This document shows, piece after piece, positions 1 through 64,000 of a stretch of 64,000 nt of DNA. The translations under genes were made by a program, and so were the position numbers. The notes beneath the pieces were generated by a model that saw only the letters and a program-made list of their open reading frames with translations, had not been told where the DNA came from and searched no databases. Source of the stretch: Streptomyces lydicus (GTDB taxonomy: Bacteria > Actinomycetota > Actinomycetes > Streptomycetales > Streptomycetaceae); contig NZ_CP017157.1 of the NCBI RefSeq assembly GCF_001729485.1, positions 744,001 to 808,000 of the forward strand, given 5' to 3'. Position 1 is the first letter of the stretch. Each line of letters opens with the position of its first letter.

Positions 1-2
1 AG

Positions 3-836
3 GCGGTCGCCGCGTACTGGGCACAGGTCGAAGCCGACACCGCCGCCCGCCGTGACCTGGCCGCCTTCCTCGTCGACCAGCTCCAACGGAAGGACACCAG
101 CCCCATGAACGCCTCAGCCACGCCACTGACCATGCGCTACGCCGCCCGCACCGACCGCGGCCTGGTCCGCCCGGCCAACCAGGACGCCGCCCACGCCGGC
201 CCGCGGCTGCTCGCCGTCGCCGACGGCTACGGCCCGGAGGGCGACCGCGCCGCGGCCGCCGCCGTGGGCGCGCTCCAGCACCTGGACGACGCCCCGGCCG
301 GCACGGACCCCCTGGCGGCACTGGAGGAAGCGGCCCGCGGCGCCCACCGGGCCGCCCCGACGGCCGACGAGGCCACCGGCAGCACCCTCACCGCCCTCCT
401 GCGCGCCGGCTCCCAACTGGCCCTCCTGCACATCGGCGACTCCCGGGCCTACGTCCTGCGCGACTCCGGCCTGTTCCGCGTCACCCACGACCACAGCCTG
501 GTCCAGTCCCTCGTCGACGAGGGCCGCCTCACCCCCGAAGAGGCCCCGTCCCACCCGCAGCGCGCCCAGCTCCTGCGCTCCCTGGACGGCGACAGCCCGT
601 TCACCCCGGACCTCCAACTGCTCGACGCCCGCGCCGGCGAGCGCTACCTCCTGTGCACCGACGGCCTCACCGGCGTGGTCCCGCCCGAGTCCCTCCAGGA
701 CGTACTGACCGCCGCCGAAACCCCCGAGCAGGCCGTGGCGGACCTGATCGCCCTGGCCCACGCGGCGGGCGCGCCGGACAACGTGGCGTGCGTGGTGGCG
801 GACCTGCATCCGGCCGACGCCGAGGTCCCCGCGTAG
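3..836 (+). CDS. PP2C-type serine/threonine phosphatase domain, 5' partial; possible C-terminal half of a MerR-PP2C fusion
   Basis: The reading frame is open from the left edge and reaches an ATG at 105. It can therefore be read as one long protein (first residues AVAAYWAQVEADTAARRD) or as a 243-residue protein starting at 105. From the ATG the PP2C signatures appear in order: ADG near residue 40, GDSRAY near 110, TDGLTG near 186 and PDNVA close to the end, which are the metal-binding Asp/Gly positions of PPM phosphatases. Expected activity is Mn/Mg-dependent dephosphorylation of phospho-Ser/Thr proteins. The upstream helical, charged stretch looks like the dimerisation helix of a MerR regulator, so a fusion is plausible. 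There is no clear ribosome binding site before 105, which favours the longer reading. It ends convergently with the next gene. Confidence 0.75.
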   Translation, partial: AVAAYWAQVEADTAARRDLAAFLVDQLQRKDTSPMNASATPLTMRYAARTDRGLVRPANQDAAHAGPRLLAVADGYGPEGDRAAAAAVGALQHLDDAPAGTDPLAALEEAARGAHRAAPTADEATGSTLTALLRAGSQLALLHIGDSRAYVLRDSGLFRVTHDHSLVQSLVDEGRLTPEEAPSHPQRAQLLRSLDGDSPFTPDLQLLDARAGERYLLCTDGLTGVVPPESLQDVLTAAETPEQAVADLIALAHAAGAPDNVACVVADLHPADAEVPA

Positions 837-845
837 GCGGCACGA

Positions 846-875
846 CGGCGGCCCCGGCGCGTTCCGGGGCCGCCG
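846..875. terminator. Bidirectional hairpin terminator
   Basis: A perfect 12-bp GC stem (846-857 with 864-875) around a 6-base loop lies between two convergent stop codons. It has no long T-run, as is usual for streptomycete terminators. Confidence 0.65.
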
Positions 876-891
876 GCACCCGCCCGAGCGG

Positions 892-2109
892 TTACGCGAG
901 TCCCTTGAGCATGGCCCTGAAGTAGAGCTGCGGCAGGCCGTAGCGCTTGAGGAACCACATGTCGGTGCGTTCGCGCGTGGTGTCGATGAACGGAAGGGAG
1001 GGCGTGGGCCGCAGGTCGTAGTCGAACTCGGCGAGCAGCATCTTGTGCCGCGCGGTGACCAGCGGGCAGGAGGTGTAGCCGTCGTAGCGGGCGGCGGCGG
1101 GGCGCCCGCGCAACCCGGCGAGGAGATTGCTGACGACGACCGGGGCCTGCTTGCGGATCGCCGCACCCGTCTTGGACGTCGAAAGGTTGGCGACATCGCC
1201 GAGCACGAAGACATGGGGGAAGTCGGGGTGCTGAAGCGTCTCGCGGTCCGCCGCGACGTACCCGTAGGGGGACTGGGGGTCGGCGAGCGGACCGTCGGCG
1301 AGCCAGCGCGGGGCCCGCTGCGGCGGTACGGCGTGCAGCAGGTCGTAGCGGACCGTCTCCGCCGTCCCGGTGGTGTGATCGGTGAGCACCGCCTCCCGCG
1401 CCGGCCCGTCGACAGCGGTCATCTCCGAGCTCAGCCGCACCTCGATGCCGTAGCGGCGGGCCGTCTCCCGCAGCGCCCGGTCGAAGACCGGCACCTTGAA
1501 CATCGCGGGCTCCGGGAGCACCAGAATGGTGCGGATCGACTTCAGCACCCCGCGCTTGCGCCAGTGGTCGGCGGCCAGATACGCGATCTTCTGCGGGGCG
1601 CCGCCGCATTTCACCGGCCCCGACGGCATGGTGAAGACCGCCGTGCCACGGCGCATCCGGCGGATCAACTCCCAGGTGAGCGGGGCGAGATCGGGCCGGT
1701 AGTTGCTCGACACCCCGCCGTGGCCGAGCGCCGGGGCGAGGCCGGGCACGCCGTCCCAGTCCAGCTCCAGACCGGGCGCCAGCACCAGCCGCCCGTAGGA
1801 GAGCACCCGGCCGGAGGCGGTGGTGACGGTGCGGGCGGTCGGATCGACGGCGGTGGCGCGTTCCCGCAGCCAGCGCACGCCCGGCGGCATGACGTCCGCC
1901 TCGGTGCGCAGCGAGGCCCGCAACGGCGCCTGGCCACCCCCGACGAGCGTCCACAGCGGCTGGTACCAGTGCGTCTCGGACGGCTCCAGCAGCGCGATGT
2001 CGCGGACACCGGCGCGGCGTAAGCGGGCGGCGACGGTGATGCCCGCGGTACCGCCGCCGACGATGAGGACCTGGTGGTGGGACGGGGCGGTGGCGGGTGC
2101 GGGGGTCAT
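892..2109 (-). CDS. sqr: Sulfide:quinone oxidoreductase-like FAD flavoprotein
   Basis: 405 residues from an ATG at 2109, preceded by AGGAGG at the proper distance. The N-terminus carries the FAD-binding motif (VLIVGGGTAG, residues 14-23). Two cysteines lie where SQR needs its redox pair: C168 in VKCGGAPQK and C348 in YTSCPLVT. The C-terminal part (PFIDTTRER, WFLKRYGL) matches membrane-docking SQR proteins. SQR oxidises H2S to persulfide or polysulfide and passes electrons to menaquinone at the membrane. It follows a TauE-type exporter and a GntR gene on the same strand and faces a persulfide dioxygenase gene, so a sulfide-detoxification role is well supported by context. A generic NADH-dehydrogenase-like flavoprotein is the alternative, but the cysteines argue against it. 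Confidence 0.88.
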   Translation of the reverse strand: MTPAPATAPSHHQVLIVGGGTAGITVAARLRRAGVRDIALLEPSETHWYQPLWTLVGGGQAPLRASLRTEADVMPPGVRWLRERATAVDPTARTVTTASGRVLSYGRLVLAPGLELDWDGVPGLAPALGHGGVSSNYRPDLAPLTWELIRRMRRGTAVFTMPSGPVKCGGAPQKIAYLAADHWRKRGVLKSIRTILVLPEPAMFKVPVFDRALRETARRYGIEVRLSSEMTAVDGPAREAVLTDHTTGTAETVRYDLLHAVPPQRAPRWLADGPLADPQSPYGYVAADRETLQHPDFPHVFVLGDVANLSTSKTGAAIRKQAPVVVSNLLAGLRGRPAAARYDGYTSCPLVTARHKMLLAEFDYDLRPTPSLPFIDTTRERTDMWFLKRYGLPQLYFRAMLKGLA

Positions 2110-2183
2110 GAGGTCCTCCTGGGACGGGGTGGGTGATCGGGTTGCGGCGGTTGGTGGTTGCTGGTTGGTGGTGGGTGGCCGGG

Positions 2184-3146
2184 TCAGAGGTGGGGGACGG
2201 CGGTGGTGGCCATGGCGAGGGCGAGGACGGTGACGAGGGCGGCGAACGCCGTGGTGAGGGTCCGGGGGCGCAGGCGGGTGGTGAGGCGGTTGCCCAGCTG
2301 ACTGCCGATGGCGGCGCACGCCGCGAAGCCGGCCAGCAGCCGCCAGTCCAGGCCCCCTGTGCCGGCCCGGGTGCCCAGCGCCGTCAGGGAGTTGATGAGG
2401 ATGACGAGCAGCGAGGTCCCTATGGCGACCGGCATCTCCAGGCCCAGCACCAACGTGAGGGCCGGCACGACGACGAAGCCACCGCCGACCCCGAAGAAGC
2501 CGGTGAGCAGCCCGACGGCGGACGCGGTGACGGCGACCCGGACGGGCCGGGAGAGGAGAACGGTGCGGGAGGGGGAGTCGGTGTGGGGGAGGGAGACGGC
2601 GTCGGGGGCGGTCTCGGAGAGAGGGGCGGGGGGCGTGGCGGGCGTGGCCGGCGCGGCGGGCCGTGCCGGGTCCCGTAAGGGCTGCGCCGGGTCACGTAAA
2701 GGCCGGTTCGGGTCCCGTGCGGGCCGTGCCGTTTCCCCTACGGGCCGGCTCGGGGTCGGCTCCGCCGCGCGCCCTGCACGCACCTCCCGCCACACCAGCA
2801 TCGCCGCCACCACGAGCATCAGCCCGGCGAAGGCCGTCATCAGGACGTCGGGCCGCAGCGCCGCACTCCAACGGGAGCCGACGTAGCTGCCGGCCGTACC
2901 CAGTGCGCCGAACACCGCGCCGGCCACCCACCGGACCCGGCCCGCCCGGGCATGGCAGACCAGACCGGACACCGCGCCGACCGCGACCACGACCAGCGCA
3001 CCCGCCGTCGCCTCGTGCGGCGACTGCCCCAGCAGACCGACCAGCGCGGGCACCGCCAGCACCGAACCGCCACCACCGAGCGCCCCCAGCAGCAGCCCGA
3101 TCAGCAGCCCGCACGGCAGCGCCGCCACCGCTAAGAGGACGGACAC
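2184..3146 (-). CDS. Sulfite/thiosulfate exporter, TauE/SafE family
   Basis: 320 residues from a GTG at 3146 that lies one base after the stop codon of the GntR gene, so the two are translationally coupled. Hydrophobic helices are arranged as two blocks, starting with VSVLLAVAALPCGLLIG and the Gly-rich LGALGGGGSVLAVP typical of TauE/SafE proteins, and again near FFGVGGGFVVVP. Between them lies a cytoplasmic linker of about 90 residues rich in Arg/Pro with repeated RDP units (RDPNRPLRDPAQPLRDPARP), encoded by a DNA repeat near 2675-2720. The family exports sulfite, thiosulfate or other organosulfur anions. Next to SQR and a persulfide dioxygenase it probably removes the sulfite made by the latter. 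Confidence 0.85.
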   Translation of the reverse strand: MSVLLAVAALPCGLLIGLLLGALGGGGSVLAVPALVGLLGQSPHEATAGALVVVAVGAVSGLVCHARAGRVRWVAGAVFGALGTAGSYVGSRWSAALRPDVLMTAFAGLMLVVAAMLVWREVRAGRAAEPTPSRPVGETARPARDPNRPLRDPAQPLRDPARPAAPATPATPPAPLSETAPDAVSLPHTDSPSRTVLLSRPVRVAVTASAVGLLTGFFGVGGGFVVVPALTLVLGLEMPVAIGTSLLVILINSLTALGTRAGTGGLDWRLLAGFAACAAIGSQLGNRLTTRLRPRTLTTAFAALVTVLALAMATTAVPHL

Positions 3147-3147
3147 G

Positions 3148-3999
3148 CTAGACCGACGGACACGGGACGGCGGGCGCCGAAGCCACCGGCGACGTTGAGG
3201 TGGCGGCCGAAGCGGCGGCCCGCGGCGCCAGCGCGACGGCCCGGCTCTCGTCGGACCACTCGGCGACGAAGCTGAAACGGTCACCGCGCACCACCGTCTC
3301 GCGCCACTCCACCGGCCGCTCCCCGGCCCGGCCCAGCCGCTCGATGGCGAACGCCGCCTCCCGGTCGGCCAGCCCCAGCAGCCACGCCTGCCGCACGTCC
3401 GGCAGGAACGGCTGAATCCGCTCACGGCCCCCGGTGACCTTCACCGAGCAGCGCCGCGACAACTCGCCGTACAGCGAGGTGTGCCCGAAGTCGGCCGCCA
3501 GCAGCGGCTCGGCGATCTCGGCGGGCAGATACGCGGTGTCGTGGGCGAGCGGCTCGCCGTCCGCCAGCCGCAGCCGCTCCAGTACGACCAGCGGCGCGTC
3601 CGCAACCAGCCCCAGATGCCCCGCCACGGTGCCGTCCACGGTCCGCTCCAGCCGCAACACCTCGCTGCGCTGCTCCACGCCCTGCCCCTCCAACTCGCGG
3701 AAGAGGCTGTAGAGCGAGCCGAGCGGCTGCTGTATGCGACGGGTGTCCAGCCGGCTGGCCCGGCCGCGTTCGGCGATCACCAGACCGTCGGCGCGCAGCT
3801 TGCGCAGCGCCTCGCGCACGGTGTGCCGGCTGACCTCGTACTCGCCGGTGAGCCGGTGCTCGGCCGGGAACTCCTCGGTGAACGCACCGGCCTCCATCCG
3901 ACGACGCAGATCCGCGAAGAGCTGCGCCCAGAGGGGTAGCGGGGAGCGCCGGTCCAGGGGGCGCGGAGCGTGCGCGCCGTCCGGCTGCTCGGTCGTCAT
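3148..3999 (-). CDS. GntR/HutC-family (UTRA domain) transcriptional regulator
   Basis: 283 residues from an ATG at 3999 with GGAGGAACAACC just before it. Residues about 20-85 form a winged helix (PLWAQLFADLRRRMEAG, then VSRHTVREALRKLRADGLV), and the rest is a UTRA effector domain (LERTVDGTVAGHL, YLPAEIAEPLL, ERLGRAGERPVEWRETVVRGDRFSF split across it). GntR/HutC proteins bind short palindromes and release them on binding a small ligand. It is the first gene of the GntR-TauE-SQR series and diverges from the dioxygenase gene, so it probably controls both directions through the 270-bp region between them. Sulfide loci usually use CstR, BigR or SqrR, which makes a GntR controller unusual. Confidence 0.87.
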   Translation of the reverse strand: MTTEQPDGAHAPRPLDRRSPLPLWAQLFADLRRRMEAGAFTEEFPAEHRLTGEYEVSRHTVREALRKLRADGLVIAERGRASRLDTRRIQQPLGSLYSLFRELEGQGVEQRSEVLRLERTVDGTVAGHLGLVADAPLVVLERLRLADGEPLAHDTAYLPAEIAEPLLAADFGHTSLYGELSRRCSVKVTGGRERIQPFLPDVRQAWLLGLADREAAFAIERLGRAGERPVEWRETVVRGDRFSFVAEWSDESRAVALAPRAAASAATSTSPVASAPAVPCPSV

Positions 4000-4078
4000 G
4001 GTTGTTCCTCCGCGGGACTCTGAGGGGGCGGGGCGATACGGGCGGTACGGGCCGGCCACGAGCTGACGCGGGCTCACC

Positions 4079-4093
4079 GTGACGTCCGGTCAC
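4079..4093. promoter_or_regulatory. Inverted repeat GTGAC-N5-GTCAC
   Basis: Two perfect 5-bp arms are separated by five bases, 80 bp upstream of the GntR start codon. It may be a secondary regulator site. The short arms mean chance cannot be excluded. Confidence 0.3.
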
Positions 4094-4165
4094 ATCGTGA
4101 GATCGAGACGACTGCTGACGCGTTGCGGCCCACCCCGGCTTGTCGCCCGCCGACCCGGATCCTTA

Positions 4166-4177
4166 ATGTACGTACAT
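4166..4177. promoter_or_regulatory. Candidate GntR operator, palindrome ATGTACGTACAT
   Basis: This is a perfect 12-bp palindrome in an AT-rich patch about 90 bp upstream of the dioxygenase start and 170 bp from the GntR start. GntR-family operators are short palindromes with GT/AC ends, and the regulator gene is adjacent. The link is an inference. Confidence 0.5.
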
Positions 4178-4269
4178 CCGTGCATCCGCACAACGCACCC
4201 CCGGCCGGAGCGCGCGCCGCCCACCGCGTACGCGGCACCCGCCCACCCCTGGACCCCCGGAGGCCCACC

Positions 4270-5655
4270 GTGCACTTCGCGCAGTACTACCTCGACTGCC
4301 TCTCTCAGGCGTCCTACCTGATCGGCGACCCGACCACCGGACGCGCCGTCCTCGTCGACCCCCGCCGCGACATCGACGACTACCTGCACGACGCGGAGGC
4401 CGCCGGACTGCGCATCGAACTCGTCATCGAAACCCACATTCACGCCGACTTCCTCTCCGGCCACCTGGAACTCGCCCGGGCCACCGGCGCCACCATCGCC
4501 TTCGGAGAGGCCGCCCGAACCGGCTTCCCCATCCGCCGGTTACGCGACGGCGAACGCATCAGCCTCGGCGCGCGGGACGGCGAAGGCGTCACCCTCACCG
4601 TCCTCGCCACCCCCGGCCACACCCTGGAATCCCTCTGCCTGGTCGTCCATGAACGGCCCGATGACGACGTGCCGTTCGGCGTGCTCACCGGCGACACCCT
4701 CTTCGTCGGCGACGTCGGCCGACCCGACCTGCTCTCCGCGGCCGGCCACTCACCCGAGGACATGGCCGCACGCCTCTACCGCTCCCTGCACACCAAACTC
4801 ATGGCCCTCCCGGACGCCACCCGGGTCTTCCCCGCACACGGCGCCGGCTCCGCCTGCGGCCGCAGCCTCTCCACCGAGACCAGCTCCACCATCGGCGACC
4901 AGCGCCGATTCAATTACGCCCTGCAGCCCATGCCCGAGGCCGACTTCGTCCGGCTGATCACCACCGGGCAGCCGGCCACACCCGGCTACTTCGCCCACGA
5001 CGCCGCCCTCAACAGGGACGGCCACCCCTTCCTGGACGCCACCCCGCCGCCCGCCCTCACCCTGGGGGAGGCGCTCGCCGCCCGCGACCAACAGGGCGCC
5101 GCCCTCCTCGACTGCCGCCCGCTCGCCGCCTACACCCGCGCGCATCTCACCGGATCGCTCCACACCAGCCTGGACACCCGGTTCGCGGAATACGCCGGCA
5201 GCGTCGTCGCACCGGGCACCCCGATCGTGCTGCTCGCCGACCCCGGCACCGAACAGGAAGCCCGCCTGCGCCTCGCCCGCATCGGCTACGACCACGTCAT
5301 CGGCCATCTGCCGGACCCGGCAACCGCGTTGGACCAGGCCCCCGCACTCGTCCGCCACAGCCACCGCATACGCCACGACGACGAACTGCCGCCGCACGCC
5401 CAGTTGGTCGACGTCCGCAACCCCGCCGAATACGAGGCGGGCGCCCTGCCCGACGCCCTCAGCATCCCGCTCGCCACCCTCCCCGACCGCATCACGGAAC
5501 TGGACCCCCGCCGCCCCGTCGTCCTCTACTGCCGCAGCGGAAACCGCTCGGTGATCGCAGCCGCCCTCCTGGAAGCCCGCGGCTTCGACGACGTCTGCGA
5601 CGTGGCGGGCGGCTTCGAAGCCACGAGAACGGCAGCGGGCGCCACGGCCGGCTGA
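4270..5655 (+). CDS. Persulfide dioxygenase-rhodanese fusion (CstB-like)
   Basis: 461 residues from a GTG at 4270 with GGAGG seven bases upstream. The N-terminal metallo-beta-lactamase domain has the iron-binding THIHAD motif (residues 55-60) followed by FLSGH, and later ATPGHTLES, FVGDVGRPDL and FPAHGAG, as in ETHE1/CstB. The middle rhodanese-like domain (LLDCRPLAAYTRAHL on) lacks an active-site loop Cys, while the C-terminal rhodanese has CRSGNRS with C421. This MBL-pseudorhodanese-rhodanese order is that of CstB, which oxidises low-molecular-weight persulfides to thiosulfate or sulfite. It should act on the persulfide made by the SQR encoded opposite. Confidence 0.9.
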   Translation: MHFAQYYLDCLSQASYLIGDPTTGRAVLVDPRRDIDDYLHDAEAAGLRIELVIETHIHADFLSGHLELARATGATIAFGEAARTGFPIRRLRDGERISLGARDGEGVTLTVLATPGHTLESLCLVVHERPDDDVPFGVLTGDTLFVGDVGRPDLLSAAGHSPEDMAARLYRSLHTKLMALPDATRVFPAHGAGSACGRSLSTETSSTIGDQRRFNYALQPMPEADFVRLITTGQPATPGYFAHDAALNRDGHPFLDATPPPALTLGEALAARDQQGAALLDCRPLAAYTRAHLTGSLHTSLDTRFAEYAGSVVAPGTPIVLLADPGTEQEARLRLARIGYDHVIGHLPDPATALDQAPALVRHSHRIRHDDELPPHAQLVDVRNPAEYEAGALPDALSIPLATLPDRITELDPRRPVVLYCRSGNRSVIAAALLEARGFDDVCDVAGGFEATRTAAGATAG

Positions 5656-5837
5656 GCCCGGAATCCGTACGCCCGCGCGGAAGGCCGGAATCGTGGGTGA
5701 GAAGGAGGGATGGAACGCATCGGAAGGGGGCAGGACTCTGGAGGCGTGACCCCAGGAGCGCGGTCCGTGTGAGGGTGTGAGGACGGGCCGGCGCCGGCCC
5801 CGACCCCGTACAGCGGACGTTCAGCGATCGTTGATCG

Positions 5838-6404
5838 ATGATCGCCATGCTGGCACGCATGTTGCACCGTGTGATCTCAGAGCAGGCAGATGACGCCCGG
5901 GAAGTTCAGGAGCCGGACGCGTCCCGGATCGCCCTCACCTGGACCGGAGAGCCGGGACGGCTGGAGGAGTTGACCCACGGCATGCTCCTCGACCAGGCCA
6001 AACGGGCCGCCGAGGCGCTCACCCGGCTCGGCGTGCGGGCCGGCGACCGGGTCGCCGTTCATCTGCCACTCGTGCCGGAATCGGTGATCGCCACCCTCGC
6101 CTGCGGCCGGCTGGACGCGATACGTACGACGCTGCCCGTCTCACTGACGGTGCCCGAACTGGTCGCCCGCACCCGGGAGTCGGACGCCCGAGTGATGATC
6201 ACGGCGGACGCCGCGTTCTGGGACGGTGCGGTACGGCCGGTGAAGCCGCTGCTCGACCACGCACTGGCACGGAGCGCGGCCGCGGGGGGCGCGCCCCGAC
6301 CGACCGTGCTCGTCGTGAACCGCTGCTCCCGGCCCGTCTCCTGGAAGCCGGGACGTGACCTGTGGTGGCACGAGGTACTGGAGAACACGACCAGCAACGG
6401 CTAA
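5838..6404 (+). pseudogene. Truncated acyl/acetyl-CoA synthetase N-terminal fragment
   Basis: An open frame of 188 residues resembles the first third of an acetyl-CoA synthetase-type AMP-binding enzyme: LTRLGVRAGDRVAVHLPLVPE, then AIRTTLPVSLTVPELVAR, VMITADAAFWDG and finally SWKPGRDLWWHEVL, which aligns with the region before the nucleotide loop. The ATP-binding P-loop, the core TGTPKG-type motif and the whole C-terminal lid are missing, so it cannot be a complete ligase. No clear ribosome binding site precedes the ATG at 5838. The downstream DNA is repeat-rich, suggesting decay by deletion. A small standalone protein of unknown role remains possible. Confidence 0.6.
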
Positions 6405-6420
6405 GCCGACAAGGACTGCG

Positions 6421-6478
6421 CCGGCAAGGGCTGGGCAATACCGGCTGGGCCGGCAAGAGCTGGGCAGTACCGGCTGGG
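6421..6478 (+). repeat. Tandem repeat, two 29-bp units plus degenerate flanks
   Basis: Two adjacent 29-bp copies (6421-6449 and 6450-6478) differ at two positions. Partial copies sit on both sides (from 6405, and from 6479). The unit starts CCGGCAAGRGCTGGGCA. Confidence 0.85.
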
Positions 6479-6515
6479 CCGACAAGGGTTGAGGAAACGA
6501 TTCGCTCCTGCAGGT

Positions 6516-6630
6516 GAGACGGCGGGCAGGTCCCGAGACGGCGAGCAGGATCGCGGATGGCGGGCAGGTCCGGAGACGGCGGGCAGGACCGCAGACGGCG
6601 GGCAGGTCCGGAGACGGCGAGGAGACCCAC
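6516..6630 (+). repeat. Imperfect tandem repeat of about 19 bp, about six copies
   Basis: Units of the form GAGACGGCGGGCAGGTCCG recur about six times with small insertions and substitutions. On translation some frames give artificial Gly/Arg-rich open frames, so no gene is called here. Confidence 0.8.
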
Positions 6631-6815
6631 AAACGACGGGCGGCCGGACAGACGGGCTCAAGCCCCGGGGGCCCTCCCCCTCCCCCCGCCCACCCCACCC
6701 CCCTCCGCCCCACCCCCACCCCACCCCTCACCCACAAAGGTCACAGAACGGGCCGGCAGCCGCATCAGCGCCTAGCGTGGGCCTTGTCCCCCCCCACGCC
6801 CTGAAAGGCATCGCC

Positions 6816-6971
6816 ATGCCCGCACAGGAACCCGCGCGCCGCAGGCACTCCCTCCCCGGCACCGACCGCAACCGCCCCGGCAGACGCAGCCACGGCTCGC
6901 AGAGCCCGCCGAACCGGCCCCGCGACGGTCAGCGGCCGCACCCGATACCCACCCACGACAAGGGCCATTAG
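6816..6971 (+). CDS. Small basic hypothetical protein (51 residues)
   Basis: ATG at 6816 with a weak GAAAGG eight bases upstream. The product is 51 residues, very rich in Arg, Pro, Ser and His (MPAQEPARRRHSLPG, ending PTHDKGH), with no hydrophobic core and no recognised domain. It is probably unstructured if made. It follows a C-rich noncoding tract and precedes a GNAT gene on the same strand. The composition could also be a chance open frame in GC-rich DNA. Confidence 0.35.
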   Translation: MPAQEPARRRHSLPGTDRNRPGRRSHGSQSPPNRPRDGQRPHPIPTHDKGH

Positions 6972-7073
6972 CCCCGGGGGAGTTCGCGGCGTCCCGCGGC
7001 CCCCGTCCGCACGCGGCGCACCCTGCCGCTTTATTCCGTCGAAGCCGCCCCGGCCGGTCGGTAGCTTGCCGGC

Positions 7074-7550
7074 ATGACGTCATCATCGCTGCGCCTGGAG
7101 AAGGTCACCCCGGACAACGTCGAGGCCGCCTGTCGGCTCCAGGTGCGGCCGGACCAGGAGGGGCTCGTGGCGCCGGTGGCGCGGTCGCTGGCCGAGGCGT
7201 ATGCGCAACCCGAGATCGCCTGGCCGCGGTTGATCTTCGAGGGTGAACAGCTCGTGGGCTTCGTCATGGCCTTCTTCCTGGTCCGGTTCAACCCGGACGA
7301 TCCCGAGGACAGGCTCCGCTCCGGCCTCTGGCGGCTGAACATCGCCGCCGACCGACAGGGCCGGGGATATGGGCGGTTCGCTGTGGAGTCGGTGTGCGCG
7401 GAACTGCGCCGCCGGGGACAGTCGCGCGCGACCGTGACCTGGGTGCCGGGCGCGCACGGGCCGGAGCGGTTCTATCTGCGTCTCGGCTTCGTCCCGACCG
7501 GGGAGCTGAGCGGCGACCAGGTCGTCGGCGAGCTGCCGCTGGCCGGCTGA
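7074..7550 (+). CDS. GNAT-family N-acetyltransferase
   Basis: 158 residues. The acetyl-CoA-binding core is visible as LWRLNIAADRQGRGYGRFAVES (motif A, RQGRGYG near residue 87), with RFYLRLGFVPTGE (motif B) at the C-terminus. It resembles the spermidine/diamine acetyltransferase branch (RFNPDDPEDRLRSGLWRL), but the substrate cannot be assigned. A TAGCTT box at about 7062 lies just ahead of the ATG, suggesting a leaderless transcript. It appears to be a single-gene unit. Confidence 0.85.
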   Translation: MTSSSLRLEKVTPDNVEAACRLQVRPDQEGLVAPVARSLAEAYAQPEIAWPRLIFEGEQLVGFVMAFFLVRFNPDDPEDRLRSGLWRLNIAADRQGRGYGRFAVESVCAELRRRGQSRATVTWVPGAHGPERFYLRLGFVPTGELSGDQVVGELPLAG

Positions 7551-7730
7551 ACGCGCCGAGTGGACCGCGCCCCCTGTCAGCACCCCGCGCCGGCCCTGGC
7601 CGGGAGCCGGTGGCAGCCGGCTCGTCCACGGTCGGCCTCTCGCTCACGGCGGGGCTCGCCGGCGGCCGCAAGGGTGCGGTGGGCGCCCGCCGGTCGGCCG
7701 CCGGGTCCGGCCCGCCCGTACCCTGGAGGG

Positions 7731-8063
7731 GTGAGCACCACCCCCGAACCCGAGCGGAACCCCGGGCCCCAGGCCGCCTCCGGGGCGGAACCCAGCCCCG
7801 ACGCGGATACCGCGCCGGCAGCTGACGCCCGCCGCACGCCCGATGCCGCCCCCGGGGCCGACTCCGGCTCCGAGGCCCCCGCCAAGGCCGCTGCCGGTCG
7901 CCGCCCGGCCGCGTCCGCCGCCGCGCGGCTGATCTTCGACGATCCGCTGAGCCAGCAGTCGTCGGACGACTCCGACCGGGGCTGGGGCGAACGTCCGGCC
8001 GGCGGTGGCGGTGCCGCCGATCTCGCCCGTTTCCTCGACGAAAAGCCGCCCCACCACCTCTGA
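7731..8063 (+). CDS. Conserved actinobacterial small acidic protein of unknown function
   Basis: 110 residues from a GTG at 7731. GGAGGG abuts the start and a TACCCT box lies eight bases before it, so initiation may be leaderless. The first 60 residues are low-complexity Ala/Pro/Glu. The conserved part is the C-terminal block LIFDDPLSQQSSDDSDRGW, then DLARFLDEKPPHHL. I recall a similar short protein with a terminal FL-E-PPHH motif in many actinobacteria, function unknown. It ends convergently with mscL, 43 bp apart. Confidence 0.65.
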   Translation: MSTTPEPERNPGPQAASGAEPSPDADTAPAADARRTPDAAPGADSGSEAPAKAAAGRRPAASAAARLIFDDPLSQQSSDDSDRGWGERPAGGGGAADLARFLDEKPPHHL

Positions 8064-8106
8064 GCGAGGCGACGGGGCGGCATGTGCTGCCGGCCGGTGA
8101 CGCCTG

Positions 8107-8610
8107 CTACTCCTGGGTCTTCTGCGTGCCGATGGTGCCCGACGTGGCGGAGGGCGTGGACGGCGAGGGGATGCGCTGGGCGATCAGCGCGTCGCGGATC
8201 TCCGTGAGCAGTTCGACCTCGGTCAGGGCCAGCGGGGTGTCCTCCGCCGGCTTCCTGGCCGCCTGCCGCTCCTTCCACTTGTTCATCGGAAGGATCATGA
8301 GGAAGTAGACGACCGCGGCGGTGATCAGGAAGGTCAGCGCGGAGCTGAGCACCGAGCCCCAGAGGATGTAGATGCCGTCGGTGAACTGGCCCGTCTTCCT
8401 GTCCACGGTGCAGGTCGTGAGACACGCCTTGTAGTTGTCGAGGTTCTGCGAGCCCAAGGCGCCGATGATCGGGTTGATGACGCCCTTGACCACGGCGTTC
8501 ACGATGTTCGTGAAGGCCGCACCGACGACGACCGCGACCGCGAGTTCGATGACGTTGCCGCGCATCAGGAATTCCTTGAACCCCTGAAGGACGCCCTTGC
8601 TCTCGCTCAC
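8107..8610 (-). CDS. mscL: Large-conductance mechanosensitive channel MscL
   Basis: 167 residues from a GTG at 8610 with GAGG seven bases upstream. The N-terminal amphipathic helix (GVLQGFKEFLMRGN) runs into the pore helix TM1 (VIELAVAVVVGAAFTNIVNAV), followed by a periplasmic loop containing CLTTC, then TM2 (ALTFLITAAVVYFLMILP) and a cytoplasmic helix with EVELLTEIRDAL. It opens under membrane tension and releases solutes during hypo-osmotic shock. It is longer than the roughly 136-residue enterobacterial protein because of a longer C-tail. The two loop cysteines are unusual and might form a disulfide. Confidence 0.96.
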   Translation of the reverse strand: MSESKGVLQGFKEFLMRGNVIELAVAVVVGAAFTNIVNAVVKGVINPIIGALGSQNLDNYKACLTTCTVDRKTGQFTDGIYILWGSVLSSALTFLITAAVVYFLMILPMNKWKERQAARKPAEDTPLALTEVELLTEIRDALIAQRIPSPSTPSATSGTIGTQKTQE

Positions 8611-9317
8611 CTGACAGCCTCTTTCCACTCTTGCTACGAACGGTGCACCAACGATCAGCACCGCAACTTACGGCAGGGCGGGGCGGGGCTGTCCAGTCGT
8701 GCGCCCCGAACCAGTGATCGGCGGGCGCGTCGGTGCGGATCCGGCGAACGGCGTGGGGGCCGTCGAGGCGACGGACAGATGCGGCGGTACCGGTACGAGG
8801 GGCGCGCCTCCCTCGGCGCGCGGCAGATGCCCCGCCACTCGCAGCAGTCTCGCGTGACGGCCGGGCGGAAGCCACTCGATCTTGAAGCATGTTCACCGCC
8901 CTCCCGGCGCCGTCGCCGACGGGCAGCCGCCCGCGGGTAAGCCTCGTACGGACCCGTACGAGGCTCCGCCGGCCAGTGCTGCGGCGGCCACCGCCAGGCC
9001 GGCGGCCAGCATCCGCCGTCTGCCGGACCCGCCCCGGCACCGTCCGCCACCGCTCACCCGAACCGGAGCAAAGTGGGGCACTTCACAGGGTGGGGGAGCG
9101 GGCAGGGGCGGCGCGTGGGCGGCGGGAGGGGCGACGGGGGGACGGGTGTGGGGGTGTGCGGAGAGCATGGGTGGCACCGCCTCGGTGGGGTGGGAATCAA
9201 CCGGCGATCACCACCGTGCCGCAGTTCGCTCCGGCCCGCTCCGGCCTGTGGACGGCCCCGCCGTTGTGGACAACCCGGCCACCCGGGAGAGGGAGGCCGA
9301 GGGGCGGCGGCGTCCCG
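8611..9317. other. 707-bp region without an intact gene; possible gene remnant
   Basis: No complete gene is convincing on either strand. On the minus strand, a 39-residue frame from 9012 to 8893 starts MLAAGLAVAAAALAGG, like a membrane anchor after basic residues (RRR), and then stops. In related actinobacteria I recall a SAF-domain (FlgA/CpaB-like) gene lying between mtnP and mscL, and this may be its decayed remnant. A perfect 11-bp inverted repeat lies at 8941-8964. Confidence 0.45.
8941..8964. repeat. Perfect inverted repeat, 11-bp arms, 2-bp centre
   Basis: GCCTCGTACGG (8941-8951) and its exact complement (8954-8964) flank AC. The CGTACG cores make it nearly a palindrome. It could be a regulator site or hairpin in the region upstream of mscL. 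Confidence 0.6.
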
Positions 9318-10199
9318 CTACGGCAGCTCGATGCCCAGGTCCCGGCCCGCGTGGGCGTCGACGCACGGGCAGTCGCGGGCGGTGGTCCCCGGGAGAGCGG
9401 CGACCGCGTCGAAGAGCACCTCGCGCAGCCGGCCGACGTTCTGCGCGAAGACGTCGAGGACCTCTTCGTGGGAGACGCCGGCACCGGCCTCGGTGCCCGC
9501 GTCCAGGTCGGTGACCAGGGTCAACGAGGTGTAACACAGGCTCAGTTCGCGGGCCAGGACGGCTTCGGGGTGGCCGGTCATGCCGACCACCGACCAGCCC
9601 TGGGCGGCGTGCCAGCGGGATTCGGCGCGGGTCGAGAAACGGGGGCCCTCGATGACGACGAGCGTGCCGCCGTCGACCGGTTCCCAGTCCCGGCCGCGGG
9701 CGGCCGCGACGGCGGCCCGGCGGCCGGCGGGGCAGTAGGGGTCGGCGAAGCTCAGGTGGACGACGTGGGGGACGCGCCCGCTCCGCTCCGTGCCGCCGCC
9801 GTTCCCGGTCGCGTCCGCGGAGGCGGGGCCGGGCAGCGGCTCGCCGTCGAAGTAGGTCTGGACGCGGGCCTTGGTGCGGTCCACGAGCTGGTCGGGGATC
9901 AGCAGGGTGCCGGGGCCGTATTCGGGGCGCAGGCCGCCGACCGCGCAGGGGCCGAGGACCTGGCGCACGCCGAGTGAGCGCAGCGCCCACAGGTTGGCGC
10001 GGTAGTTGATGCGGTGCGGCGGAAGGTGGTGGTCGCGCCCGTGCCGGGGCAGGAAAGCGACCCGGCGGCCGGCGATCTCGCCGAGGAACACCGAGTCGCT
10101 CGGGCGGCCGTAGGGGGTGTCCACCGTGATCTCGGTCACGTCGTCGAGGAAGGAGTAGAAACCCGATCCGCCGATGACGCCTATGTCCGCGTCAGCCAT
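9318..10199 (-). CDS. mtnP: S-methyl-5'-thioadenosine phosphorylase
   Basis: 293 residues from an ATG at 10199 (AAGGTGACC ahead). Hallmarks of the trimeric PNP/MTAP family are present: DIGVIGGSGFYSF at the start, then LPRHGRDHHLPPHRINYRANL (phosphate-site RHG and H), VIEGPRFSTRAES and VGMTGHPEAVLARELSLCY. The enzyme cleaves methylthioadenosine to adenine and methylthioribose-1-phosphate in polyamine and methionine salvage. It acts in the cytosol. Closely related purine nucleoside phosphorylases are an alternative, but the motif set favours MTAP. Confidence 0.92.
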   Translation of the reverse strand: MADADIGVIGGSGFYSFLDDVTEITVDTPYGRPSDSVFLGEIAGRRVAFLPRHGRDHHLPPHRINYRANLWALRSLGVRQVLGPCAVGGLRPEYGPGTLLIPDQLVDRTKARVQTYFDGEPLPGPASADATGNGGGTERSGRVPHVVHLSFADPYCPAGRRAAVAAARGRDWEPVDGGTLVVIEGPRFSTRAESRWHAAQGWSVVGMTGHPEAVLARELSLCYTSLTLVTDLDAGTEAGAGVSHEEVLDVFAQNVGRLREVLFDAVAALPGTTARDCPCVDAHAGRDLGIELP

Positions 10200-10260
10200 G
10201 GCGGTCACCTTAGCGGGGCCGCACGCCACCCGGCCGTGCCGCCCCAGGGCGGACATGCGG

Positions 10261-10291
10261 CGGACCCCGCCGTCAGGGACGGCGGGGTCCG
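10261..10291. terminator. Hairpin terminator after the FmdB/Ruc gene
   Basis: A perfect 14-bp stem (10261-10274 with 10278-10291) with an AGG loop lies between the stop codon of the zinc-ribbon gene and the mtnP start, both on the minus strand. Confidence 0.7.
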
Positions 10292-10322
10292 ATGAAGCCG
10301 GTGGTGCCGTTGGCGCCGGTCG

Positions 10323-10658
10323 TCAGGCCGCGGAGCTGGTGCTCGTCGTGCTGCTCGACGACGACGCCGCCGGGGCGGACGACTTGGTGTCGGAGCTGCT
10401 CGACGAGGAACCCGCGGAGTCCGAGGAGGACGAGCCGCCGGAGGTGGTGGAGCTCTTCGCGGGGCTGCTGCTGGACGACGAACCGCGGCTGTCGTTGCGG
10501 TAGAAGCCGGAGCCCTTGAAGACGATGCCGACCGCGGAGAACACCTTCTTGAGGCGTCCCTGGCAGGCGGGGCACTCGGTGAGCGCGTCGTCGGTGAACT
10601 TCTGCACCGCCTCGAGGCCCTCGCCGCACTCGGTGCACTGGTACTGGTACGTCGGCAC
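10323..10658 (-). CDS. ruc: FmdB-type zinc-ribbon protein, Ruc-like redox-regulated chaperone
   Basis: 111 residues from a GTG at 10658 with AGGAGG ahead. The N-terminus (PTYQYQCTECGEGLE) holds a zinc ribbon with C8, C11, C29 and C32. After residue about 55 the protein is a long Ser-rich, disordered tail ending STSSAA. This architecture matches M. tuberculosis Rv0991c (Ruc), described as a zinc-binding chaperone with an unstructured tail that is activated by oxidation and controlled by HrcA. A near-perfect CIRCE element overlaps its leader here, and it lies near 5-FTHF cyclo-ligase and galU as Rv0991c does. Older annotations call the family a putative regulator (FmdB). Confidence 0.85.
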   Translation of the reverse strand: MPTYQYQCTECGEGLEAVQKFTDDALTECPACQGRLKKVFSAVGIVFKGSGFYRNDSRGSSSSSSPAKSSTTSGGSSSSDSAGSSSSSSDTKSSAPAASSSSSTTSTSSAA

Positions 10659-10669
10659 TTGACTTCCTC

Positions 10670-10696
10670 CTGGCACTCTCACTCGATGAGTGCTAA
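10670..10696 (-). promoter_or_regulatory. CIRCE element (HrcA operator)
   Basis: Read on the minus strand, TTAGCACTC - 9 bases - GAGTGCCAG. The left arm is identical to the CIRCE consensus and the right arm keeps GAGTGC (consensus GAGTGCTAA). It ends within the ribosome-binding region of the zinc-ribbon gene, so HrcA binding would block transcription directly. Heat or protein misfolding should induce the gene. Confidence 0.88.
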
Positions 10697-10804
10697 CGAC
10701 GCTCCATATTGCAGTATTCCCGTGCTTCCGTCCACCGCGACGAGGCCACGGTGACCGACCCCACGTCCGACCCCACGTCCGGCCCGTGCCCGGCAGCGGG
10801 TCCG

Positions 10805-12115
10805 TCAGGCGTTCGTGAGTTCCCGTCCCCGATCCTGTTCCCGCTCCTCGGACGCGGGTCCGGCGGCGGTGACGGCCGCCGAGCCCGCCGGAGCGGACGC
10901 GGCCGCCGGGCGCGGCACCAGGTGGGCGCGGAGCGCCAGCAGCACCACGAAGGCCAGCGCGGTGCCGGCCAGCGGCACCAGGAAGCCGGTGCTCGGTCCG
11001 AAGCGGTCCGCCAGCTGGCCTGCGGAGGTGGCGGCGGCCGCCTGGCCCAGCGCGACCGCGCCGGTCAGCCAGGTGAACGCCTCGGTACGGGCGGCGGCCG
11101 GCACCAGCGACTCGACCAGCGTGTAGCCGGTGATCAGGGCCGGGGCGATGCACAGGCCGACCACCAGGCCGACCGCGCCCAGCAGCGGCACCGCGGAGAG
11201 CGTCCACAGCGGGGTGGTGGCCAGCGCCAGCAGGCCGTAGGCGACCAGCAGCCGGCGCCGCGGGCCGACCTTCCAGGCGACCGCGCCGCAGACGATGCCG
11301 GCGAGCATGTTGCCGCCCGCGAAGATCCCGTAGAGCACGCCGTTGATGCCGGGCTGGCCGATGTGCTGGGTGAACGCCGTCAGCGAGACCTGCATGCCGC
11401 CGAACACGGCGCCGATGCCGAGGAACGCGACGATCAGCACCCGCACGCCGGGCACCGACAGGGCCGAGACCCGCGGTGCGCCACCGGACGCGTCCGTGTG
11501 GACCGGGGGCTGGCTGCGCTTCTGCGAGGCGAACAGCAGGCCGCCGGCCAGCGTCAGCACCGCCTCGGCGACCAGGCCGGCCGCCGGGTGGATGCCGGTG
11601 CACAGCGCCGTCGCCAGGACCGGGCCGACGACGAAGGTGAACTCGTCGGTGACCGACTCGAAGGCGGCGGCCGTCGGCATCAGCGGGCTGCCGCCGAGCC
11701 GGGAGGCCCAGCGGGCCCGCACCATCGGGCCGACCTGCGGGGTCGAGGCGCCCGTGGGGACGGCCACCGCGAGCAGCGCCCACAGGGGGGCGTGCGCGAG
11801 GGCCAGGGTGATCAGCGTGCACACGCCGGCGACGTGCACCAGCACGCCCGGGATCAGCACCGCGCGCTGCCCGAAGCGGTCGGCGAGCTTGCCGCTCTGC
11901 GGGGCGAACAGCGCCATCGAGACACCGGTCGCGGCGGAGACCGCGCCGGCGGTCCCGTAGGAGCCGGTGGTGGACTGGACGAGCAGCACGATGCCGATCG
12001 TCAGCATCGCGAAGGGCTGCCGCGCCAGGAAGCCGGGCAGCAGGAATGTCCATGCACCGGGGGTGCGGAGCAGTCGTCCGTAACCGGGACGGGAATCCTT
12101 GACCGCGGATGCCAC
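10805..12115 (-). CDS. MFS transporter, probable exporter
   Basis: 436 residues with about twelve transmembrane helices. The loop motif after helix 2 reads PQSGKLADRFGQRAV (MFS motif A, G-x-L-D-R-x-G), and a second degenerate copy (AGQLADRFGPSTG) is in the C-terminal half, as in 12-TM major facilitator proteins. The substrate is unknown. The pattern resembles actinobacterial drug/metabolite exporters. The C-terminal 40 residues are Ala/Arg-rich and probably disordered. The gene ends 146 bp before the zinc-ribbon gene, which has its own promoter. Confidence 0.87.
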   Translation of the reverse strand: MASAVKDSRPGYGRLLRTPGAWTFLLPGFLARQPFAMLTIGIVLLVQSTTGSYGTAGAVSAATGVSMALFAPQSGKLADRFGQRAVLIPGVLVHVAGVCTLITLALAHAPLWALLAVAVPTGASTPQVGPMVRARWASRLGGSPLMPTAAAFESVTDEFTFVVGPVLATALCTGIHPAAGLVAEAVLTLAGGLLFASQKRSQPPVHTDASGGAPRVSALSVPGVRVLIVAFLGIGAVFGGMQVSLTAFTQHIGQPGINGVLYGIFAGGNMLAGIVCGAVAWKVGPRRRLLVAYGLLALATTPLWTLSAVPLLGAVGLVVGLCIAPALITGYTLVESLVPAAARTEAFTWLTGAVALGQAAAATSAGQLADRFGPSTGFLVPLAGTALAFVVLLALRAHLVPRPAAASAPAGSAAVTAAGPASEEREQDRGRELTNA

Positions 12116-12452
12116 GGCCGGGCCTTTCTGCCGCCTGGTAGCGCGCCGCCCGCAAGGTCGTCACGGGTACGCGCCGAGAGCTGTCCTCTCGCGCAGGACC
12201 GAGTGATACCGCGTGGTCCGCACCCCGAGAGGTGGCTGCGTGTGGCAGGGGACCGCGGCCGCCGAGCGGTCGCGCCAGCTCTGCATCAGGCAGAGTTGGT
12301 TCGTAGATGTTCTGTCTTCATACTACAGGTCGCGCCGCGTGAGGCCCTGGGATTAACCAGGGCTTCACGCGGTTTTCCTTGGGATCCGTGGAGATCTTCA
12401 GCACATTTCCGGGTGGCGGCACCCGGTCGTCCGTGGTGGGCCCGGCCCGGCC
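12116..12452. other. Intergenic region with a strong hairpin
   Basis: This 337-bp stretch lies between the antiporter stop and the MFS start, both on the minus strand. It has no credible gene. It holds the hairpin at 12337-12370 and a locally AT-rich segment near 12295-12335 (GTTCGTAGATGTTCTGTCTTCATACTAC region) that could carry the MFS promoter. Confidence 0.55.
12337..12370. terminator. Hairpin terminator with T-rich tail
   Basis: A 14-bp stem (12337-12350 with 12357-12370, one G-T pair) and loop GATTAA, followed on the plus strand by GGTTTTCCTT. It sits downstream of the antiporter gene and between same-strand genes, so termination of the antiporter transcript is likely. Confidence 0.65.
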
Positions 12453-13979
12453 TCAGGTCCGGCCGCCCCGGTGCGGGTGCCGCCGCACGGCGCCGCCGGT
12501 GCCCAGCCAGCCGGCCAGCTTGCCGCCCTGGGAGACCGCCTGCAGTCGCCGCTCGGCCGCGTCGCGCACCGGGTCGGTGGCGACCACCAGCAGTTCGTCG
12601 CCGTGCCGCAGCACCGTCGACGGCGACGGCACGAAGCTGGAGCCGTCCCGGACGACGAGGGTGACCGCGGCACCCGCGGGCATCCGCAGCTCGCCGACCT
12701 CCACGCCGTGCATCCGGGACGACGGCCCGATGGACGTCGACAGCAGATGGCCGCGCAGCCGTTCCAGGGGCGCCGACTCGATGCCCAGGTCCGCGGCCTC
12801 CTCGCCGTCGCCCAGCCGCAGCCGCCTGGCGAGCCAGGGCAGGGTCGGGCCCTGGATGAGGGTGTAGACGACGACCAGGACGAAGACGATGTTGAAGACG
12901 CGTTCGCTGCCGGGTACGTCGCCCACCATCGGGATGGTGGCCAGCACGATGGGGACCGCGCCGCGCAGGCCGGCCCACGACAGCAGGGTCTTCTCCCGCC
13001 AGGGCACCCGGAACGGCAGCAGCGCGGTGAACACCGACGTCGGTCGGGCGACGAGGGTGAGGATCATGCCGATGACCAGCGCCGGCACTATGTCGTCGAG
13101 CAGATTGTGCGGGGTCACCAGCAGACCCAGCAGGACGAACATCCCGATCTGGCCGATCCAGCCGAGGCCCTCGGCGAAGCCGCGGGTGGCCGGCGCGTGC
13201 GGCAACTTGGCGTTGCCGAGGATCACCGCGGCCAGATAGACGGCGAGGAAGCCGGAGCCGTGGGCCAGCGCGCCGGCCGCGTAGGCCGAGACGGCGATGG
13301 CCATGACGGCGATCGGGTAGAGGCCGGAGGCGGGCAGCGCCACGTGCCGCATGCCGTAGGCGCCGAGCCAGCCGATGGCCACGCCGATGGCGGCGCCGAT
13401 CGCGAGTTCCAGGGCGATCTCACCGAGCAGGACGTACCAGTGGTCGACCTGCCGCGGGGCGGAGAAGGCGACGACCAGGATGACCACCGGGGCGTCGTTG
13501 AAGCCGGATTCGGCTTCGAGGACACCCGTCAGGCGCGCGGGCAGCGGCACGCTGCGCAGCACGGAGAAGACCGCCGCGGCGTCCGTGGACGAGACCACGG
13601 CGCCGATCAGCAGCGCCTGCCGCCAGTCGAGTCCGGCCAGGTAGTGCGCGCCGGCCGCGGTGACCCCCACGCTCACCGCGACGCCGACCGTCGAGAGCGC
13701 CGCGGCCTGGGGAAGGGCCGGTTTGATCTCTTTCCATTTGGTGCCCAGCCCGCCCTCGGCGAGGATCACGACCAGCGCGGCATAGCCGAGGAGTTGGGTC
13801 AGTTCGGCGTTGTCGAAGACGACGCCCCCGATGCCGTCCTGCCCCATGGCGATGCCTATCCCCAGGTAGATGAGCAGGCTGGGGAGCCCGCTGCGCGAGG
13901 ACAGCCGTACTGCGGCGACCGCGATGAGCAGTACGAGCGAGCAGAGCAGCAGGAGTTCATTGAGATGGTCGACAGTCAG
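12453..13979 (-). CDS. Potassium/proton antiporter, CPA1/NhaP2 type with C-terminal TrkA-C domain; apparent CTG start
   Basis: 508 residues if started at CTG (13979). About twelve membrane helices include the ion-site motif SSTDAAAVFSVL and ESGFNDAPVVI (Asp pair of CPA antiporters), then LSWAGLRGAVPIVLATIP. The C-terminal 120 residues form a TrkA-C regulatory domain (VGELRMPAGAAVTLVVRDG, then LRHGDELLVVATDP), which in related proteins binds nucleotides. Function: exchange of cytosolic K+ (or Na+) for H+. The conserved first helix (LTVDHLNELLLLCSLVLLIAV) lies upstream of the first ATG. Between that ATG and the in-frame TAA stop further upstream there is no ATG, GTG or TTG, so CTG after AGGAAGGA is the best start. 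Confidence 0.88.
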   Translation of the reverse strand: MTVDHLNELLLLCSLVLLIAVAAVRLSSRSGLPSLLIYLGIGIAMGQDGIGGVVFDNAELTQLLGYAALVVILAEGGLGTKWKEIKPALPQAAALSTVGVAVSVGVTAAGAHYLAGLDWRQALLIGAVVSSTDAAAVFSVLRSVPLPARLTGVLEAESGFNDAPVVILVVAFSAPRQVDHWYVLLGEIALELAIGAAIGVAIGWLGAYGMRHVALPASGLYPIAVMAIAVSAYAAGALAHGSGFLAVYLAAVILGNAKLPHAPATRGFAEGLGWIGQIGMFVLLGLLVTPHNLLDDIVPALVIGMILTLVARPTSVFTALLPFRVPWREKTLLSWAGLRGAVPIVLATIPMVGDVPGSERVFNIVFVLVVVYTLIQGPTLPWLARRLRLGDGEEAADLGIESAPLERLRGHLLSTSIGPSSRMHGVEVGELRMPAGAAVTLVVRDGSSFVPSPSTVLRHGDELLVVATDPVRDAAERRLQAVSQGGKLAGWLGTGGAVRRHPHRGGRT

Positions 13980-14023
13980 GAGCTGGTCCTTCCTCGCACA
14001 GGGCCGGGCGGCGGACTGGGGGG

Positions 14024-14085
14024 TGGTTTTCCTTACTGTATCTAGTTACTGAGACTAACAATTTACCATTGCTTGAAAGTCGGAT
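14024..14085 (-). promoter_or_regulatory. AT-rich promoter/operator region of the antiporter gene
   Basis: This short stretch is far richer in A/T than its surroundings and contains GTTACTGAGACTAAC at 14045-14059, an imperfect inverted repeat. TAGATA just upstream of the antiporter on the minus strand is a possible -10 box. It probably contains the antiporter promoter and a regulator site. Confidence 0.4.
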
Positions 14086-14173
14086 GTGCTGGCCCTGACT
14101 CCGCGTAGGGGTCGCCAAACCCGTGCGCCTATGGTTGCTCCAGCACTCCCACCCTGCCCCTCGAAGGACAGAG

Positions 14174-16897
14174 ATGCCCGCCAACAAGTCCGGCCCGGTC
14201 CCCAGGAAGAAGAAGGGGCGGCGCGGCCGCCTCGTCGCGATCACTGTCGTGCTGCTGCTCGTGGCGGGCATCGGTTTCGGCGCGTACTGGGGAGTGAGCA
14301 CCGTACGTGCCTCCTTCCCGCAGACCACCGGCTCGCTCAAACTCCCGGGCCTGACGGACCCGGTGGACGTCGTCCGCGATGCCAACGGCATCCCGCAGAT
14401 CTACGCCGACACCGACCAGGACCTCTTCCGCGCCCAGGGCTACGTCCAGGCCCAGGACCGCTTCTGGGAGATGGACGTCCGGCGCCACATGACCGCCGGC
14501 CGGCTGTCGGAGATGTTCGGCAAGAGCCAGGTCAAGACCGACGAGTTCCTGCGCACCCTCGGCTGGCACCGCGTGGCGCAGAAGGAGTACGACACCAAGC
14601 TGTCGCCCGGCACCAAGAAGTACCTCCAGGCTTACTCCGACGGCGTCAACGCCTACCTCAAGGACCACGGCGGCTCCGCGCTGTCCCTGGAGTACGCGGC
14701 ACTGGACTTCCAGAACGACTACAAGCCGGAGAAGTGGACGCCGGTCGACTCGGTGGCCTGGCTCAAGGCGATGGCCTGGGACCTGCGCGGCAACATGCAG
14801 GAAGAGATCGACCGCTCCCTGATGACCAGCCGCTTCACCCCCGAGCAGATCGCCCAGCTCTACCCGGCGTACCCGTACAAGCGCAACAAGCCGATCGTCG
14901 ACGGCGGCACGGTCGACCCGGCCACCAAGCGGTTCTCGCCCAAGGGCTCGGCCAACTCCACCCCCGCGTCCGCCGGCGCCGCCGCCACCGGCCTGCAGTC
15001 CCAGCTGTCGTCGCTGTCCAAGACCCTCGACAAGGTCCCCGCGCTGCTCGGCCCCAACGGCAACGGCATCGGCTCCAACTCCTGGGTCGTCTCCGGCGCG
15101 CACACCCCCACCGGTAAGCCGCTGCTCGCCAACGACCCGCACCTGGCGCCCCAGATGCCCTCGCTCTGGTACCAGATGGGCCTGCACTGCCGTACCACCG
15201 GCCCCAAGTGCGGCTACGACGTCTCCGGCTTCACCTTCTCCGGCATGCCCGGCGTCGTCATCGGCCACAACCAGAACATCTCCTGGGGCATGACCAACCT
15301 GGGCGCGGACGTCACCGACCTGTACCTGGAGAAGATCAACTCCGACGGGTACCTCTACGACGGCAGGCAGCGGCCCTTCGTCACCCGCAAGGAGACCATC
15401 AAGGTCGCCGGCGGGGAGAGCCGCGAGATCACCGTCCGCTCCACCAACAACGGCCCGATCGTCTCCGACCGCGACGACGAACTCGGCAGCGTCGGCAAGG
15501 ACGCCCCCGTCGGCAACGCCGCGCCGGACCGCGGCGACGGCTACGCCGTCTCGCTGCGCTGGACCGCGCTGGACCCCGGCAAGTCCATGGACGCCGTCTT
15601 CGAGCTGGACCGGGCCAAGGACTGGAGCGGCTTCCGCAAGGCCGCCGAGCACTTCGAGGTCCCCTCCCAGAACCTGATCTACGCCGACACCAAGGGCAAC
15701 ATCGGCTACCAGGCGCCCGGCCGCATTCCGGTCCGCGGCAAGGGCGACGGCCACTTCGACGGCACCTACCCGGCACCCGGCTGGGACCCGTCCTACCAGT
15801 GGAAGAGCTACATCCCGCAGAAGGCCCTGCCGTACGAGTACAACCCCGAGCGCGGCTACATCGTCACCGCCAACCAGGCCGTGGCCGATGAGAAGTACCC
15901 GTACCTGATCACCAAGGACTGGGGCTACGGCTCCCGCAGCCAGCGGATCAACGACCTGATCCAGTCCAAGATCAAGGACGGCGGCAAGGTCTCCACCGAC
16001 GACATGCAGGCGTTCCAGCGGGACAACAGCAGCGAGATCGCCCGGCTGCTCACGCCCTACCTGACGAAGCTCGACATCAAGGACAAGTACGTCCGCGACG
16101 CCCAGCAGCTGCTGGAGGGCTGGGACTTCACCCAGGAGCCCGACTCCGCCGCGGCCGCCTACTTCAACGCCGTCTGGCGCAACACCCTCAAGCTCGCGTT
16201 CGGCAACAAGATGCCCAAGGAGCTGCGCCCCGAAGGGCAGTGCCTGACCGTCCGCCCGGCCGACGAGACCGGACCCGCCGACGAGAACGACACCTACGTC
16301 CGCGAATGCGGCCAGCGGGCCGGCGACACCGCGCAGCCCGACGGCGGCGACCGCTGGTACGAGGTCGTCCGCAACATCCTCGACGACCCCAACAACGCCT
16401 GGTGGAAGACCGAGGACCGGCCCGGCCGCCCCGGCGACAAGAACCGCGACCAGCTCCTCGCGCACGCCATGAAGGACGCGCGCTACGAACTGACCTCCAA
16501 GCTGGGCAAGAACATCGACAACTGGACCTGGGGCCGGCTGCACCAGATGTTCCTGAAGAACCAGACGCTCGGCACCGACGGGCCCGGCTTCCTCCAGGGC
16601 CTGTTCAACCGTGGCCCGTGGAACGTCGGCGGCGGTGAGGCCGCGGTCGACGCCACCGGCTGGAACGCCGCCGGCGGCTACAAGGTCACCTGGGTCCCGT
16701 CGATGCGGATGGTCGTCAACCTCGCCGACCTCGACAAGTCCCGCTGGATCAACCTCACCGGCTCCTCCGGGCACGCCTACGACACGCACTACTACGACCA
16801 GACCGACAAGTGGGCCAAGGGCGAGCTGCTGCCCTGGGCGTACAGCGAAGCGGCCGTGAAGAAGGCGGGCAAGGACACCCTGACGCTCTCGCCGTAG
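14174..16897 (+). CDS. Penicillin acylase family protein (Ntn hydrolase), membrane-anchored or secreted
   Basis: 907 residues from an ATG at 14174 with GAAGGA ahead. A basic start (PRKKKGRRGR) and a hydrophobic helix (residues about 23-42) form a signal or anchor. The alpha-subunit region begins LPGLTDPVDVVRDANGIPQIYA. Autocatalytic cleavage should expose the nucleophile Ser301 in GIG-SNSWVVSG, followed by LLANDPHL. Later ATNQ-type residues (IVTANQAV) and NNGPIVSD fit the family. These enzymes hydrolyse amide bonds of penicillins, N-acyl-homoserine lactones or aculeacin-like lipopeptides outside the cytoplasm. The substrate is not predictable. A TATGGT box lies 24 bases before the start. Confidence 0.92.
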   Translation: MPANKSGPVPRKKKGRRGRLVAITVVLLLVAGIGFGAYWGVSTVRASFPQTTGSLKLPGLTDPVDVVRDANGIPQIYADTDQDLFRAQGYVQAQDRFWEMDVRRHMTAGRLSEMFGKSQVKTDEFLRTLGWHRVAQKEYDTKLSPGTKKYLQAYSDGVNAYLKDHGGSALSLEYAALDFQNDYKPEKWTPVDSVAWLKAMAWDLRGNMQEEIDRSLMTSRFTPEQIAQLYPAYPYKRNKPIVDGGTVDPATKRFSPKGSANSTPASAGAAATGLQSQLSSLSKTLDKVPALLGPNGNGIGSNSWVVSGAHTPTGKPLLANDPHLAPQMPSLWYQMGLHCRTTGPKCGYDVSGFTFSGMPGVVIGHNQNISWGMTNLGADVTDLYLEKINSDGYLYDGRQRPFVTRKETIKVAGGESREITVRSTNNGPIVSDRDDELGSVGKDAPVGNAAPDRGDGYAVSLRWTALDPGKSMDAVFELDRAKDWSGFRKAAEHFEVPSQNLIYADTKGNIGYQAPGRIPVRGKGDGHFDGTYPAPGWDPSYQWKSYIPQKALPYEYNPERGYIVTANQAVADEKYPYLITKDWGYGSRSQRINDLIQSKIKDGGKVSTDDMQAFQRDNSSEIARLLTPYLTKLDIKDKYVRDAQQLLEGWDFTQEPDSAAAAYFNAVWRNTLKLAFGNKMPKELRPEGQCLTVRPADETGPADENDTYVRECGQRAGDTAQPDGGDRWYEVVRNILDDPNNAWWKTEDRPGRPGDKNRDQLLAHAMKDARYELTSKLGKNIDNWTWGRLHQMFLKNQTLGTDGPGFLQGLFNRGPWNVGGGEAAVDATGWNAAGGYKVTWVPSMRMVVNLADLDKSRWINLTGSSGHAYDTHYYDQTDKWAKGELLPWAYSEAAVKKAGKDTLTLSP

Positions 16898-16915
16898 GCC
16901 GCCCCCTCGCACACC

Positions 16916-16957
16916 GCCGCCGGGCGGGCCGGAGACCTCTCCGGCCCGCCCGGCGGC
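16916..16957. terminator. Bidirectional terminator, perfect 20-bp stem
   Basis: Positions 16916-16935 and 16938-16957 are exact complements. It lies between the convergent acylase and cyclo-ligase genes, 18 and 11 bases from their stop codons, and should serve both. Confidence 0.85.
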
Positions 16958-16968
16958 GTTCCGGCGGC

Positions 16969-17598
16969 TCAGCCGGCGAACCGGTGCACCGCCGACGGCG
17001 TCACCGCGGCGTGCACCCGCCGGTCGTGCGGCTCGGCCGGCACCTCCTGGACCACCTCGTCGTCGTACAGCAGCACCACCAGCGACGTCGGCGCGCCGGC
17101 CCGCTCCAGCCGCGCCAGCACCCGGTCGTACGAGCCGCCGCCGCGCCCCAGCCGCAGCCCGCTCCGGTCCACCGCCAGGCCCGGCAGCAGCACCACGTCC
17201 GCCCCGGTGACCGCCTCGGGGCCCAGCCGCTCCCCGGCGGGCTCCCGCAGCCCCCACCCGGCCGCAACCAGCCGCTCGGGACCCTCGTAGAGCGCCCATT
17301 CCAGATCGTTATCAGACAGCAGCACGGGCAGCAGCACCCGCACCCCGGCCGCCCGCAGCCGCTCCAGCAGCGGCCCGGTGGCGGGCTCCCCGCCGATCGA
17401 CACATAGCCGGCGACCGTCGGTGCGGGACCGGTCCGCCCGCCGGGCGGTGCCGCGAGATACGGCGCCAACTCGTCCAGTTCCAGGGCCCGTCGGGCCAGC
17501 GCCTCGCCCGTCGCCGCGACGACATCCGACGGCAAGGATCTTCTTACCTCCAGGAGACCCCGCCGCAACCTGCGCTTTCTATCGTGTTCAGTGCTCAC
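16969..17598 (-). CDS. 5-formyltetrahydrofolate cyclo-ligase
   Basis: 209 residues from a GTG at 17598. Motifs of the family: RKRRLRRGLLEVRRSL at the start (basic ATP-binding K/R), YVSIGGEPATGPLLERLRAAGVRVLLPVL in the centre, and GLAVDRSGLRLGRGGGSYDRVL (G-R-G-x-G-x-Y-D signature, residues about 145-158). It converts 5-formyl-THF to 5,10-methenyl-THF with ATP. It diverges from galU, with 81 bases between the starts. The same neighbour pair occurs in mycobacteria (Rv0992c/Rv0993). Confidence 0.93.
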   Translation of the reverse strand: MSTEHDRKRRLRRGLLEVRRSLPSDVVAATGEALARRALELDELAPYLAAPPGGRTGPAPTVAGYVSIGGEPATGPLLERLRAAGVRVLLPVLLSDNDLEWALYEGPERLVAAGWGLREPAGERLGPEAVTGADVVLLPGLAVDRSGLRLGRGGGSYDRVLARLERAGAPTSLVVLLYDDEVVQEVPAEPHDRRVHAAVTPSAVHRFAG

Positions 17599-17679
17599 TG
17601 TGTGCCCTTGCTCCCGCTCTCATGCCCTATTCACCGGACCCTCATCATCGTTCCGAAAGGGCCGGTTATGGTGTCGCGC

Positions 17680-18582
17680 ATGACCCCATCGCACACACGG
17701 ATCAGCAAGGCTGTCATCCCGGCAGCCGGCCTCGGCACCAGGTTTCTCCCCGCCACGAAGGCCACACCCAAGGAGATGCTCCCGGTAGTCGACAAGCCCG
17801 CCATCCAGTACGTGGTGGAGGAGGCGGCCGCCGCCGGACTCTCCGACGTCCTGATGGTGACCGGCCGCAACAAGCGCCCGCTCGAGGACCACTTCGACCG
17901 CAACTACGAACTCGAAGAGGCCCTGCACCGCAAGGGCGACGAGTCCCGCCTCGCCAAGGTCCAGGAGTCCAGCGACCTGGCGACCATGCACTACGTCCGC
18001 CAGGGCGACCCCAAGGGGCTGGGCCACGCGGTGCTCTGCGCCGCGCCCCACGTCGGCGACCAGCCCTTCGCGGTCCTCCTCGGTGACGACCTGATCGACC
18101 CCCGCGACCCCCTGCTGGCGCGCATGGTCGAGGTCCAGGAGCAGCACGGCGGCTCCGTCGTCGCCCTCATGGAGGTCGACCCGGCGCAGATCCACCTCTA
18201 CGGCTGCGCGGCCGCCGCCCCCACCGGCGACGACGACGTGGTGACCGTCTCCGACCTGGTCGAGAAGCCCGACCCGGCCGAGGCCCCCAGCAACCTCGCC
18301 ATCATCGGCCGCTACGTCCTCGACCCGGCCGTCTTCGAGGTGCTGCGCAAGACCGACCCGGGCCGCGGCGGCGAGATCCAGCTCACCGACGCCCTCCAGG
18401 CCCTGGCCGCCGACCCCTCGCTGGGCGGCCCGGTGCACGGCGTGATCTTCAAGGGCCGGCGTTATGACACCGGTGACCGTGGCGACTACCTGCGTGCCAT
18501 TGTCAGACTGGCATGCGAACGTGAGGACCTGGGCCCCGACTTCCGGGCCTGGCTTCGCAGTTACGTCACCGAGGAGATGTAG
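17680..18582 (+). CDS. galU: UTP-glucose-1-phosphate uridylyltransferase
   Basis: 300 residues from the ATG at 17680. An in-frame ATG at 17668 is possible, but TATGGT nine bases before 17680 looks like a -10 box of a leaderless transcript. The NTP-transferase core reads KAVIPAAGLGTRFLPATK then EMLPVVDKPAIQYVVEEA; VLLGDDLID and LVEKPDPAEAPSN are further GalU motifs. It makes UDP-glucose for trehalose, glycogen-related and cell-envelope sugars. The next gene, moeA, starts four bases after its stop, so the two are cotranscribed. Confidence 0.95.
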   Translation: MTPSHTRISKAVIPAAGLGTRFLPATKATPKEMLPVVDKPAIQYVVEEAAAAGLSDVLMVTGRNKRPLEDHFDRNYELEEALHRKGDESRLAKVQESSDLATMHYVRQGDPKGLGHAVLCAAPHVGDQPFAVLLGDDLIDPRDPLLARMVEVQEQHGGSVVALMEVDPAQIHLYGCAAAAPTGDDDVVTVSDLVEKPDPAEAPSNLAIIGRYVLDPAVFEVLRKTDPGRGGEIQLTDALQALAADPSLGGPVHGVIFKGRRYDTGDRGDYLRAIVRLACEREDLGPDFRAWLRSYVTEEM

Positions 18583-18586
18583 GACG

Positions 18587-19927
18587 TTGAACAACGCCAC
18601 CGGCCGGACCAGCCACCAGGACCGCGTCTGGTCGGTGGCCGAGCACCTCGACGACGTGCTCTCCACCATCGCCCCCCTGGAGCCGATCGAGCTGCAGCTC
18701 CTCGACGCCCAGGGCTGCGTCCTGGTGGACGACCTCACCGTTCGCGTCGCCCTGCCGCCGTTCGACAACAGCTCCATGGACGGCTATGCCGTCCGCGTCG
18801 CCGACGTGGCGGACGCGAGCGAGACCGCCCCGGTCACCCTCACCGTCATCGGCGACGTCGCGGCGGGCAGTGGCGAGCTGCCGGAACTCGGCCCCGGCCG
18901 GGCCGCCCGGATCATGACCGGCGCCCCGGTCCCGCCCGGCGCCGAGGCCGTCGTCCCCGTCGAGTGGACCGACGGCGGCTCCGGCGAGGGGCCGGCGGCC
19001 ACCATGCGCGCCCACAGCGCCGCCCCGCAGGACGCCGCCGGCGAGGTCCGCGTGCACCGCCCGGTCACCGCCGGCGCCCACATCCGCGCCCGCGGCAGCG
19101 ACGTCACCGAGGGCGAGCCGGCCCTCACCGCGGGCACCGTCCTCGGCCCCTCCCAGATCGGCCTGCTGGCCGCCCTCGGCTTCGGCACGGTCCGGGTCCG
19201 GCCCCGCCCCCGCGTCGTGGTGATGTCCACCGGCAGCGAACTGGTCCAGCCCGGCGAGCCGTTGGGCCCCGGCCAGATCCACGACTCCAACAGCTTCCAG
19301 CTCACCGCCGCCGCCCGCGCCGCCGGCGCCCTCGCCTACCGCGTCGGCGCGGTCGCCGACGACGCCGACACCCTGCGCGCCACCCTGGAGGACCAGCTCA
19401 TCCGGGCCGACATCCTCGTCACCAGCGGCGGCGTCAGCGTCGGCGCCTACGACGTGGTCAAGGAGACCCTGACCGCGCTGTCGGAGGAGACGGCCCCGGA
19501 CGGCTCGCAGATGTCCGGCCGGGTCGAGTTCCGCAAGCTCGCCATGCAGCCCGGCAAGCCCCAGGGCTTCGGCCTCATCGGCCCCGACCGCATCCCGCTG
19601 CTGGCCCTGCCCGGCAACCCGGTCAGCTCGTACGTCTCCTTCGAGCTGTTCGTCCGCCCCGCCATCCGCGCCCTGATGGGCCTGCCCGACGCGCAGCGCC
19701 CCACCGTCCGCGCCCGGTGCACCGACGCCCTCGCCTCCTCGCCCGAGGGCAAGCGGCAGTTCCTGCGCGGCTCCTACGACGCACAGGCCGGCACGGTCAC
19801 CCCCGTCGGCGGCGCCGGTTCCCACCTGATCAAGGCCATGGCGCACGCCAACGCCCTGATCGTCGTCCCGGAGGACACCACCGAGGTCCCCGCGGACGCG
19901 GAGGTGGACGTGCTGCCCCTGGGATAG
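18587..19927 (+). CDS. moeA: Molybdopterin molybdotransferase MoeA / gephyrin-like protein Glp
   Basis: 446 residues if started at TTG 18587 (four bases after galU; GGAG of galU's end serves as ribosome binding site). A later GTG near 18635 is less likely because conserved residues precede it. Family motifs: LPPFDNSSMDGYAV, GDVAAGSGELPELGPGRAARIMTGAPVPPGAEAVV, then VVMSTGSELV, DSNSFQL, and the MoCF core TSGGVSVGAYD, ending LPGNPVSSYVSFE. MoeA inserts molybdate into adenylated molybdopterin. Placed two genes from rimJ and sepX it may be the Glp branch, shown in Corynebacterium to join FtsZ and the membrane receptor GlpR. Sequence alone does not decide between the roles. Confidence 0.93.
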   Translation: MNNATGRTSHQDRVWSVAEHLDDVLSTIAPLEPIELQLLDAQGCVLVDDLTVRVALPPFDNSSMDGYAVRVADVADASETAPVTLTVIGDVAAGSGELPELGPGRAARIMTGAPVPPGAEAVVPVEWTDGGSGEGPAATMRAHSAAPQDAAGEVRVHRPVTAGAHIRARGSDVTEGEPALTAGTVLGPSQIGLLAALGFGTVRVRPRPRVVVMSTGSELVQPGEPLGPGQIHDSNSFQLTAAARAAGALAYRVGAVADDADTLRATLEDQLIRADILVTSGGVSVGAYDVVKETLTALSEETAPDGSQMSGRVEFRKLAMQPGKPQGFGLIGPDRIPLLALPGNPVSSYVSFELFVRPAIRALMGLPDAQRPTVRARCTDALASSPEGKRQFLRGSYDAQAGTVTPVGGAGSHLIKAMAHANALIVVPEDTTEVPADAEVDVLPLG

Positions 19928-19999
19928 CCCGCCGGGTGGCCCACCGCCGCCGGGGGTACGGTGTCGTCCCACAGGCGGCAGTTTGGGACCGGGAGAACG

Positions 20000-20482
20000 A
20001 TGAGCAGCGGCCAGCAACACCTCACCCATCTCGACGCGGCGGGCGCGGCGCGAATGGTCGACGTCTCCGCGAAGGACGTCACCGCCCGCACCGCCACCGC
20101 CCGCGGCCGGGTCCTGGTATCGCCGCAGGTCATCGAGTTGCTGCGGGGCGAGGGCATGCCCAAGGGCGACGCCCTGGCCACCGCCCGGATCGCCGGCATC
20201 ATGGGCGCCAAGCGCACCCCCGACCTGATCCCGCTCTGCCACCCCCTCGCCGTCTCCGGCGTCAAGGTCGACCTCGCCCTCACCGACGAGGCCGTGGAGA
20301 TCACGGCCACCGTCAAGACCACCGACCGCACCGGCGTCGAGATGGAGGCGCTCACCGCCGTCTCCGTCGCCGCGCTGACCGTCGTCGACATGGTCAAGGC
20401 CGTCGACAAGGCCGCGGTGATCTCCGACATCCGCGTCGAGGCGAAGACCGGCGGCAAGTCCGGCGACTGGAGCCGGTCATGA
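20000..20482 (+). CDS. moaC: Cyclic pyranopterin monophosphate synthase MoaC
   Basis: 160 residues from ATG 20000 with GGGAG ahead. Conserved blocks are [23 protein letters not shown], then [19 protein letters not shown] (active-site H of PLCHPL), [30 protein letters not shown] and GGKSGDW at the end. It converts 3',8-cyclo-7,8-dihydro-GTP into cPMP, the second molybdopterin step. Its stop overlaps the mogA start (ATGA), so translation is coupled. No MoaA is in the window. Confidence 0.97.
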
Positions 20483-20982
20483 GGCCCGCCCGCGCCCTGG
20501 TCGTCACCGCCTCCAACCGCGCCGCGGCCGGCGTGTACGCCGACAAGGGCGGCCCGCTGCTCGCCGAGGGCCTCACCGCCATGGGCTTCGAGGTCGACGG
20601 CCCCCAGGTCGTCCCGGACGGCGACCCGGTGGAGGCCGCCCTGCGCCAGGCCGTCGACTCCGCCCGCTACGCCGTCATCCTCACCACCGGCGGCACGGGC
20701 ATCTCGCCGACCGACCGCACCCCCGAGGCCACCCGCCGGGTCCTGGACCACGAGGTGCCCGGCATCCCCGAGGCGATCCGCGCGGCCGGCCGCACCACGG
20801 TCCCCACCGCCGCCCTCTCCCGCGGCCTGGCCGGAGTCGCCGGTACGACCCTGATCGTCAACCTCCCCGGCTCGACCGGCGGCGTCCGCGACGGCCTCAC
20901 CGTCCTCGCCGACCTGCTGCCGCACGCCGTCGACCAGCTCCGCGGCGGCGACCATCCCCGTCCTTCCGGGAGCCCGAGCTGA
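20479..20982 (+). CDS. mogA: Molybdenum cofactor protein MogA/MoaB
   Basis: 167 residues starting at the ATGA overlap with moaC. The MPT-binding MoCF fold is clear: [22 protein letters not shown], then [19 protein letters not shown] and [12 protein letters not shown]. MogA-type proteins adenylate molybdopterin before molybdate insertion by MoeA. The mycobacterial equivalents are called MoaB2/Mog. Its TGA overlaps the apparent CTG start of the following acetyltransferase gene. Confidence 0.95.
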
Positions 20983-21611
20983 ACGCGCCCTGGCCGGTGG
21001 TCCTGACGGACGGTGATGTCACCCTCCGCCCGATAAAGGTGCGCGACCAGCGCGCCTGGCGCGAGGTCAACCGCCGCAACCGCGACTGGCTGCGCCCCTG
21101 GGAAGCCACCATCCCGCCGCCCCCGCCCGGCCTCGCCCCGCCCCACCGGCCCACCTACCGGCAGATGGTCCGCCATCTGCGCGCCGAGGCACACGCCGGC
21201 CGGATGCTTCCCTTCGTCGTCGAATACCGGGGCGGGCTCGTCGGGCAACTCACCGTCGCCGGCATCACCTGGGGCTCCATGTGTTCCGGCCATATCGGCT
21301 ACTGGGTCGATCAGGAAGTCGCCGGCCGGGGCGTCATCCCGACCGCCGTGGCGCTCGCCGTCGACCACTGCTTCCGTTCCGTGGGACTGCACCGCATCGA
21401 GGTCTGCATTCGCCCCGAGAACATCCCCAGCCGCCGGGTGGTGGAAAAACTCGGCTTTCGCGAAGAAGGCATCCGCCCGCGCTACCTGCACATCGACGGC
21501 GCCTGGCGCGACCACGCGGTTTTCGCCCTCACCGCGGAAGAAGTCCCCGAAGGGCTGCTCAGGCGCTGGCACCAGCAGAAACCCGCCGCTCCGGGCGCAC
21601 CCCACAAATAA
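20979..21611 (+). CDS. rimJ: RimJ-type GNAT N-acetyltransferase
   Basis: 210 residues if started at CTG 20979, which overlaps the mogA stop (CTGA) and has GGGAG six bases upstream; a GTG at 20997 would give 204 residues but lacks a ribosome binding site. The first residues, [19 protein letters not shown], are as I recall conserved in homologues, favouring the CTG. The GNAT core is visible as HIGYWVDQEVAGRGVIPTAV and the motif-B region LHRIEVCIRPENIPSRRVVEKLGFREEG. RimJ acetylates the N-terminus of ribosomal protein S5 in E. coli; the substrate here is unknown. It lies between the molybdopterin genes and sepX, as Rv0995 does in mycobacteria. Confidence 0.85.
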   Translation: MNAPWPVVLTDGDVTLRPIKVRDQRAWREVNRRNRDWLRPWEATIPPPPPGLAPPHRPTYRQMVRHLRAEAHAGRMLPFVVEYRGGLVGQLTVAGITWGSMCSGHIGYWVDQEVAGRGVIPTAVALAVDHCFRSVGLHRIEVCIRPENIPSRRVVEKLGFREEGIRPRYLHIDGAWRDHAVFALTAEEVPEGLLRRWHQQKPAAPGAPHK

Positions 21612-21762
21612 AATAAACGTTCGAATGCAATCCCGAATTGGCCCGATTGGTGGGGGTGCGGATCTCTACCATCACAAAAAAGTTCGAGATATCAGCCAGA
21701 TCGTGCGACACACCGGCCCAATTGGCGGATGGCCCCATGCAAACCCCTCTACCGTGTGAGTT

Positions 21763-22791
21763 GTGAGAAGCAGCGGCCTCATCTACGCAGTCATCGTCGG
21801 GGCCTGGGCCGCCTACTTGGTGCCGATGTGGCTCCGTAGACAGGACGAGCTCAACGAGGCCCGGCCGACCGAGCGCTTCAGCACCGCCATCCGGCTGCTG
21901 TCCGGACGCGCGGCCATGCAGCGTCGCTACGACAAGGAACGCGGGGAGTACCCCGCCGACGACGCGGGCGACGAACCGGCCCCGGACGCCCTTGCCGACG
22001 AGGCCGCCGCGGGCCCCTTCGGCGACCCCGCCCCCGTGGACGAGCCCGAGGCCCCCACCCGGGTGCAGTCCACCGCCCCGCGCCCGTCCCTCTCCGAGCG
22101 GGCCAAGCGCGCCAAGGTCCTGGCCCGCCGCCGGCGCACCATCACGGTCCTCTTCCTCACCTTCACCACCGGCGCCATCGTCGCGGCCGTCGGTGGCCTG
22201 CCCTTCCTCTGGGCCCCGGCGATCCCCGCGCTGCTCCTGACCGCGTACATCATTTACCTGCGCGCCCAGGAGCGCCGCCGCTTCACCTTCACCATGGACC
22301 AGCGCAAGGCGGAGGCGGCAGCGCAGCGGCTGCGGGAGGGCCGGCACCGCCCTCGCCCGGCGGCCGACCAGCCGCCCGCCGACGAGCACCCGGCCGACGT
22401 CCACGCTGACGCCCCCCTCGACGCCGCCCCCGAACCACCCCGCGCGGCTCCCGCGTCCCGGCCTTCCCCCACCGCCGGCCGCCGCGCCGTGGTCGAGGAG
22501 ACCGACCACGCCGAGTGGGTCGACCAGCAGCGCGAACGCGAGCGCCCGCGCCCCGCCACCGGCAGCTGGGACCCCGTCCCGGTGCCCCTCCCCACCTACG
22601 TCACCGCCCCGGTCGCCCCGCGCGCCACCAGCCACGTCGACCTCGACGCCGAGGACGCCTGGAGCTCCGCACGCTCCAGCGCCGCCCCCGACCACCCCCA
22701 GTCCGACACCCCCGCCCGCCGCTCCCGCGGCCGCACCCCCCTCTTCGACCAGTACGAGGACGAGGACCGCCCGCGCGCCGCCAACGAGTGA
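21763..22791 (+). CDS. sepX: SepX/GlpR-like cell-division membrane protein
   Basis: 342 residues from GTG 21763, with TACCGT eight bases upstream (probably leaderless). A first membrane helix (GLIYAVIVGAWAAYLVPMWL) is followed by a cytoplasmic segment (RRQDELNEARPTERFSTAIRLL), two more helices near residues 125-165, and a long acidic, Pro-rich disordered tail. This is the topology and N-terminal sequence of SepX, described in Streptomyces as needed for hyphal cross-walls and sporulation septa, and of its corynebacterial relative GlpR, receptor for the gephyrin-like Glp. The moeA/glp gene upstream supports the pair. It has its own AT-rich upstream region (21612-21762). Confidence 0.88.
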   Translation: MRSSGLIYAVIVGAWAAYLVPMWLRRQDELNEARPTERFSTAIRLLSGRAAMQRRYDKERGEYPADDAGDEPAPDALADEAAAGPFGDPAPVDEPEAPTRVQSTAPRPSLSERAKRAKVLARRRRTITVLFLTFTTGAIVAAVGGLPFLWAPAIPALLLTAYIIYLRAQERRRFTFTMDQRKAEAAAQRLREGRHRPRPAADQPPADEHPADVHADAPLDAAPEPPRAAPASRPSPTAGRRAVVEETDHAEWVDQQRERERPRPATGSWDPVPVPLPTYVTAPVAPRATSHVDLDAEDAWSSARSSAAPDHPQSDTPARRSRGRTPLFDQYEDEDRPRAANE

Positions 22792-22848
22792 CCCGCCTCG
22801 CACCGGCGAACGGGTGAGAGCCCTCCACTGACCAGCACGGGAAGCGAT

Positions 22849-22878
22849 TTCCGAGCACCGCGACCGAGATGCTAGAGT
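22849..22878 (+). promoter_or_regulatory. Promoter of tRNA-Ala
   Basis: TTCCGA (22849-22854), an 18-base spacer and TAGAGT (22873-22878), ending 14 bases before the mature tRNA. It matches a housekeeping-type promoter, with a weak -35. Confidence 0.5.
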
Positions 22879-22892
22879 TTCACTCGTCGCAA

Positions 22893-22965
22893 GGGCCTGT
22901 GGCGCAGCTGGTAGCGCACCTCGTTCGCAACGAGGGGGTCAGGGGTTCGAATCCCCTCAGGTCCA
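22893..22965 (+). tRNA. tRNA-Ala (anticodon CGC)
   Basis: A 73-nt cloverleaf. The acceptor stem GGGCCTG pairs with CAGGTCC (one G-T). The D-arm region contains AGCTGGTA, the anticodon stem CCTCG/CGAGG encloses TTCGCAA with anticodon CGC at 22926-22928, and the T-arm has GGTTCGAATCC. It reads GCG alanine codons. CCA is not encoded and must be added. The discriminator base is A. Confidence 0.95.
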
Positions 22966-22975
22966 CAGCACGTCA

Positions 22976-23010
22976 AAGCCCCCGCCGGGGATATCCGGTG
23001 GGGGCTTTTT
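22976..23010 (+). terminator. Rho-independent terminator of tRNA-Ala
   Basis: A GC-rich stem (22976-22988 with 22995-23007, one G-T) is followed by TTTTT. It starts 11 bases after the tRNA. Confidence 0.88.
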
Positions 23011-23015
23011 CGTGG

Positions 23016-23444
23016 TCAGGGCTGGGTGCGGCTGATCACTCGGCCGCGTTCGTCGCGGCGATGTTTTCCCAGGCTGATCGACAGGCAGGCCACCCCGGCG
23101 AACAGGACGACGCCGGCGGTCAGTGTCAGCAGGTGCCACCAGCCTCCGTTGCTGACTCCGGCCCAGGCCAGGACGACGGCGATGGTGAGCAGGGTGAGAC
23201 CCATGGAGATGCCCACCCAGTCCCTGGAGCGCACGTCCTCGTCCTCGATGAGGGTGGTGATCGACGCGTCGACGTGCGCGCGGTACCGGCTCTTGCCCTC
23301 CAGGTCGTCGGGCATCATCGCCAACAGCTCGATGTCGCGCTTCAGTCGGTCCCGACCGTCGTAGCGCGTCCGCCGGCTCTGCCAGACGACCCCCGCGAGC
23401 GACAGCAGAGCGATCAGCACCGGGGTGAGGTCGGTCCACTTCAT
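23016..23444 (-). CDS. Hypothetical three-helix membrane protein
   Basis: 142 residues. An N-terminal helix (LTPVLIALLSLAGVVWQ) leads into a cytoplasmic charged region (RRTRYDGRDRLKRDIELL, then MMPDDLEGKSRYRAHVDASITTL), and two closely spaced helices follow (MGLTLLTIAVVLAWAGV and HLLTLTAGVVLFAGVACL). The tail is basic. No family is recognised with confidence. It has no clear ribosome binding site and ends next to the tRNA terminator on the other strand, which may also stop its transcript. Confidence 0.6.
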   Translation of the reverse strand: MKWTDLTPVLIALLSLAGVVWQSRRTRYDGRDRLKRDIELLAMMPDDLEGKSRYRAHVDASITTLIEDEDVRSRDWVGISMGLTLLTIAVVLAWAGVSNGGWWHLLTLTAGVVLFAGVACLSISLGKHRRDERGRVISRTQP

Positions 23445-23614
23445 GGGGCTGGAGGCTACGGAGTGCGGTGCCGCGCCTCAAGGGCGCGCAGGGGGCGAGA
23501 AGTTATTCGGGCGGGGTGTCACATTCATGGGGCGGGCGGGGTCATCACGGTGACGGACTCACCACGGCCGGGGCGCGACGCCGCTCCGGCGCCTGTCTGA
23601 CGAGGAGCCTTTCG

Positions 23615-23977
23615 ATGTTCACTGCTTATGTCGTCGTCACCCTGCTTGCCGCTGCCATGTCGGGCTTCTCGGCGGGGGCCCTGCTCCTGCGCGCCGAGTG
23701 GGTCGTGCGGGCCCTGACCGACTACCGCGTGCCGCGCGCGTGGTGGACCCGGCTCGGCGCGGCCAAGGCCGCGGGGGCCGCGGGGCTGCTGGCCGGGCTG
23801 TTCGTGCCGGTCCTCGGGGTGCTGGCGGGCGTCGGGCTGGTGCTGTACTTCGCCGGGGCCGTCGTCTTCGTGGTCCGGGCGCGGTGGTACGCACACGTGC
23901 CGTACCCGCTGGTGTACGCGGCGCCGGTGGTGGGGGCGCTGGTGCTGGGGTGGGTCGGCGGGGTGTGGGTCGGTTGA
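23615..23977 (+). CDS. DoxX-like small integral membrane protein
   Basis: 120 residues from ATG 23615 with GAGGAG upstream. Four hydrophobic helices: AYVVVTLLAAAMSGFSAGALLL, a helix after PRAWWTRLGAAKAAGAAGLLAGLF, then VLGVLAGVGLVLYFAGAVVFVV and a final one ending VLGWVGGVW. The RVPRAWWTRLGAAK segment is typical of the DoxX-like family (quinone-linked or redox membrane proteins of mostly unknown function). It stands alone, convergent with a peptidase gene. Confidence 0.7.
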   Translation: MFTAYVVVTLLAAAMSGFSAGALLLRAEWVVRALTDYRVPRAWWTRLGAAKAAGAAGLLAGLFVPVLGVLAGVGLVLYFAGAVVFVVRARWYAHVPYPLVYAAPVVGALVLGWVGGVWVG

Positions 23978-24046
23978 GTGGGGGTTGGGTGAGTGGGGGG
24001 GCTGAGTGGGGGTCAGGTCCGGGGTCTGGGTGGGCGTGCGGGCGGG
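23978..24046 (+). repeat. G-rich direct repeats, potential G-quadruplex
   Basis: Three GAGTGGGGG-type units and several further G-runs of three or more lie on the plus strand between two convergent genes. The density of G-runs meets the simple pattern for a G-quadruplex. Confidence 0.5.
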
Positions 24047-24595
24047 TCAGTGGAGGCGGAAGGGCAGGTGTACGCCGTGTCTGGCCAGGTAGAGCAGGGG
24101 GTTGATGTCTGATCCGTAGCGGCGGCTGGTGCGTACCTCGAAGTGGAGGTGGGGGCCCGTGGCGCGGCCGGTGGTGCCGGTGTAGCCGAGGCGGGTCCGG
24201 GCGTGGACCTTCTGGCCGGGGCGGACGGTGATGCGGGAGAGATGGCCGAAGAGGGTGTAGCGGCCGTCCTTCATCCGGATCGTGACGGCGTTGCCGTAGG
24301 CGCCGGACCTCTTGGCGAGGACGACGGTGCCGGAGCCCACGGAACGGACCCGGGTCCCGCTGCGGACGGCGAAGTCGATGCCGGTGTGGTGGCCCGCCTG
24401 CCAGGTGCCGCGCACGCCGTAGGGCGAGCTGACGTGGTAGGGGGACCAGGTCCTGATCGGGCGGGTCCAGGGGTCGGCGGGGGCGGCCAGGGCGGTCTGG
24501 GCCGCCGTCAGGCTGATGACCGTGCCCAGGGCCGCCGGCGCTATGACGCGCAGCAGCGTTCTGCGAAGCGGGGTGCTCGTGCGGTAGGTGGTCAT
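24047..24595 (-). CDS. Secreted M23 (LytM) metallopeptidase
   Basis: 182 residues from ATG 24595. A signal peptide is visible: basic RRTLLR, hydrophobic VIAPAALGTVISLTAAQTALA, cleavage about AAPADP. The mature part is a bare LytM domain with zinc ligands in GHHTGIDF (H-x3-D) and PHLHFEV (H-x-H), plus YGNAVTIRMKDGRYTLFGHLS. It is expected to cut peptide cross-bridges of peptidoglycan outside the cell, or to activate other hydrolases. The domain occupies almost the whole mature protein, and there are no LysM repeats. Confidence 0.92.
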   Translation of the reverse strand: MTTYRTSTPLRRTLLRVIAPAALGTVISLTAAQTALAAPADPWTRPIRTWSPYHVSSPYGVRGTWQAGHHTGIDFAVRSGTRVRSVGSGTVVLAKRSGAYGNAVTIRMKDGRYTLFGHLSRITVRPGQKVHARTRLGYTGTTGRATGPHLHFEVRTSRRYGSDINPLLYLARHGVHLPFRLH

Positions 24596-24725
24596 AGTTG
24601 CGAGCCCACGCCCTGTGGCCGCCGGTCGCATCCCGGGGAGGGGCGGCGGGCGGCCGATCGGGTGGCGGGACCGTACGGGAGGGTGTGCCCACCCCCCCCG
24701 GTAGGCGTCCGGCCGGCCGGGCCGG

Positions 24726-25991
24726 TCAGGTGGTCAGGCGGGCGACCGTCGCGGCCACCGTGCCGGAGCCGTCCTCGGCGGCCAGCCGGCGGGCGGCGTC
24801 GCCGGCGCGTTCGCGGAGGGCGGGGTCGGTGACGGCCCGGCCGAGGGCGTCGGCCAGCCGGGCCACCGCGTCGTCGGCGGCGAGGTCCTGGAACGGGATC
24901 GGGGTGGTCGCGGCGCCCAGCGAGGCCAGGCGGGCGGCCCAGAAGGGCTGGTCGGCGGTGACCGGGACGGGAACGGTGGGTACCCCGGCGCGCAGGCCCG
25001 CGGCGGCGGTGCCGGCGCCGCAGTGGTGCAGCACCGCGGCCATCCGCGGGAAGAGCAGGTCGTGCGGGACCGCGTCGATGGTGAGGACGTCGTCCGTCGG
25101 TTCCGCGGTCAGGCCGGCCCAGCCGGACTGGAGGACGCCGCGGAGCTTGGCGCGGCGCAGGGCCCGCACCGCGAGGTCGCCCAGCCGCTCGCCCTCGCCG
25201 CCCGCCATGCTGCCGAAGCCGAGGAAGACCGGGGGCGGGCCGGCGGCGAGGAAGTCCCGCAGCGCGGACGGGAGTTGGGTGTCGGGGGCGTGCCAGGGCC
25301 ACCAGTTGCCGACGACCTCCAGGCCGCTCGGCCAGTCCGCGGGGCGGGGCACCAGGACCTCACTGAAGCCGTGCAGTACCGGCCGGCCGGCCGCCTCGGC
25401 GCGGCGGCGGACCGTACGGGGCGTGGCGGGCGGCAGGCCGAGCCGGGCGCGCAGTTCCCGGTTCGCGTCCGCGTAGAGGCGGTCGATGACGCGGAGCGAG
25501 AGGCGGCCCGCGGCGCGGTTGCCCCAGCGGCCCAGGGACCGGCCGCCGCTGACCACGGGGGCGAAGTCGCCCGTGGGGGCGCCGGGGACGAGGGGCAGGT
25601 CCAGGGCGGGGATGTCCATCGCCTCGGCGAGGTTGCGGCCGAGCGGCGCGGTGGTGGCGGACAGCAGCAGCAGATCGGTGTTGGCGCCCTGCCGGGCCGC
25701 GTCGGCGAGGCCGCCGCCCAGCTCCTTGACGAAGGCGGCGGCCCGGCGCAGGAGGTCGCGCCGCCCGGCCGGCACGGCGGGCCGGGCCGGTGCGGTGGGG
25801 TCGGGGCGCCGGGTGCGCGGGTCGGCCGGCAGCGGGCGGAACTCCAGGCCGGCGGCGCGTACGAGCGGGGCGTAGCTGTCGTGGGTGGCGAGCGCGACGT
25901 GGTGGCCGTCGGCCAGGAGGCGGGCGCCGAGGCCGGTGTACGGGGCGATGTCGCCGTACGAGCCGGCGGCGGCGAGCAGGATTCTGGGCAT
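24726..25991 (-). CDS. UDP/NDP-sugar glycosyltransferase, GT1 (macrolide-type)
   Basis: 421 residues. The N-terminal domain starts RILLAAAGSYGDIAPYTGLGARLLADGHHVALAT and the sugar-nucleotide domain has VFLGFGSMAGGEGE and MAAVLHHCGAGTAAAGLRAGVPTVPVP, the GT1 signature with its HCG-GT histidine. Such enzymes glycosylate macrolides, glycopeptides, flavonoids or sterols in the cytosol and often give self-resistance. It follows, on the same strand, the gene of a TipAS-type drug-sensing MerR regulator, hinting at a response to a foreign compound. Confidence 0.9.
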   Translation of the reverse strand: MPRILLAAAGSYGDIAPYTGLGARLLADGHHVALATHDSYAPLVRAAGLEFRPLPADPRTRRPDPTAPARPAVPAGRRDLLRRAAAFVKELGGGLADAARQGANTDLLLLSATTAPLGRNLAEAMDIPALDLPLVPGAPTGDFAPVVSGGRSLGRWGNRAAGRLSLRVIDRLYADANRELRARLGLPPATPRTVRRRAEAAGRPVLHGFSEVLVPRPADWPSGLEVVGNWWPWHAPDTQLPSALRDFLAAGPPPVFLGFGSMAGGEGERLGDLAVRALRRAKLRGVLQSGWAGLTAEPTDDVLTIDAVPHDLLFPRMAAVLHHCGAGTAAAGLRAGVPTVPVPVTADQPFWAARLASLGAATTPIPFQDLAADDAVARLADALGRAVTDPALRERAGDAARRLAAEDGSGTVAATVARLTT

Positions 25992-26069
25992 GGGTGGGCC
26001 AGCCTTCGGACCGAGGGAGGGTGGGGAGCTGAGGTGAGGCAGGCGCGCGGGTGTGGCCGCGCGGGTGGT

Positions 26070-26903
26070 TCAGGGGGCGGCGGGGGCCGCGGGCGGCGGG
26101 GTGGCCGTGGCCGGTGTGTCCGGCGGGGTGGGGGACGGCCGGCGCACGGCGTTGGCGTGCACGGCCGTGCGGAGGTACGGGGCGAGGCCGGGGCGCTGTT
26201 CGCCGGGCGGGACGATCAGGGCGAAGGCGCGCGGGTCGGCGGCGAACTCGTCGGCGATCCGGCCGTGCATGTCGGTGGGGCACGGGGTGAACCAGCGGAT
26301 GAGGTGCTGCCGGTGGTCCTCCGCGAGGTCCGTCGCCCGCTCGCCGTCCGCCGGTTCCCCGGCCTCGAAGGCGGCGATCAGCCGTCCGCGCCAGTCGGCG
26401 GACTCGGCCATGATCTTCGCCCAGTCCTCCTTGGAGTGCGCGGCGGCCCGCGCCATCGAGCGCTGGTGGCCCGCGCTGTGCTGCCACTTCAGGTGCGCCT
26501 GGGTGGCGTAGGTGAGGTCGAAGGTCACCTCGCCGAAGACCTCGAAGCGCTCCTCGGGCGTCAGTTCCACCCCGGTCTGCTGGACCTCCATGGCCCGCTC
26601 GGCGACCTCCACCAGCCGGTGCAGCGTGGCGATCTGCTCGGTGAGCAGGCGGTGCCGGGCGCGGAGGTGGTCCAGGGCGTTGGCCTGCGGGTCCGCCAGG
26701 ATGGTGGCGATCTCGTCGAGGGGGAAGCCGAGTTCCCGGTAGAAGAGGATCTGCTGCAGCCGGGCGAGGTCGGCGTCGCTGTAGAGGCGGTAGCCGGCCG
26801 GGCTGCGCTCGCCGGGGCTGAGCAGGCCGGTCCTGTCGTAGTGGTGCAGGGTGCGCACCGTGATCCCCGCGAAGCCGGAGACCTGCCCGACCGAGTAGCC
26901 CAT
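26070..26903 (-). CDS. MerR-family regulator with TipAS drug-binding domain
   Basis: 277 residues from ATG 26903 (GAAGGA seven bases before). The winged helix is clear: YSVGQVSGFAGITVRTLHHYDRTGLL, then GYRLYSDADLARLQQILFYRELG. After a coiled coil (LRARHRLLTEQIATLHRLVEVAERAM) comes a TipAS domain with AEDHRQHLIRWFTPCPTDMHG, in which the Cys corresponds to the position where TipA binds thiostrepton covalently. A Pro/Ala tail of about 30 residues is extra. It should activate its own or a neighbouring promoter on binding a multicyclic peptide-like ligand. The glycosyltransferase gene follows 78 bp downstream and is the natural target. Confidence 0.88.
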   Translation of the reverse strand: MGYSVGQVSGFAGITVRTLHHYDRTGLLSPGERSPAGYRLYSDADLARLQQILFYRELGFPLDEIATILADPQANALDHLRARHRLLTEQIATLHRLVEVAERAMEVQQTGVELTPEERFEVFGEVTFDLTYATQAHLKWQHSAGHQRSMARAAAHSKEDWAKIMAESADWRGRLIAAFEAGEPADGERATDLAEDHRQHLIRWFTPCPTDMHGRIADEFAADPRAFALIVPPGEQRPGLAPYLRTAVHANAVRRPSPTPPDTPATATPPPAAPAAP

Positions 26904-27080
26904 CGCAGCGTCCTTCGCCCCGTCGTCGTGCCGGCGGCCGGCCGGGTGGGGGCCCGGCCGGTGGTGCGGCGTGCCGCCACCGGCGTACGGCTGGTTTCTC
27001 CGTACGACGCCCAGGGTGCGGCCTGACGTGGGGTAAGGGTCAACCCCGGCGGGGCGGCCCGGCACGGTGCCGCGGCGCGC

Positions 27081-27476
27081 TCACCCCGGTGGGTAGCGCT
27101 CCTGGAGCACCGAGTTCACCAGGGCCTGGACGTCCTCCCGGTCCAGGCCCTCCTGCTGGGCGCGCGCCATCCAGGAGCGGAGTTCCTCGCGCAGCAGGGC
27201 GTCCGCCGCGGACTCGGGGCGGGCCAGCGTACGGCTGACGAACGTGCCGAGGCCGGGGCGCGGTTCGACCAGGCCCTCGCGTTCCAGCTCGCGGTACGCC
27301 TTCAGGGTCGTGTTGGGGTTGACCTTGGTGGTGGCGGCGACCTGCGCGGCGGTGGGCAGCCGGTCGCCCTCGACGAGGATGCCCAACCGCAGTGCCTGCT
27401 GGACCTGTTGGACGATCTGGAGGTAGGTGGCGACGCCGCTGCGGCGGTCGATGCGGAACTCGACGACGCTCACCAC
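27081..27476 (-). CDS. YtrA-type GntR regulator
   Basis: 131 residues from a GTG at 27476 (a second GTG three bases later is equally possible). It consists of a winged helix (YLQIVQQVQQALRLGIL, then KVNPNTTLKAYRELEREGLV) and only a short C-terminal helix, which defines the YtrA subfamily. These repress ABC transporter operons for antibiotics or membrane-active agents. It lies downstream of an ABC permease and ATPase on the same strand, and a candidate operator is in front of the ATPase gene. Confidence 0.9.
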   Translation of the reverse strand: MVSVVEFRIDRRSGVATYLQIVQQVQQALRLGILVEGDRLPTAAQVAATTKVNPNTTLKAYRELEREGLVEPRPGLGTFVSRTLARPESAADALLREELRSWMARAQQEGLDREDVQALVNSVLQERYPPG

Positions 27477-27497
27477 CTCTCTGCTGCTTCCACCCCG

Positions 27498-27545
27498 GTC
27501 ACGCCGTGTGCCGCCGGGGGTGCTGTCACGCTGTGTGCCGCCGGG
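27498..27545. repeat. Direct repeat of 21 bp, 27-bp period
   Basis: GTCACGCYGTGTGCCGCCGGG occurs at 27498-27518 and 27525-27545 with a single mismatch, in the gap between the permease and the YtrA-type regulator gene. It may be a regulatory site or a simple duplication. Confidence 0.6.
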
Positions 27546-27624
27546 ACTGCGCTGTCCGACCGCTTGATGATCGGGCCGCCCGTGCCGGGTGTCAAAGCGC
27601 CGCCCGGGAGCCGCGCCGCGCCGT

Positions 27625-28653
27625 TCAGAGCGGCCGCCTGTGGGCCCGCCACACGACGAGCGCCAGGACCGCGGCGGTCAGCGCCAGCAGGATCCCCGCG
27701 CCCAGCCACTGCATCCCGGGCAGCTGCCCGAAGTCGAAGTACTGGGTGACCCGGTTGACGATGCCGAGCCGGGCCCGGCACGCCTCGGAGTCGCTGCCGA
27801 CGCAGGTGCCGAAGCCGTACAGCTTGCCGTCGGCGGTGGAGACCCAGTCGTCGATCCGTACGGAGCCGAGCGGCAGGTGCGGGCCGTCGCCGTCGTACGG
27901 ATAGCTGACGCTGCGCAGCGTGCCGAGCCGGTTGCGGACCTGCTCGGCCCAGACCACGGAGAAGGCGAACCCGAACACGGCGGTGGCCGCCATGGCCGGC
28001 ACCACCCGCTTGGTCAGCATGCCGAGGGCGATGCCGCAGGCGGCCAGGAAGAGGGTCTTGGCGACCGGGACGGGGCCGGTGGCGTCGAAGGGGCCGCTCT
28101 GCAGCCAGTCGCCGCCGCTGACGAGGTCGTGGGCCGGTGACCACAGCCAGGTGAAGGCGGCCGACAGCAGCGCGCTGCAGGCCGCGGTGACGGCCAGCGG
28201 CAGGCCGAGCGCGGCGGCGATCCACCGGCCGCGGCTCACCGACTGGGTGGTGACCAGCCGGATCGTGCCGTGCTCCCGCTCGCCCGCGATGAGCGGGGCG
28301 CCGAGGAAGACGCCGACGAGGAACGGCAGGGCCTCCATGAACTGCAGGTCGCGGTTGAACATCGGGCCGAAGCTGCTCTGGAACTCGTCGAGCAGCCGCC
28401 CGTCCGCGTCCGGTGCGGACCCCTTGGTGTGCAGGAAGTCCAGCACGCCGATGCGCTGGTACGCGAAGAGCGCGCAGCCCGCGACGGTGGTCAGCAGGGC
28501 GATCCGCAGCAGGGTCCGGTGCCGGTGCCAGACCACCCAGGGCAGGCCGCGCAGCAGGGCCCGGCGCGGGGCGGGGGCGCCGGCGGGGGTGGGCGCGGAG
28601 GGTGCCGCGGCCGTCGTCGTGCCGGCGTGGCCGGCCGTATCGTTCCGGCTCAT
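27625..28653 (-). CDS. ABC transporter permease
   Basis: 342 residues, overlapping the ATPase gene by ATGA. About six membrane helices: LLRIALLTTVAGCALFAY, FLVGVFLGAPLIAGEREHGT, ALGLPLAVTAACSALLSAAF, then three more, with a large extracytoplasmic segment between helices 1-2 and 5-6. The cytoplasmic GEREHGTIRLVTTQSVSRGRW is the usual coupling region after helix 2 in ABC-2-like exporters. The substrate is unknown. The operon pattern (YtrA-type regulator, ATPase, permease) points to defence against a membrane-targeting compound. Confidence 0.85.
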   Translation of the reverse strand: MSRNDTAGHAGTTTAAAPSAPTPAGAPAPRRALLRGLPWVVWHRHRTLLRIALLTTVAGCALFAYQRIGVLDFLHTKGSAPDADGRLLDEFQSSFGPMFNRDLQFMEALPFLVGVFLGAPLIAGEREHGTIRLVTTQSVSRGRWIAAALGLPLAVTAACSALLSAAFTWLWSPAHDLVSGGDWLQSGPFDATGPVPVAKTLFLAACGIALGMLTKRVVPAMAATAVFGFAFSVVWAEQVRNRLGTLRSVSYPYDGDGPHLPLGSVRIDDWVSTADGKLYGFGTCVGSDSEACRARLGIVNRVTQYFDFGQLPGMQWLGAGILLALTAAVLALVVWRAHRRPL

Positions 28654-29585
28654 GCCGCCGCCTCCCGCGTCCCGGCGCCGTCGATCCGGGCCTCGTCCGT
28701 GATCAGGACGGGGGCCTCGGGCGAGCGGAGACAGGCCAGCAGGACCTCCTCCATGCTGGGCACGAGGGCCTCCCAGCTGTCGGAGAGCGGGCCGCCGGGC
28801 CGGATCAGCGCGCTGAACTGCCGTCCGCTGACCCGGGACTCGACCACCGTGTGCTGCCGCAGCAGCTCGTCGGGCACCCCGCTGTCCCCGGAAGCCACGC
28901 CGGTCACCAGCATGTGCGCGGGCACCAGCTCCTCGGTCTGCCCGGCCATCCGCAGCCGGCCCTCGGCGAGCACGACGAGGTAGTCACACATGTCCTCCAT
29001 CTCGGAGAGCATGTGGGACGACATCAGCACGGTCGTGCCGTGCTCGGCGGCCTCGGCCATCAGCAGGCCCGACAGCTCGTGCCGGGCCAGCGGGTCGAGG
29101 TCGGACATCGGCTCGTCGAGCAGCAGCAGCTCGGGCCGCTTGCCGAAGGCGAGGGCGAAGGCCACGCGGGTGCGCTGGCCGCCCGACAGGGTGCCGATCC
29201 GGGCGGTGAACGGCACGTTGCCGGACCGTACGATCCGCTCGGCCAGCGCCTGGTCCCAGCGGGGGTTCAGCTCGCGGCCCAGCCGCAGGGTCTCGGCGAC
29301 CGTGAAGCGCGGATAGAGCGGCTTGTCCTGGGCCAGGAAGGCGAAGCGCTCCAGTACGGCCGGGTCGGCGACCGGCACGCCGAACAGCTCCAGCGACCCG
29401 GTGGTCGGCTGCACCAGCCGGGTCGCGGTGCCCAGGAAGGTGCTCTTGCCCGCGCCGTTGGGGCCGACGAGGGCGCAGATGTGGCCGGCGGGGAGCCGGA
29501 ACGAGCAGTCCTGCAGGGCCCAGCCGCGGCGGTACTTCTTTCCCAGTCCTCGGGCCTCGACGGCCCATGAGCTCGGCTCGCTCAT
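28650..29585 (-). CDS. ABC transporter ATP-binding protein
   Basis: 311 residues from ATG 29585 with AGGGGGG ahead. Walker A is LVGPNGAGKSTFL, the signature LSGGQRTRVAFA and Walker B ELLLLDEPMSDLDPLAR, with the switch His in MSSHMLSEMEDM. The first gene of the operon; its stop overlaps the permease start. It supplies energy for the permease at the membrane. A palindromic site just upstream (29604-29624) is probably bound by the YtrA-type regulator two genes downstream. Confidence 0.93.
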   Translation of the reverse strand: MSEPSSWAVEARGLGKKYRRGWALQDCSFRLPAGHICALVGPNGAGKSTFLGTATRLVQPTTGSLELFGVPVADPAVLERFAFLAQDKPLYPRFTVAETLRLGRELNPRWDQALAERIVRSGNVPFTARIGTLSGGQRTRVAFALAFGKRPELLLLDEPMSDLDPLARHELSGLLMAEAAEHGTTVLMSSHMLSEMEDMCDYLVVLAEGRLRMAGQTEELVPAHMLVTGVASGDSGVPDELLRQHTVVESRVSGRQFSALIRPGGPLSDSWEALVPSMEEVLLACLRSPEAPVLITDEARIDGAGTREAAA

Positions 29586-29603
29586 CTGGATCCCCCCTTT
29601 AGC

Positions 29604-29624
29604 TAGTTCATTAGTGGAATGAGT
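29604..29624. promoter_or_regulatory. Candidate YtrA-type operator
   Basis: TCATT-AGTGG-AATGA (29608-29622) is a perfect inverted repeat set in an AT-rich patch, TAGTTCATTAGTGGAATGAG, 20-30 bases before the ATPase start. YtrA-subfamily operators typically have this size and A/T-rich symmetry. On the minus strand it would overlap the promoter. Confidence 0.6.
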
Positions 29625-29680
29625 ATGGGGAGCGGCGCGGAACCCTGTCAACAAAACGCCGGGGCCGGAGCCCGGTCTCC

Positions 29681-30211
29681 TCAGCCGGCCGTCCCCGTCA
29701 GCGGCTTCGCCATGCACCGGCTGTCGTCGTACGTCCGGTACAGCCCGAACTTCGTCACGTGCGCGTAGCCGGAGGAGGCGTACAGCTCCAGCGCCTCGGG
29801 CTGCTTGATGCCGGTCTCCAGCACCATCCGGGAGCGGCCGGCCGCCCGCGCGTCGGCCTCCAGCGCGGCCAGGATCCGCCGCGCCAGGCCCCGCCCGCGG
29901 GCCTCGGCCAGCACGAACATCCGCTTGATCTCGGCGTCGCCGGCCGCGTACCCCTCCGCCGCGTCCTCCTGCACCCGCCATCCGCCGCTGGCCACCGCCC
30001 GGCCGCCGTCGTACGCGAGCAGGTAGATCCCCCGGGGCGGCACGAACATCCGCGGGTCCAGCGGGGTCATGTCACCGTCGCCGTAGCGCTCGACGTACTC
30101 CTGCTGCACCAGCGCGTCCAGCGCGACCGCGTCGGGGTGGTCGTAGCGGACCGGACGGATCTCGACGGGGTGGACGTCGGCGGGGCGTATCCCGGCGGGG
30201 CTGCTCTCCAT
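29681..30211 (-). CDS. GNAT-family N-acetyltransferase
   Basis: 176 residues from an ATG at 30211. The acetyl-CoA binding motif reads IKRMFVLAEARGRGLARRILAALEADARAAG (motif A, RGRGLAR near residue 113), followed by LETGIKQPEALELYASSGYAHV (motif B). PRMFVPPRGIYLLAYDGGRAVASGGW precedes it. The substrate is unknown. It is transcribed divergently from xth with about 80 bases between the starts. Confidence 0.85.
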   Translation of the reverse strand: MESSPAGIRPADVHPVEIRPVRYDHPDAVALDALVQQEYVERYGDGDMTPLDPRMFVPPRGIYLLAYDGGRAVASGGWRVQEDAAEGYAAGDAEIKRMFVLAEARGRGLARRILAALEADARAAGRSRMVLETGIKQPEALELYASSGYAHVTKFGLYRTYDDSRCMAKPLTGTAG

Positions 30212-30293
30212 TCCACGAAGCGTACGGGGGGCCGGGCGCGGGCCGCGACGGGACGGGAAACGATCAACCGGCGGGGCTGGGTATCGTGCCGGG

Positions 30294-31106
30294 ATGCTCA
30301 CCGTGACCTCTGTGAATGTGAACGGCCTGCGCGCCGCCGCCAAGAAGGGCTTCGTCCCGTGGCTCGCCGGGACCACGGCCGACGTGCTGTGCCTGCAGGA
30401 GGTACGGGCCGAGACCGGCCAGCTGCCGGACGAGGTGCGCGAGCCCGCCGGCTGGTACACCGTGCACGCGCCGGCCGCCGCCAAGGGCCGGGCCGGCGTC
30501 TCCCTCTACAGCCGCCGGGAGCCGGACCGCGTCCGGGTCGGCTTCGGGTCGGCGGAGTTCGACGGTAGCGGCCGGTACGTCGAGGCGGACCTGCCCGGCG
30601 TGACCGTCGCCAGCCTCTACCTGCCCTCCGGCGAGGTGGGCACCGACCGCCAGGACGAGAAGGAACGCTTCATGGCCGAGTTCCTCCCGTACCTCGTCGG
30701 CCTGCGCGAGCGCGCGGCGGCGGACGGCCGGGAGGTCCTGGTCTGCGGCGACTGGAACATCGCGCACCAGGAGGCCGACCTCAAGAACTGGAAGGCCAAC
30801 CAGAAGAAGTCCGGCTTCCTCCCCGAGGAGCGCGGCTGGCTCACCGACGTGCTCACCGAGACCCGCGGCGGCTACGTGGACGTCGTGCGCGCCCTCCACC
30901 TCGGCGCCGAGGGCCCGTACTCGTGGTGGTCCTACCGCGGCCGCGCCTTCGACAACGACGCGGGCTGGCGCATCGACTACCACATGGCCACGCCGGGCCT
31001 GGCCGAGCGCGCGCTCAAGGCGTACGTCGAGCGGGCCGCGGCCTACGACCAGCGGTGGAGCGACCACGCGCCGGTGACGGTGGTCTACGGGCGCCAGGAC
31101 GCCTAG
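30294..31106 (+). CDS. xth: Exodeoxyribonuclease III
   Basis: 270 residues, close to the family's usual 265. Catalytic blocks in order: TSVNVNGLRAA, LCLQEVRAE (metal Glu), VASLYLPSGE, VCGDWNIAH (Asp/Asn), WWSYRGRAFDNDAGWRIDYHM and SDHAPV (final Asp-His). It is an AP endonuclease and 3'-5' exonuclease in base-excision repair. TATCGT six bases before the ATG suggests a leaderless transcript. Confidence 0.94.
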   Translation: MLTVTSVNVNGLRAAAKKGFVPWLAGTTADVLCLQEVRAETGQLPDEVREPAGWYTVHAPAAAKGRAGVSLYSRREPDRVRVGFGSAEFDGSGRYVEADLPGVTVASLYLPSGEVGTDRQDEKERFMAEFLPYLVGLRERAAADGREVLVCGDWNIAHQEADLKNWKANQKKSGFLPEERGWLTDVLTETRGGYVDVVRALHLGAEGPYSWWSYRGRAFDNDAGWRIDYHMATPGLAERALKAYVERAAAYDQRWSDHAPVTVVYGRQDA

Positions 31107-31222
31107 CGCCCGGCGCCGGCCCGTCGGACAGGTGCCGGGCCGGGGTGGGGCGCCCCCCGGGGGAGTACGGGGGCGCCCCGGGGCGGCTCGCCGGGGGGTG
31201 GGGCGGGCCGCCCGGTCCGGGG

Positions 31223-31732
31223 TCAGGGGCGGCTGAACTTCACGTAGCCGCCGTTGTCCGGGCGGTCGAACCAGCCCTTGAAGGCCCAGTTGATGTAGCC
31301 GCCGTCGCCCTGGTTGGTGAACTCGCCGTCCTCGAAGACCCAGATGCCGTAGACGACGCCGTCGTAGGTGGCGGAACCGTACGCCTTCACGCCGTTGAGG
31401 TGCTCCTCGTACGGCTGGCTGAGGTTGTGCACCATGACGTTGTACTGGCCGCCGCTCGCGTAGAACGCCGACTCCATCAGGTTCTTGACGAAGCCCTCGC
31501 GGTTCTGGGCGGTCTTGATCGACGACTCGATCTTGTTGGCTATGCCGAGCACGTCGACGTTGAAGTTCAGGTTGGCGTTGGCGCCGACGTCGACCGGGGA
31601 GTCACCCGCCGCTGCCGCGGCGGTGACCGGAGCGGCCGAGGCGGTCGCCGGGAAGGCGGCGGCCGTCGCGGTGAGCGCGGCGCACAGGGCCACCGCTGCC
31701 AGGCTCTTCTTCAGGACGCCCGAAGTGGTCAT
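31223..31732 (-). CDS. Secreted protein of unknown function
   Basis: 169 residues from ATG 31732 with GGAGGAG ahead. A clear Sec signal peptide (KKSLAAVALCAALTATAAA, cleavage about ASAAP) precedes a mature domain of some 125 residues: VGANANLNFNVDVLGIANKIE, FVKNLMESAFYASGGQYNVMVHN, then aromatic-rich YDGVVYGIWVFEDGEF and GYINWAFKGWFDR, ending VKFSRP. The mature part has no Cys. I recall similar streptomycete proteins carrying only a vague 'stress protein' label. It is divergent from a SARP gene, and three 11-bp-spaced repeats upstream suggest control by that SARP. Confidence 0.75.
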   Translation of the reverse strand: MTTSGVLKKSLAAVALCAALTATAAAFPATASAAPVTAAAAAGDSPVDVGANANLNFNVDVLGIANKIESSIKTAQNREGFVKNLMESAFYASGGQYNVMVHNLSQPYEEHLNGVKAYGSATYDGVVYGIWVFEDGEFTNQGDGGYINWAFKGWFDRPDNGGYVKFSRP

Positions 31733-32042
31733 GGTTCTCCTCCATGAGTGGGGGGTGGTCGGCTCCGCACCGAGCGGGAACGGAGCGCCGGGCCGGAGCG
31801 GTGGCAAGGGGTGGGCCGCCGCTCCGGCACGGCAACGAGAATCGTCGGGGCCGCTCATGATCCGCTCACGCCGCGCTCACGCGGGGCGTCGTCGCAGGTC
31901 GGACGCGTCCCCGGGCGCCGGTGCGGTCCATATAGTGAGAGCGGTGGCAGCGGCCGCAACCAGCCATGGTTTTCCGCGTCTTTACTGACGTGAGGGCGGG
32001 CCGTGGTTCCGTCCCGTTCGGCTGTTCGCACCAGAGGGCACG
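31733..32042. promoter_or_regulatory. Divergent promoter region, secreted protein / SARP
   Basis: This 310-bp spacer contains a set of three direct heptamers (31851-31879). TATAGT at 31931-31936 is a possible -10 of the SARP gene. GATTCT on the minus strand at 31844-31839 is a possible -10 for the secreted-protein gene. Confidence 0.5.
31851..31879 (-). promoter_or_regulatory. SARP-type operator: three heptamers at exact 11-bp spacing
   Basis: On the plus strand CCGCTCA, CCGCTCA and GCGCTCA start at 31851, 31862 and 31873, that is, heptamers separated by 4 bp. SARP regulators bind exactly such direct heptamers placed just upstream of the -10 box. On the minus strand the last copy (TGAGCGG) ends seven bases before a GATTCT box directed at the secreted-protein gene. 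Confidence 0.65.
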
Positions 32043-33932
32043 ATGGTTCAGTTGCGGCTCCTAGGGCCGGTGGAGATCGAGACCGACGAGGGCCGTCCAC
32101 TGGCTCTGGGGGCGGGCCGCATCCGTACGGTGGCCGCGGTACTGATCAGCGAGGTCAACCAGGCGGTCACGGTGCACCGGCTGATCGACCTGGCGTGGGA
32201 CGGGGAGCCGCCGGCCCGTGCGCGGGGCGTGGTGCACAACCACGTGCACCGGCTGCGGCAACTGCTGGACGGGCATGCCGAGCTGGTCACGCGGGGACAG
32301 GGGTACGTCCTGATCGCCGACCCGACGGCGGTGGACAGCCACCGGTTCCGGAGCCTGGTCTCCGCCGCCCGGGACGCCGACCCGCGGGCCGCGGTCGCCA
32401 TGCTGCGCCGGGCCCTCGGGCTGTGGCGGGGTGAGGCGTTGGCGGACGTGCCCGGCGACCGGGTGCGCCGGACGCTGGGGGTCGGACTGGCCCAGGCGCG
32501 GGTGGCCGCGCTGCAGGAGCTCGGCGCCAAGCTGCTGTCGCTCGGCCGGTACGGGGAGCTGGTCACCGAGCTGACCGCGTGGACCGCGGAGCACCCCCTG
32601 CACGAGGAGCTGACCGCGCTGCTGATGCGCGCGCTGCAGGCGAACGGCCGGCAGGCCGAGGCGCTCGACCACTACCACCGCACCCGCCGGCACCTGAAGG
32701 AGCAGCTGGGCATCGACCCGGGCCCGGCGCTCGGCGCGGCCTATCTGGAGGTGCTCGGCAGGGGCCCGGCCGCCGCGCCACCGCCGTCCGCCGCCCGCCC
32801 GCCCGCCGGACCGCCGCCGGCCGTGCCGTACGCGGTGGGCCCCCGGCCGGCGGCACCGCCCCGGGTCGCGCAACTGCCGCCCGCTGTCGGCGACTTCTGC
32901 GGCCGGGCACGCGAACTGGCGGTGCTGGAGCAGCACCTGGACCGGGTGCCGCGGCCGCACTGCCTGGTACTGGCGGGCGGCGGCGGGGCGGGCAAGACCT
33001 CGCTGGCGGTGCAGTGGGCGCACCGGCTCACGGCGGAGTTCCCCGACGGGCAGCTCTTCGTCGATCTGCGCGGCTTCGAGCGTCCCCCGATGCGGGCGGG
33101 CACCGCGCTGGCGTCCTTCCTGCGGGCCCTGGGCGTCCCGGAGGCGGGGATCCCCGATTCCGTGCCGGAGCGCGCGGCGCTGTACCGCTCGCTGCTCGCC
33201 GGCCGGCGGATGCTGGTGGTGCTGGACAACGCGGGCACGGCGGAGCAGACGCGCCCGCTGCTGCCCGCGACGCCGGGCTGTCTGGCCGTGGTGACCAGCC
33301 GGCGGCGGCTGAGCGGGCTGGTGGTCCGGGACGGCGCGGTCCTGGTGGGGGTGGGGCCGCTGACCCCCGGCGACGCGCTGCGGCTGCTGGCCAACGCGCT
33401 GGGGCCGCAGCGCATCGAGGCGGACAAGCCGGCGGCCAGGGAACTCGTCAGGTGGTGCGACGGGCTCCCGCTGGCCCTGCGGATCGCCGCCGCGCGGCTG
33501 ATGGCGCACCCCGAGTGGCCGCTGGGCTGCTGGACGCGGAAGCTGGCCGATGAGCGCCGCCGGCTGCAGGAGCTGTCCGCGCACGACGCAGATCTGGCCG
33601 TGGAGGCCAGTCTGTATCTGACCTACCGTGCGCTGTCGAGCGGCGCCGCCCGGCTGTTCCGCGTCCTCGGGCTGCACCCGGGCCCCCGGGTCGGTGTCCT
33701 GGACGCCGCGGCGCTGGCCGGCCGGGACGTCGCCCGCACCCGCCGGCACCTGGCCGAGCTGTGCGACGCGCATCTGCTGGAGGAGCAACCCCAGGGGCAC
33801 TACGTGCGGCCCGAGTTGGTGCGGCTGTACGCGGCACAGCGCGCCGTGGCGGAGGAGACGCGGTCCGACCGGGACCTGGCCGTGCGGCGGCTGCTCGACC
33901 AGGCCGCCCGGCTCCGTCCGGCGCGCGGCTGA
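32043..33932 (+). CDS. SARP-family regulator with NB-ARC ATPase domain (AfsR-like, no TPR)
   Basis: 629 residues. Residues 1-85 form an OmpR-like winged helix (LRLLGPVEIETDEGRPLALG, VVHNHVHRLRQLL), 90-240 a BTAD domain (RHLKEQLGIDPGPALGAAYLEVL at its end), then a Pro/Ala linker and an NB-ARC module with Walker A GGGGAGKTS (about 311-319), Walker B RMLVVLDN and the GLPLAL motif. The TPR part of AfsR is missing; the protein stops after a winged-helix-like region. SARPs activate secondary metabolite or developmental genes. No biosynthetic cluster is adjacent, so the divergent secreted-protein gene or a distant target is likely. Confidence 0.9.
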   Translation: MVQLRLLGPVEIETDEGRPLALGAGRIRTVAAVLISEVNQAVTVHRLIDLAWDGEPPARARGVVHNHVHRLRQLLDGHAELVTRGQGYVLIADPTAVDSHRFRSLVSAARDADPRAAVAMLRRALGLWRGEALADVPGDRVRRTLGVGLAQARVAALQELGAKLLSLGRYGELVTELTAWTAEHPLHEELTALLMRALQANGRQAEALDHYHRTRRHLKEQLGIDPGPALGAAYLEVLGRGPAAAPPPSAARPPAGPPPAVPYAVGPRPAAPPRVAQLPPAVGDFCGRARELAVLEQHLDRVPRPHCLVLAGGGGAGKTSLAVQWAHRLTAEFPDGQLFVDLRGFERPPMRAGTALASFLRALGVPEAGIPDSVPERAALYRSLLAGRRMLVVLDNAGTAEQTRPLLPATPGCLAVVTSRRRLSGLVVRDGAVLVGVGPLTPGDALRLLANALGPQRIEADKPAARELVRWCDGLPLALRIAAARLMAHPEWPLGCWTRKLADERRRLQELSAHDADLAVEASLYLTYRALSSGAARLFRVLGLHPGPRVGVLDAAALAGRDVARTRRHLAELCDAHLLEEQPQGHYVRPELVRLYAAQRAVAEETRSDRDLAVRRLLDQAARLRPARG

Positions 33933-33961
33933 GCGGCGGCCGTCCGGTGCGGCCCGGGACG

Positions 33962-34822
33962 CTACCGCGCGTCCGCGGGGCCTTCGCCGTCCCCCCGGTG
34001 GTCCCGTCCCCCCTGGCAGTCCCGGTCCCCCTGCTCACGGAGCCAGTTCTCCAGTTCCGTGCGCACCCGGCGGTCCATGGCCATGGAGAGTTCGGCCTCC
34101 ACCACGCCCTTGGACAGCGGCCGGAGCTTCTCGATGGTGCGGGCTATGTCGTCGACCTCCTGGGGGCCGGGCAGGTCGGTGGTGCCGGGGCGTTCGAGGA
34201 TGTCGGCCAGGAGGTGGGTGCGGATCAGGGTCGTGAAGACGTCGGCCAGCGCGTCGGCGTGGGCGCGGACCGTGCGGCCGGCTTCCAGGACGGCGGCCAG
34301 GGGGATGCCGCGGTTGACGAGTTCGGTGGAGGCGTCCAGGAGGCGGCGGCTGATGTGGACGAACTCGTCGCCGTCGACGGCCAGATAGCCGAGGTCCAGG
34401 GACGCGGTGAGGTTCTCCGCCGTGACGTCCTGGCTGAAGTGGTCGGCGAGCTGTTCCGGGGTGAGCCGGACCGGGGTCTCCTCGGACCACGGCGGCAGCA
34501 AGGGGGTCCGCAGGCCGAGCAGTTCGCCCACGTCGCGGCCCGCGTCGAAGGCGGACAGGAGCTCGGCGATACCGCCGAGGGTATGGCCGCGCTCCAGGAG
34601 GGCGCCGATGGTGCGCAGCCGGGCGAGGTGGTGGTCGTTGTACCAGGCGATCCGGCCCTCGCGGCGGGGCGGCGGGATGAGCTTGCGTTCGCGGTAGAAG
34701 CGCAGCGTACGGACCGTGACGCCGGCTTCCGCGGCGAGTTCGGCCATACGGAATTCGCGCTCGGGGCGGCCGCTTTCCGGGGGCCGCGCGGGCTCGTCCT
34801 GGGGGGTCTCGTTCGCTGCCAC
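33962..34822 (-). CDS. MerR-family regulator
   Basis: 286 residues from a GTG at 34822. A MerR helix-turn-helix lies at residues 24-95 (FRMAELAAEAGVTVRTLRFYRERKLI, IAWYNDHHLARLRTIGALLERGHTLGGIAELL). The large C-terminal part is helical with no Cys/His metal cluster (the only Cys is near the end), so a small organic ligand is more likely than a metal. It is divergent from the monooxygenase-hydrolase-SDR operon, which is its probable target, and an inverted repeat lies between them. Confidence 0.87.
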   Translation of the reverse strand: MAANETPQDEPARPPESGRPEREFRMAELAAEAGVTVRTLRFYRERKLIPPPRREGRIAWYNDHHLARLRTIGALLERGHTLGGIAELLSAFDAGRDVGELLGLRTPLLPPWSEETPVRLTPEQLADHFSQDVTAENLTASLDLGYLAVDGDEFVHISRRLLDASTELVNRGIPLAAVLEAGRTVRAHADALADVFTTLIRTHLLADILERPGTTDLPGPQEVDDIARTIEKLRPLSKGVVEAELSMAMDRRVRTELENWLREQGDRDCQGGRDHRGDGEGPADAR

Positions 34823-34934
34823 GGGGTCAGCCTATGCCGGGGGCGGGACGGCCGGCCGGGGTGCGACCGGCGGTAACTTCCTGCCGCCCGCCCCCTACCG
34901 CTCGGTACGTGGACTGCCCTACGCTCCCCCTGTG

Positions 34935-34968
34935 CCCAATCGTGCCAGTGATTGCTGGCGCAGTTGGG
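34935..34968. promoter_or_regulatory. Interrupted inverted repeat, candidate MerR operator
   Basis: CCCAA-N4-GCCAG-TGATTG-CTGGC-N4-TTGGG: outer and inner arms are both perfect, spanning 34 bp in the 206-bp divergent spacer. Two-tier dyads are typical for activator sites. Binding by the adjacent MerR protein is inferred. Confidence 0.6.
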
Positions 34969-35028
34969 TCTCCCGTGGCCGCCAGGGCCGCGGGGGCGGG
35001 GTGGAGCGTCGGACTCGGGAGGCGGCGG

Positions 35029-36555
35029 ATGGCCGAGCGCGAGCAGCAGCACGTGCGGGTGGCGGTGATCGGATCGGGCTTCGGTGGACTGGGGGCGGCC
35101 GTACGGCTGCGCCGCCAGGGAATCACCGACTTCGTGGTCCTGGAGAGGGCCGGCTCGGTGGGCGGTACCTGGCGGGACAACAGCTATCCGGGGTGTGCGT
35201 GCGACGTGCCGTCGCACCTGTACTCCTTCTCGTTCGCCCCCAACCCCGAATGGCCGCGGAACTTCTCCGGGCAGGAGCACATCCGTGCCTACCTGGAGCG
35301 GGTGACGGACACCTTCGGGCTGCGGCCGCACCTCCGGTTCAACGCGGAGGTGCGCGGCCTGCGGTGGAGCAGCAGCGCGCTGCACTGGGAGATCGAGACG
35401 GCGAGCGGGGCGCTGACCGCGGACGTGGTCGTCTCCGCCACCGGGCCGCTGTCGGACCCGAAGCTCCCGGACGTCCCGGGGCTCGACACGTTCCCCGGGA
35501 AGGTCTTCCACTCCGCCCGCTGGGACCACGACTACGACCTGCGCGGCAAGCGGGTCGCCATGATCGGCACCGGCGCCTCGGCGATCCAGATCGTCCCCGC
35601 CATCCAGCCGGAGGTGAGCCGGCTGACCCTCTTCCAGCGCACCCCGCCCTGGGTGCTGCCGCGCGCCGACCGCAGGATCAGCGCGGCCGAGAAGTGGCTG
35701 CACACCAAGGTGCCCGCGACCCGGGCCGCGCGCCGCGGACTGCTGTGGGGCATCCGGGAGTTGCAGGTCAGCGCCTTCACCAAGCGGCCCAACGAACTGG
35801 GCCTGATCGAATTCCTGGCGAAGAGCCACCTGCGCAAGGCGATCAAGGACCCCGCGATGCGGGCCGCGCTGACGCCGGACTACCGCATCGGGTGCAAGCG
35901 GATACTGCTGTCCAACACCTACTACCCGGCGCTGGCCCGGCCGAATGTGGACCTCGTCCCGGCGGGGCTGAAGGAGGTGCGCGGCGCCACGCTCGTCGCG
36001 GCCGACGGGAGCGAGACGGAGGCCGACGCGATCGTCTTCGGCACCGGCTTCCACGTGACGGACATGCCGATCGCCCAGCGGGTCACCGGGGTGAACGGGA
36101 CGACGCTGGCCGAGGAGTGGAAGGACGGGATGGCGGCGCTGCGCGGTGCCAGCGCGGCCGGGTTCCCGAACTTCCTGACCCTCATCGGGCCCAACACCGG
36201 GCTGGGGAACAGCTCGATGATCCTGATGATCGAGGCGCAGCTGAACTACATGGCGGACTTCCTGCGGCAGCTGGACGTCCTCGGCGGGAAGATCGCGCTG
36301 AACGCCCGGCAGTCCGCGGTGGACGAGTGGACCCGGAAGATCCAGCGGAGGATGGAGCGGACGGTGTGGAACACCGGCGGGTGCGACAGCTGGTACCTCG
36401 ACGCCAACGGGCGGAACACCACCGCCTGGCCGGGCACCACCGCGGAGTTCAGGAAGGTGACGCGGCAGGTCGACCTCGCCGAGTACGAGGTGCTGCGGCC
36501 GCCGGGGGCCGCCGTCGGCGCGTCCGACGGCGCGCGGGCGGAGGTGGCCGTATGA
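35029..36555 (+). CDS. Flavin-containing monooxygenase (Baeyer-Villiger type)
   Basis: 508 residues from ATG 35029 with GGGAGG. FAD motif VAVIGSGFGGLGAAV (residues about 9-23), the GTWRDNSYPGCACDVPSHLYSFSF block typical of Baeyer-Villiger monooxygenases, a FMO fingerprint-like FSGQEHIRAYLERV and VFHSARWDHDYDLRGK, then the NADPH site VAMIGTGASAIQ, and the ATG-type motif VFGTGFHVTD. It oxidises ketones or sulfides using NADPH and O2. The following hydrolase could open the ester produced, and the SDR could feed the ketone. Start codons of the next two genes overlap by ATGA. Confidence 0.92.
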   Translation: MAEREQQHVRVAVIGSGFGGLGAAVRLRRQGITDFVVLERAGSVGGTWRDNSYPGCACDVPSHLYSFSFAPNPEWPRNFSGQEHIRAYLERVTDTFGLRPHLRFNAEVRGLRWSSSALHWEIETASGALTADVVVSATGPLSDPKLPDVPGLDTFPGKVFHSARWDHDYDLRGKRVAMIGTGASAIQIVPAIQPEVSRLTLFQRTPPWVLPRADRRISAAEKWLHTKVPATRAARRGLLWGIRELQVSAFTKRPNELGLIEFLAKSHLRKAIKDPAMRAALTPDYRIGCKRILLSNTYYPALARPNVDLVPAGLKEVRGATLVAADGSETEADAIVFGTGFHVTDMPIAQRVTGVNGTTLAEEWKDGMAALRGASAAGFPNFLTLIGPNTGLGNSSMILMIEAQLNYMADFLRQLDVLGGKIALNARQSAVDEWTRKIQRRMERTVWNTGGCDSWYLDANGRNTTAWPGTTAEFRKVTRQVDLAEYEVLRPPGAAVGASDGARAEVAV

Positions 36556-37556
36556 GCCGCCGGCCCGGACACGTCACGACCGGCCCCTACGCACCGCCGG
36601 TGCCGCGCGGGACGGTGACCCTCACCTCGGCCGACGGCGCCCGGATCCACGCCGAGATCCACGGCCCCGAGGACGCCCCGGCCGTCGTGCTGGCGCACGG
36701 CTGGACCTGCTCGACCGCCTTCTGGGCGCCGGTCGTCCGCGACCTGTCCGCCGACCACAAGGTCGTCGTCTACGACCAGCGGGGCCACGGCCGCAGCCCG
36801 GCCGCCGTCCCGGCCGGCCACAGCACCGAGGCGCTCGCCGACGACCTGGTCGCCGTACTGGAGGGGACCCTCGCGCCGGACGAACGCGCGGTGGTGGGCG
36901 GCCACTCCATGGGCGGCATGACGATCATGGCCGCCGCCGGGCGCCCGCAGCTGCGCGCCCGGGCCGCCGCCGTCCTGCTGTGCAGCACCGGCAGCGCCGG
37001 ACTCGCCGCCGAATCGCGGGTGTTCCCGCTGCGCAGCCCGGGCGGCCGGCGCCGCGCCCACCGGCTGCTGCTGGGCTCCCGCGCCCCGCTCGGCCCCGTG
37101 TCGCCGCTCACCAGAAGCGCGTTGAAGTACGCCACGATGGGCCCCGGCGCCACCGCCGAGCAGGTCGAAGCCTGTGCGCGGATCGTGCACGCCTGCCCGG
37201 CGGGCGTCCGGGCCCGCTGGGGCCACGTGCTGTACGGCCTGGAACTGACCGGCGGACTGGGCGCCCTGGAGATGCCGGCGGAGGTCATCGCGGGCACCGC
37301 GGACCGGCTGACGCCGCCGGTGCACGCCCGCCGGATGGCCTCCGTCCTGCCCGACCTCCGCCGGCTGACCGAACTGCCGGGGCTGGGCCACATGACCCCC
37401 ATCGAGGACCCCGGCGCGGTCGCCGGCCGGCTGCGCGTGCTCGTACGGGACCACCTGCCGGCGGCCGGCGCCGACGACGGGCCGGCCGCGGCCGCCCCCG
37501 GAATCCCCGACCAGGCCCCCCGGGCCGCACGGCAGCAGAAGGAGAGCACGACATGA
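36552..37556 (+). CDS. Alpha/beta hydrolase
   Basis: 334 residues starting in the ATGA overlap. The fold is clear: VVLAHGWTCSTAFWAPVVRDL (oxyanion region), YDQRGHGRS, nucleophile elbow GGHSMGGMTIM, acid in AGTADRLTPP and catalytic His in LPGLGHMTPIEDP. Likely a lipase/esterase, which fits hydrolysis of the ester formed by the upstream Baeyer-Villiger monooxygenase. The C-terminal 40 residues are Ala/Pro-rich and disordered. Confidence 0.9.
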   Translation: MSRRPGHVTTGPYAPPVPRGTVTLTSADGARIHAEIHGPEDAPAVVLAHGWTCSTAFWAPVVRDLSADHKVVVYDQRGHGRSPAAVPAGHSTEALADDLVAVLEGTLAPDERAVVGGHSMGGMTIMAAAGRPQLRARAAAVLLCSTGSAGLAAESRVFPLRSPGGRRRAHRLLLGSRAPLGPVSPLTRSALKYATMGPGATAEQVEACARIVHACPAGVRARWGHVLYGLELTGGLGALEMPAEVIAGTADRLTPPVHARRMASVLPDLRRLTELPGLGHMTPIEDPGAVAGRLRVLVRDHLPAAGADDGPAAAAPGIPDQAPRAARQQKESTT

Positions 37557-38428
37557 CCGGGAAACTGCAGGGACAGGTCGTCGTGGTGACCGGCGCGGCA
37601 CGCGGGGTCGGCGCGCTGCTGGCCCGCAAGCTGTCGGCGCGCGGCGCGACGCTGGCGCTGGTCGGCCTGGAGCCGGACGAGCTGCGCGCGGTCGCCGCCT
37701 CGCTGCACGGCCCCGCGCACCACTGGCACGCCGATGTCACCGACCACGAGGCGATGGCCCGGGTGGCCGGCGAGGTCAAGGACCGCTTCGGGAAGGTTGA
37801 CGTGGTCGTCGCCAACGCCGGGGTGGCGACCGGCGGGCCGTTCGTCGACTCCGACCCGGTCGCCTGGAAGCGGGTCATCGAGGTCAACCTGATCGGCGGC
37901 GCGGTCACCGGCCGGGCCTTCCTGCCCGTACTGATGGAGTCCCGCGGCTACTTCCTGCAGATCGCCTCGCTCGCCGCGATCACCCCGGCCCCGATGATGA
38001 CCGCGTACTGCGCGTCCAAGTCGGGTGTCGAAGCCTTCGCCCACAGCCTGCGCGCCGAGGTCGGCCACAAGGGCGTACGGGTCGGAGTCGGCTATCTGAG
38101 CTGGACCGACACCGACATGGTGCGGGGCGCCGACCAGGACGACGTGATGCGCGAGTTGCGCTCCCGGCTGCCCTGGCCGGCGAACAAGACCTATCCGCTG
38201 GGCCCCGCCGTCGACCGGATCGTCGCGGGCGTCGAGCGTCGTTCCGCGCACGTCTACGGGCAGTGGTGGCTGCGCGGGATGCAGTCGCTGCGCGGGTATC
38301 TGCCCGCGCTCATCGGCACGGTGGGCCAGCGCGAGATGCGGCGGTTCGGGGAGCGCCTGGACGGGATGCGGGTCGGCCTGGTCGGCGCGGGCGGAGAGGC
38401 GGACGAGAAGGCGCGCGCGGACCGGTAG
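37553..38428 (+). CDS. Short-chain dehydrogenase/reductase
   Basis: 291 residues, third gene of the ATGA-coupled operon. NAD(P)-binding VVVVTGAARGVGALLAR, NAG motif DVVVANAGVA, catalytic Ser in FLQIASLAAI and Tyr-Lys in TAYCASKSGVEAF. It interconverts an alcohol and ketone. With the preceding monooxygenase and lipase the order parallels mycobacterial mymA-lipR-sadH, which acts on fatty-acid-like substrates. The C-terminal segment (QWWLRGMQSLRGYLPALIG) is longer than in minimal SDRs and looks membrane-associating. Confidence 0.91.
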   Translation: MTGKLQGQVVVVTGAARGVGALLARKLSARGATLALVGLEPDELRAVAASLHGPAHHWHADVTDHEAMARVAGEVKDRFGKVDVVVANAGVATGGPFVDSDPVAWKRVIEVNLIGGAVTGRAFLPVLMESRGYFLQIASLAAITPAPMMTAYCASKSGVEAFAHSLRAEVGHKGVRVGVGYLSWTDTDMVRGADQDDVMRELRSRLPWPANKTYPLGPAVDRIVAGVERRSAHVYGQWWLRGMQSLRGYLPALIGTVGQREMRRFGERLDGMRVGLVGAGGEADEKARADR

Positions 38429-38540
38429 GAGCGGCCCGCGGATCACGGAGGGTAGTCGCTCGTGATCGAAATGCGACGAATGTCCGATCATGTCACGCTG
38501 GTCGAGGCCCACCCCCTACACCCCACTAGGAGTGAACAGC

Positions 38541-38801
38541 ATGGGCATCAAGGACCAGTTCCAGGACAAGGCCAACGAGCTCAAGGACCAGGCGCAGCAC
38601 GCTGCGAACCGTGGCCGCGACGAGTCCCGCGAGCGCGGCCAGCAGGGTCGTGAGCCGGGCCGTGAGCCGGGCCGCGAGCCGGGTCGCGAGCCGGGTCGTG
38701 AGCACGGCGGGCAGGAGCGCGAGCGCGGCCAGCAGGGCCGTCGCCCCGCCCCCGACCCGATGGACGAACTGCGCGACGAGCGGAACCGCTTCCAGAGCTG
38801 A
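38541..38801 (+). CDS. Small hydrophilic repeat protein (LEA/CsbD-like)
   Basis: 86 residues from ATG 38541 with AGGAG. The N-terminus MGIKDQFQDKANELKDQAQHA is an amphipathic helix reminiscent of CsbD or LEA proteins. It is followed by RERGQQGR, five RE(P/H)G tetrapeptides, RERGQQGR again and PDPMDELRDERNRFQS. There are no hydrophobic stretches and no Cys; the repeat is strongly Arg/Glu/Gly. It is probably an unstructured stress protein, though the function is unproven. A perfect-stem terminator follows at 38848. Confidence 0.7.
   Translation: MGIKDQFQDKANELKDQAQHAANRGRDESRERGQQGREPGREPGREPGREPGREHGGQERERGQQGRRPAPDPMDELRDERNRFQS
38649..38708 (+). repeat. Five 12-bp tandem units inside the hydrophilic protein gene
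   Basis: CGYGAGCCGGGY recurs five times in frame (R-E-P-G, last R-E-H-G). A 20-bp direct repeat (38631-38650 and 38721-38740, one mismatch) flanks the array. Copy number is likely to vary between strains. Confidence 0.9.
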
Positions 38802-38847
38802 CGCGCCGGTCCTGAAGGCACGTCGCGGCGGACGCGCCGTGACGTGC

Positions 38848-38877
38848 GGGGCGCACCCGGTCGACCGGGTGCGCCCC
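38848..38877. terminator. Hairpin terminator
   Basis: A perfect 14-bp stem (38848-38861 with 38864-38877) with a CG centre, followed by TTC. It lies between convergent genes. Confidence 0.8.
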
Positions 38878-38959
38878 TTCGCGCGTTCGCGTACCGGCGG
38901 CTCGAACGGACCGTGTGCCGGCCGCCGTTGAAGATTTCCTGATCAGCCCGGCGACGGGC

Positions 38960-41900
38960 TCAGGCCCCCTCGGCCCCCTCCTCCTCGCCGGCGTTCCGCG
39001 GCGGCAGCGGGGGCCGTCGCCGGTCCGGCACGTCCGACAGGTCCGGCGGCGTCGCCGCCGGATGCCGCTCCAGCAGCTCCAGCGCGGTGCGCACGGCCAC
39101 GCCCAGCGTCGGGTGCCGGCCCTCGGCCCAGTGCATCGGGGAGCGCAGCGTCTCGATGTCCGGCTCGACGCCGTGGTTCTCCACGTCCCAGCCGTAGAGC
39201 CGGAACCACGCGGCGTTCATCGGCACGGTGATCGCGGTGCCGTCCGCGAGCCGGTGCCGGCCGGTCATCCCGACCACCCCGCCCCAGGTGCGCATGCCGA
39301 CCACCGGGCCGATGCCGAGCAGCTTGAACGCCGCGGTGATCATGTCGCCGTCGGACGAGGTCATCTCGTCGGCGACCGCGACGACCGGGCCGCGCGGGGC
39401 GTTGCCGGCGTACGAGACCGGCTCGGCGTCGCGGGTCAGGTCCCAGCCGATGATGGTGCGGGTCAGCTTCTCGATCACCAGCTCGGAGATGTTGCCGCCG
39501 GCGTTGCCCCGTACGTCCACGATCAGTGCGGGCCGGGCGACCTCCTTGCGCAGATCGCGGTTGAACTGTGCCCAGCCCGACCCGCCCATGTCGGGGATGT
39601 GCAGGTAGCCGCACCGGCCGCCGCTCAGCTCGCGCACCACGGCGCGGCGGCGGGCGACCCAGTCCTGGTAGCGCAGCGGCCGCTCGTCGATCAGCGGGAC
39701 CACCGCGACCCGGCGGGCGGGGCCGTCGCCGTCGGCCGGGGCGAAGGTCAGCTCGACGGTGGTGCCGCCGGCCGCGGCCAGCAGCGGCGCGGGGCCGGTG
39801 ACCGGGTCCACCGGGCGGCCGTCGACATGGGTGAGCGCGGACTCCTCGCGGATGCCCGTACCGGCCAGCGGGGAGCGCGCCTTGGAGTCCGAGGACTCGC
39901 CGGGCAGGATGCGCTGCAGGATCCAACGCCCGTCCCGCTGCACCAGGTTGGCGCCGAGCAGGCCGATGGCCCGCTGGTAGTGCGGCGGCCCCTCGTTGCG
40001 CCGCGCGCCGGTGACGTACGCGTGGGAGGTGCCCAGCTCGCCCATCACCTCGCGCAGCAGGTCGGCGAACTCGTCGGGGGAGGCGACCCGTTCGACCAGC
40101 GGCCGGTACTGCGCGAGGATCGCGTCCCAGTCGATGCCGGACAGCCGCGGGTCCCAGAAGTACGCCCGGATGATCCGGCCCGCCTCCTCGAACCCCTGGC
40201 GCCACTCGGCCCCGGGGTCCACGTCGTGCAGGATGCGCCGCAGGTCCAGGTAGACCGTCGAATCGCTGTCCCCCGGCTCGGTCGCGGGCACCGCGCGCAG
40301 CTCGCCCTCGTCGTTGACGACCAGCCGGGTGGCGTCGCGGCTGACCGCGAAACCGTCGAGGGAGCTGGTGAGTTCGGTGCGGCGCGCCTTGGTCAGGTCG
40401 AAGTGTTCGAGGGTGGGCTTGCCGGAGGTGTTGTCGGGATTGGCGAACGTCTCGCCCAGCGCGCCGGAGATCGGCCAGCGCAGCCACACCAGCCCGCCCC
40501 CGCTGACCGGTTGCAGCGAGGAGTACTTCGAGGCCGCCACCGGGAACGGCGTGACCCGGTTCTCCAGCCCCTCCACCTCGACCAGCACCGGCCCCTCCCC
40601 GCCCGGCGGAGGGTTCTCGTCCGGGTCCAGGCCGCCCGCCGCGGGCCGCCCCTCCGGCGACAGGGCGAACGGCGAGGGGGTCGCCGAGGACAGCGGTACG
40701 AGGTAGGGGCGGCAGCCCAGCGGGAAGGACAGGTCGCCGGTGTGCACGTCGTAGACCGGGTCGAAGCCGCGCCAGGACAGGAAGGCCAGGTAGCGGCCGT
40801 CGCGGGTGAAGACCGGCTGCTCGTCCTCGAAGCGGCCGTTGGTGACGTCCACGACGTGCCGGTCGGACAGCCGGGCCATCTTGATCAGCCGCAGCGAGCG
40901 GCCGATGCCCGGGTGCGACCAGGTCAGCCAGCGGGAGTCGGGGGAGAAGGCCAGGTCGCGGACCGGGCCGTTGGTGGAGCGGATCAGCTCGGTGACACCA
41001 CCGGGCCCGGCGGCCTGCTCCTCCGCACTGCGGTCCTCCTCGGTCGGCTCCTCGTCCGGCCGGGTCACGTCCACCAGCAGCAGCCGGCCGTCGTTCGAGG
41101 CCACCGCCAGCCGCTCGCCGTCGGGTGACGAGGCCATCTCGTGGACCCGGCCCAGCTGCCCCACGGCCAGCCGGCGCGGCTCGCCCGGCGCGCTGGCCCG
41201 CGGCAGGTTGGTGATTTCGACGCTGTCGTCGCCCTCGGCGTCGGTGACGTAGGCGATCCGGCCGGTGGAGCCCAGCATCTCGGGCAGCCGGACGCGGACG
41301 CCCGGGGTGTCGTGGATCGTCCGGGCCGGGCCGTCGCGGTGGGTGAGCCAGTACAGGCTGCCGCGTACGCCGATCGCGCTGGCCCGGCCCGTGGTGTCCA
41401 CCGCGAGCGAGGTGACGTGCGAGGCGGCCGGGACCTGGTAGGTGCGCCGGCCGGCCCGCGGCCCGCCCAGCCGCACCGCCAGCTTGCGCGGTACGGCGTC
41501 CGGGCCGAGGTCGTCGACCAGCCAGAGGTCACCGGCGCACTGGTAGACGATCCGCTCGCCGTCGGTCGAGGCGTGCCGGGCGTAGAAGTCGGCGTGGTCG
41601 GTGTGCCGGCGCAGATCGGTGCCGTCCGGCAGACAGGAGTAGACGTTGGCGATGCCCTCGTGGTCGGAGAGGAAGGCGATCCGCCCGCCGACGAACATCA
41701 CCGAGTCGAGGTGCCCGTACAGCTCGGGCAGCAGCCGGGTGCCGTGCAGCCACATCCGGCCCATCGCGCCGCCCCGGTAGCGCTTCCAGGACGCGGGCTC
41801 GTGCGGCGGTTTGCCGGTGAGCAGCAGCGTGCGGCGCTCCCCGTCGACCTCGGACACCGCGATGTCGGCGACCGGCCCCCAGGGCAGCTTGCCGCCCGGG

Positions 41901-42397
41901 CTGCCGTCCGTGGGCACGCTGTAGGCCCACGAGTAGTACGAGAACGGCTGGCCGTGCGAGGAGACCGCGAGGACGTGCGAGGCGCCCTCGTGGTCGGGCG
42001 GCGTCCAGCCGCACACCCGGGCGTCCGTGCTGCCCCAGTACGTCAGCCGGCGGGCGGGGCCGCCCTCGACCGGGGCGAGATGCACCTCGGGGTCGAGGCT
42101 GCGCCAGGTGGTGAAGGCGATGTGCCGGCCGTCCGGCGAGAAGCGGGGGTGGCCGACCCGCGTGCGGTCGACCGTCAGCCGCCAGGCGCGGCCGGGCTCC
42201 TGCCCGTCCGGGGCGAGCGGCGCCACCCACAGATCGTCCTCCGCGGCGAAGCAGAGCAGCTCGCCGTGCAGATGCGGAAAGCGCAGGTACCCGCCGGGCG
42301 GCGCGGGGGGCGTGGTCGGCATGCGGCGCAGCCGCCCCCGCGATTCGGCGGCGTCCGGCTCCGGGCGCGGCCCGGCGGCTTCGGGTGCATCGCTCAC
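38960..42397 (-). CDS. Tricorn-type protease (S41 peptidase, beta-propeller domains)
   Basis: 1145 residues from a GTG at 42397 (an ATG 25 codons later is an alternative). The N-terminal two thirds contains propeller repeats (PRFSPDGRHIAFTTWR, SSPDGERLAVAS, FSPDSRWLTWS, FTRDGRYLAFLSW), then a core domain, a PDZ-like segment (GTGIREESALTHVDG) and the S41 protease domain with GYLHIPDMGGSGW, ALIVDVRGNAGG and the nucleophile Ser in DEMTSSDGDMIT. Such complexes trim peptides released by the proteasome, and actinobacteria have both. Length is typical for tricorn core (about 1,070-1,150). The catalytic set looks complete. Confidence 0.94.
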   Translation of the reverse strand: MSDAPEAAGPRPEPDAAESRGRLRRMPTTPPAPPGGYLRFPHLHGELLCFAAEDDLWVAPLAPDGQEPGRAWRLTVDRTRVGHPRFSPDGRHIAFTTWRSLDPEVHLAPVEGGPARRLTYWGSTDARVCGWTPPDHEGASHVLAVSSHGQPFSYYSWAYSVPTDGSPGGKLPWGPVADIAVSEVDGERRTLLLTGKPPHEPASWKRYRGGAMGRMWLHGTRLLPELYGHLDSVMFVGGRIAFLSDHEGIANVYSCLPDGTDLRRHTDHADFYARHASTDGERIVYQCAGDLWLVDDLGPDAVPRKLAVRLGGPRAGRRTYQVPAASHVTSLAVDTTGRASAIGVRGSLYWLTHRDGPARTIHDTPGVRVRLPEMLGSTGRIAYVTDAEGDDSVEITNLPRASAPGEPRRLAVGQLGRVHEMASSPDGERLAVASNDGRLLLVDVTRPDEEPTEEDRSAEEQAAGPGGVTELIRSTNGPVRDLAFSPDSRWLTWSHPGIGRSLRLIKMARLSDRHVVDVTNGRFEDEQPVFTRDGRYLAFLSWRGFDPVYDVHTGDLSFPLGCRPYLVPLSSATPSPFALSPEGRPAAGGLDPDENPPPGGEGPVLVEVEGLENRVTPFPVAASKYSSLQPVSGGGLVWLRWPISGALGETFANPDNTSGKPTLEHFDLTKARRTELTSSLDGFAVSRDATRLVVNDEGELRAVPATEPGDSDSTVYLDLRRILHDVDPGAEWRQGFEEAGRIIRAYFWDPRLSGIDWDAILAQYRPLVERVASPDEFADLLREVMGELGTSHAYVTGARRNEGPPHYQRAIGLLGANLVQRDGRWILQRILPGESSDSKARSPLAGTGIREESALTHVDGRPVDPVTGPAPLLAAAGGTTVELTFAPADGDGPARRVAVVPLIDERPLRYQDWVARRRAVVRELSGGRCGYLHIPDMGGSGWAQFNRDLRKEVARPALIVDVRGNAGGNISELVIEKLTRTIIGWDLTRDAEPVSYAGNAPRGPVVAVADEMTSSDGDMITAAFKLLGIGPVVGMRTWGGVVGMTGRHRLADGTAITVPMNAAWFRLYGWDVENHGVEPDIETLRSPMHWAEGRHPTLGVAVRTALELLERHPAATPPDLSDVPDRRRPPLPPRNAGEEEGAEGA

Positions 42398-42468
42398 GCC
42401 CCCATGGTTTCGGGCGGGGAAGTGGGTGGCAACTCGGCCGGGCGGGTGGGACCGGGGGGCGGTGGGCG

Positions 42469-45120
42469 TCAGATCCGGATGGCCGCAGGCGGGGAGGCGT
42501 ACGGGTGCTCAGGTTTCGCGATCTCGTGCACGGCTGCCTGGAATTTGGCCCTGGTGTCCCAGTTCTGCGCGGGCTGCAGCCTGGCCCCCAGCCGCTGCCA
42601 GGCGGCCGCGTACTGGGAGCACAGGGTGCGCACATCGGCTGCGGGCATCCGTGTCACACCTGCGGCCACGGCGTCGTCGAGCGTCGTGCACCAGGCGTGG
42701 CTGCGCCGCAGGGCGGTGTCGGACATGTTTTTCCTGAGGTCGTCCGTGACGGATTGCAGCAATTCGGCAAGGCATTTGTGTTCGCCCTCCGCATCGGCGT
42801 CCTGCAGCATTCCCGGAGGGAAGTCGGACCGTGCCGCCGCGCACGGATCGCTTTCCTGGACGGCGCCGATGAGGGCGGCCCTGTCGTCCCAGTTCCCCGG
42901 GTGCCTTTCCGCTACCACAAGGAGGGATTCCCAGGCTTTCTCCTCGGCGTCGAGCCAGGCTCGCAGAGCATGGACGGCGACCGAGCCGTTCTTGCCGCGC
43001 TGCCGCCAAATCTGTTCCATGACGTGTGCGGTCTCCCTCAGGAGGCGACGTGCGTAGCCGTCCGTGAGACAGCGGATCGAGGGGCAGGGAACAGCCTTCT
43101 CCACCGTCGCGGCGCGGGGGTAGGTCCTGCGTACGAAGTCGGCGAAGGGTGACGTGCGGCGGAGCAAGGCCAGGTCCGGGTCCTCGAAGAGCATCCACGA
43201 GCGTCCCAGGGTCGTGAAGCCGCTTTCGGCACGCAATACCGCCTCCTCCAATTCTTTGACAGCCATCCGGGTGAGTTCGTCGCAGTGGCACTTCCCGGTA
43301 GCGCCCCGTTCTTCGGCCACATACCTGTTCATCGCCACGGCACAGACGCACGAGAAGTTGTAGTAGTCCTGCCATTCGCGGAGGGCGGGTGACAGGGGCC
43401 GCATGCGGGCGCTGAGATCCGCCGGGGTCAGCTCTTTCCAGCTCATCTCGTGTCTGCGCCGGGCGTAGGCCCGCCGGTGAGGCGTCGCGGTACGGCGGTC
43501 CCGCGGTGCCGGCAGGGGTTCCGCCAGCTCGCTCGATCTCCAGGCCAGTCGCAGCGGCCCCCAGACGTCCCGGTTGATCATCAGGCCCACGCGGTTGAGC
43601 GAGGACCGCGGGCGGTTCTGCTGGACGTAGGCGATCGGCCAGATCTTCCTGAGGAGGCGCGGGAGCCAGGCGAACCATACGAGGGGGGAGCACCGCGCGT
43701 GCAGATCATCTTCCGTGAGCCGGTACAGCTCCTGCACGGCGGCCCTTTGGAGCACCACGCGGATCTGCTTCTTCGCGGCGTCCGGGGCATCGTCCTTCAG
43801 GTGCTTCTCAAGCCACTCCTTGGAGGTCTCCTCGACGCCGATCCCGCTGTACCGGACGGTTCTGCACGGGCCTTCGCCGGCGAGCGCGAAATCGACAGCG
43901 GCCGGCCAGTAGCGTTCCGCCAGGACGCGCCGCAGGAAGTCCGACATCGGTCGGTGCCCATCGCCACGGGAATTCTGCTCCGCCAGCTCCACGATGCGCT
44001 CCGATGTGCCCAGGATGATGGCATTGCGGTACCGGAGACCGAGAGTTTCCCAGTACTTGTGGGGGCGGAAGAAGTAACGGCATCGTGAAAGCGGATGAGG
44101 CCAGCGGGCCCACAGCCGTTGGTTGTACTCCTCGGCGGTCTGCCCGTCGAGCGCGAGACCCGACTGGCAGCTTTCCAGTGCGTCGACCGGCAGTGCCAGT
44201 TTTTCCTGAACTCCTGCGAACTCCGCCCGGATATAGGGATTCTGCGGGTCGAATACAAGCGCCTCGCCATAGCGTTGCAGCGCCTGGTCGTAGCGCTGAC
44301 GGGCGCTCAACGCCTTCGCCTCCTGGTAGGCGCGCAGCAGCTCGGGCGGCAGTTCGCGGGCCCGCCAGGCGTGCCACGGCGGCCGCCGGCCGGCCCGGGT
44401 CACCGGCAGCAGCGAGGCTTCCACCCAGTACGCGGCCCGGCACACCGCGTGCTCCCAGTCCCGCCCCCAGACCGTGGTGGCCCGCGCCCCGCTGAAGACG
44501 TACGCGGTGAGCGTCACGGTGATGCCGCACGGCTCCGTCCGGTGCTCACGGCGCTGGAGCACCCCGCCGACACGGTAGGCGAGCTTGGGCCGCAGCCGGC
44601 TGAGCAGGCGGGGGATCGTGGTGCCCGGCTTCGTGAGGTCCACGTCGCCCAGCAGGTCGAGGAAGCTGGTGGGCGGAGCCTCGGCGGGCACCGTGGTGGG
44701 TGGATAAAGGCTGCTCTCCGACAGCTGCATGCGGAGGCGGGACGTCAGGGCGTCGACCGGAAGCGATGCCCTCCCGACCGTGGCGTCCACGAGCTGCTGC
44801 ACCTGTACGGGCCCGGGCCGGTAACCCAGCGCGGAACGGGTGGCCCGCCACCACGCGTACAGCATCACCAGAACCAGGAGCAGGCTCGCCAGCTGCAGTC
44901 CGGGGCTCAGGCCCCGACCGCTGATGAATGCCGCGAGACCGCCGAAGATGCGGGGGAACAGGTCGGCTGCCCTCCACGACCAGTTGTGCCCGCCCGCCCA
45001 CCACGCCGCCGTCAGCACGGCGAGTGTGGTGACGGCCGCGGCCAACCCCCACGCCACGACCCGCGGAACGAGAAGCGGCGACGTAGGAGTCCGGGAGAGT
45101 TTGCCCGGTCGCTTGCCCAT
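42469..45120 (-). CDS. Membrane-anchored TPR-like protein of unknown function
   Basis: 883 residues from ATG 45120. Two N-terminal membrane helices (VVAWGLAAAVTTLAVLTAAWWAG and LQLASLLLVLVMLYAWW) precede a large cytoplasmic part. One or two TPR-like repeats are near residues 290-350 (LSARQRYDQALQRYGEALVFDPQNPYIRAEF). Later a Cys-rich segment holds SCVCA and KCHCDE, which might bind metal. No enzyme motif is recognised. GC content is lower than the neighbours (31 of 60 bases at 42721-42780), so horizontal gain is likely. It interrupts an otherwise conserved order and lies opposite cbiM. Initiation is uncertain: the ribosome binding site is weak. Confidence 0.7.
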   Translation of the reverse strand: MGKRPGKLSRTPTSPLLVPRVVAWGLAAAVTTLAVLTAAWWAGGHNWSWRAADLFPRIFGGLAAFISGRGLSPGLQLASLLLVLVMLYAWWRATRSALGYRPGPVQVQQLVDATVGRASLPVDALTSRLRMQLSESSLYPPTTVPAEAPPTSFLDLLGDVDLTKPGTTIPRLLSRLRPKLAYRVGGVLQRREHRTEPCGITVTLTAYVFSGARATTVWGRDWEHAVCRAAYWVEASLLPVTRAGRRPPWHAWRARELPPELLRAYQEAKALSARQRYDQALQRYGEALVFDPQNPYIRAEFAGVQEKLALPVDALESCQSGLALDGQTAEEYNQRLWARWPHPLSRCRYFFRPHKYWETLGLRYRNAIILGTSERIVELAEQNSRGDGHRPMSDFLRRVLAERYWPAAVDFALAGEGPCRTVRYSGIGVEETSKEWLEKHLKDDAPDAAKKQIRVVLQRAAVQELYRLTEDDLHARCSPLVWFAWLPRLLRKIWPIAYVQQNRPRSSLNRVGLMINRDVWGPLRLAWRSSELAEPLPAPRDRRTATPHRRAYARRRHEMSWKELTPADLSARMRPLSPALREWQDYYNFSCVCAVAMNRYVAEERGATGKCHCDELTRMAVKELEEAVLRAESGFTTLGRSWMLFEDPDLALLRRTSPFADFVRRTYPRAATVEKAVPCPSIRCLTDGYARRLLRETAHVMEQIWRQRGKNGSVAVHALRAWLDAEEKAWESLLVVAERHPGNWDDRAALIGAVQESDPCAAARSDFPPGMLQDADAEGEHKCLAELLQSVTDDLRKNMSDTALRRSHAWCTTLDDAVAAGVTRMPAADVRTLCSQYAAAWQRLGARLQPAQNWDTRAKFQAAVHEIAKPEHPYASPPAAIRI

Positions 45121-45272
45121 GTCGACTGTCCCGAATGATCTCTGTTCCCAGTCTCCGTCGCTTGGCAGGTATCTGCCACTGCGGGGCGGGGGAGCGGGCG
45201 CGAGCGGCACGCCGTGCGCCGGTGCGTACAACTGGCTGTGGTGCTCCACGCCGTTTCGCATGACGGGCGCTC

Positions 45273-45289
45273 TTGCAACTTGTTCGCAG
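45273..45289 (+). promoter_or_regulatory. Possible Nur box upstream of cbiM
   Basis: TTGCAA-N5-TCGCAG has the spacing and left half of the Nur consensus (tTGCaa-N5-ttGCAA). It lies about 50 bases ahead of the cobalt/nickel transporter operon. The right half has two mismatches, so the call is weak. Confidence 0.35.
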
Positions 45290-45337
45290 CAGGCACCACC
45301 ATTGGCTGGTTGCAGACCCTGGAGCGGAGAACCCGAG

Positions 45338-46459
45338 ATGCACGTACCCGATGGATTCATCAATGCGCCGGTGTCGGTGGCGACCGGTGCGCTCGCCGCG
45401 GCCGCCGTCGCCGTCAGCCTGCGCGGCGCCCGCCGGGAGCTGGCGGGTACGGGCCAGGGCGGCGGCGCGGGCGCGGAGCGTACGGCGCCGCTGGCCGGTC
45501 TGGTGGCGGCCTTCATCTTCGCCGTGCAGATGCTGAACTTCCCGGTCGCGGCCGGTACCAGCGGGCACCTGCTCGGCGGTGCCCTCGCGGCGATACTCGT
45601 CGGCCCGTACACCGGCGTGCTGTGCGTCTCGGTCGTGCTGCTGATGCAGGGCGTGCTGTTCGCCGACGGCGGGCTGACCGCGCTGGGCGTCAACATCACC
45701 GACATGGCGATCGTGACCACCGTGGTCGCCTACGGCCTGTTCCGCGTGCTGGTCAAGGTGCTGCCGCGGAGCCGCCGCTCGATCACCGTCGCCTCGTTCG
45801 TCTCCGCGCTGGTCTCGGTGCCGGCCGCCGCCGTCGCCTTCACCGCGCTCTACGCCCTGGGCGGCACGGCCGACGTGCCGATCGGCAAGGTCTTCACCGC
45901 CATGGTCGGGGTGCACGTACTGATCGGCATCGGCGAGGCCGCGATCACCGCGCTGACGGTGGGCGCCGTGATCGCCGTACGCCCGGACCTGGTCCACGGC
46001 GCGCGCGGCCTGACCGCGCCGCTGGAACTGCGGACCTCGCCGCTGACCGACGCCGGCGCCGCCCCGGCGGCCACCACCCCCGACCCGGCCCCGGCCCCCG
46101 CCCCGGCCGCCGCCCCGCGCCGGTCCGTCCGCCGCGTCTGGCTGGCCGGCCTCGCCGCCGCCCTGGTCTGCGCCGGCGGCGTCAGCTACTACGCCTCCGC
46201 CAGCCCCGACGGCCTGGAGAAGGTCGCCCACGACCAGGGCATCGACGCCAAGGCGAAGGACCACGCCGCCAAGGACTCCCCGCTCGCCGACTACAGCGTC
46301 AAGGACATCACCGACCCGCGGCTGTCCGGCGGCCTCGCCGGCGTCATCGGCGTCGGCGCGACGCTGGCCGTCGGCACCGGCGTGTTCGTCGTGCTGCGCC
46401 GCCGCAGGAACGCGGCCGACGCCCGGCCGGCCGCCGAGGCCCCCGCGGAACGGGCCTGA
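45338..46459 (+). CDS. cbiM: Cobalt/nickel ECF transporter substrate-binding CbiM fused to CbiN-like region
   Basis: 373 residues from ATG 45338 with GGAGA upstream. The N-terminus MHVPDGFI carries the strictly conserved start with the metal-binding His2 of CbiM/NikM. The helices run through AAFIFAVQMLNFPVAAGTSGHLLGGALAA (metal-site region), YTGVLCVSVVLLMQGVLFADGGLTALGVN and GVHVLIGIGEAAITALTVG. After a Pro-rich linker, a CbiN-like region with one helix on either side (VWLAGLAAALVCAGGVSYY ... SPDGLEKVAHDQG, GGLAGVIGVGATLAVGTGV) is fused, as in many actinobacteria. It imports Co2+ or Ni2+ with CbiQ and CbiO. Confidence 0.93.
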   Translation: MHVPDGFINAPVSVATGALAAAAVAVSLRGARRELAGTGQGGGAGAERTAPLAGLVAAFIFAVQMLNFPVAAGTSGHLLGGALAAILVGPYTGVLCVSVVLLMQGVLFADGGLTALGVNITDMAIVTTVVAYGLFRVLVKVLPRSRRSITVASFVSALVSVPAAAVAFTALYALGGTADVPIGKVFTAMVGVHVLIGIGEAAITALTVGAVIAVRPDLVHGARGLTAPLELRTSPLTDAGAAPAATTPDPAPAPAPAAAPRRSVRRVWLAGLAAALVCAGGVSYYASASPDGLEKVAHDQGIDAKAKDHAAKDSPLADYSVKDITDPRLSGGLAGVIGVGATLAVGTGVFVVLRRRRNAADARPAAEAPAERA

Positions 46460-46460
46460 G

Positions 46461-47209
46461 ATGGGCGCCGGCCACGCCCACAAGCTCTACCGGCACGGCC
46501 ACTCGCCGGTGCACGCCCTGCCCGCACACTGCAAGATCGCCGCGGTCTTCTGCTTCGTGCTGGTCGTCGTCTCCACCCCGCGCGAGGCGGTCTGGGCCTT
46601 CGGTCTCTACGCCCTGCTGATCGCGGCCGCCGCCGGGGCGGCCCGGATCCCGGCCGGGTTCCTGCTCAAGCGGCTGCTGATCGAGGTGCCGTTCGTCGCC
46701 TTCGCCGTCCTCATGCCGTTCGTGGCCGAGGGCCCGCGCGTCCATGTCGCCGGGCTCGGCCTGAGCGTCTCCGGCCTCTGGGGCGCCTGGAACATCCTCG
46801 CCAAGGGGACGCTCGGCGTCGCCGCGTCGGTGCTCCTCGCCTCCACCACCGAGCTGCGGGAACTCCTGCTCGGCCTGCAGCGGCTGCGGATGCCGCCGCT
46901 GCTCGTCCAGATCGCCTCCTTCATGATCCGCTACGGCGACGTGATCACCGACGAGATGCGGCGGATGCGGATCGCCCGGCTCTCCCGCGGCTTCGAGGCC
47001 CGCGGGGTACGCCACTGGGGCGTGCTCGCCAAGTCCGCCGGCGCGCTGTTCATCCGCTCCTACGAGCGCGGCGAACGCGTCCACCTCGCCATGGTCAGCC
47101 GCGGCTACACCGGCACCATGCCCGTCATCGACGCGACCACCGCCACCCGCACACAATGGACCCGCGCGGCCGTCCTCCCGCTCGCCGCGCTCGCCGTCTG
47201 CCTCCTGGG

Positions 47210-47222
<13 letters not shown>
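46461..47222 (+). CDS. cbiQ: Cobalt/nickel ECF transporter transmembrane CbiQ
   Basis: 253 residues, starting one base after cbiM. Helices include IAAVFCFVLVVVSTPREAVWAF and VPFVAFAVLMPFVAEG. The coupling helices contain EMRRMRIARLSRGFEARG and the second ERGERVHLAMVSRGYTGTMP, the A-R-G and S-R-G motifs that dock on the ATPase. It is the scaffold of the ECF complex. The next gene overlaps its end. Confidence 0.93.
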
Positions 47223-47989
<767 letters not shown>

Positions 47990-48114
47990 CGCCCCGGCGC
48001 CCCCTCGCCGTGTGAGGAACACCACGGGCCGTGGCCCTGGTCATCAGCACCGATCCGCGCGTTGCACCATTGATGGGTCACGCAAAGCGACGGATGAACG
48101 GGAAGCGGGAAACA

Positions 48115-49299
48115 GTGGTGGACGTCCAGGGCACGGTCGAGGACGGCTTCGAGCCGGTCCGGGACGCCTTCGTGGCCAACTTCACCGGACGCGGGGAGCG
48201 CGGCGCGGCGGTCGCCGTCTACCGGCACGGGCGCAAGGTCGTCGACCTGTGGGGCGGGACGAAGGACGGCGACGCCTCCGACGCCCCCGACGCCGCGCCG
48301 TGGGAGGCCGGCACCGCGCAGGTGATCCGGTCCGCCACCAAGGGCATCGCCGCCCTCGTCCCGCTGCTGCTGCACCAGCGCGGACAGCTCGACCTCGACG
48401 CGCCGGTCGGCACGTACTGGCCCGAGTTCAAGGCCGCCGGCAAGGAGCGGGTTCTCGTCCGCCATCTGCTGACCCACCGCGCCGGGCTGCCCGTCCTGGA
48501 CACCCCGCTCACCCCGGAGCAGGCCATCGACGGCGTCAGCGGCCCCGCCGCGGTCGCCGCCCAGGCACCCGCCTGGGAGCCCGGCACGGACCACGGCTAC
48601 CACGCCCAGACCTACAGCTGGCTCCTCGGCGAGCTGGTGCTCCGGGTCACCGGGCGCACCCTCGGCTCCTGGATCGCCGAGGAGATATCCGGGCCGCTCG
48701 GCCTCGACCTGTGGATCGGCCTCCCGGAGGCCGCCCGGTCCCGCGTCGGCCGGCTCGCGGCCCTCGACGCGCCGGCGGCGCCCGCCGCGTCCGGCCTGCG
48801 CGTCCGCCCCAAGCCGGCGGTCGCCGACGCGTACGCCGACCCCGCCTCGCTGACCAGCCGTGCCTTCGGCGCGATCTCCCCGGCCCCGGACGAGAACGCC
48901 GCGGCCTACCGCGCCGCCGAACTCCCCGCCTCCGCGGGCATCGCCACCGCCCGCTCCCTGGCCCGCTGCTACGCCGCGCTGATCGGCGCCGTCGACGGCC
49001 ACCCCCGCCTCTTCGCGCCCGCGACGCTCACCCTCGCCCGCACCGAGGAGTCCGCCGGCCTCGACCGCACCCTCCTGGTCAACACCCGCTTCGGCCTCGG
49101 CTTCATGCTGCACGGCCCGGCCTCACCGCTGCTGGCCCCCGGCTCCTTCGGCCACCCCGGCCGCGGCGGCGCACTGGCCTGCGCCGACCCCGAGAGCGGC
49201 CTCGCGTTCGGCTACGTCACCAACGGCATGCAGCGAAACGTCACAGCGGACCCCCGGGCCCAGGCACTGCTGAGAGCCACCTCCCGCGCCGCCGGCTGA
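48115..49299 (+). CDS. Serine hydrolase, class C beta-lactamase/esterase fold
   Basis: 394 residues from GTG 48115. The start was chosen because VVDVQGTVEDGFEPVRDAF is, as I recall, the common beginning of homologues; a longer frame begins at 48031. Active-site SxxK is in RSATKGIAALV, Tyr in GYHAQTYSWLLGEL, and FGHPGRGGALACADP provides the HxG-like motif. Family members are esterases (EstB type) or inactive beta-lactamase relatives rather than true beta-lactamases. The lack of a signal peptide places it in the cytosol. It ends convergently with the EamA gene. Confidence 0.87.
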   Translation: MVDVQGTVEDGFEPVRDAFVANFTGRGERGAAVAVYRHGRKVVDLWGGTKDGDASDAPDAAPWEAGTAQVIRSATKGIAALVPLLLHQRGQLDLDAPVGTYWPEFKAAGKERVLVRHLLTHRAGLPVLDTPLTPEQAIDGVSGPAAVAAQAPAWEPGTDHGYHAQTYSWLLGELVLRVTGRTLGSWIAEEISGPLGLDLWIGLPEAARSRVGRLAALDAPAAPAASGLRVRPKPAVADAYADPASLTSRAFGAISPAPDENAAAYRAAELPASAGIATARSLARCYAALIGAVDGHPRLFAPATLTLARTEESAGLDRTLLVNTRFGLGFMLHGPASPLLAPGSFGHPGRGGALACADPESGLAFGYVTNGMQRNVTADPRAQALLRATSRAAG

Positions 49300-49338
49300 C
49301 CCGCCGCGGACGCGGCTGCTCCCCACGGCGGGTCGGCC
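49294..49338. terminator. Possible terminator hairpin
   Basis: A 13-bp stem (49294-49306 with 49326-49338, one G-T) with a 19-base loop lies between convergent genes, starting at the stop codon of the serine hydrolase gene. Confidence 0.4.
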
Positions 49339-49364
49339 GACACCGCGCGCAGCACCCCCGCAGG

Positions 49365-50216
49365 TCACCCCGGGTGCAGCATCAGCGCGATCCCCGCCAC
49401 CATCAGCCCCGCCGCCGCGATCCGGGGAGCGCCGAAGCGTTCCTTGAAGAAGAGGGCGCCGATCGCGGCGCCGACGATGATGGACGATTCGCGCAGGGCG
49501 GCGATGGGGGCGAGCGGGGCCCGGGTCTGGGCCCACAGGACGAGGCCGTAGGCGAAGACCGACAGGACGCCGCCGGCCAGGCCGCGCAGGGCGAACGGGC
49601 GGAGCTGGGTGAGGAGTTGCCCGCGGCGGACGGCGAGCGCGTAGGCGGGGATGACGATGCCTTCGAGGATCATCAGCCAGCCGATGTAGCCGAGGGCGGT
49701 GCCGGAGGCGCGTACGCCGAGGCCGTCGACGGTGGTGTAGGAGGCGATGGCCAGGCCGGTGGCGACGGCGGCGAGGAGGGCCGGCCACTGCGGGTGGCTG
49801 CCGGAGCCGCGGATGCCCCACAGGGCGACGCCCACCAGGCCGGCCGAGGCGAGGGCGACGCCGGCGAGCGCCCAGGGGCCGGGGATCTCGTGGACGAAGA
49901 CGGCCGCGAGGACGGTGACCACGAGGGGCGCGGTGCCGCGGGCGATGGGGTACATCTGGCCGAAGTCGCCCAGCTGGAACGACCGCATGAGCAGCGCCTG
50001 GTAGACGATGTGCAGCACGGCCGAGCCCAGGAGGAAGGGCCAGGCGCCGGCGGCGGGCAGCGGGGAGACGCCGGCGAGGACGGCACCGCAGAGCGCACCG
50101 CCGCCGCCGACGAGCGTGAAGGCGAGCAGTTGGTCGCGTATGCCGTGGGCGATGGCGTTCCAGCTGGCGTGGGTGACGGCGGCCAGCAGGACGGCCGCGA
50201 CGACGAGCGGGGTCAC
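49365..50216 (-). CDS. EamA/DMT-superfamily transporter
   Basis: 283 residues from a GTG at 50216 that overlaps the upstream ybaK stop (GTGA). Ten predicted helices arranged as two EamA halves: TPLVVAAVLLAAVTHASWNAIAHG at the start, YPIARGTAPLVVTVLAAVFVHE ending half one, and ESSIIVGAAIGALFFKERFGAPRIAAAGLMVAGI ending half two (the KERFG-type motif before the last helix). Substrate unknown; relatives export amino acids or other metabolites. Confidence 0.88.
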   Translation of the reverse strand: MTPLVVAAVLLAAVTHASWNAIAHGIRDQLLAFTLVGGGGALCGAVLAGVSPLPAAGAWPFLLGSAVLHIVYQALLMRSFQLGDFGQMYPIARGTAPLVVTVLAAVFVHEIPGPWALAGVALASAGLVGVALWGIRGSGSHPQWPALLAAVATGLAIASYTTVDGLGVRASGTALGYIGWLMILEGIVIPAYALAVRRGQLLTQLRPFALRGLAGGVLSVFAYGLVLWAQTRAPLAPIAALRESSIIVGAAIGALFFKERFGAPRIAAAGLMVAGIALMLHPG

Positions 50217-50749
50217 GCGGTGCGCTCGCGCACGTCCACCACGCGGCCCCGGGCGTGGTCGATCAGGGTGGCGGGGGCGAGCGGGAAGACGGTGTGCGGG
50301 GTGCCGGCGGCGGCCCAGACCGTGTCGTGGGCGAGCAGTCCGCGGTCGGCCAGGACGCGGGTGCGGGTGCGGTGACCGAAGGGCGGTACGCCGCCGATGG
50401 CGTAGCCGGTGGTCTCGCGGACCAGCGTGGCATCGGCCCGGCCGACCTTCGTCGCGCCGAGTTCGGCGCGGACCCGCTCCAGGTCGACGCGGGAGGCGCC
50501 GTCCATCAGGACCAGGACCGGTTCGCCGTCCCCGGAGCCGGACGCCCCGGGGCACCCCCACGCGGTGAAGATCAGCGACTTGACGATCTGCCCGAGGTCG
50601 CAGCCGACGGCGGCCGCGGCCTCGGCGGCGGTGCGGGTGGCCTCGGGGAAGCGGCGGACCTCGACGCTCAGCCCCAGCTCCGCGAGCGCCTCGGCGAAGC
50701 GGGGGTGGGCCTGGGATGCCGGTGGTGCGGTGGACGCGGAATCGGTCAT
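50213..50749 (-). CDS. YbaK/aminoacyl-tRNA deacylase domain protein
   Basis: 178 residues from ATG 50749. The domain motifs are FPEATRTAAEAAAAVGCDLGQIVKSLIFTA (the Lys of QIVKSL is catalytic in YbaK), LVLMDGASRVDLERV and ETTGYAIGGVPPFGHRT (G-x-x-P-F-G). Such proteins hydrolyse Cys-tRNA(Pro) or other mischarged tRNAs in the cytosol. It is translationally coupled to the transporter gene that follows. Confidence 0.9.
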   Translation of the reverse strand: MTDSASTAPPASQAHPRFAEALAELGLSVEVRRFPEATRTAAEAAAAVGCDLGQIVKSLIFTAWGCPGASGSGDGEPVLVLMDGASRVDLERVRAELGATKVGRADATLVRETTGYAIGGVPPFGHRTRTRVLADRGLLAHDTVWAAAGTPHTVFPLAPATLIDHARGRVVDVRERTA

Positions 50750-50802
50750 GGCCCGCAGGCTAGCGAAAGCTGTACGTGCCACGCGAAGGGAATCCGGTGG
50801 CT

Positions 50803-50830
50803 GGGACGGGGGCCCGCGGGCCCCCGTCCC
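50803..50830. terminator. Terminator of the PBP gene (28-bp perfect palindrome)
   Basis: Positions 50803-50816 and 50817-50830 are exact complements with no spacer. It begins three bases after the stop codon of the penicillin-binding protein gene on the minus strand. Confidence 0.75.
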
Positions 50831-50833
50831 GGC

Positions 50834-52495
50834 TCAGTGCGCGGTGAGGATGGCGCGGACCACCGGGCCCGCGTTGGAGCCGCCGTGGCCACTGGCCGGG
50901 ACGACGGCGGCCGCGGCCACGTCGTCGCGGTAGGCGGTGAACCAGGCGTTGGGCTTCTTCTGGTTGTCGACCTCGGCCGAGCCGGTCTTGGCGCCGATGT
51001 CACCGCTGATCCCGGACATCGCCTCGGCGGCCGTACCGGCGGTCGCGGTCAGCTTCATCAGCGACTTCAGTCCGCTGAGGGTGGCGGGCTTCATGGTGCG
51101 GGCGGCCTTGGCGAAGGTCCGGTTGTCCAGCGCCGGCGCGACGATGTACGGCTGGTGGAACGAGCCGGCGCGGACCGTCGCGGCGAGCGTGGCGACGTTC
51201 AGCGGGTTCATCCGCACGCCGCCCTGCCCGATCAGCGAGGCGGCCATCTGCGCGTCGTGCTGCACCGGCACCGCACCGTCGAAGGTGGGGATGCCGGTCT
51301 GCCAGTTCAGGCCGATGCCGAAGACGTCGCGGGCCTCGTTCGTGAGGTCGTCGTCGCCGAGTTCCTTGGCGTGCGAGATGAAGGCGTTGTTGCAGGAGGC
51401 GGCGAAGCTCTGCGCGAAGGTGCCGTCCTTGATCTCGGACTTGTTGAGGTTCTGGAACTTCCAGCCGCCGACCGTGACGTACTTGGGGCAGGGGTTCTTC
51501 TTGCCCGGCGAGGTCAGGCCCTTGTCCATCAGCATCGCCGAGGTGACGATCTTCATCGTCGAGCCGGGGGCCAGCGACCCCTGCGTGGCCATGTTGAAGC
51601 CGTTGGCCGGGGAGTTGGCGAGCGCCAGGATCTCACCGGTGCTGGGCTTGACGGCGGCCGCGGACGCCGACTTCTTGCCCGCGACGGCCTTCTCGGCGGC
51701 GGCCTGGAGACCCGCGTCCAGCGTGGTCTTCAGGGTGCCGGGGGTGCCCTTGGAGAGCACCTTCAGGGTCTTGTCGGGCAGCTGGTCGGCGGGCTTGGCG
51801 CTCTTGGCGCGGTGGATGAACAGCTCCACGCCGGGCTTGCCGTCGGTCTTGTCGCCGTACTTGTCGCGCAGGCTGTCCAGCACCCCGGCCAGCGACGGGT
51901 GCGCCTCGGGGGTCAGCTCGGCGCCGTTGCGGTCCACGGCCTTGATCGGGGGCGCCTCGGCCTCGCCGGTGCGCAGCTGGTCACCCTTGGCCAGACCCGG
52001 GTGGAGCACCGCCGGCTGCCAGGCGATCTGCGGCTTCCCGGTGGTCTTGTCGCGCTGCACGGTCGCCGAGGTGCGGTAGGTGTACGGCGCCTTGGTGCCC
52101 TTGTAGTCGATCTGCGCGGCGACCGTGTACGGGACCTTGTCGCCGGCCGGTGTGCCCGGCGTCACCGTCACCTTCGAGAACCGGGCCTGCTTGCTGAAGG
52201 TCTCCAGCGCGGCCTTCGCGACCGCCGGGCTGTCGGTGAGCCCGGCCGCCTTGGCGGCGTCGCCGGACTGCCAGGCGGTGAGGAACTGCTGCCCCGCCGT
52301 CTGGACCTCCTTGGCCGACAGCGGACCCGTCGGGACCTTCGGCCCGGCCCCGCCGGGCTTGGCGTCGGCCGACCTCACCTCCTGCGGGGAGGAGTCGTCC
52401 GAGCCGCCGAACAGCGTGAAGCCGCCGACGACTCCCGCCACCAGGGCCACCGAGCCGCCGATCAGCCCGTACTTCACCTCACGGCGCATTGCCAC
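50834..52495 (-). CDS. Penicillin-binding protein (class B-like, MecA_N/NTF2-like domain plus transpeptidase)
   Basis: 553 residues from GTG 52495 with GGGAGG ahead; ATG 52489 is an alternative. One N-terminal membrane helix (YGLIGGSVALVAGVVGGFTLF) is followed by an NTF2-like MecA_N domain (AGQQFLTAWQSGDAAKAAGL), a dimerisation/linker domain and the transpeptidase with SxxK (APGSTMKIV), SxN (AASCNNAF) and KTGS (GAKTGSAEV). It cross-links peptidoglycan outside the membrane. Homologues with MecA_N domains can be beta-lactam tolerant, but nothing here proves that. Confidence 0.94.
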   Translation of the reverse strand: MAMRREVKYGLIGGSVALVAGVVGGFTLFGGSDDSSPQEVRSADAKPGGAGPKVPTGPLSAKEVQTAGQQFLTAWQSGDAAKAAGLTDSPAVAKAALETFSKQARFSKVTVTPGTPAGDKVPYTVAAQIDYKGTKAPYTYRTSATVQRDKTTGKPQIAWQPAVLHPGLAKGDQLRTGEAEAPPIKAVDRNGAELTPEAHPSLAGVLDSLRDKYGDKTDGKPGVELFIHRAKSAKPADQLPDKTLKVLSKGTPGTLKTTLDAGLQAAAEKAVAGKKSASAAAVKPSTGEILALANSPANGFNMATQGSLAPGSTMKIVTSAMLMDKGLTSPGKKNPCPKYVTVGGWKFQNLNKSEIKDGTFAQSFAASCNNAFISHAKELGDDDLTNEARDVFGIGLNWQTGIPTFDGAVPVQHDAQMAASLIGQGGVRMNPLNVATLAATVRAGSFHQPYIVAPALDNRTFAKAARTMKPATLSGLKSLMKLTATAGTAAEAMSGISGDIGAKTGSAEVDNQKKPNAWFTAYRDDVAAAAVVPASGHGGSNAGPVVRAILTAH

Positions 52496-52656
52496 CGATC
52501 CCCTCCCAGGAGTCTCGTCCTTGAATACGCACACAAGAACGTGCACCGCACTCTAAGGGACACGGGGAAGTGGTCGAGTCTCGATCCGGGCACGGTCCGG
52601 TGACGCGCTGTTGTACAGCTGTGACGGAATTGTCGAAGAGCGGCCGGGCCCCCGCC

Positions 52657-54387
52657 TCACACCCAGCTGTCGAACCACATCCGGTGGTGCCAGGCCGACT
52701 TGGGAATCGGCATACCGGTATAGAGGGGATAGAAGTAGATGAAATTCCAGACAATCAGCAGCACCAGGACACCGGCCCCGACCGCGCCGATGGTCCGGCG
52801 GCGCTCGGTGGAGCCCGGTGGGCCGATGAGCGCGCCGATCATCATGGCCAGCGCCAGGCACAGGAACGGGACGAAGACCACCGCGTAGAAGAGGAAGATG
52901 GTCCGCTCCTGGTAGAGGAACCACGGCAGGTAGCCGGCCGCGACCCCGCAGGCGACGGCGCCGGCCCGCCAGTCCCGCTTGAACAGCCAGCGGTACAGGA
53001 CGTAGAGCAGCGCGAAGCAGGCCGCCCACCACAGCAGCGGAGTGCCCAGCGCCAGCACCTCGCGGGCGCAGCCCTCGGCCGCGGTGCAGCCGTCCTGGCC
53101 GGCCTTGGGGTCCTCGTAGAAGTACGAGACCGGGCGGCCGAGGACCAGCCAGCTCCAGGGGTTGGACTGGTAGGTGTGCGGGGTGGTCAGGCCGGTGTGG
53201 AAGGCGTAGACCTCGGTCTGGTAGTGCCACAGGCTGCGCAGCCAGTCCGGCAGCCAGGTCCAGCCGGCCTTCTGGCCCTCGGGGGTGGTCGCCCAGTCGC
53301 GGTAGTAGCCGCCCTTGGTCGCGATCCAGCCGGACCAGGACGCCAGGTAGGTGGCGAGGGCGACGACGACCGTCGAGCCGAAGGCGGGCAGGGCGTCACG
53401 GCGTACGGCGGAGCGGAAGGGGCGCCGGGCGCCGGCCGTACGGCGGGCCGCGACGTCCCACAGCACGGACATCAGGGCGAACGCGGCCAGGAAGTACAGG
53501 CCGTTCCACTTCGTCGCGGCGGACAGGCCGAGGCACAGGCCGGCCGCGATCCGCCAGGGGCGCCGGCCGAGCCGCAGCCGGTCGCCGACCTTGTCGTCGG
53601 GGCGGGCCGTGCCGTCGGGGTCCAGCGGCAGCGCGTCCGCCAGCCGGGCCCGGGTGCGGTCCCGGTCCACCAGCAGACAGCCGAACGCGGCCACCACCCA
53701 GAACATCACGATCAGGTCGAGCAGCGCGGTGCGGCTCATGACGAAGTGCAGCCCGTCCACCGCGAGCAGGGCGCCGGCCAGGCAGCCCAGCGCCGTCGAG
53801 CGCAGCAGCCGCCGCCCGATCCGGCAGACCAGCAGGACGGACAGCGTGCCGAGCAGCGCCACCATGAACCGCCAGCCGAAGGGGTTCATCCCGAACGCCC
53901 ACTCGCCGAGCGCGATCAGCCACTTGCCCATCGGCGGGTGCACCACGTACGAGTGCTCGGGCGAGAGCAGGATGTGCGCCGGGTGCCCGACCAGGGCGTC
54001 ATTGGCGTTCTTGGCCCAGGTGCCCTCGTAGCCGTACTGCAGCAGCGACCAGGCGTCCTTGGGGTAGTACGTCTCGTCGAATATCACCTTCCGCGGGCTG
54101 CCCAGGTCCCAGAACCGCAGCACGCCCGCGAACAGCGTCACCAGCAGCGGGCCGGCCCAGTCCGACCAGCGCGCGAGCCGGTCCGCCGCCCGCGGGCCTA
54201 CACCGAACGCCGCCCACATCCGGCCACCGGGCTCCGGGAAGGGGGGCACCAGCCGCGCCCGGACATCGGCCTGCGGGCGTGCCGGGTACCCGAAGCGGCG
54301 CAGGCGCCGCTGCCACACGGGGGGCTGCCCGGCCGGTTCCGGGGCGCGGTGCGCGGCGGCGTCGGTCGCGGTGGTCTCACTCGTCAC
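52657..54387 (-). CDS. pmt: Protein O-mannosyltransferase (PMT, GT39)
   Basis: 576 residues from GTG 54387 (a TACGAT box seven bases earlier suggests a leaderless start; ATG 54396 is possible). Conserved first loop RFWDLGSPRKVIFDETYYPKDA contains the catalytic Asp-Glu pair, followed by SYVVHPPMGKWLIALGEWAFGMNPFGWRF. Around ten further helices and a C-terminal loop with PKSAWHHRMWF. It moves mannose from polyprenyl-phosphate-mannose to Ser/Thr of secreted proteins, and in Streptomyces it is needed for phage receptor and lipoprotein glycosylation. It is divergent from rsmI, as in mycobacteria (Rv1002c/Rv1003). Confidence 0.95.
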   Translation of the reverse strand: MTSETTATDAAAHRAPEPAGQPPVWQRRLRRFGYPARPQADVRARLVPPFPEPGGRMWAAFGVGPRAADRLARWSDWAGPLLVTLFAGVLRFWDLGSPRKVIFDETYYPKDAWSLLQYGYEGTWAKNANDALVGHPAHILLSPEHSYVVHPPMGKWLIALGEWAFGMNPFGWRFMVALLGTLSVLLVCRIGRRLLRSTALGCLAGALLAVDGLHFVMSRTALLDLIVMFWVVAAFGCLLVDRDRTRARLADALPLDPDGTARPDDKVGDRLRLGRRPWRIAAGLCLGLSAATKWNGLYFLAAFALMSVLWDVAARRTAGARRPFRSAVRRDALPAFGSTVVVALATYLASWSGWIATKGGYYRDWATTPEGQKAGWTWLPDWLRSLWHYQTEVYAFHTGLTTPHTYQSNPWSWLVLGRPVSYFYEDPKAGQDGCTAAEGCAREVLALGTPLLWWAACFALLYVLYRWLFKRDWRAGAVACGVAAGYLPWFLYQERTIFLFYAVVFVPFLCLALAMMIGALIGPPGSTERRRTIGAVGAGVLVLLIVWNFIYFYPLYTGMPIPKSAWHHRMWFDSWV

Positions 54388-54484
54388 CCGGCCCATCGTA
54401 GGGAAGCGGCCTGTGCGCCGGTGCGGAGCGCCACCGGGGATGGCGCCGGACGGCGGCGCGGTCCCGCCCTGGGAGGATGGGCGG

Positions 54485-55387
54485 GTGACTGGAACGCTGG
54501 TACTTGCAGGGACGCCCATCGGGGAGATCGCGGACGCGCCGCCGCGGCTCGCCACCGAGCTCGCGGCCGCCGATGTGATCGCCGCCGAGGACACCCGGCG
54601 GCTGCGCCGGCTGACCCAGGCGCTGGAGGTGACTCCGGCCGGCCGGATCGTGTCGTACTTCGAGGGCAACGAGGCGGCGCGGACCCCGGAGCTGGCCGAC
54701 GCGCTGGCCGGCGGGGCGCGGGTGCTGCTGGTCACCGACGCCGGGATGCCGTCGGTCTCCGACCCCGGCTACCGCCTGGTGGCCGCGGCCGTCGAGCGGG
54801 GGATCAAGGTCACCGCGGTACCGGGCCCGAGCGCGGTGCTCACCGCGCTGGCCCTCTCCGGGCTGCCGGTGGACCGCTTCTGCTTCGAGGGGTTCCTGCC
54901 GCGCAAGGCCGGTGAGCGGCGCTCCCGGCTGAGCGAGGTCGAGGGCGAGCGCCGCACGCTGGTCTACTTCGAGGCGCCGCACCGCCTCGACGACACCCTG
55001 GCCGCGATGGCCGAGGTCTTCGGCGCGGACCGGCGGGCCGCGGTGTGCCGGGAGCTGACCAAGACCTACGAGGAGGTCAAGCGCGGCCCGCTGGGCGAGC
55101 TGGCGGCGTGGGCGGCCGAGGGGGTGCGCGGCGAGATCACCATCGTGGTCGAGGGGGCGCCGCAGAGCGGGCCGGCGGAGATCGACGCCGCGGAGCTGGT
55201 GCGCCGGGTGCGGATCCGCGAGGAGGCGGGGGAGCGGCGCAAGGAGGCCATCGCCGCGGTCGCCGCGGAAGCGGGACTGCCCAAGCGGGAGGTCTTCGAC
55301 GCGGTGGTCGCGGCCAAGAACGCCGAGAAGAACGCCGAGAAGGACGCCGGGAAGGAAGCGGAGAAGGGCGCCGGGAAGGGCGCCTAG
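54485..55387 (+). CDS. rsmI: 16S rRNA (cytidine-1402-2'-O)-methyltransferase RsmI
   Basis: 300 residues from GTG 54485 with GGGAGG upstream. SAM-dependent tetrapyrrole-methylase fold: TLVLAGTPIGEIADAPPRL, VIAAEDTRRLRRL, IVSYFEGNEAARTPELADAL, LVTDAGMPSVSDPGYRL, then AVPGPSAVLTALALSGLPVDRFCFEGFLP and VYFEAPHRLDDTL. It methylates the ribose of C1402 in the small-subunit decoding centre. The last 25 residues form a Lys/Ala/Glu/Gly repeat tail (AEKNAEKDAG...), encoded by 12-15 bp DNA repeats, which is unusual and may be variable. Confidence 0.94.
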   Translation: MTGTLVLAGTPIGEIADAPPRLATELAAADVIAAEDTRRLRRLTQALEVTPAGRIVSYFEGNEAARTPELADALAGGARVLLVTDAGMPSVSDPGYRLVAAAVERGIKVTAVPGPSAVLTALALSGLPVDRFCFEGFLPRKAGERRSRLSEVEGERRTLVYFEAPHRLDDTLAAMAEVFGADRRAAVCRELTKTYEEVKRGPLGELAAWAAEGVRGEITIVVEGAPQSGPAEIDAAELVRRVRIREEAGERRKEAIAAVAAEAGLPKREVFDAVVAAKNAEKNAEKDAGKEAEKGAGKGA

Positions 55388-55738
55388 CAGGGCGTCGGGG
55401 AGGGCGCCGGGGAGACGCCGGGCGGGGCGGAAAGGGCGCGGGGAAGCCGGGCGGTCCCGCGGGCGGAACGGTCAGCGGAATCCGGTCACGAGCGGGGTCC
55501 CGAAACCGTTCGCCGGGGAATGATGCGCAGCGCACGGCGAAAACCGACTCATCAGAAGGTAAACGGCTGGCCGGAAAGGTAAAGCGCGGGCCGAGGCATT
55601 GGGGTGATTTTCCTACCGTCGGCCAAATCTGCGCCAATACCACCGGCGATCAGCTGCGTCGCGGCCGGGAAAGGCGTCCACTGGGTGAGGGAACGAACCG
55701 TTCCCGAAGACCTTGTCCAGCGGACAAGAGGAGCGCAC
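55388..55738. other. Noncoding region
   Basis: This 351-bp gap lies between rsmI and the Zn/His-rich gene on the plus strand. It opens with repeats similar to the rsmI tail (GGCGCCGGGGAG-type units to about 55450) and has a somewhat more A/T-rich segment at 55550-55640. I see no gene or clear terminator. Confidence 0.55.
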
Positions 55739-56248
55739 ATGAGCGATATCGCCAAGACCACCGGCGCACCCACGACCAGCGACGCCCACCCCCGGCCCGA
55801 GCCCGCAGCCCACGAGGCGTACTCCTTCGCCTGCATGAGGTGCGGCCACGGCTGGGAGCAGGCGTACGAGATAGTCCACCAGCTCGACGGCAAGGGCGAG
55901 CTGCACGTCGTCTACTACGCGGACGGCGAGCGGGTGCCCTCACCGCTGAGCCATCCCGACTGCCTCAAGTGCAGCAGCGACGTCGTCCGCATCATGCGCT
56001 CCGGCCAGGTCTCGATGGTCTCCGACGCGATCGCGCACCTGCACCAGCGCCAGCCCGGCAACGGCCGGACCGCGAAGCACGACCGGCACGACAAGCACGG
56101 GAAGCCCGAGGAAAGCGCCGACGGAACGGCGTCTGCCGCAGCGGCTCGGGGGCGCACCGGCAGCACCGCCGAGGACGGCCCGGACACCGGCAAGCACCAC
56201 TGGCACCTCTCCGACCTGCTGCACCCCTTCCAGCACCACCGCCGGTGA
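55739..56248 (+). CDS. Hypothetical zinc-ribbon protein with His-rich tail
   Basis: 169 residues from ATG 55739 with GAGGAG. Two Cys pairs (C32-x2-C35 in ACMRCGHGWE and C75-x2-C78 in CLKC) probably bind one zinc in a small domain (YEIVHQLDGKGELHVVYY, then VVRIMRSGQVSM). The C-terminal 70 residues are hydrophilic with many His (HDRHDKHGK, KHHWHLSDLLHPFQHHRR). No known family is recognised; the tail may bind metal. It lies 33 bases before tatD and may share a transcript with it, although tatD has its own -10-like box. Confidence 0.7.
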   Translation: MSDIAKTTGAPTTSDAHPRPEPAAHEAYSFACMRCGHGWEQAYEIVHQLDGKGELHVVYYADGERVPSPLSHPDCLKCSSDVVRIMRSGQVSMVSDAIAHLHQRQPGNGRTAKHDRHDKHGKPEESADGTASAAAARGRTGSTAEDGPDTGKHHWHLSDLLHPFQHHRR

Positions 56249-56281
56249 GGCCCCGGCCGCGGTCCTCGTAGGATCGCGGCC

Positions 56282-57157
56282 ATGGCACCGCAGGACAAGA
56301 ACACCCCGCCGCCGCTGCCCGAGCCCCTTCGGGTGGCGGTCGCGGACTCGCACACCCACCTGGACATGCAGGAGAGCACCGTCGAGGAGGCGCTCGCCAA
56401 GGCCGCCTTCGTCGGGGTGACCACCGTGGTCCAGGTGGGCTGCGACCTGGCCGGCTCCCGGTGGGCCGCGGACACCGCGGCCGCGCACGACGCCGTACGC
56501 GCCACCGTGGCCCTGCACCCCAACGAAGCGCCCCGGATCGTGCTCGGCGACCCCGATGGCTGGTCGCGGCAGGGAGCCCGGGAGCCCGGCGGGGACGCCG
56601 CCCTGGACGCCGCGCTCGCCGAGATCGACGCGCTGGCCGCCCTGCCGCACGTCCACGGCGTCGGCGAGACCGGTCTGGACTACTTCCGCACCGGCCCGGA
56701 CGGCATGGCGGCCCAGGAACGGTCCTTCCGCGCCCACATCGAGATCGCCAAGCGGCACGACAAGGCCCTGGTCATCCACGACCGCGAGGCCCACGACGAC
56801 GTGCTGCGGATCCTGCGCGAGGAGGGCGCGCCCGAGCGGACCGTCTTCCACTGCTACTCCGGCGACGCCGCGATGGCCGAGATCTGCGCCGACGCCGGCT
56901 ACTTCATGTCCTTCGCCGGCAACGTCACCTTCAAGAACGCCCAGCCGCTGCGCGACGCCCTCGCCGTCGCCCCGGCCGAACTGGTCCTCGTCGAGACCGA
57001 CGCCCCCTTCCTCACCCCCGCCCCGTACCGCGGACGGGCCAACGCCCCGTACCTCATTCCGGTCACCCTGCGGGCGATGGCCGAGGTCAAGGGGCTGACG
57101 GAGGACGAGCTGGCCACCGCGATCGCGGCGAACACCGCCCGCGCCTTCGGTTACTGA
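56282..57157 (+). CDS. tatD: TatD-family DNase/metallohydrolase
   Basis: 291 residues from ATG 56282; TAGGAT seven bases before suggests a leaderless start. Metal ligands: DSHTHLDM (HxH), GETGLDYF (Glu), VIHDREAHDDV (His), FHCYSGD (His) and LVETDAPFLTPAPYRG (Asp). It cuts DNA 3'-5' and serves in oxidative DNA repair or nucleic acid turnover. TatD-rpfB-rsmA-ispE order is as in mycobacteria (Rv1008-Rv1011). Confidence 0.95.
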   Translation: MAPQDKNTPPPLPEPLRVAVADSHTHLDMQESTVEEALAKAAFVGVTTVVQVGCDLAGSRWAADTAAAHDAVRATVALHPNEAPRIVLGDPDGWSRQGAREPGGDAALDAALAEIDALAALPHVHGVGETGLDYFRTGPDGMAAQERSFRAHIEIAKRHDKALVIHDREAHDDVLRILREEGAPERTVFHCYSGDAAMAEICADAGYFMSFAGNVTFKNAQPLRDALAVAPAELVLVETDAPFLTPAPYRGRANAPYLIPVTLRAMAEVKGLTEDELATAIAANTARAFGY

Positions 57158-57324
57158 GCCGCGGGCCGGCCGGCGGCACCGCACCACGCCCGCGATCCGG
57201 TCGACCGCGCGGCCATCCGGGGTACCCCGAAATGACCACTTTCCGTACCGGTGTGACTTTGGCGAGGTATCCCCGCTCCGCTACATTCCGCCCGTCAACC
57301 GCATCCGGGCATGTGGAGCGCGCC

Positions 57325-58479
57325 GTGAGCCATGCACCAAGCACCCACCGCGCCGCGCGCAGCCGTCGCAGGCGCCGCGCCGGGCACCCCGATGCCCTGC
57401 GCCGGCTGCTGCCCCGGGCCGTGGTCGTCGCCTTCCTCGCCGGCGGCACCACCGCCTTCATCGCGCACGACAAGGCCGTCCGGCTCACCGTCGACGGCAC
57501 CCCGCGCACCCTGCACACCTTCGCCCACGGCGTCGACGACCTGCTGGCCGACGAGCACCTCCGCATCGGGGCCCACGACATCGTCGCGCCCGCCCCCGGC
57601 ACCGAGCTGACCAGCGGCGACGAGGTCGTCGTACGGCACGGACGGCCGGTCGTGCTCACCATCGACGGCCGCCGCCGCACCGTGTGGACCACCGCCGGCA
57701 CCGTTGCCGAAACGCTCCGCCAGCTCGGCGTCCGCGCCGAGGGCGCCTACCTGTCGACCTCCCGCTCCCGCCGGATCGAGCGGCACGGCATGGAACTGGC
57801 GGTCCGCACCGAACGCTCGGTGGTCTTCCTCGCCGACGGCCGCGAATACCGCGTCCGCACCAACGCCGCCACCGTCCGCGAGGCGCTCGCCGAGGCCGGC
57901 CTCGGGCTGCGCGACCAGGACACCACCTCGGTGCCGCCGGACAGCTTCCCGCGCGAGGGCCAGACCGTCTCCGTCCTGCGCATCACCGGCTCCAAAGAGG
58001 TCCGGGAGGAACCCGTCCCCTTCCGCACCGTCCACCGGCCCGACCCCACGCTGACCCGCGGGACCGTCTCCGTCGTGCAGCAGGGACGCCCCGGCGTGCG
58101 GCGGGTCACCTACCGGCTGCGCACCGTCAACGGCGTCAAGCAGAAGCCGAAACGATTGCGCACCGAGGTCGTGCGCGCCGCGCGGCCGCAGATCGTGCAC
58201 CTCGGCACCCGCGCGCTGCCCCGCGCGGTGCGCGGCGCCGAGCACCTCGCCTGGGGCGCGCTGGCCCGCTGCGAGGCGGGCGGCCGCCCGGACGCGGTCG
58301 ACTCCTCGGGCACCTACGGCGGCCTCTACCAGTTCGATGCCGCCACCTGGCACGCCCTCGGCGGCCGGGGCCGCCCGCAGGACGCCCCCGCCGAGGAGCA
58401 GACCTACCGGGCCAAGAAGCTGTACATCACCCGGGGGGCGACTCCCTGGCCGGTGTGCGGCCGTAAGCTTCACGGGTGA
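57325..58479 (+). CDS. rpfB: Resuscitation-promoting factor RpfB (DUF348 x3, G5, Rpf domain)
   Basis: 384 residues from GTG 57325 with GGAG upstream. Basic start and a membrane helix ([17 protein letters not shown]), then three DUF348 units ([69 protein letters not shown]), a G5 domain ([36 protein letters not shown]) and the Rpf lytic-transglycosylase-like domain ([19 protein letters not shown]; the Glu in CEAGG is catalytic). It cleaves peptidoglycan to aid spore germination or resuscitation. Its stop overlaps rsmA (GTGA). Confidence 0.95.
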
Positions 58480-59354
58480 GCAACAGCAGCACCGACGACT
58501 CCGGCCCCCTCCTCGGGCCCTCCGACATCCGCGAGCTGGCCGGCGCGCTGGGGGTTCGTCCCACCAAGCAGCGCGGCCAGAACTTCGTCATCGACGCCAA
58601 CACCGTCCGCCGGATCGTGCGGACCGCGGAGGTCCGTCCCGATGACGTCGTCGTCGAGATCGGACCGGGCCTGGGCTCGCTGACCCTGGGACTGCTGGAG
58701 TCCGCGGACCGGGTCATCGCCGTCGAGATCGACGAGGTGCTGGCCGCCGCGCTGCCGAGCACCGTCGCCGCCCGGCTGCCCGCCCGCGCCGACCGCTTCG
58801 CGCTGGTGCACAGCGACGCGATGCACGTCACGGAGCTGCCCGGCCCCGAGCCGACCGCGCTCGTCGCGAACCTCCCCTACAACGTGGCGGTGCCGGTGCT
58901 GCTGCACATGCTCGCCACCTTCCCGAGCATCGACCGCACCCTGGTCATGGTCCAGTCCGAGGTCGCCGACCGGCTGGCCGCCCGCCCCGGCAACAAGGTC
59001 TACGGCGTCCCCTCGGTCAAGGCCAACTGGTACGCGGACGTCAAGCGGGCCGGTGCCATCGGCCGCAACGTCTTCTGGCCGGCGCCCAACGTCGACTCCG
59101 GCCTGGTCTCCCTCGTCCGCCGCGACAAGCCGGTCGAGACCTCGGCGACCCGCGACCAGGTCTTCGCCGTCGTCGACGCCGCGTTCGCGCAGCGCCGCAA
59201 GACGCTGCGGGCCGCGCTGGCGGGCTGGGCCGGCTCGGCCGCCGCGGCGGAGGCCGCGCTGGTCGCCGCCGGTATCTCGCCGCAGGCCCGCGGGGAGGCG
59301 CTGACGGTGGAGGAGTTCGCACGGATCGCGGAGATGCGGGAGGCAGGCAAGTGA
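58476..59354 (+). CDS. rsmA: 16S rRNA (adenine1518/1519-N6)-dimethyltransferase
   Basis: 292 residues from GTG 58476. SAM motif [28 protein letters not shown] near the start, catalytic [15 protein letters not shown] and [13 protein letters not shown]...[14 protein letters not shown] later. It dimethylates two adenines in helix 45 of 16S rRNA (KsgA). It is translationally coupled at both ends, overlapping rpfB and ispE by a GTGA each. Confidence 0.97.
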
Positions 59355-60250
59355 CGCAGTCGGTGACCGTACGCGTCCCCGCGAAGGTCAATGTGCAGCT
59401 GGCGGTGGGCGCGGCCCGCCCGGACGGCTTCCACGACCTGGCGAACGTCTTCCTCGCGGTCGGCCTCCACGACGAGGTCACCGCCACCCCCGCGGACACC
59501 CTGCGGATCACCGCCGAGGGCCACGACGTCGACCAGATCCCGCTGGACCGGACGAACCTGGCGGCCCGCGCCGCCGAACTGCTCGCGGCCCGCCACGGCA
59601 TCGAGCCGCGGGTGCACCTCCACATCGCCAAGGACATCCCCGTCGCCGGCGGCATGGCCGGCGGCAGCGCGGACGCCGCCGGCGCGCTGCTGGCCTGCGA
59701 CGCCCTCTGGTCGACGGGCGCCTCCCGCGACGAACTCCTGGACATCTGCGCCGAGTTGGGCAGCGACGTACCCTTCAGCCTGGTCGGCGGGGCGGCCCTG
59801 GGCCGCGGCCGCGGCGAACTGCTGACCCCGCTCACCGTCGGCGGCGCCTTCCACTGGGTCTTCGCGGTCGCCGACGGCGGACTGGCCACACCGGCCGTCT
59901 ACCGCGAGTTCGACCGGCTGACGGCCGGGACCGACGTACCCGCCCCCGAGGCCAACCCCCGGCTGCTGGCCGCCCTGGAGAGCGGCGACGCCACCGCCCT
60001 CGCCGCGGCCCTCGCCAACGACCTGCAGCCCGCCGCCCTCTCGCTGCGCCCCGCACTGACCGCCACGCTGGAGGCCGGCACCGCCGCCGGCGCCCTGGCC
60101 GCACTGGTCTCCGGCTCGGGCCCGACCACCGCCTTCCTCGTCAAGGACGCGGAGGCGGCCCGGGAGGTGGCGGCGGCGCTCCTGGCATCCGGCACCTGCC
60201 GCCAGGTACGGGTCGCGGACTCGCCGGCGGTGGGGGCCACGGTCCTTTAG
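59351..60250 (+). CDS. ispE: 4-diphosphocytidyl-2-C-methyl-D-erythritol kinase
   Basis: 299 residues from GTG 59351 (overlaps rsmA by GTGA). GHMP-kinase signatures: [50 protein letters not shown] (ATP loop), [21 protein letters not shown] and [13 protein letters not shown]. It phosphorylates CDP-methylerythritol in the MEP isoprenoid pathway, cytosolic. Confidence 0.97.
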
Positions 60251-60430
60251 GGCGGGTCCTCGGCGCGCGGGTCCTCTCGCGCGACGGCTTCTGCCGTACC
60301 CCGGCGCGCCGGGGGAGGGCGGCCCGTGGACCACGGCCGGTGGCTCGGCCCGGGGGACCCCGCGAGCCGCTACCCGCTGTGCGGTGTTCAGCAGCCGTAC
60401 TGTCGAAGCCGTCACCGAGGAGGGCTTCCG

Positions 60431-60994
60431 ATGCGCAGCGTGACCTATTCGATGAGCGTCTCACTCGACGGCTACATCGTCGGACCGGACGGCGGCTTCG
60501 ACTGGTCGGAACCGGACGACGACGTCTTCCGCTTCTGGATCGACGAGATCCGGGAGGTCGGCGTCCACCTGATGGGACGACGGCTGTACGAGACGATGCT
60601 GTACTGGGAGACCGCCGATCAGGACCCCTCGCTCGACGACGCCATGCTCGAATGGACCGCGCTCTGGAAGCCGCTCCCGAAGGTGGTGTTCTCCACCACG
60701 CTGTCGGAGGTGCGGGGCAATGCCCGCCTGGCTTCCGGCGGCCTGGTGGAGGAGATCGAGCGGTTGCGGGCCGAGCCGGGGGACGGCGACATCGCGATCG
60801 GCGGCGCCACCCTCGCCGCCGAAGCGGCCGCGTCGGGTCTGATCGACGAGTACCGGGCCATGGTCCACCCGGTGCTGGTCGGCGGTGGCATCTCGTTCTT
60901 CCCCCGGCACGAGCGCCGGGTGGATCTCGAACTCGTCGAGACCCGCACCTTCAGCTCACGAGTCGTCTACCTCCGCCACCGCGTGGCGCGCTGA
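60431..60994 (+). CDS. Dihydrofolate reductase-family (RibD C-terminal-like) protein
   Basis: 187 residues from ATG 60431 with GGAGG. Typical fold: TYSMSVSLDGYIVGPDGGFDW, LMGRRLYETMLYWE, KPLPKVVFSTTLSEV, GDIAIGGATLAAEAAASGLIDEYRAMVHPVLVGGG, then LELVETRTFSS. These YyaP/YwjB-like proteins resemble DHFR/RibD reductases, but substrates are mostly unknown; NADPH binding is probable. It lies alone after ispE and converges on the next gene. Confidence 0.88.
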   Translation: MRSVTYSMSVSLDGYIVGPDGGFDWSEPDDDVFRFWIDEIREVGVHLMGRRLYETMLYWETADQDPSLDDAMLEWTALWKPLPKVVFSTTLSEVRGNARLASGGLVEEIERLRAEPGDGDIAIGGATLAAEAAASGLIDEYRAMVHPVLVGGGISFFPRHERRVDLELVETRTFSSRVVYLRHRVAR

Positions 60995-61009
60995 CCGGCC
61001 CGTCCGCCG

Positions 61010-61030
61010 AGCCCCGGGAGAACGGGGCTT
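61010..61030. terminator. Short hairpin terminator
   Basis: A 7-bp stem AGCCCCG/CGGGGCT with a 6-base loop lies between the convergent genes ending at 60994 and 61032. Confidence 0.45.
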
Positions 61031-61031
61031 G

Positions 61032-61769
61032 CTAGCTCCCGGCCGCCGCGGCCAGTACCTCCGCCACCAACTGTCCCGCCCGTAGCGCGGGTTCCGCGGT
61101 CGTCGGCAGGCAGCGGTCCGACGCCGGGTCGTACGCCGTCATGATCACGCCGGCGTGGTCGGTGTCCGGCTCCTGGAGCGTCACCGGCCGGCCCGCCGTA
61201 CGCAGTGCCTCGGCCAGCTCGCGGGAGCAGCGGGGGTCCACCACGGTGTCCCGGCCGCCGTGCACCAGGTGGACCGGGACGGCCGGGTCCAGGCCGTCGG
61301 CGACGTCGGCCAGCGAGCCCTCGCCGGTGGTGATCGCCGGCAGGTCGTAGCGGCCCGCGACGCCGACCACCGCGGCGGGCCGCCACCCGCCGGCGACCTC
61401 GGGCCGCAGCGCGACGCCCAGCGCCGCGCCCGCCCCGGCCGACCAGCCGGCCAGCACGAGCGACTCCCCGTCACCGCCCAGCCCGGCCGCCCCCGCGCGG
61501 ACGAACGCCAGCGACTCCAGCAGCTGCGACCGGCCGCGGTCCGCGGCGTCCGAGGCCCAGTCCGGTACGAGCACCAGCAGTCCCCGTGCCGCGGCCGTCC
61601 GGGCCAGCGGTTCCAGGACGTCCCGCTCGTCGGGGCCGATGCCGTGCCAGAGCAGCACGGTCCCCGCCGGCCGGGCCGCCGCCGGGCGGTACACGTCCAG
61701 CCGCTTGCCGCCCGGGCCGTAGACCAGCCCCCGTACCGTCTCCACCGCCGTGCCTGTGTCGGATGTCAT
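61032..61769 (-). CDS. Alpha/beta hydrolase (dienelactone hydrolase-like)
   Basis: 245 residues. Strand-turn LWHGIGPDERDVLEPLA, nucleophile GWSAGAGAALG (Ser), acid VHGGRDTVVDPRCSRELAEAL and catalytic His in TDHAGVIM. No signal peptide is seen. A carboxylesterase or lactone hydrolase activity is likely, with unknown substrate. The stop at 61032 is followed by the shared hairpin. Confidence 0.88.
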   Translation of the reverse strand: MTSDTGTAVETVRGLVYGPGGKRLDVYRPAAARPAGTVLLWHGIGPDERDVLEPLARTAAARGLLVLVPDWASDAADRGRSQLLESLAFVRAGAAGLGGDGESLVLAGWSAGAGAALGVALRPEVAGGWRPAAVVGVAGRYDLPAITTGEGSLADVADGLDPAVPVHLVHGGRDTVVDPRCSRELAEALRTAGRPVTLQEPDTDHAGVIMTAYDPASDRCLPTTAEPALRAGQLVAEVLAAAAGS

Positions 61770-61827
61770 GTACGGGACGCTAGCGGACGGGCGGCCGCGC
61801 TCGCCGGGCGCCCGCCGTGCGGTGCCA

Positions 61828-61920
61828 GGCGACCTCCTCAGGCGCCCGCGACGACCGGCGACCTCCGTCAGGCGCCCGCGATGCGACGCCCGGCGACCTT
61901 CTCAGGCGCCCGCGATGCCC
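61828..61920. repeat. Three imperfect direct repeats at the 3' end of a membrane gene
   Basis: Units of about 29-35 bp (61828-61856, 61857-61891, 61892-61920) share GGCGACCT..TCAGGCGCCCGCG. The last one overlaps the stop codon and last codons of the membrane protein gene, so the 3' end of that gene appears duplicated downstream. Confidence 0.8.
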
Positions 61921-62267
61921 AGCGACACCAGCCAGGCGAGGGCCAGCACGCAGGGCGCGGCGAGCAGGCAGACCACACCCGCCGTGCGCCGGCTGCCGAT
62001 GCCGATGACGGTCAGCACCGCGGCCGTGACGGCGGCGGCGACCGGCAGGAAGGCGACGGTCTGCTGGCCGCCCGTCGAGCAGATCGGGCGGGCGTCGCCC
62101 TCGAAGCAGTTGTCGCTGGCCATGACGAACAGCGGCACGATCACCGCGGTGAGCCCGGCGCCCACCAGCAGGAGCAGGCCGACGACGAGACGGCCCAGGA
62201 CGGCGCCCATCCCGTGCCGGGGCCCGTCGAGGGGCGGGAGCACGGCCGGTGCCTGGTCGTTGTTCAT
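61902..62267 (-). CDS. Small three-helix membrane protein, unknown function
   Basis: 121 residues from ATG 62267. Helices: LVVGLLLLVGAGLTAVIVPLFVMA, a second after GGQQ (VAFLPVAAAVTAAVLTVIGIG) and VCLLAAPCVLALAWLVSLGIAG at the C-terminus. A loop has DNCFEGDARPICSTGG with two Cys. No known family is assigned. Its last codons are part of a direct repeat. Confidence 0.6.
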   Translation of the reverse strand: MNNDQAPAVLPPLDGPRHGMGAVLGRLVVGLLLLVGAGLTAVIVPLFVMASDNCFEGDARPICSTGGQQTVAFLPVAAAVTAAVLTVIGIGSRRTAGVVCLLAAPCVLALAWLVSLGIAGA

Positions 62268-62462
62268 GGTGCAAAAGGTATGCCCGCCGCAGGCCGCCGC
62301 CATGGGTACGGCTACTCATCGGACACCCAGGTGCCGGCCCGCGCCGGGGGCACCGGCTACCCAGCTGCCGGTCCGCGGTGGTGGGGACCTCCGCTCCGGG
62401 TCGGAGGCTTCCGCGCGCCGACTAGGCTGGGAAGGTCGATCGACCCGAAGCGCAGGAGTGAG

Positions 62463-64000
<1,538 letters not shown>

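Follow-up and report, generated by a model that had tools for sequence, protein, structure and literature searches.

A probable ruc ortholog of Streptomyces lydicus with a CIRCE operator joined to a sigma-R-type promoter

A gene filed under the name FmdB in Streptomyces lydicus is very likely the Streptomyces ortholog of Mycobacterium tuberculosis ruc (Rv0991c), as judged from cysteine spacing, sequence identity and synteny. It lies on the reverse strand of a 64,000-nucleotide stretch (positions 744,001 to 808,000 of contig NZ_CP017157.1, assembly GCF_001729485.1), referred to below as the window, whose coordinates are used throughout. The start of the gene is preceded by a CIRCE operator, the predicted binding site of HrcA, which shares bases with the -10 element of a sigma-R/SigH-type promoter. 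We consider it probable that the gene is under HrcA/sigma-R control and that its product is a redox-switched holdase.

The product and its relation to Ruc

The 111-residue product scored 68.5 bits with TIGR02605, the zinc ribbon model of the FmdB family (curated cut-off 31.3), and 50.5 bits with PF09723, Zn_ribbon_8 (curated cut-off 34.4); one other NCBIfam model matched, far under its cut-off. Residues 8, 11, 29 and 32 are the only cysteines of the protein, and its tail of 58 residues, 53% of them serine, is Cys-free. The CxxC-x17-CxxC spacing was found in 122 of the 122 rows read from the loci, a sample in which the S. lydicus gene counts four times and whose regular-expression pre-filter permitted 15-20 residues between the Cys pairs. 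Invariant positions in 38 aligned sequences were M1, P2, Y4, Y6, C8, C11, Q19, L26, C29 and C32, together with G44, F47, G49, G51, F52, Y53 and D56. In a predicted structure of low confidence (mean pLDDT 60.6), strands were placed at residues 3-8, 14-18 and 35-39, and the tail was modelled with neither helix nor strand after residue 39, at a pLDDT of about 48-56 in ten-residue blocks. No relative by sequence was found in the PDB at E values up to 1. The four cysteines and the long, Ser-rich, disordered tail had been proposed by the initial annotation; the former are borne out by the sequence and the latter agrees with the model.

Table 1. Features at and around the probable ruc ortholog (window coordinates)
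Feature	Position	Strand	Basis
Probable ruc ortholog, FmdB-family zinc-ribbon protein, 111 aa, GTG start	10323..10658	-	TIGR02605, PF09723, Mycobacterium identity
Codons 1-53, zinc ribbon with C8, C11, C29, C32 to conserved GSGFY	10500..10658	-	alignment, model
Codons 54-111, Ser-rich tail, predicted disordered	10326..10499	-	composition, model
Stop codon of the probable ruc ortholog	10323-10325	-	
Shine-Dalgarno AGGAGG	10666..10671	-	sequence
GC hairpin 3' of the gene, possible terminator	10262..10290	-	stem/loop, folding energy
CIRCE operator (predicted HrcA site), perfect left arm, right arm 7/9	10670..10696	-	motif search, conservation
Sigma-R/SigH-type promoter, GGAAT (10716-10720), N18, GTT (10695-10697)	10695..10720	-	motif, conservation

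The cysteines carry the same numbers as those mutated in Ruc (8, 11, 29 and 32), for which a zinc-domain construct ending at residue 49 has been described (PMC7448276). Alignment with a relative from Mycobacterium sp. TNTM28 gave 66% identity across 58 amino acids, up to residue 58. Rv0991c itself gave no match in a pattern search of 396 mycobacterial-genus genomes and, since its sequence was not retrieved, the link to Rv0991c runs through the Mycobacterium relative. The likeness to Ruc, already seen by the initial annotation, extends from the cysteines, the zinc ribbon of about 50 residues and the hydrophilic disordered tail to the HrcA site, the overlapping promoter of SigH/SigR-type ECF sigma factors and the proposed chaperone role. 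Relatives have the ribbon in common but not the tail sequence.

Gene order argues for the same relationship. Among 60 neighbourhood loci, which include the window's own and some cut by contig ends, genes within about 4 kb encoded 5-FTHF cyclo-ligase in 36, MscL in 36, GalU in 25, and MoeA and MtnP in 20 each; the neighbourhood shared with the mycobacterial relatives consists of 5-FTHF cyclo-ligase, galU, moeA and mscL. Three loci belong to the mycobacterial family (f4); two of them (L085 and L087) show the order cyclo-ligase, ruc, mscL, and the third (L086) has an inverted ruc gene. On the strand of the S. lydicus gene, an MFS gene lies upstream, and the genes for S-methyl-5'-thioadenosine phosphorylase and MscL lie downstream. 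Genes for cyclo-ligase, a nucleotidyl transferase, MoeA and a GNAT protein occupy 16.8-21.6 kb of the window, in an order that we take to be that of Rv0992c-Rv0995. Unlike the Ruc locus, the window has the MFS gene and two further genes, by eye those of a Na+/H+ antiporter and a penicillin acylase, between the ruc ortholog and the cyclo-ligase gene. The hairpin at the 3' side, between the gene and that of the phosphorylase, has a 13-bp stem and a 3-nt loop without a T run; the 81-nt stretch 10245-10325 folds at -41.9 kcal/mol, compared with a shuffle mean of -31.35 (z -3.34). No Rfam family reached its gathering score in 9000-12500.

The genome contains a second member of the FmdB family (L006:1432-1653, at about 1668 kb), a short paralog of 73 amino acids in which CPxGH replaces the second CxxC, the end is Cys-rich and GGCCGGGCCG-like, and no CIRCE is present. 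It is 28% identical to the 111-residue protein over 46 residues. A similar short FmdB paralog was seen in four other genomes of the genus.

A zinc ribbon is a generic fold, and the protein might accordingly be controlled by HrcA and sigma-R and yet act as an adaptor or zinc buffer that aids GroE, a protease or the ribosome without binding clients. The short paralog, with the same ribbon and no CIRCE, could be cited in its favour. So could the structure search, whose 455 Foldseek matches at E up to 10, none of them below 0.001, were headed by MCM helicase and RNA polymerase chains (no E value < 0.05), which presumably align over their zinc ribbons and represent generic zinc-ribbon proteins. This alternative is nevertheless unlikely in view of the Ruc-like cysteine numbering and of the identity to the mycobacterial relative, which continues up to residue 58. 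Moreover, oxidised Ruc stops the aggregation of luciferase whereas the oxidised, tail-less zinc domain does not (PMC7448276).

Still less probable, to a degree that makes it hard to entertain, is a function as an FmdB-type transcriptional regulator, the role implied by many database names. Nearly all named rows among the 120 relatives listed carry the FmdB label, just as the initial annotation had it (the exceptions are one "zinc ribbon domain-containing" and one hypothetical protein), and names such as "FmdB family transcriptional regulator" occur among them. Yet no DNA-binding domain was found in the 111-residue protein, the zinc ribbon alone passing Pfam and NCBIfam cut-offs, and NCBI itself calls its model "FmdB family zinc ribbon protein". 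FmdB labels are likewise attached to the mycobacterial orthologs, a group whose member Ruc has been characterised as a chaperone.

The CIRCE operator and the sigma-R-type promoter

On the gene strand the CIRCE reads TTAGCACTC-N9-GAGTGCCAG, with 2 mismatches in 18 positions. No other match with 3 mismatches or fewer occurs in the 64 kb, and 100 dinucleotide shuffles of the window yielded none. Its right arm overlaps the Shine-Dalgarno sequence by 2 nt. Both the consensus-identical left arm and the overlap with the leader had been noticed in the initial annotation, whose interval (10323-10696) spans the gene and the CIRCE; the sigma-R site beside the CIRCE is an addition, absent from it. The idea that the mismatch in the right arm (GAGTGCCAG) is forced by the overlapping Shine-Dalgarno was dropped, because class loci with the CIRCE farther from the start often have the same arm.

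The whole 8.2-Mb genome holds five such CIRCE sites: groES-groEL and groEL2 are each preceded by two, and the ruc ortholog by one. The groE genes were identified by eye from the translations of flanking ORFs. The single copy at ruc is set against two copies each at groES-groEL and groEL2 (537 kb, 7451 kb). In M. tuberculosis, HrcA represses three Hsp60/Hsp10 genes and ruc (PMC7448276), as the initial annotation had stated for Rv0991c. Going by the genes behind the five sites, the predicted HrcA regulon is thus the same gene set as in M. tuberculosis. The Streptomyces HrcA regulon has been described as groES/EL1 and groEL2 only (PMC2687793), and the ruc ortholog is a likely further member. Its assignment to this regulon agrees with the CIRCE near a promoter and with the presence of hrcA in the genome.

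The consensus of sigma-R promoters is GGAAT-N18-19-GTT (PMC9205884), and a search of the window with this pattern returned a single exact match, the one in front of the gene, in which the CIRCE left arm begins with the final two T of the -10. Genes for sigma-R and its partner RsrA (sigR and rsrA) are both present in the genome, in line with membership of the sigma-R regulon. About 0.37 matches are expected in the window by chance, 31 of 100 shuffles have one, and the genome contains 134 copies as opposed to 13 of the reversed pattern. With 134 copies, the motif by itself is weak evidence and could be a chance occurrence; its place and its conservation are what give it weight. The promoter also fits exactly the SigH consensus GGAAYR-N17-GTT, and Rv0991c is 40.3-fold SigH-dependent (PMC4803200). 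The SigH and HrcA sites before M. tuberculosis ruc overlap (PMC7448276); the Streptomyces arrangement is set apart from that of Ruc by a CIRCE that has its left arm in common with the -10 and touches the Shine-Dalgarno with its right arm. No sigma-70-type promoter was found in 9000-12500, and no GGAA[TC]-N18/19-GTT promoter was found near the other CIRCE sites of the genome. One GGAA[TC] match was seen about 450 nt from a CIRCE (L001), on the opposite strand.

Conservation of the fused element

The fused motif GGAAT-N18/19-GTTAGCACTC was found in 95 of 101 genomes of the genus, S. lydicus included, while a reversed control gave 0. Three of the six genomes without it still hold the gene and the CIRCE: one (L249) keeps both boxes with one extra base, and two (L247 and L248) keep the CIRCE and have lost the -35. 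The other three assemblies are without such a gene, two showing the short paralog only and one neither. A CIRCE was present in 30 of 30 distinct genus genomes, 29 of which had been fetched by a motif that includes the CIRCE left arm. Nine further genus genomes were found by gene instead of by motif, and the seven of these with coordinates all have both the CIRCE and the sigma-R site.

At the level of the class, the gene family occurs in 187 of 197 genomes, 16 of the 187 belonging to Streptomyces. Outside the genus, 89 class loci were considered, made up of the 30 best hits and 59 picked by hand so as to spread over families. In 71 of these 89 the gene is preceded, at a distance of 10-147 nt, by a CIRCE with no more than 4 mismatches, and none was found at this stringency in 1780 mononucleotide-shuffled upstream regions. 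Across the class the arms are conserved, in contrast to the 9-nt spacer and to the distance from the start, both of which vary. A GGAA[TC]-N18/19-GTT promoter near the CIRCE was found in 7 of the 71 CIRCE-bearing loci (shuffle rate 0.25%), among them the Mycobacterium locus L085, where the GTT directly adjoins the CIRCE. With only 7 of 71 outside the genus, the sigma-R promoter is either not universal or has diverged.

The gene lacks a CIRCE in the remaining 18 class loci. Joint loss of CIRCE and hrcA was rejected as a cause, because the genomes of all 18 have an hrcA match. These loci belong to families f5, f25, f26, f29, f32, f33, f36 and f39; since other loci of f26, f29 and f33 keep the CIRCE, the losses look repeated. 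In one class genus with small genomes (g25), hrcA gave a pair of distinct, weaker matches, as would a gene that has split or diverged.

Searching named genomes for the fused motif gave at least 119 stretches. Of the 119 listed, 97 precede a ruc gene, all in Streptomyces except for 2 in Kitasatospora, 2 in Streptacidiphilus, 1 in Mangrovactinospora, 6 in Amycolatopsis and 1 in Prauserella. In Amycolatopsis and Prauserella, in rows selected by the motif, the fusion before the ruc gene has different spacers. In the other 22, all from other groups, the motif is followed by a different gene or by no evident one. Judged by eye, the genes behind such fusions of GGAAT-N18/19 with a CIRCE include groEL, hrcA (L141, L213 and L219) and those for Hsp20 (L151, L157 and L203) and ClpB (L209).

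The least credible of the alternatives is that one of the two sites, CIRCE or sigma-R motif, is a relic or has arisen by chance and that the gene is regulated in another way: the abundance of the promoter pattern in the genome and the 18 class loci without CIRCE could be cited in its favour, but position and spacing are kept in 95 of 101 genus genomes and in all seven picked by gene, and the arms persist across the class while spacer and start distance drift.

Proposed regulation and function

Taken together, the cis-architecture, its conservation and the orthology lead us to infer that HrcA binds the CIRCE, that the gene responds to both regulators, and that the protein holds zinc, is oxidised and acts as a chaperone. 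The sigma-R promoter would drive the ruc ortholog, and HrcA bound to the CIRCE, into which the -10 runs, would cover the -10 and the transcription start. Given this geometry, occlusion of sigma-R polymerase would be the simplest reading of repression. Thiol oxidation would free sigma-R from RsrA. HrcA activity depends on GroE in other bacteria; unfolded protein that occupies GroE would leave HrcA no longer maintained, and the gene would be released and induced. In the protein, the zinc-holding cysteines would form disulphides on oxidation, presumably with loss of the zinc, a step assumed by analogy with Hsp33. The cysteines of Ruc hold one zinc and form disulphides when oxidised (PMC7448276). 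Zinc ribbon and disordered Ser-rich tail would then hold unfolded proteins for DnaK/DnaJ, like oxidised Ruc in vitro, from which the putative chaperone action is carried over. Hsp33 (HslO) uses four zinc cysteines as a redox switch along with a disordered client-binding part; the comparison is one of analogy only. Hsp33 (PF01430) has no match to the 111-residue protein nor anywhere in the genome.

It seems conceivable, though doubtful, that the fused element serves as a coincidence detector, giving full ruc expression only when thiol oxidation and folding overload occur together, and that Ruc is a substitute for Hsp33 in a lineage that lacks it. The strongest hint in the sequence is the sharing of bases between -10 and operator in 95 of 101 Streptomyces genomes, together with the fusion, differently spaced, before the gene in Amycolatopsis and Prauserella. 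An M. tuberculosis hrcA mutant has abundant Ruc even at 37 C, and heat raises the level further (PMC7448276), which points to additive control in that organism and argues against strict coincidence control there. The M. tuberculosis ruc mutant had no strong virulence defect, and resistance to several oxidants in vitro did not depend on ruc (PMC7448276).

The initial annotation held that in streptomycetes the gene is not known to be treated as a heat-shock chaperone. Among the open-licence titles listed, none presents an FmdB protein of Streptomyces in that role. The family had already been described across Actinobacteria: Ruc proteins were reported in 73.84% of 497 Actinobacteria, with the speculation that they stand in for Hsp33 there (PMC7448276). 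The chaperone idea is therefore an extension. The words Streptomyces and FmdB do not occur in the main text of PMC7448276. In the open-licence literature, no paper was found that joins FmdB with SigR or with HrcA, and none for SCO3187 (a tentative locus tag, which may be wrong); the gene is not named in the available portions of PMC3224704, PMC5472188, PMC9205884, PMC2375139, PMC10012870 and PMC4921905. What is added here is the predicted dual sigma-R/HrcA control and its conservation; a published list of 108 SigR ChIP targets (mentioned in PMC4921905) may or may not include the gene.

A gene present in nearly every Streptomyces genome examined and filed under FmdB gains a concrete proposed role, that of a redox-switched holdase controlled by heat shock and disulphide stress in combination. 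The model species Streptomyces coelicolor is harmless and genetically tractable and its hrcA and sigR systems have been studied, so that the Ruc mechanism, and a possible replacement of Hsp33 by Ruc in Actinobacteria, would be testable outside a pathogen.
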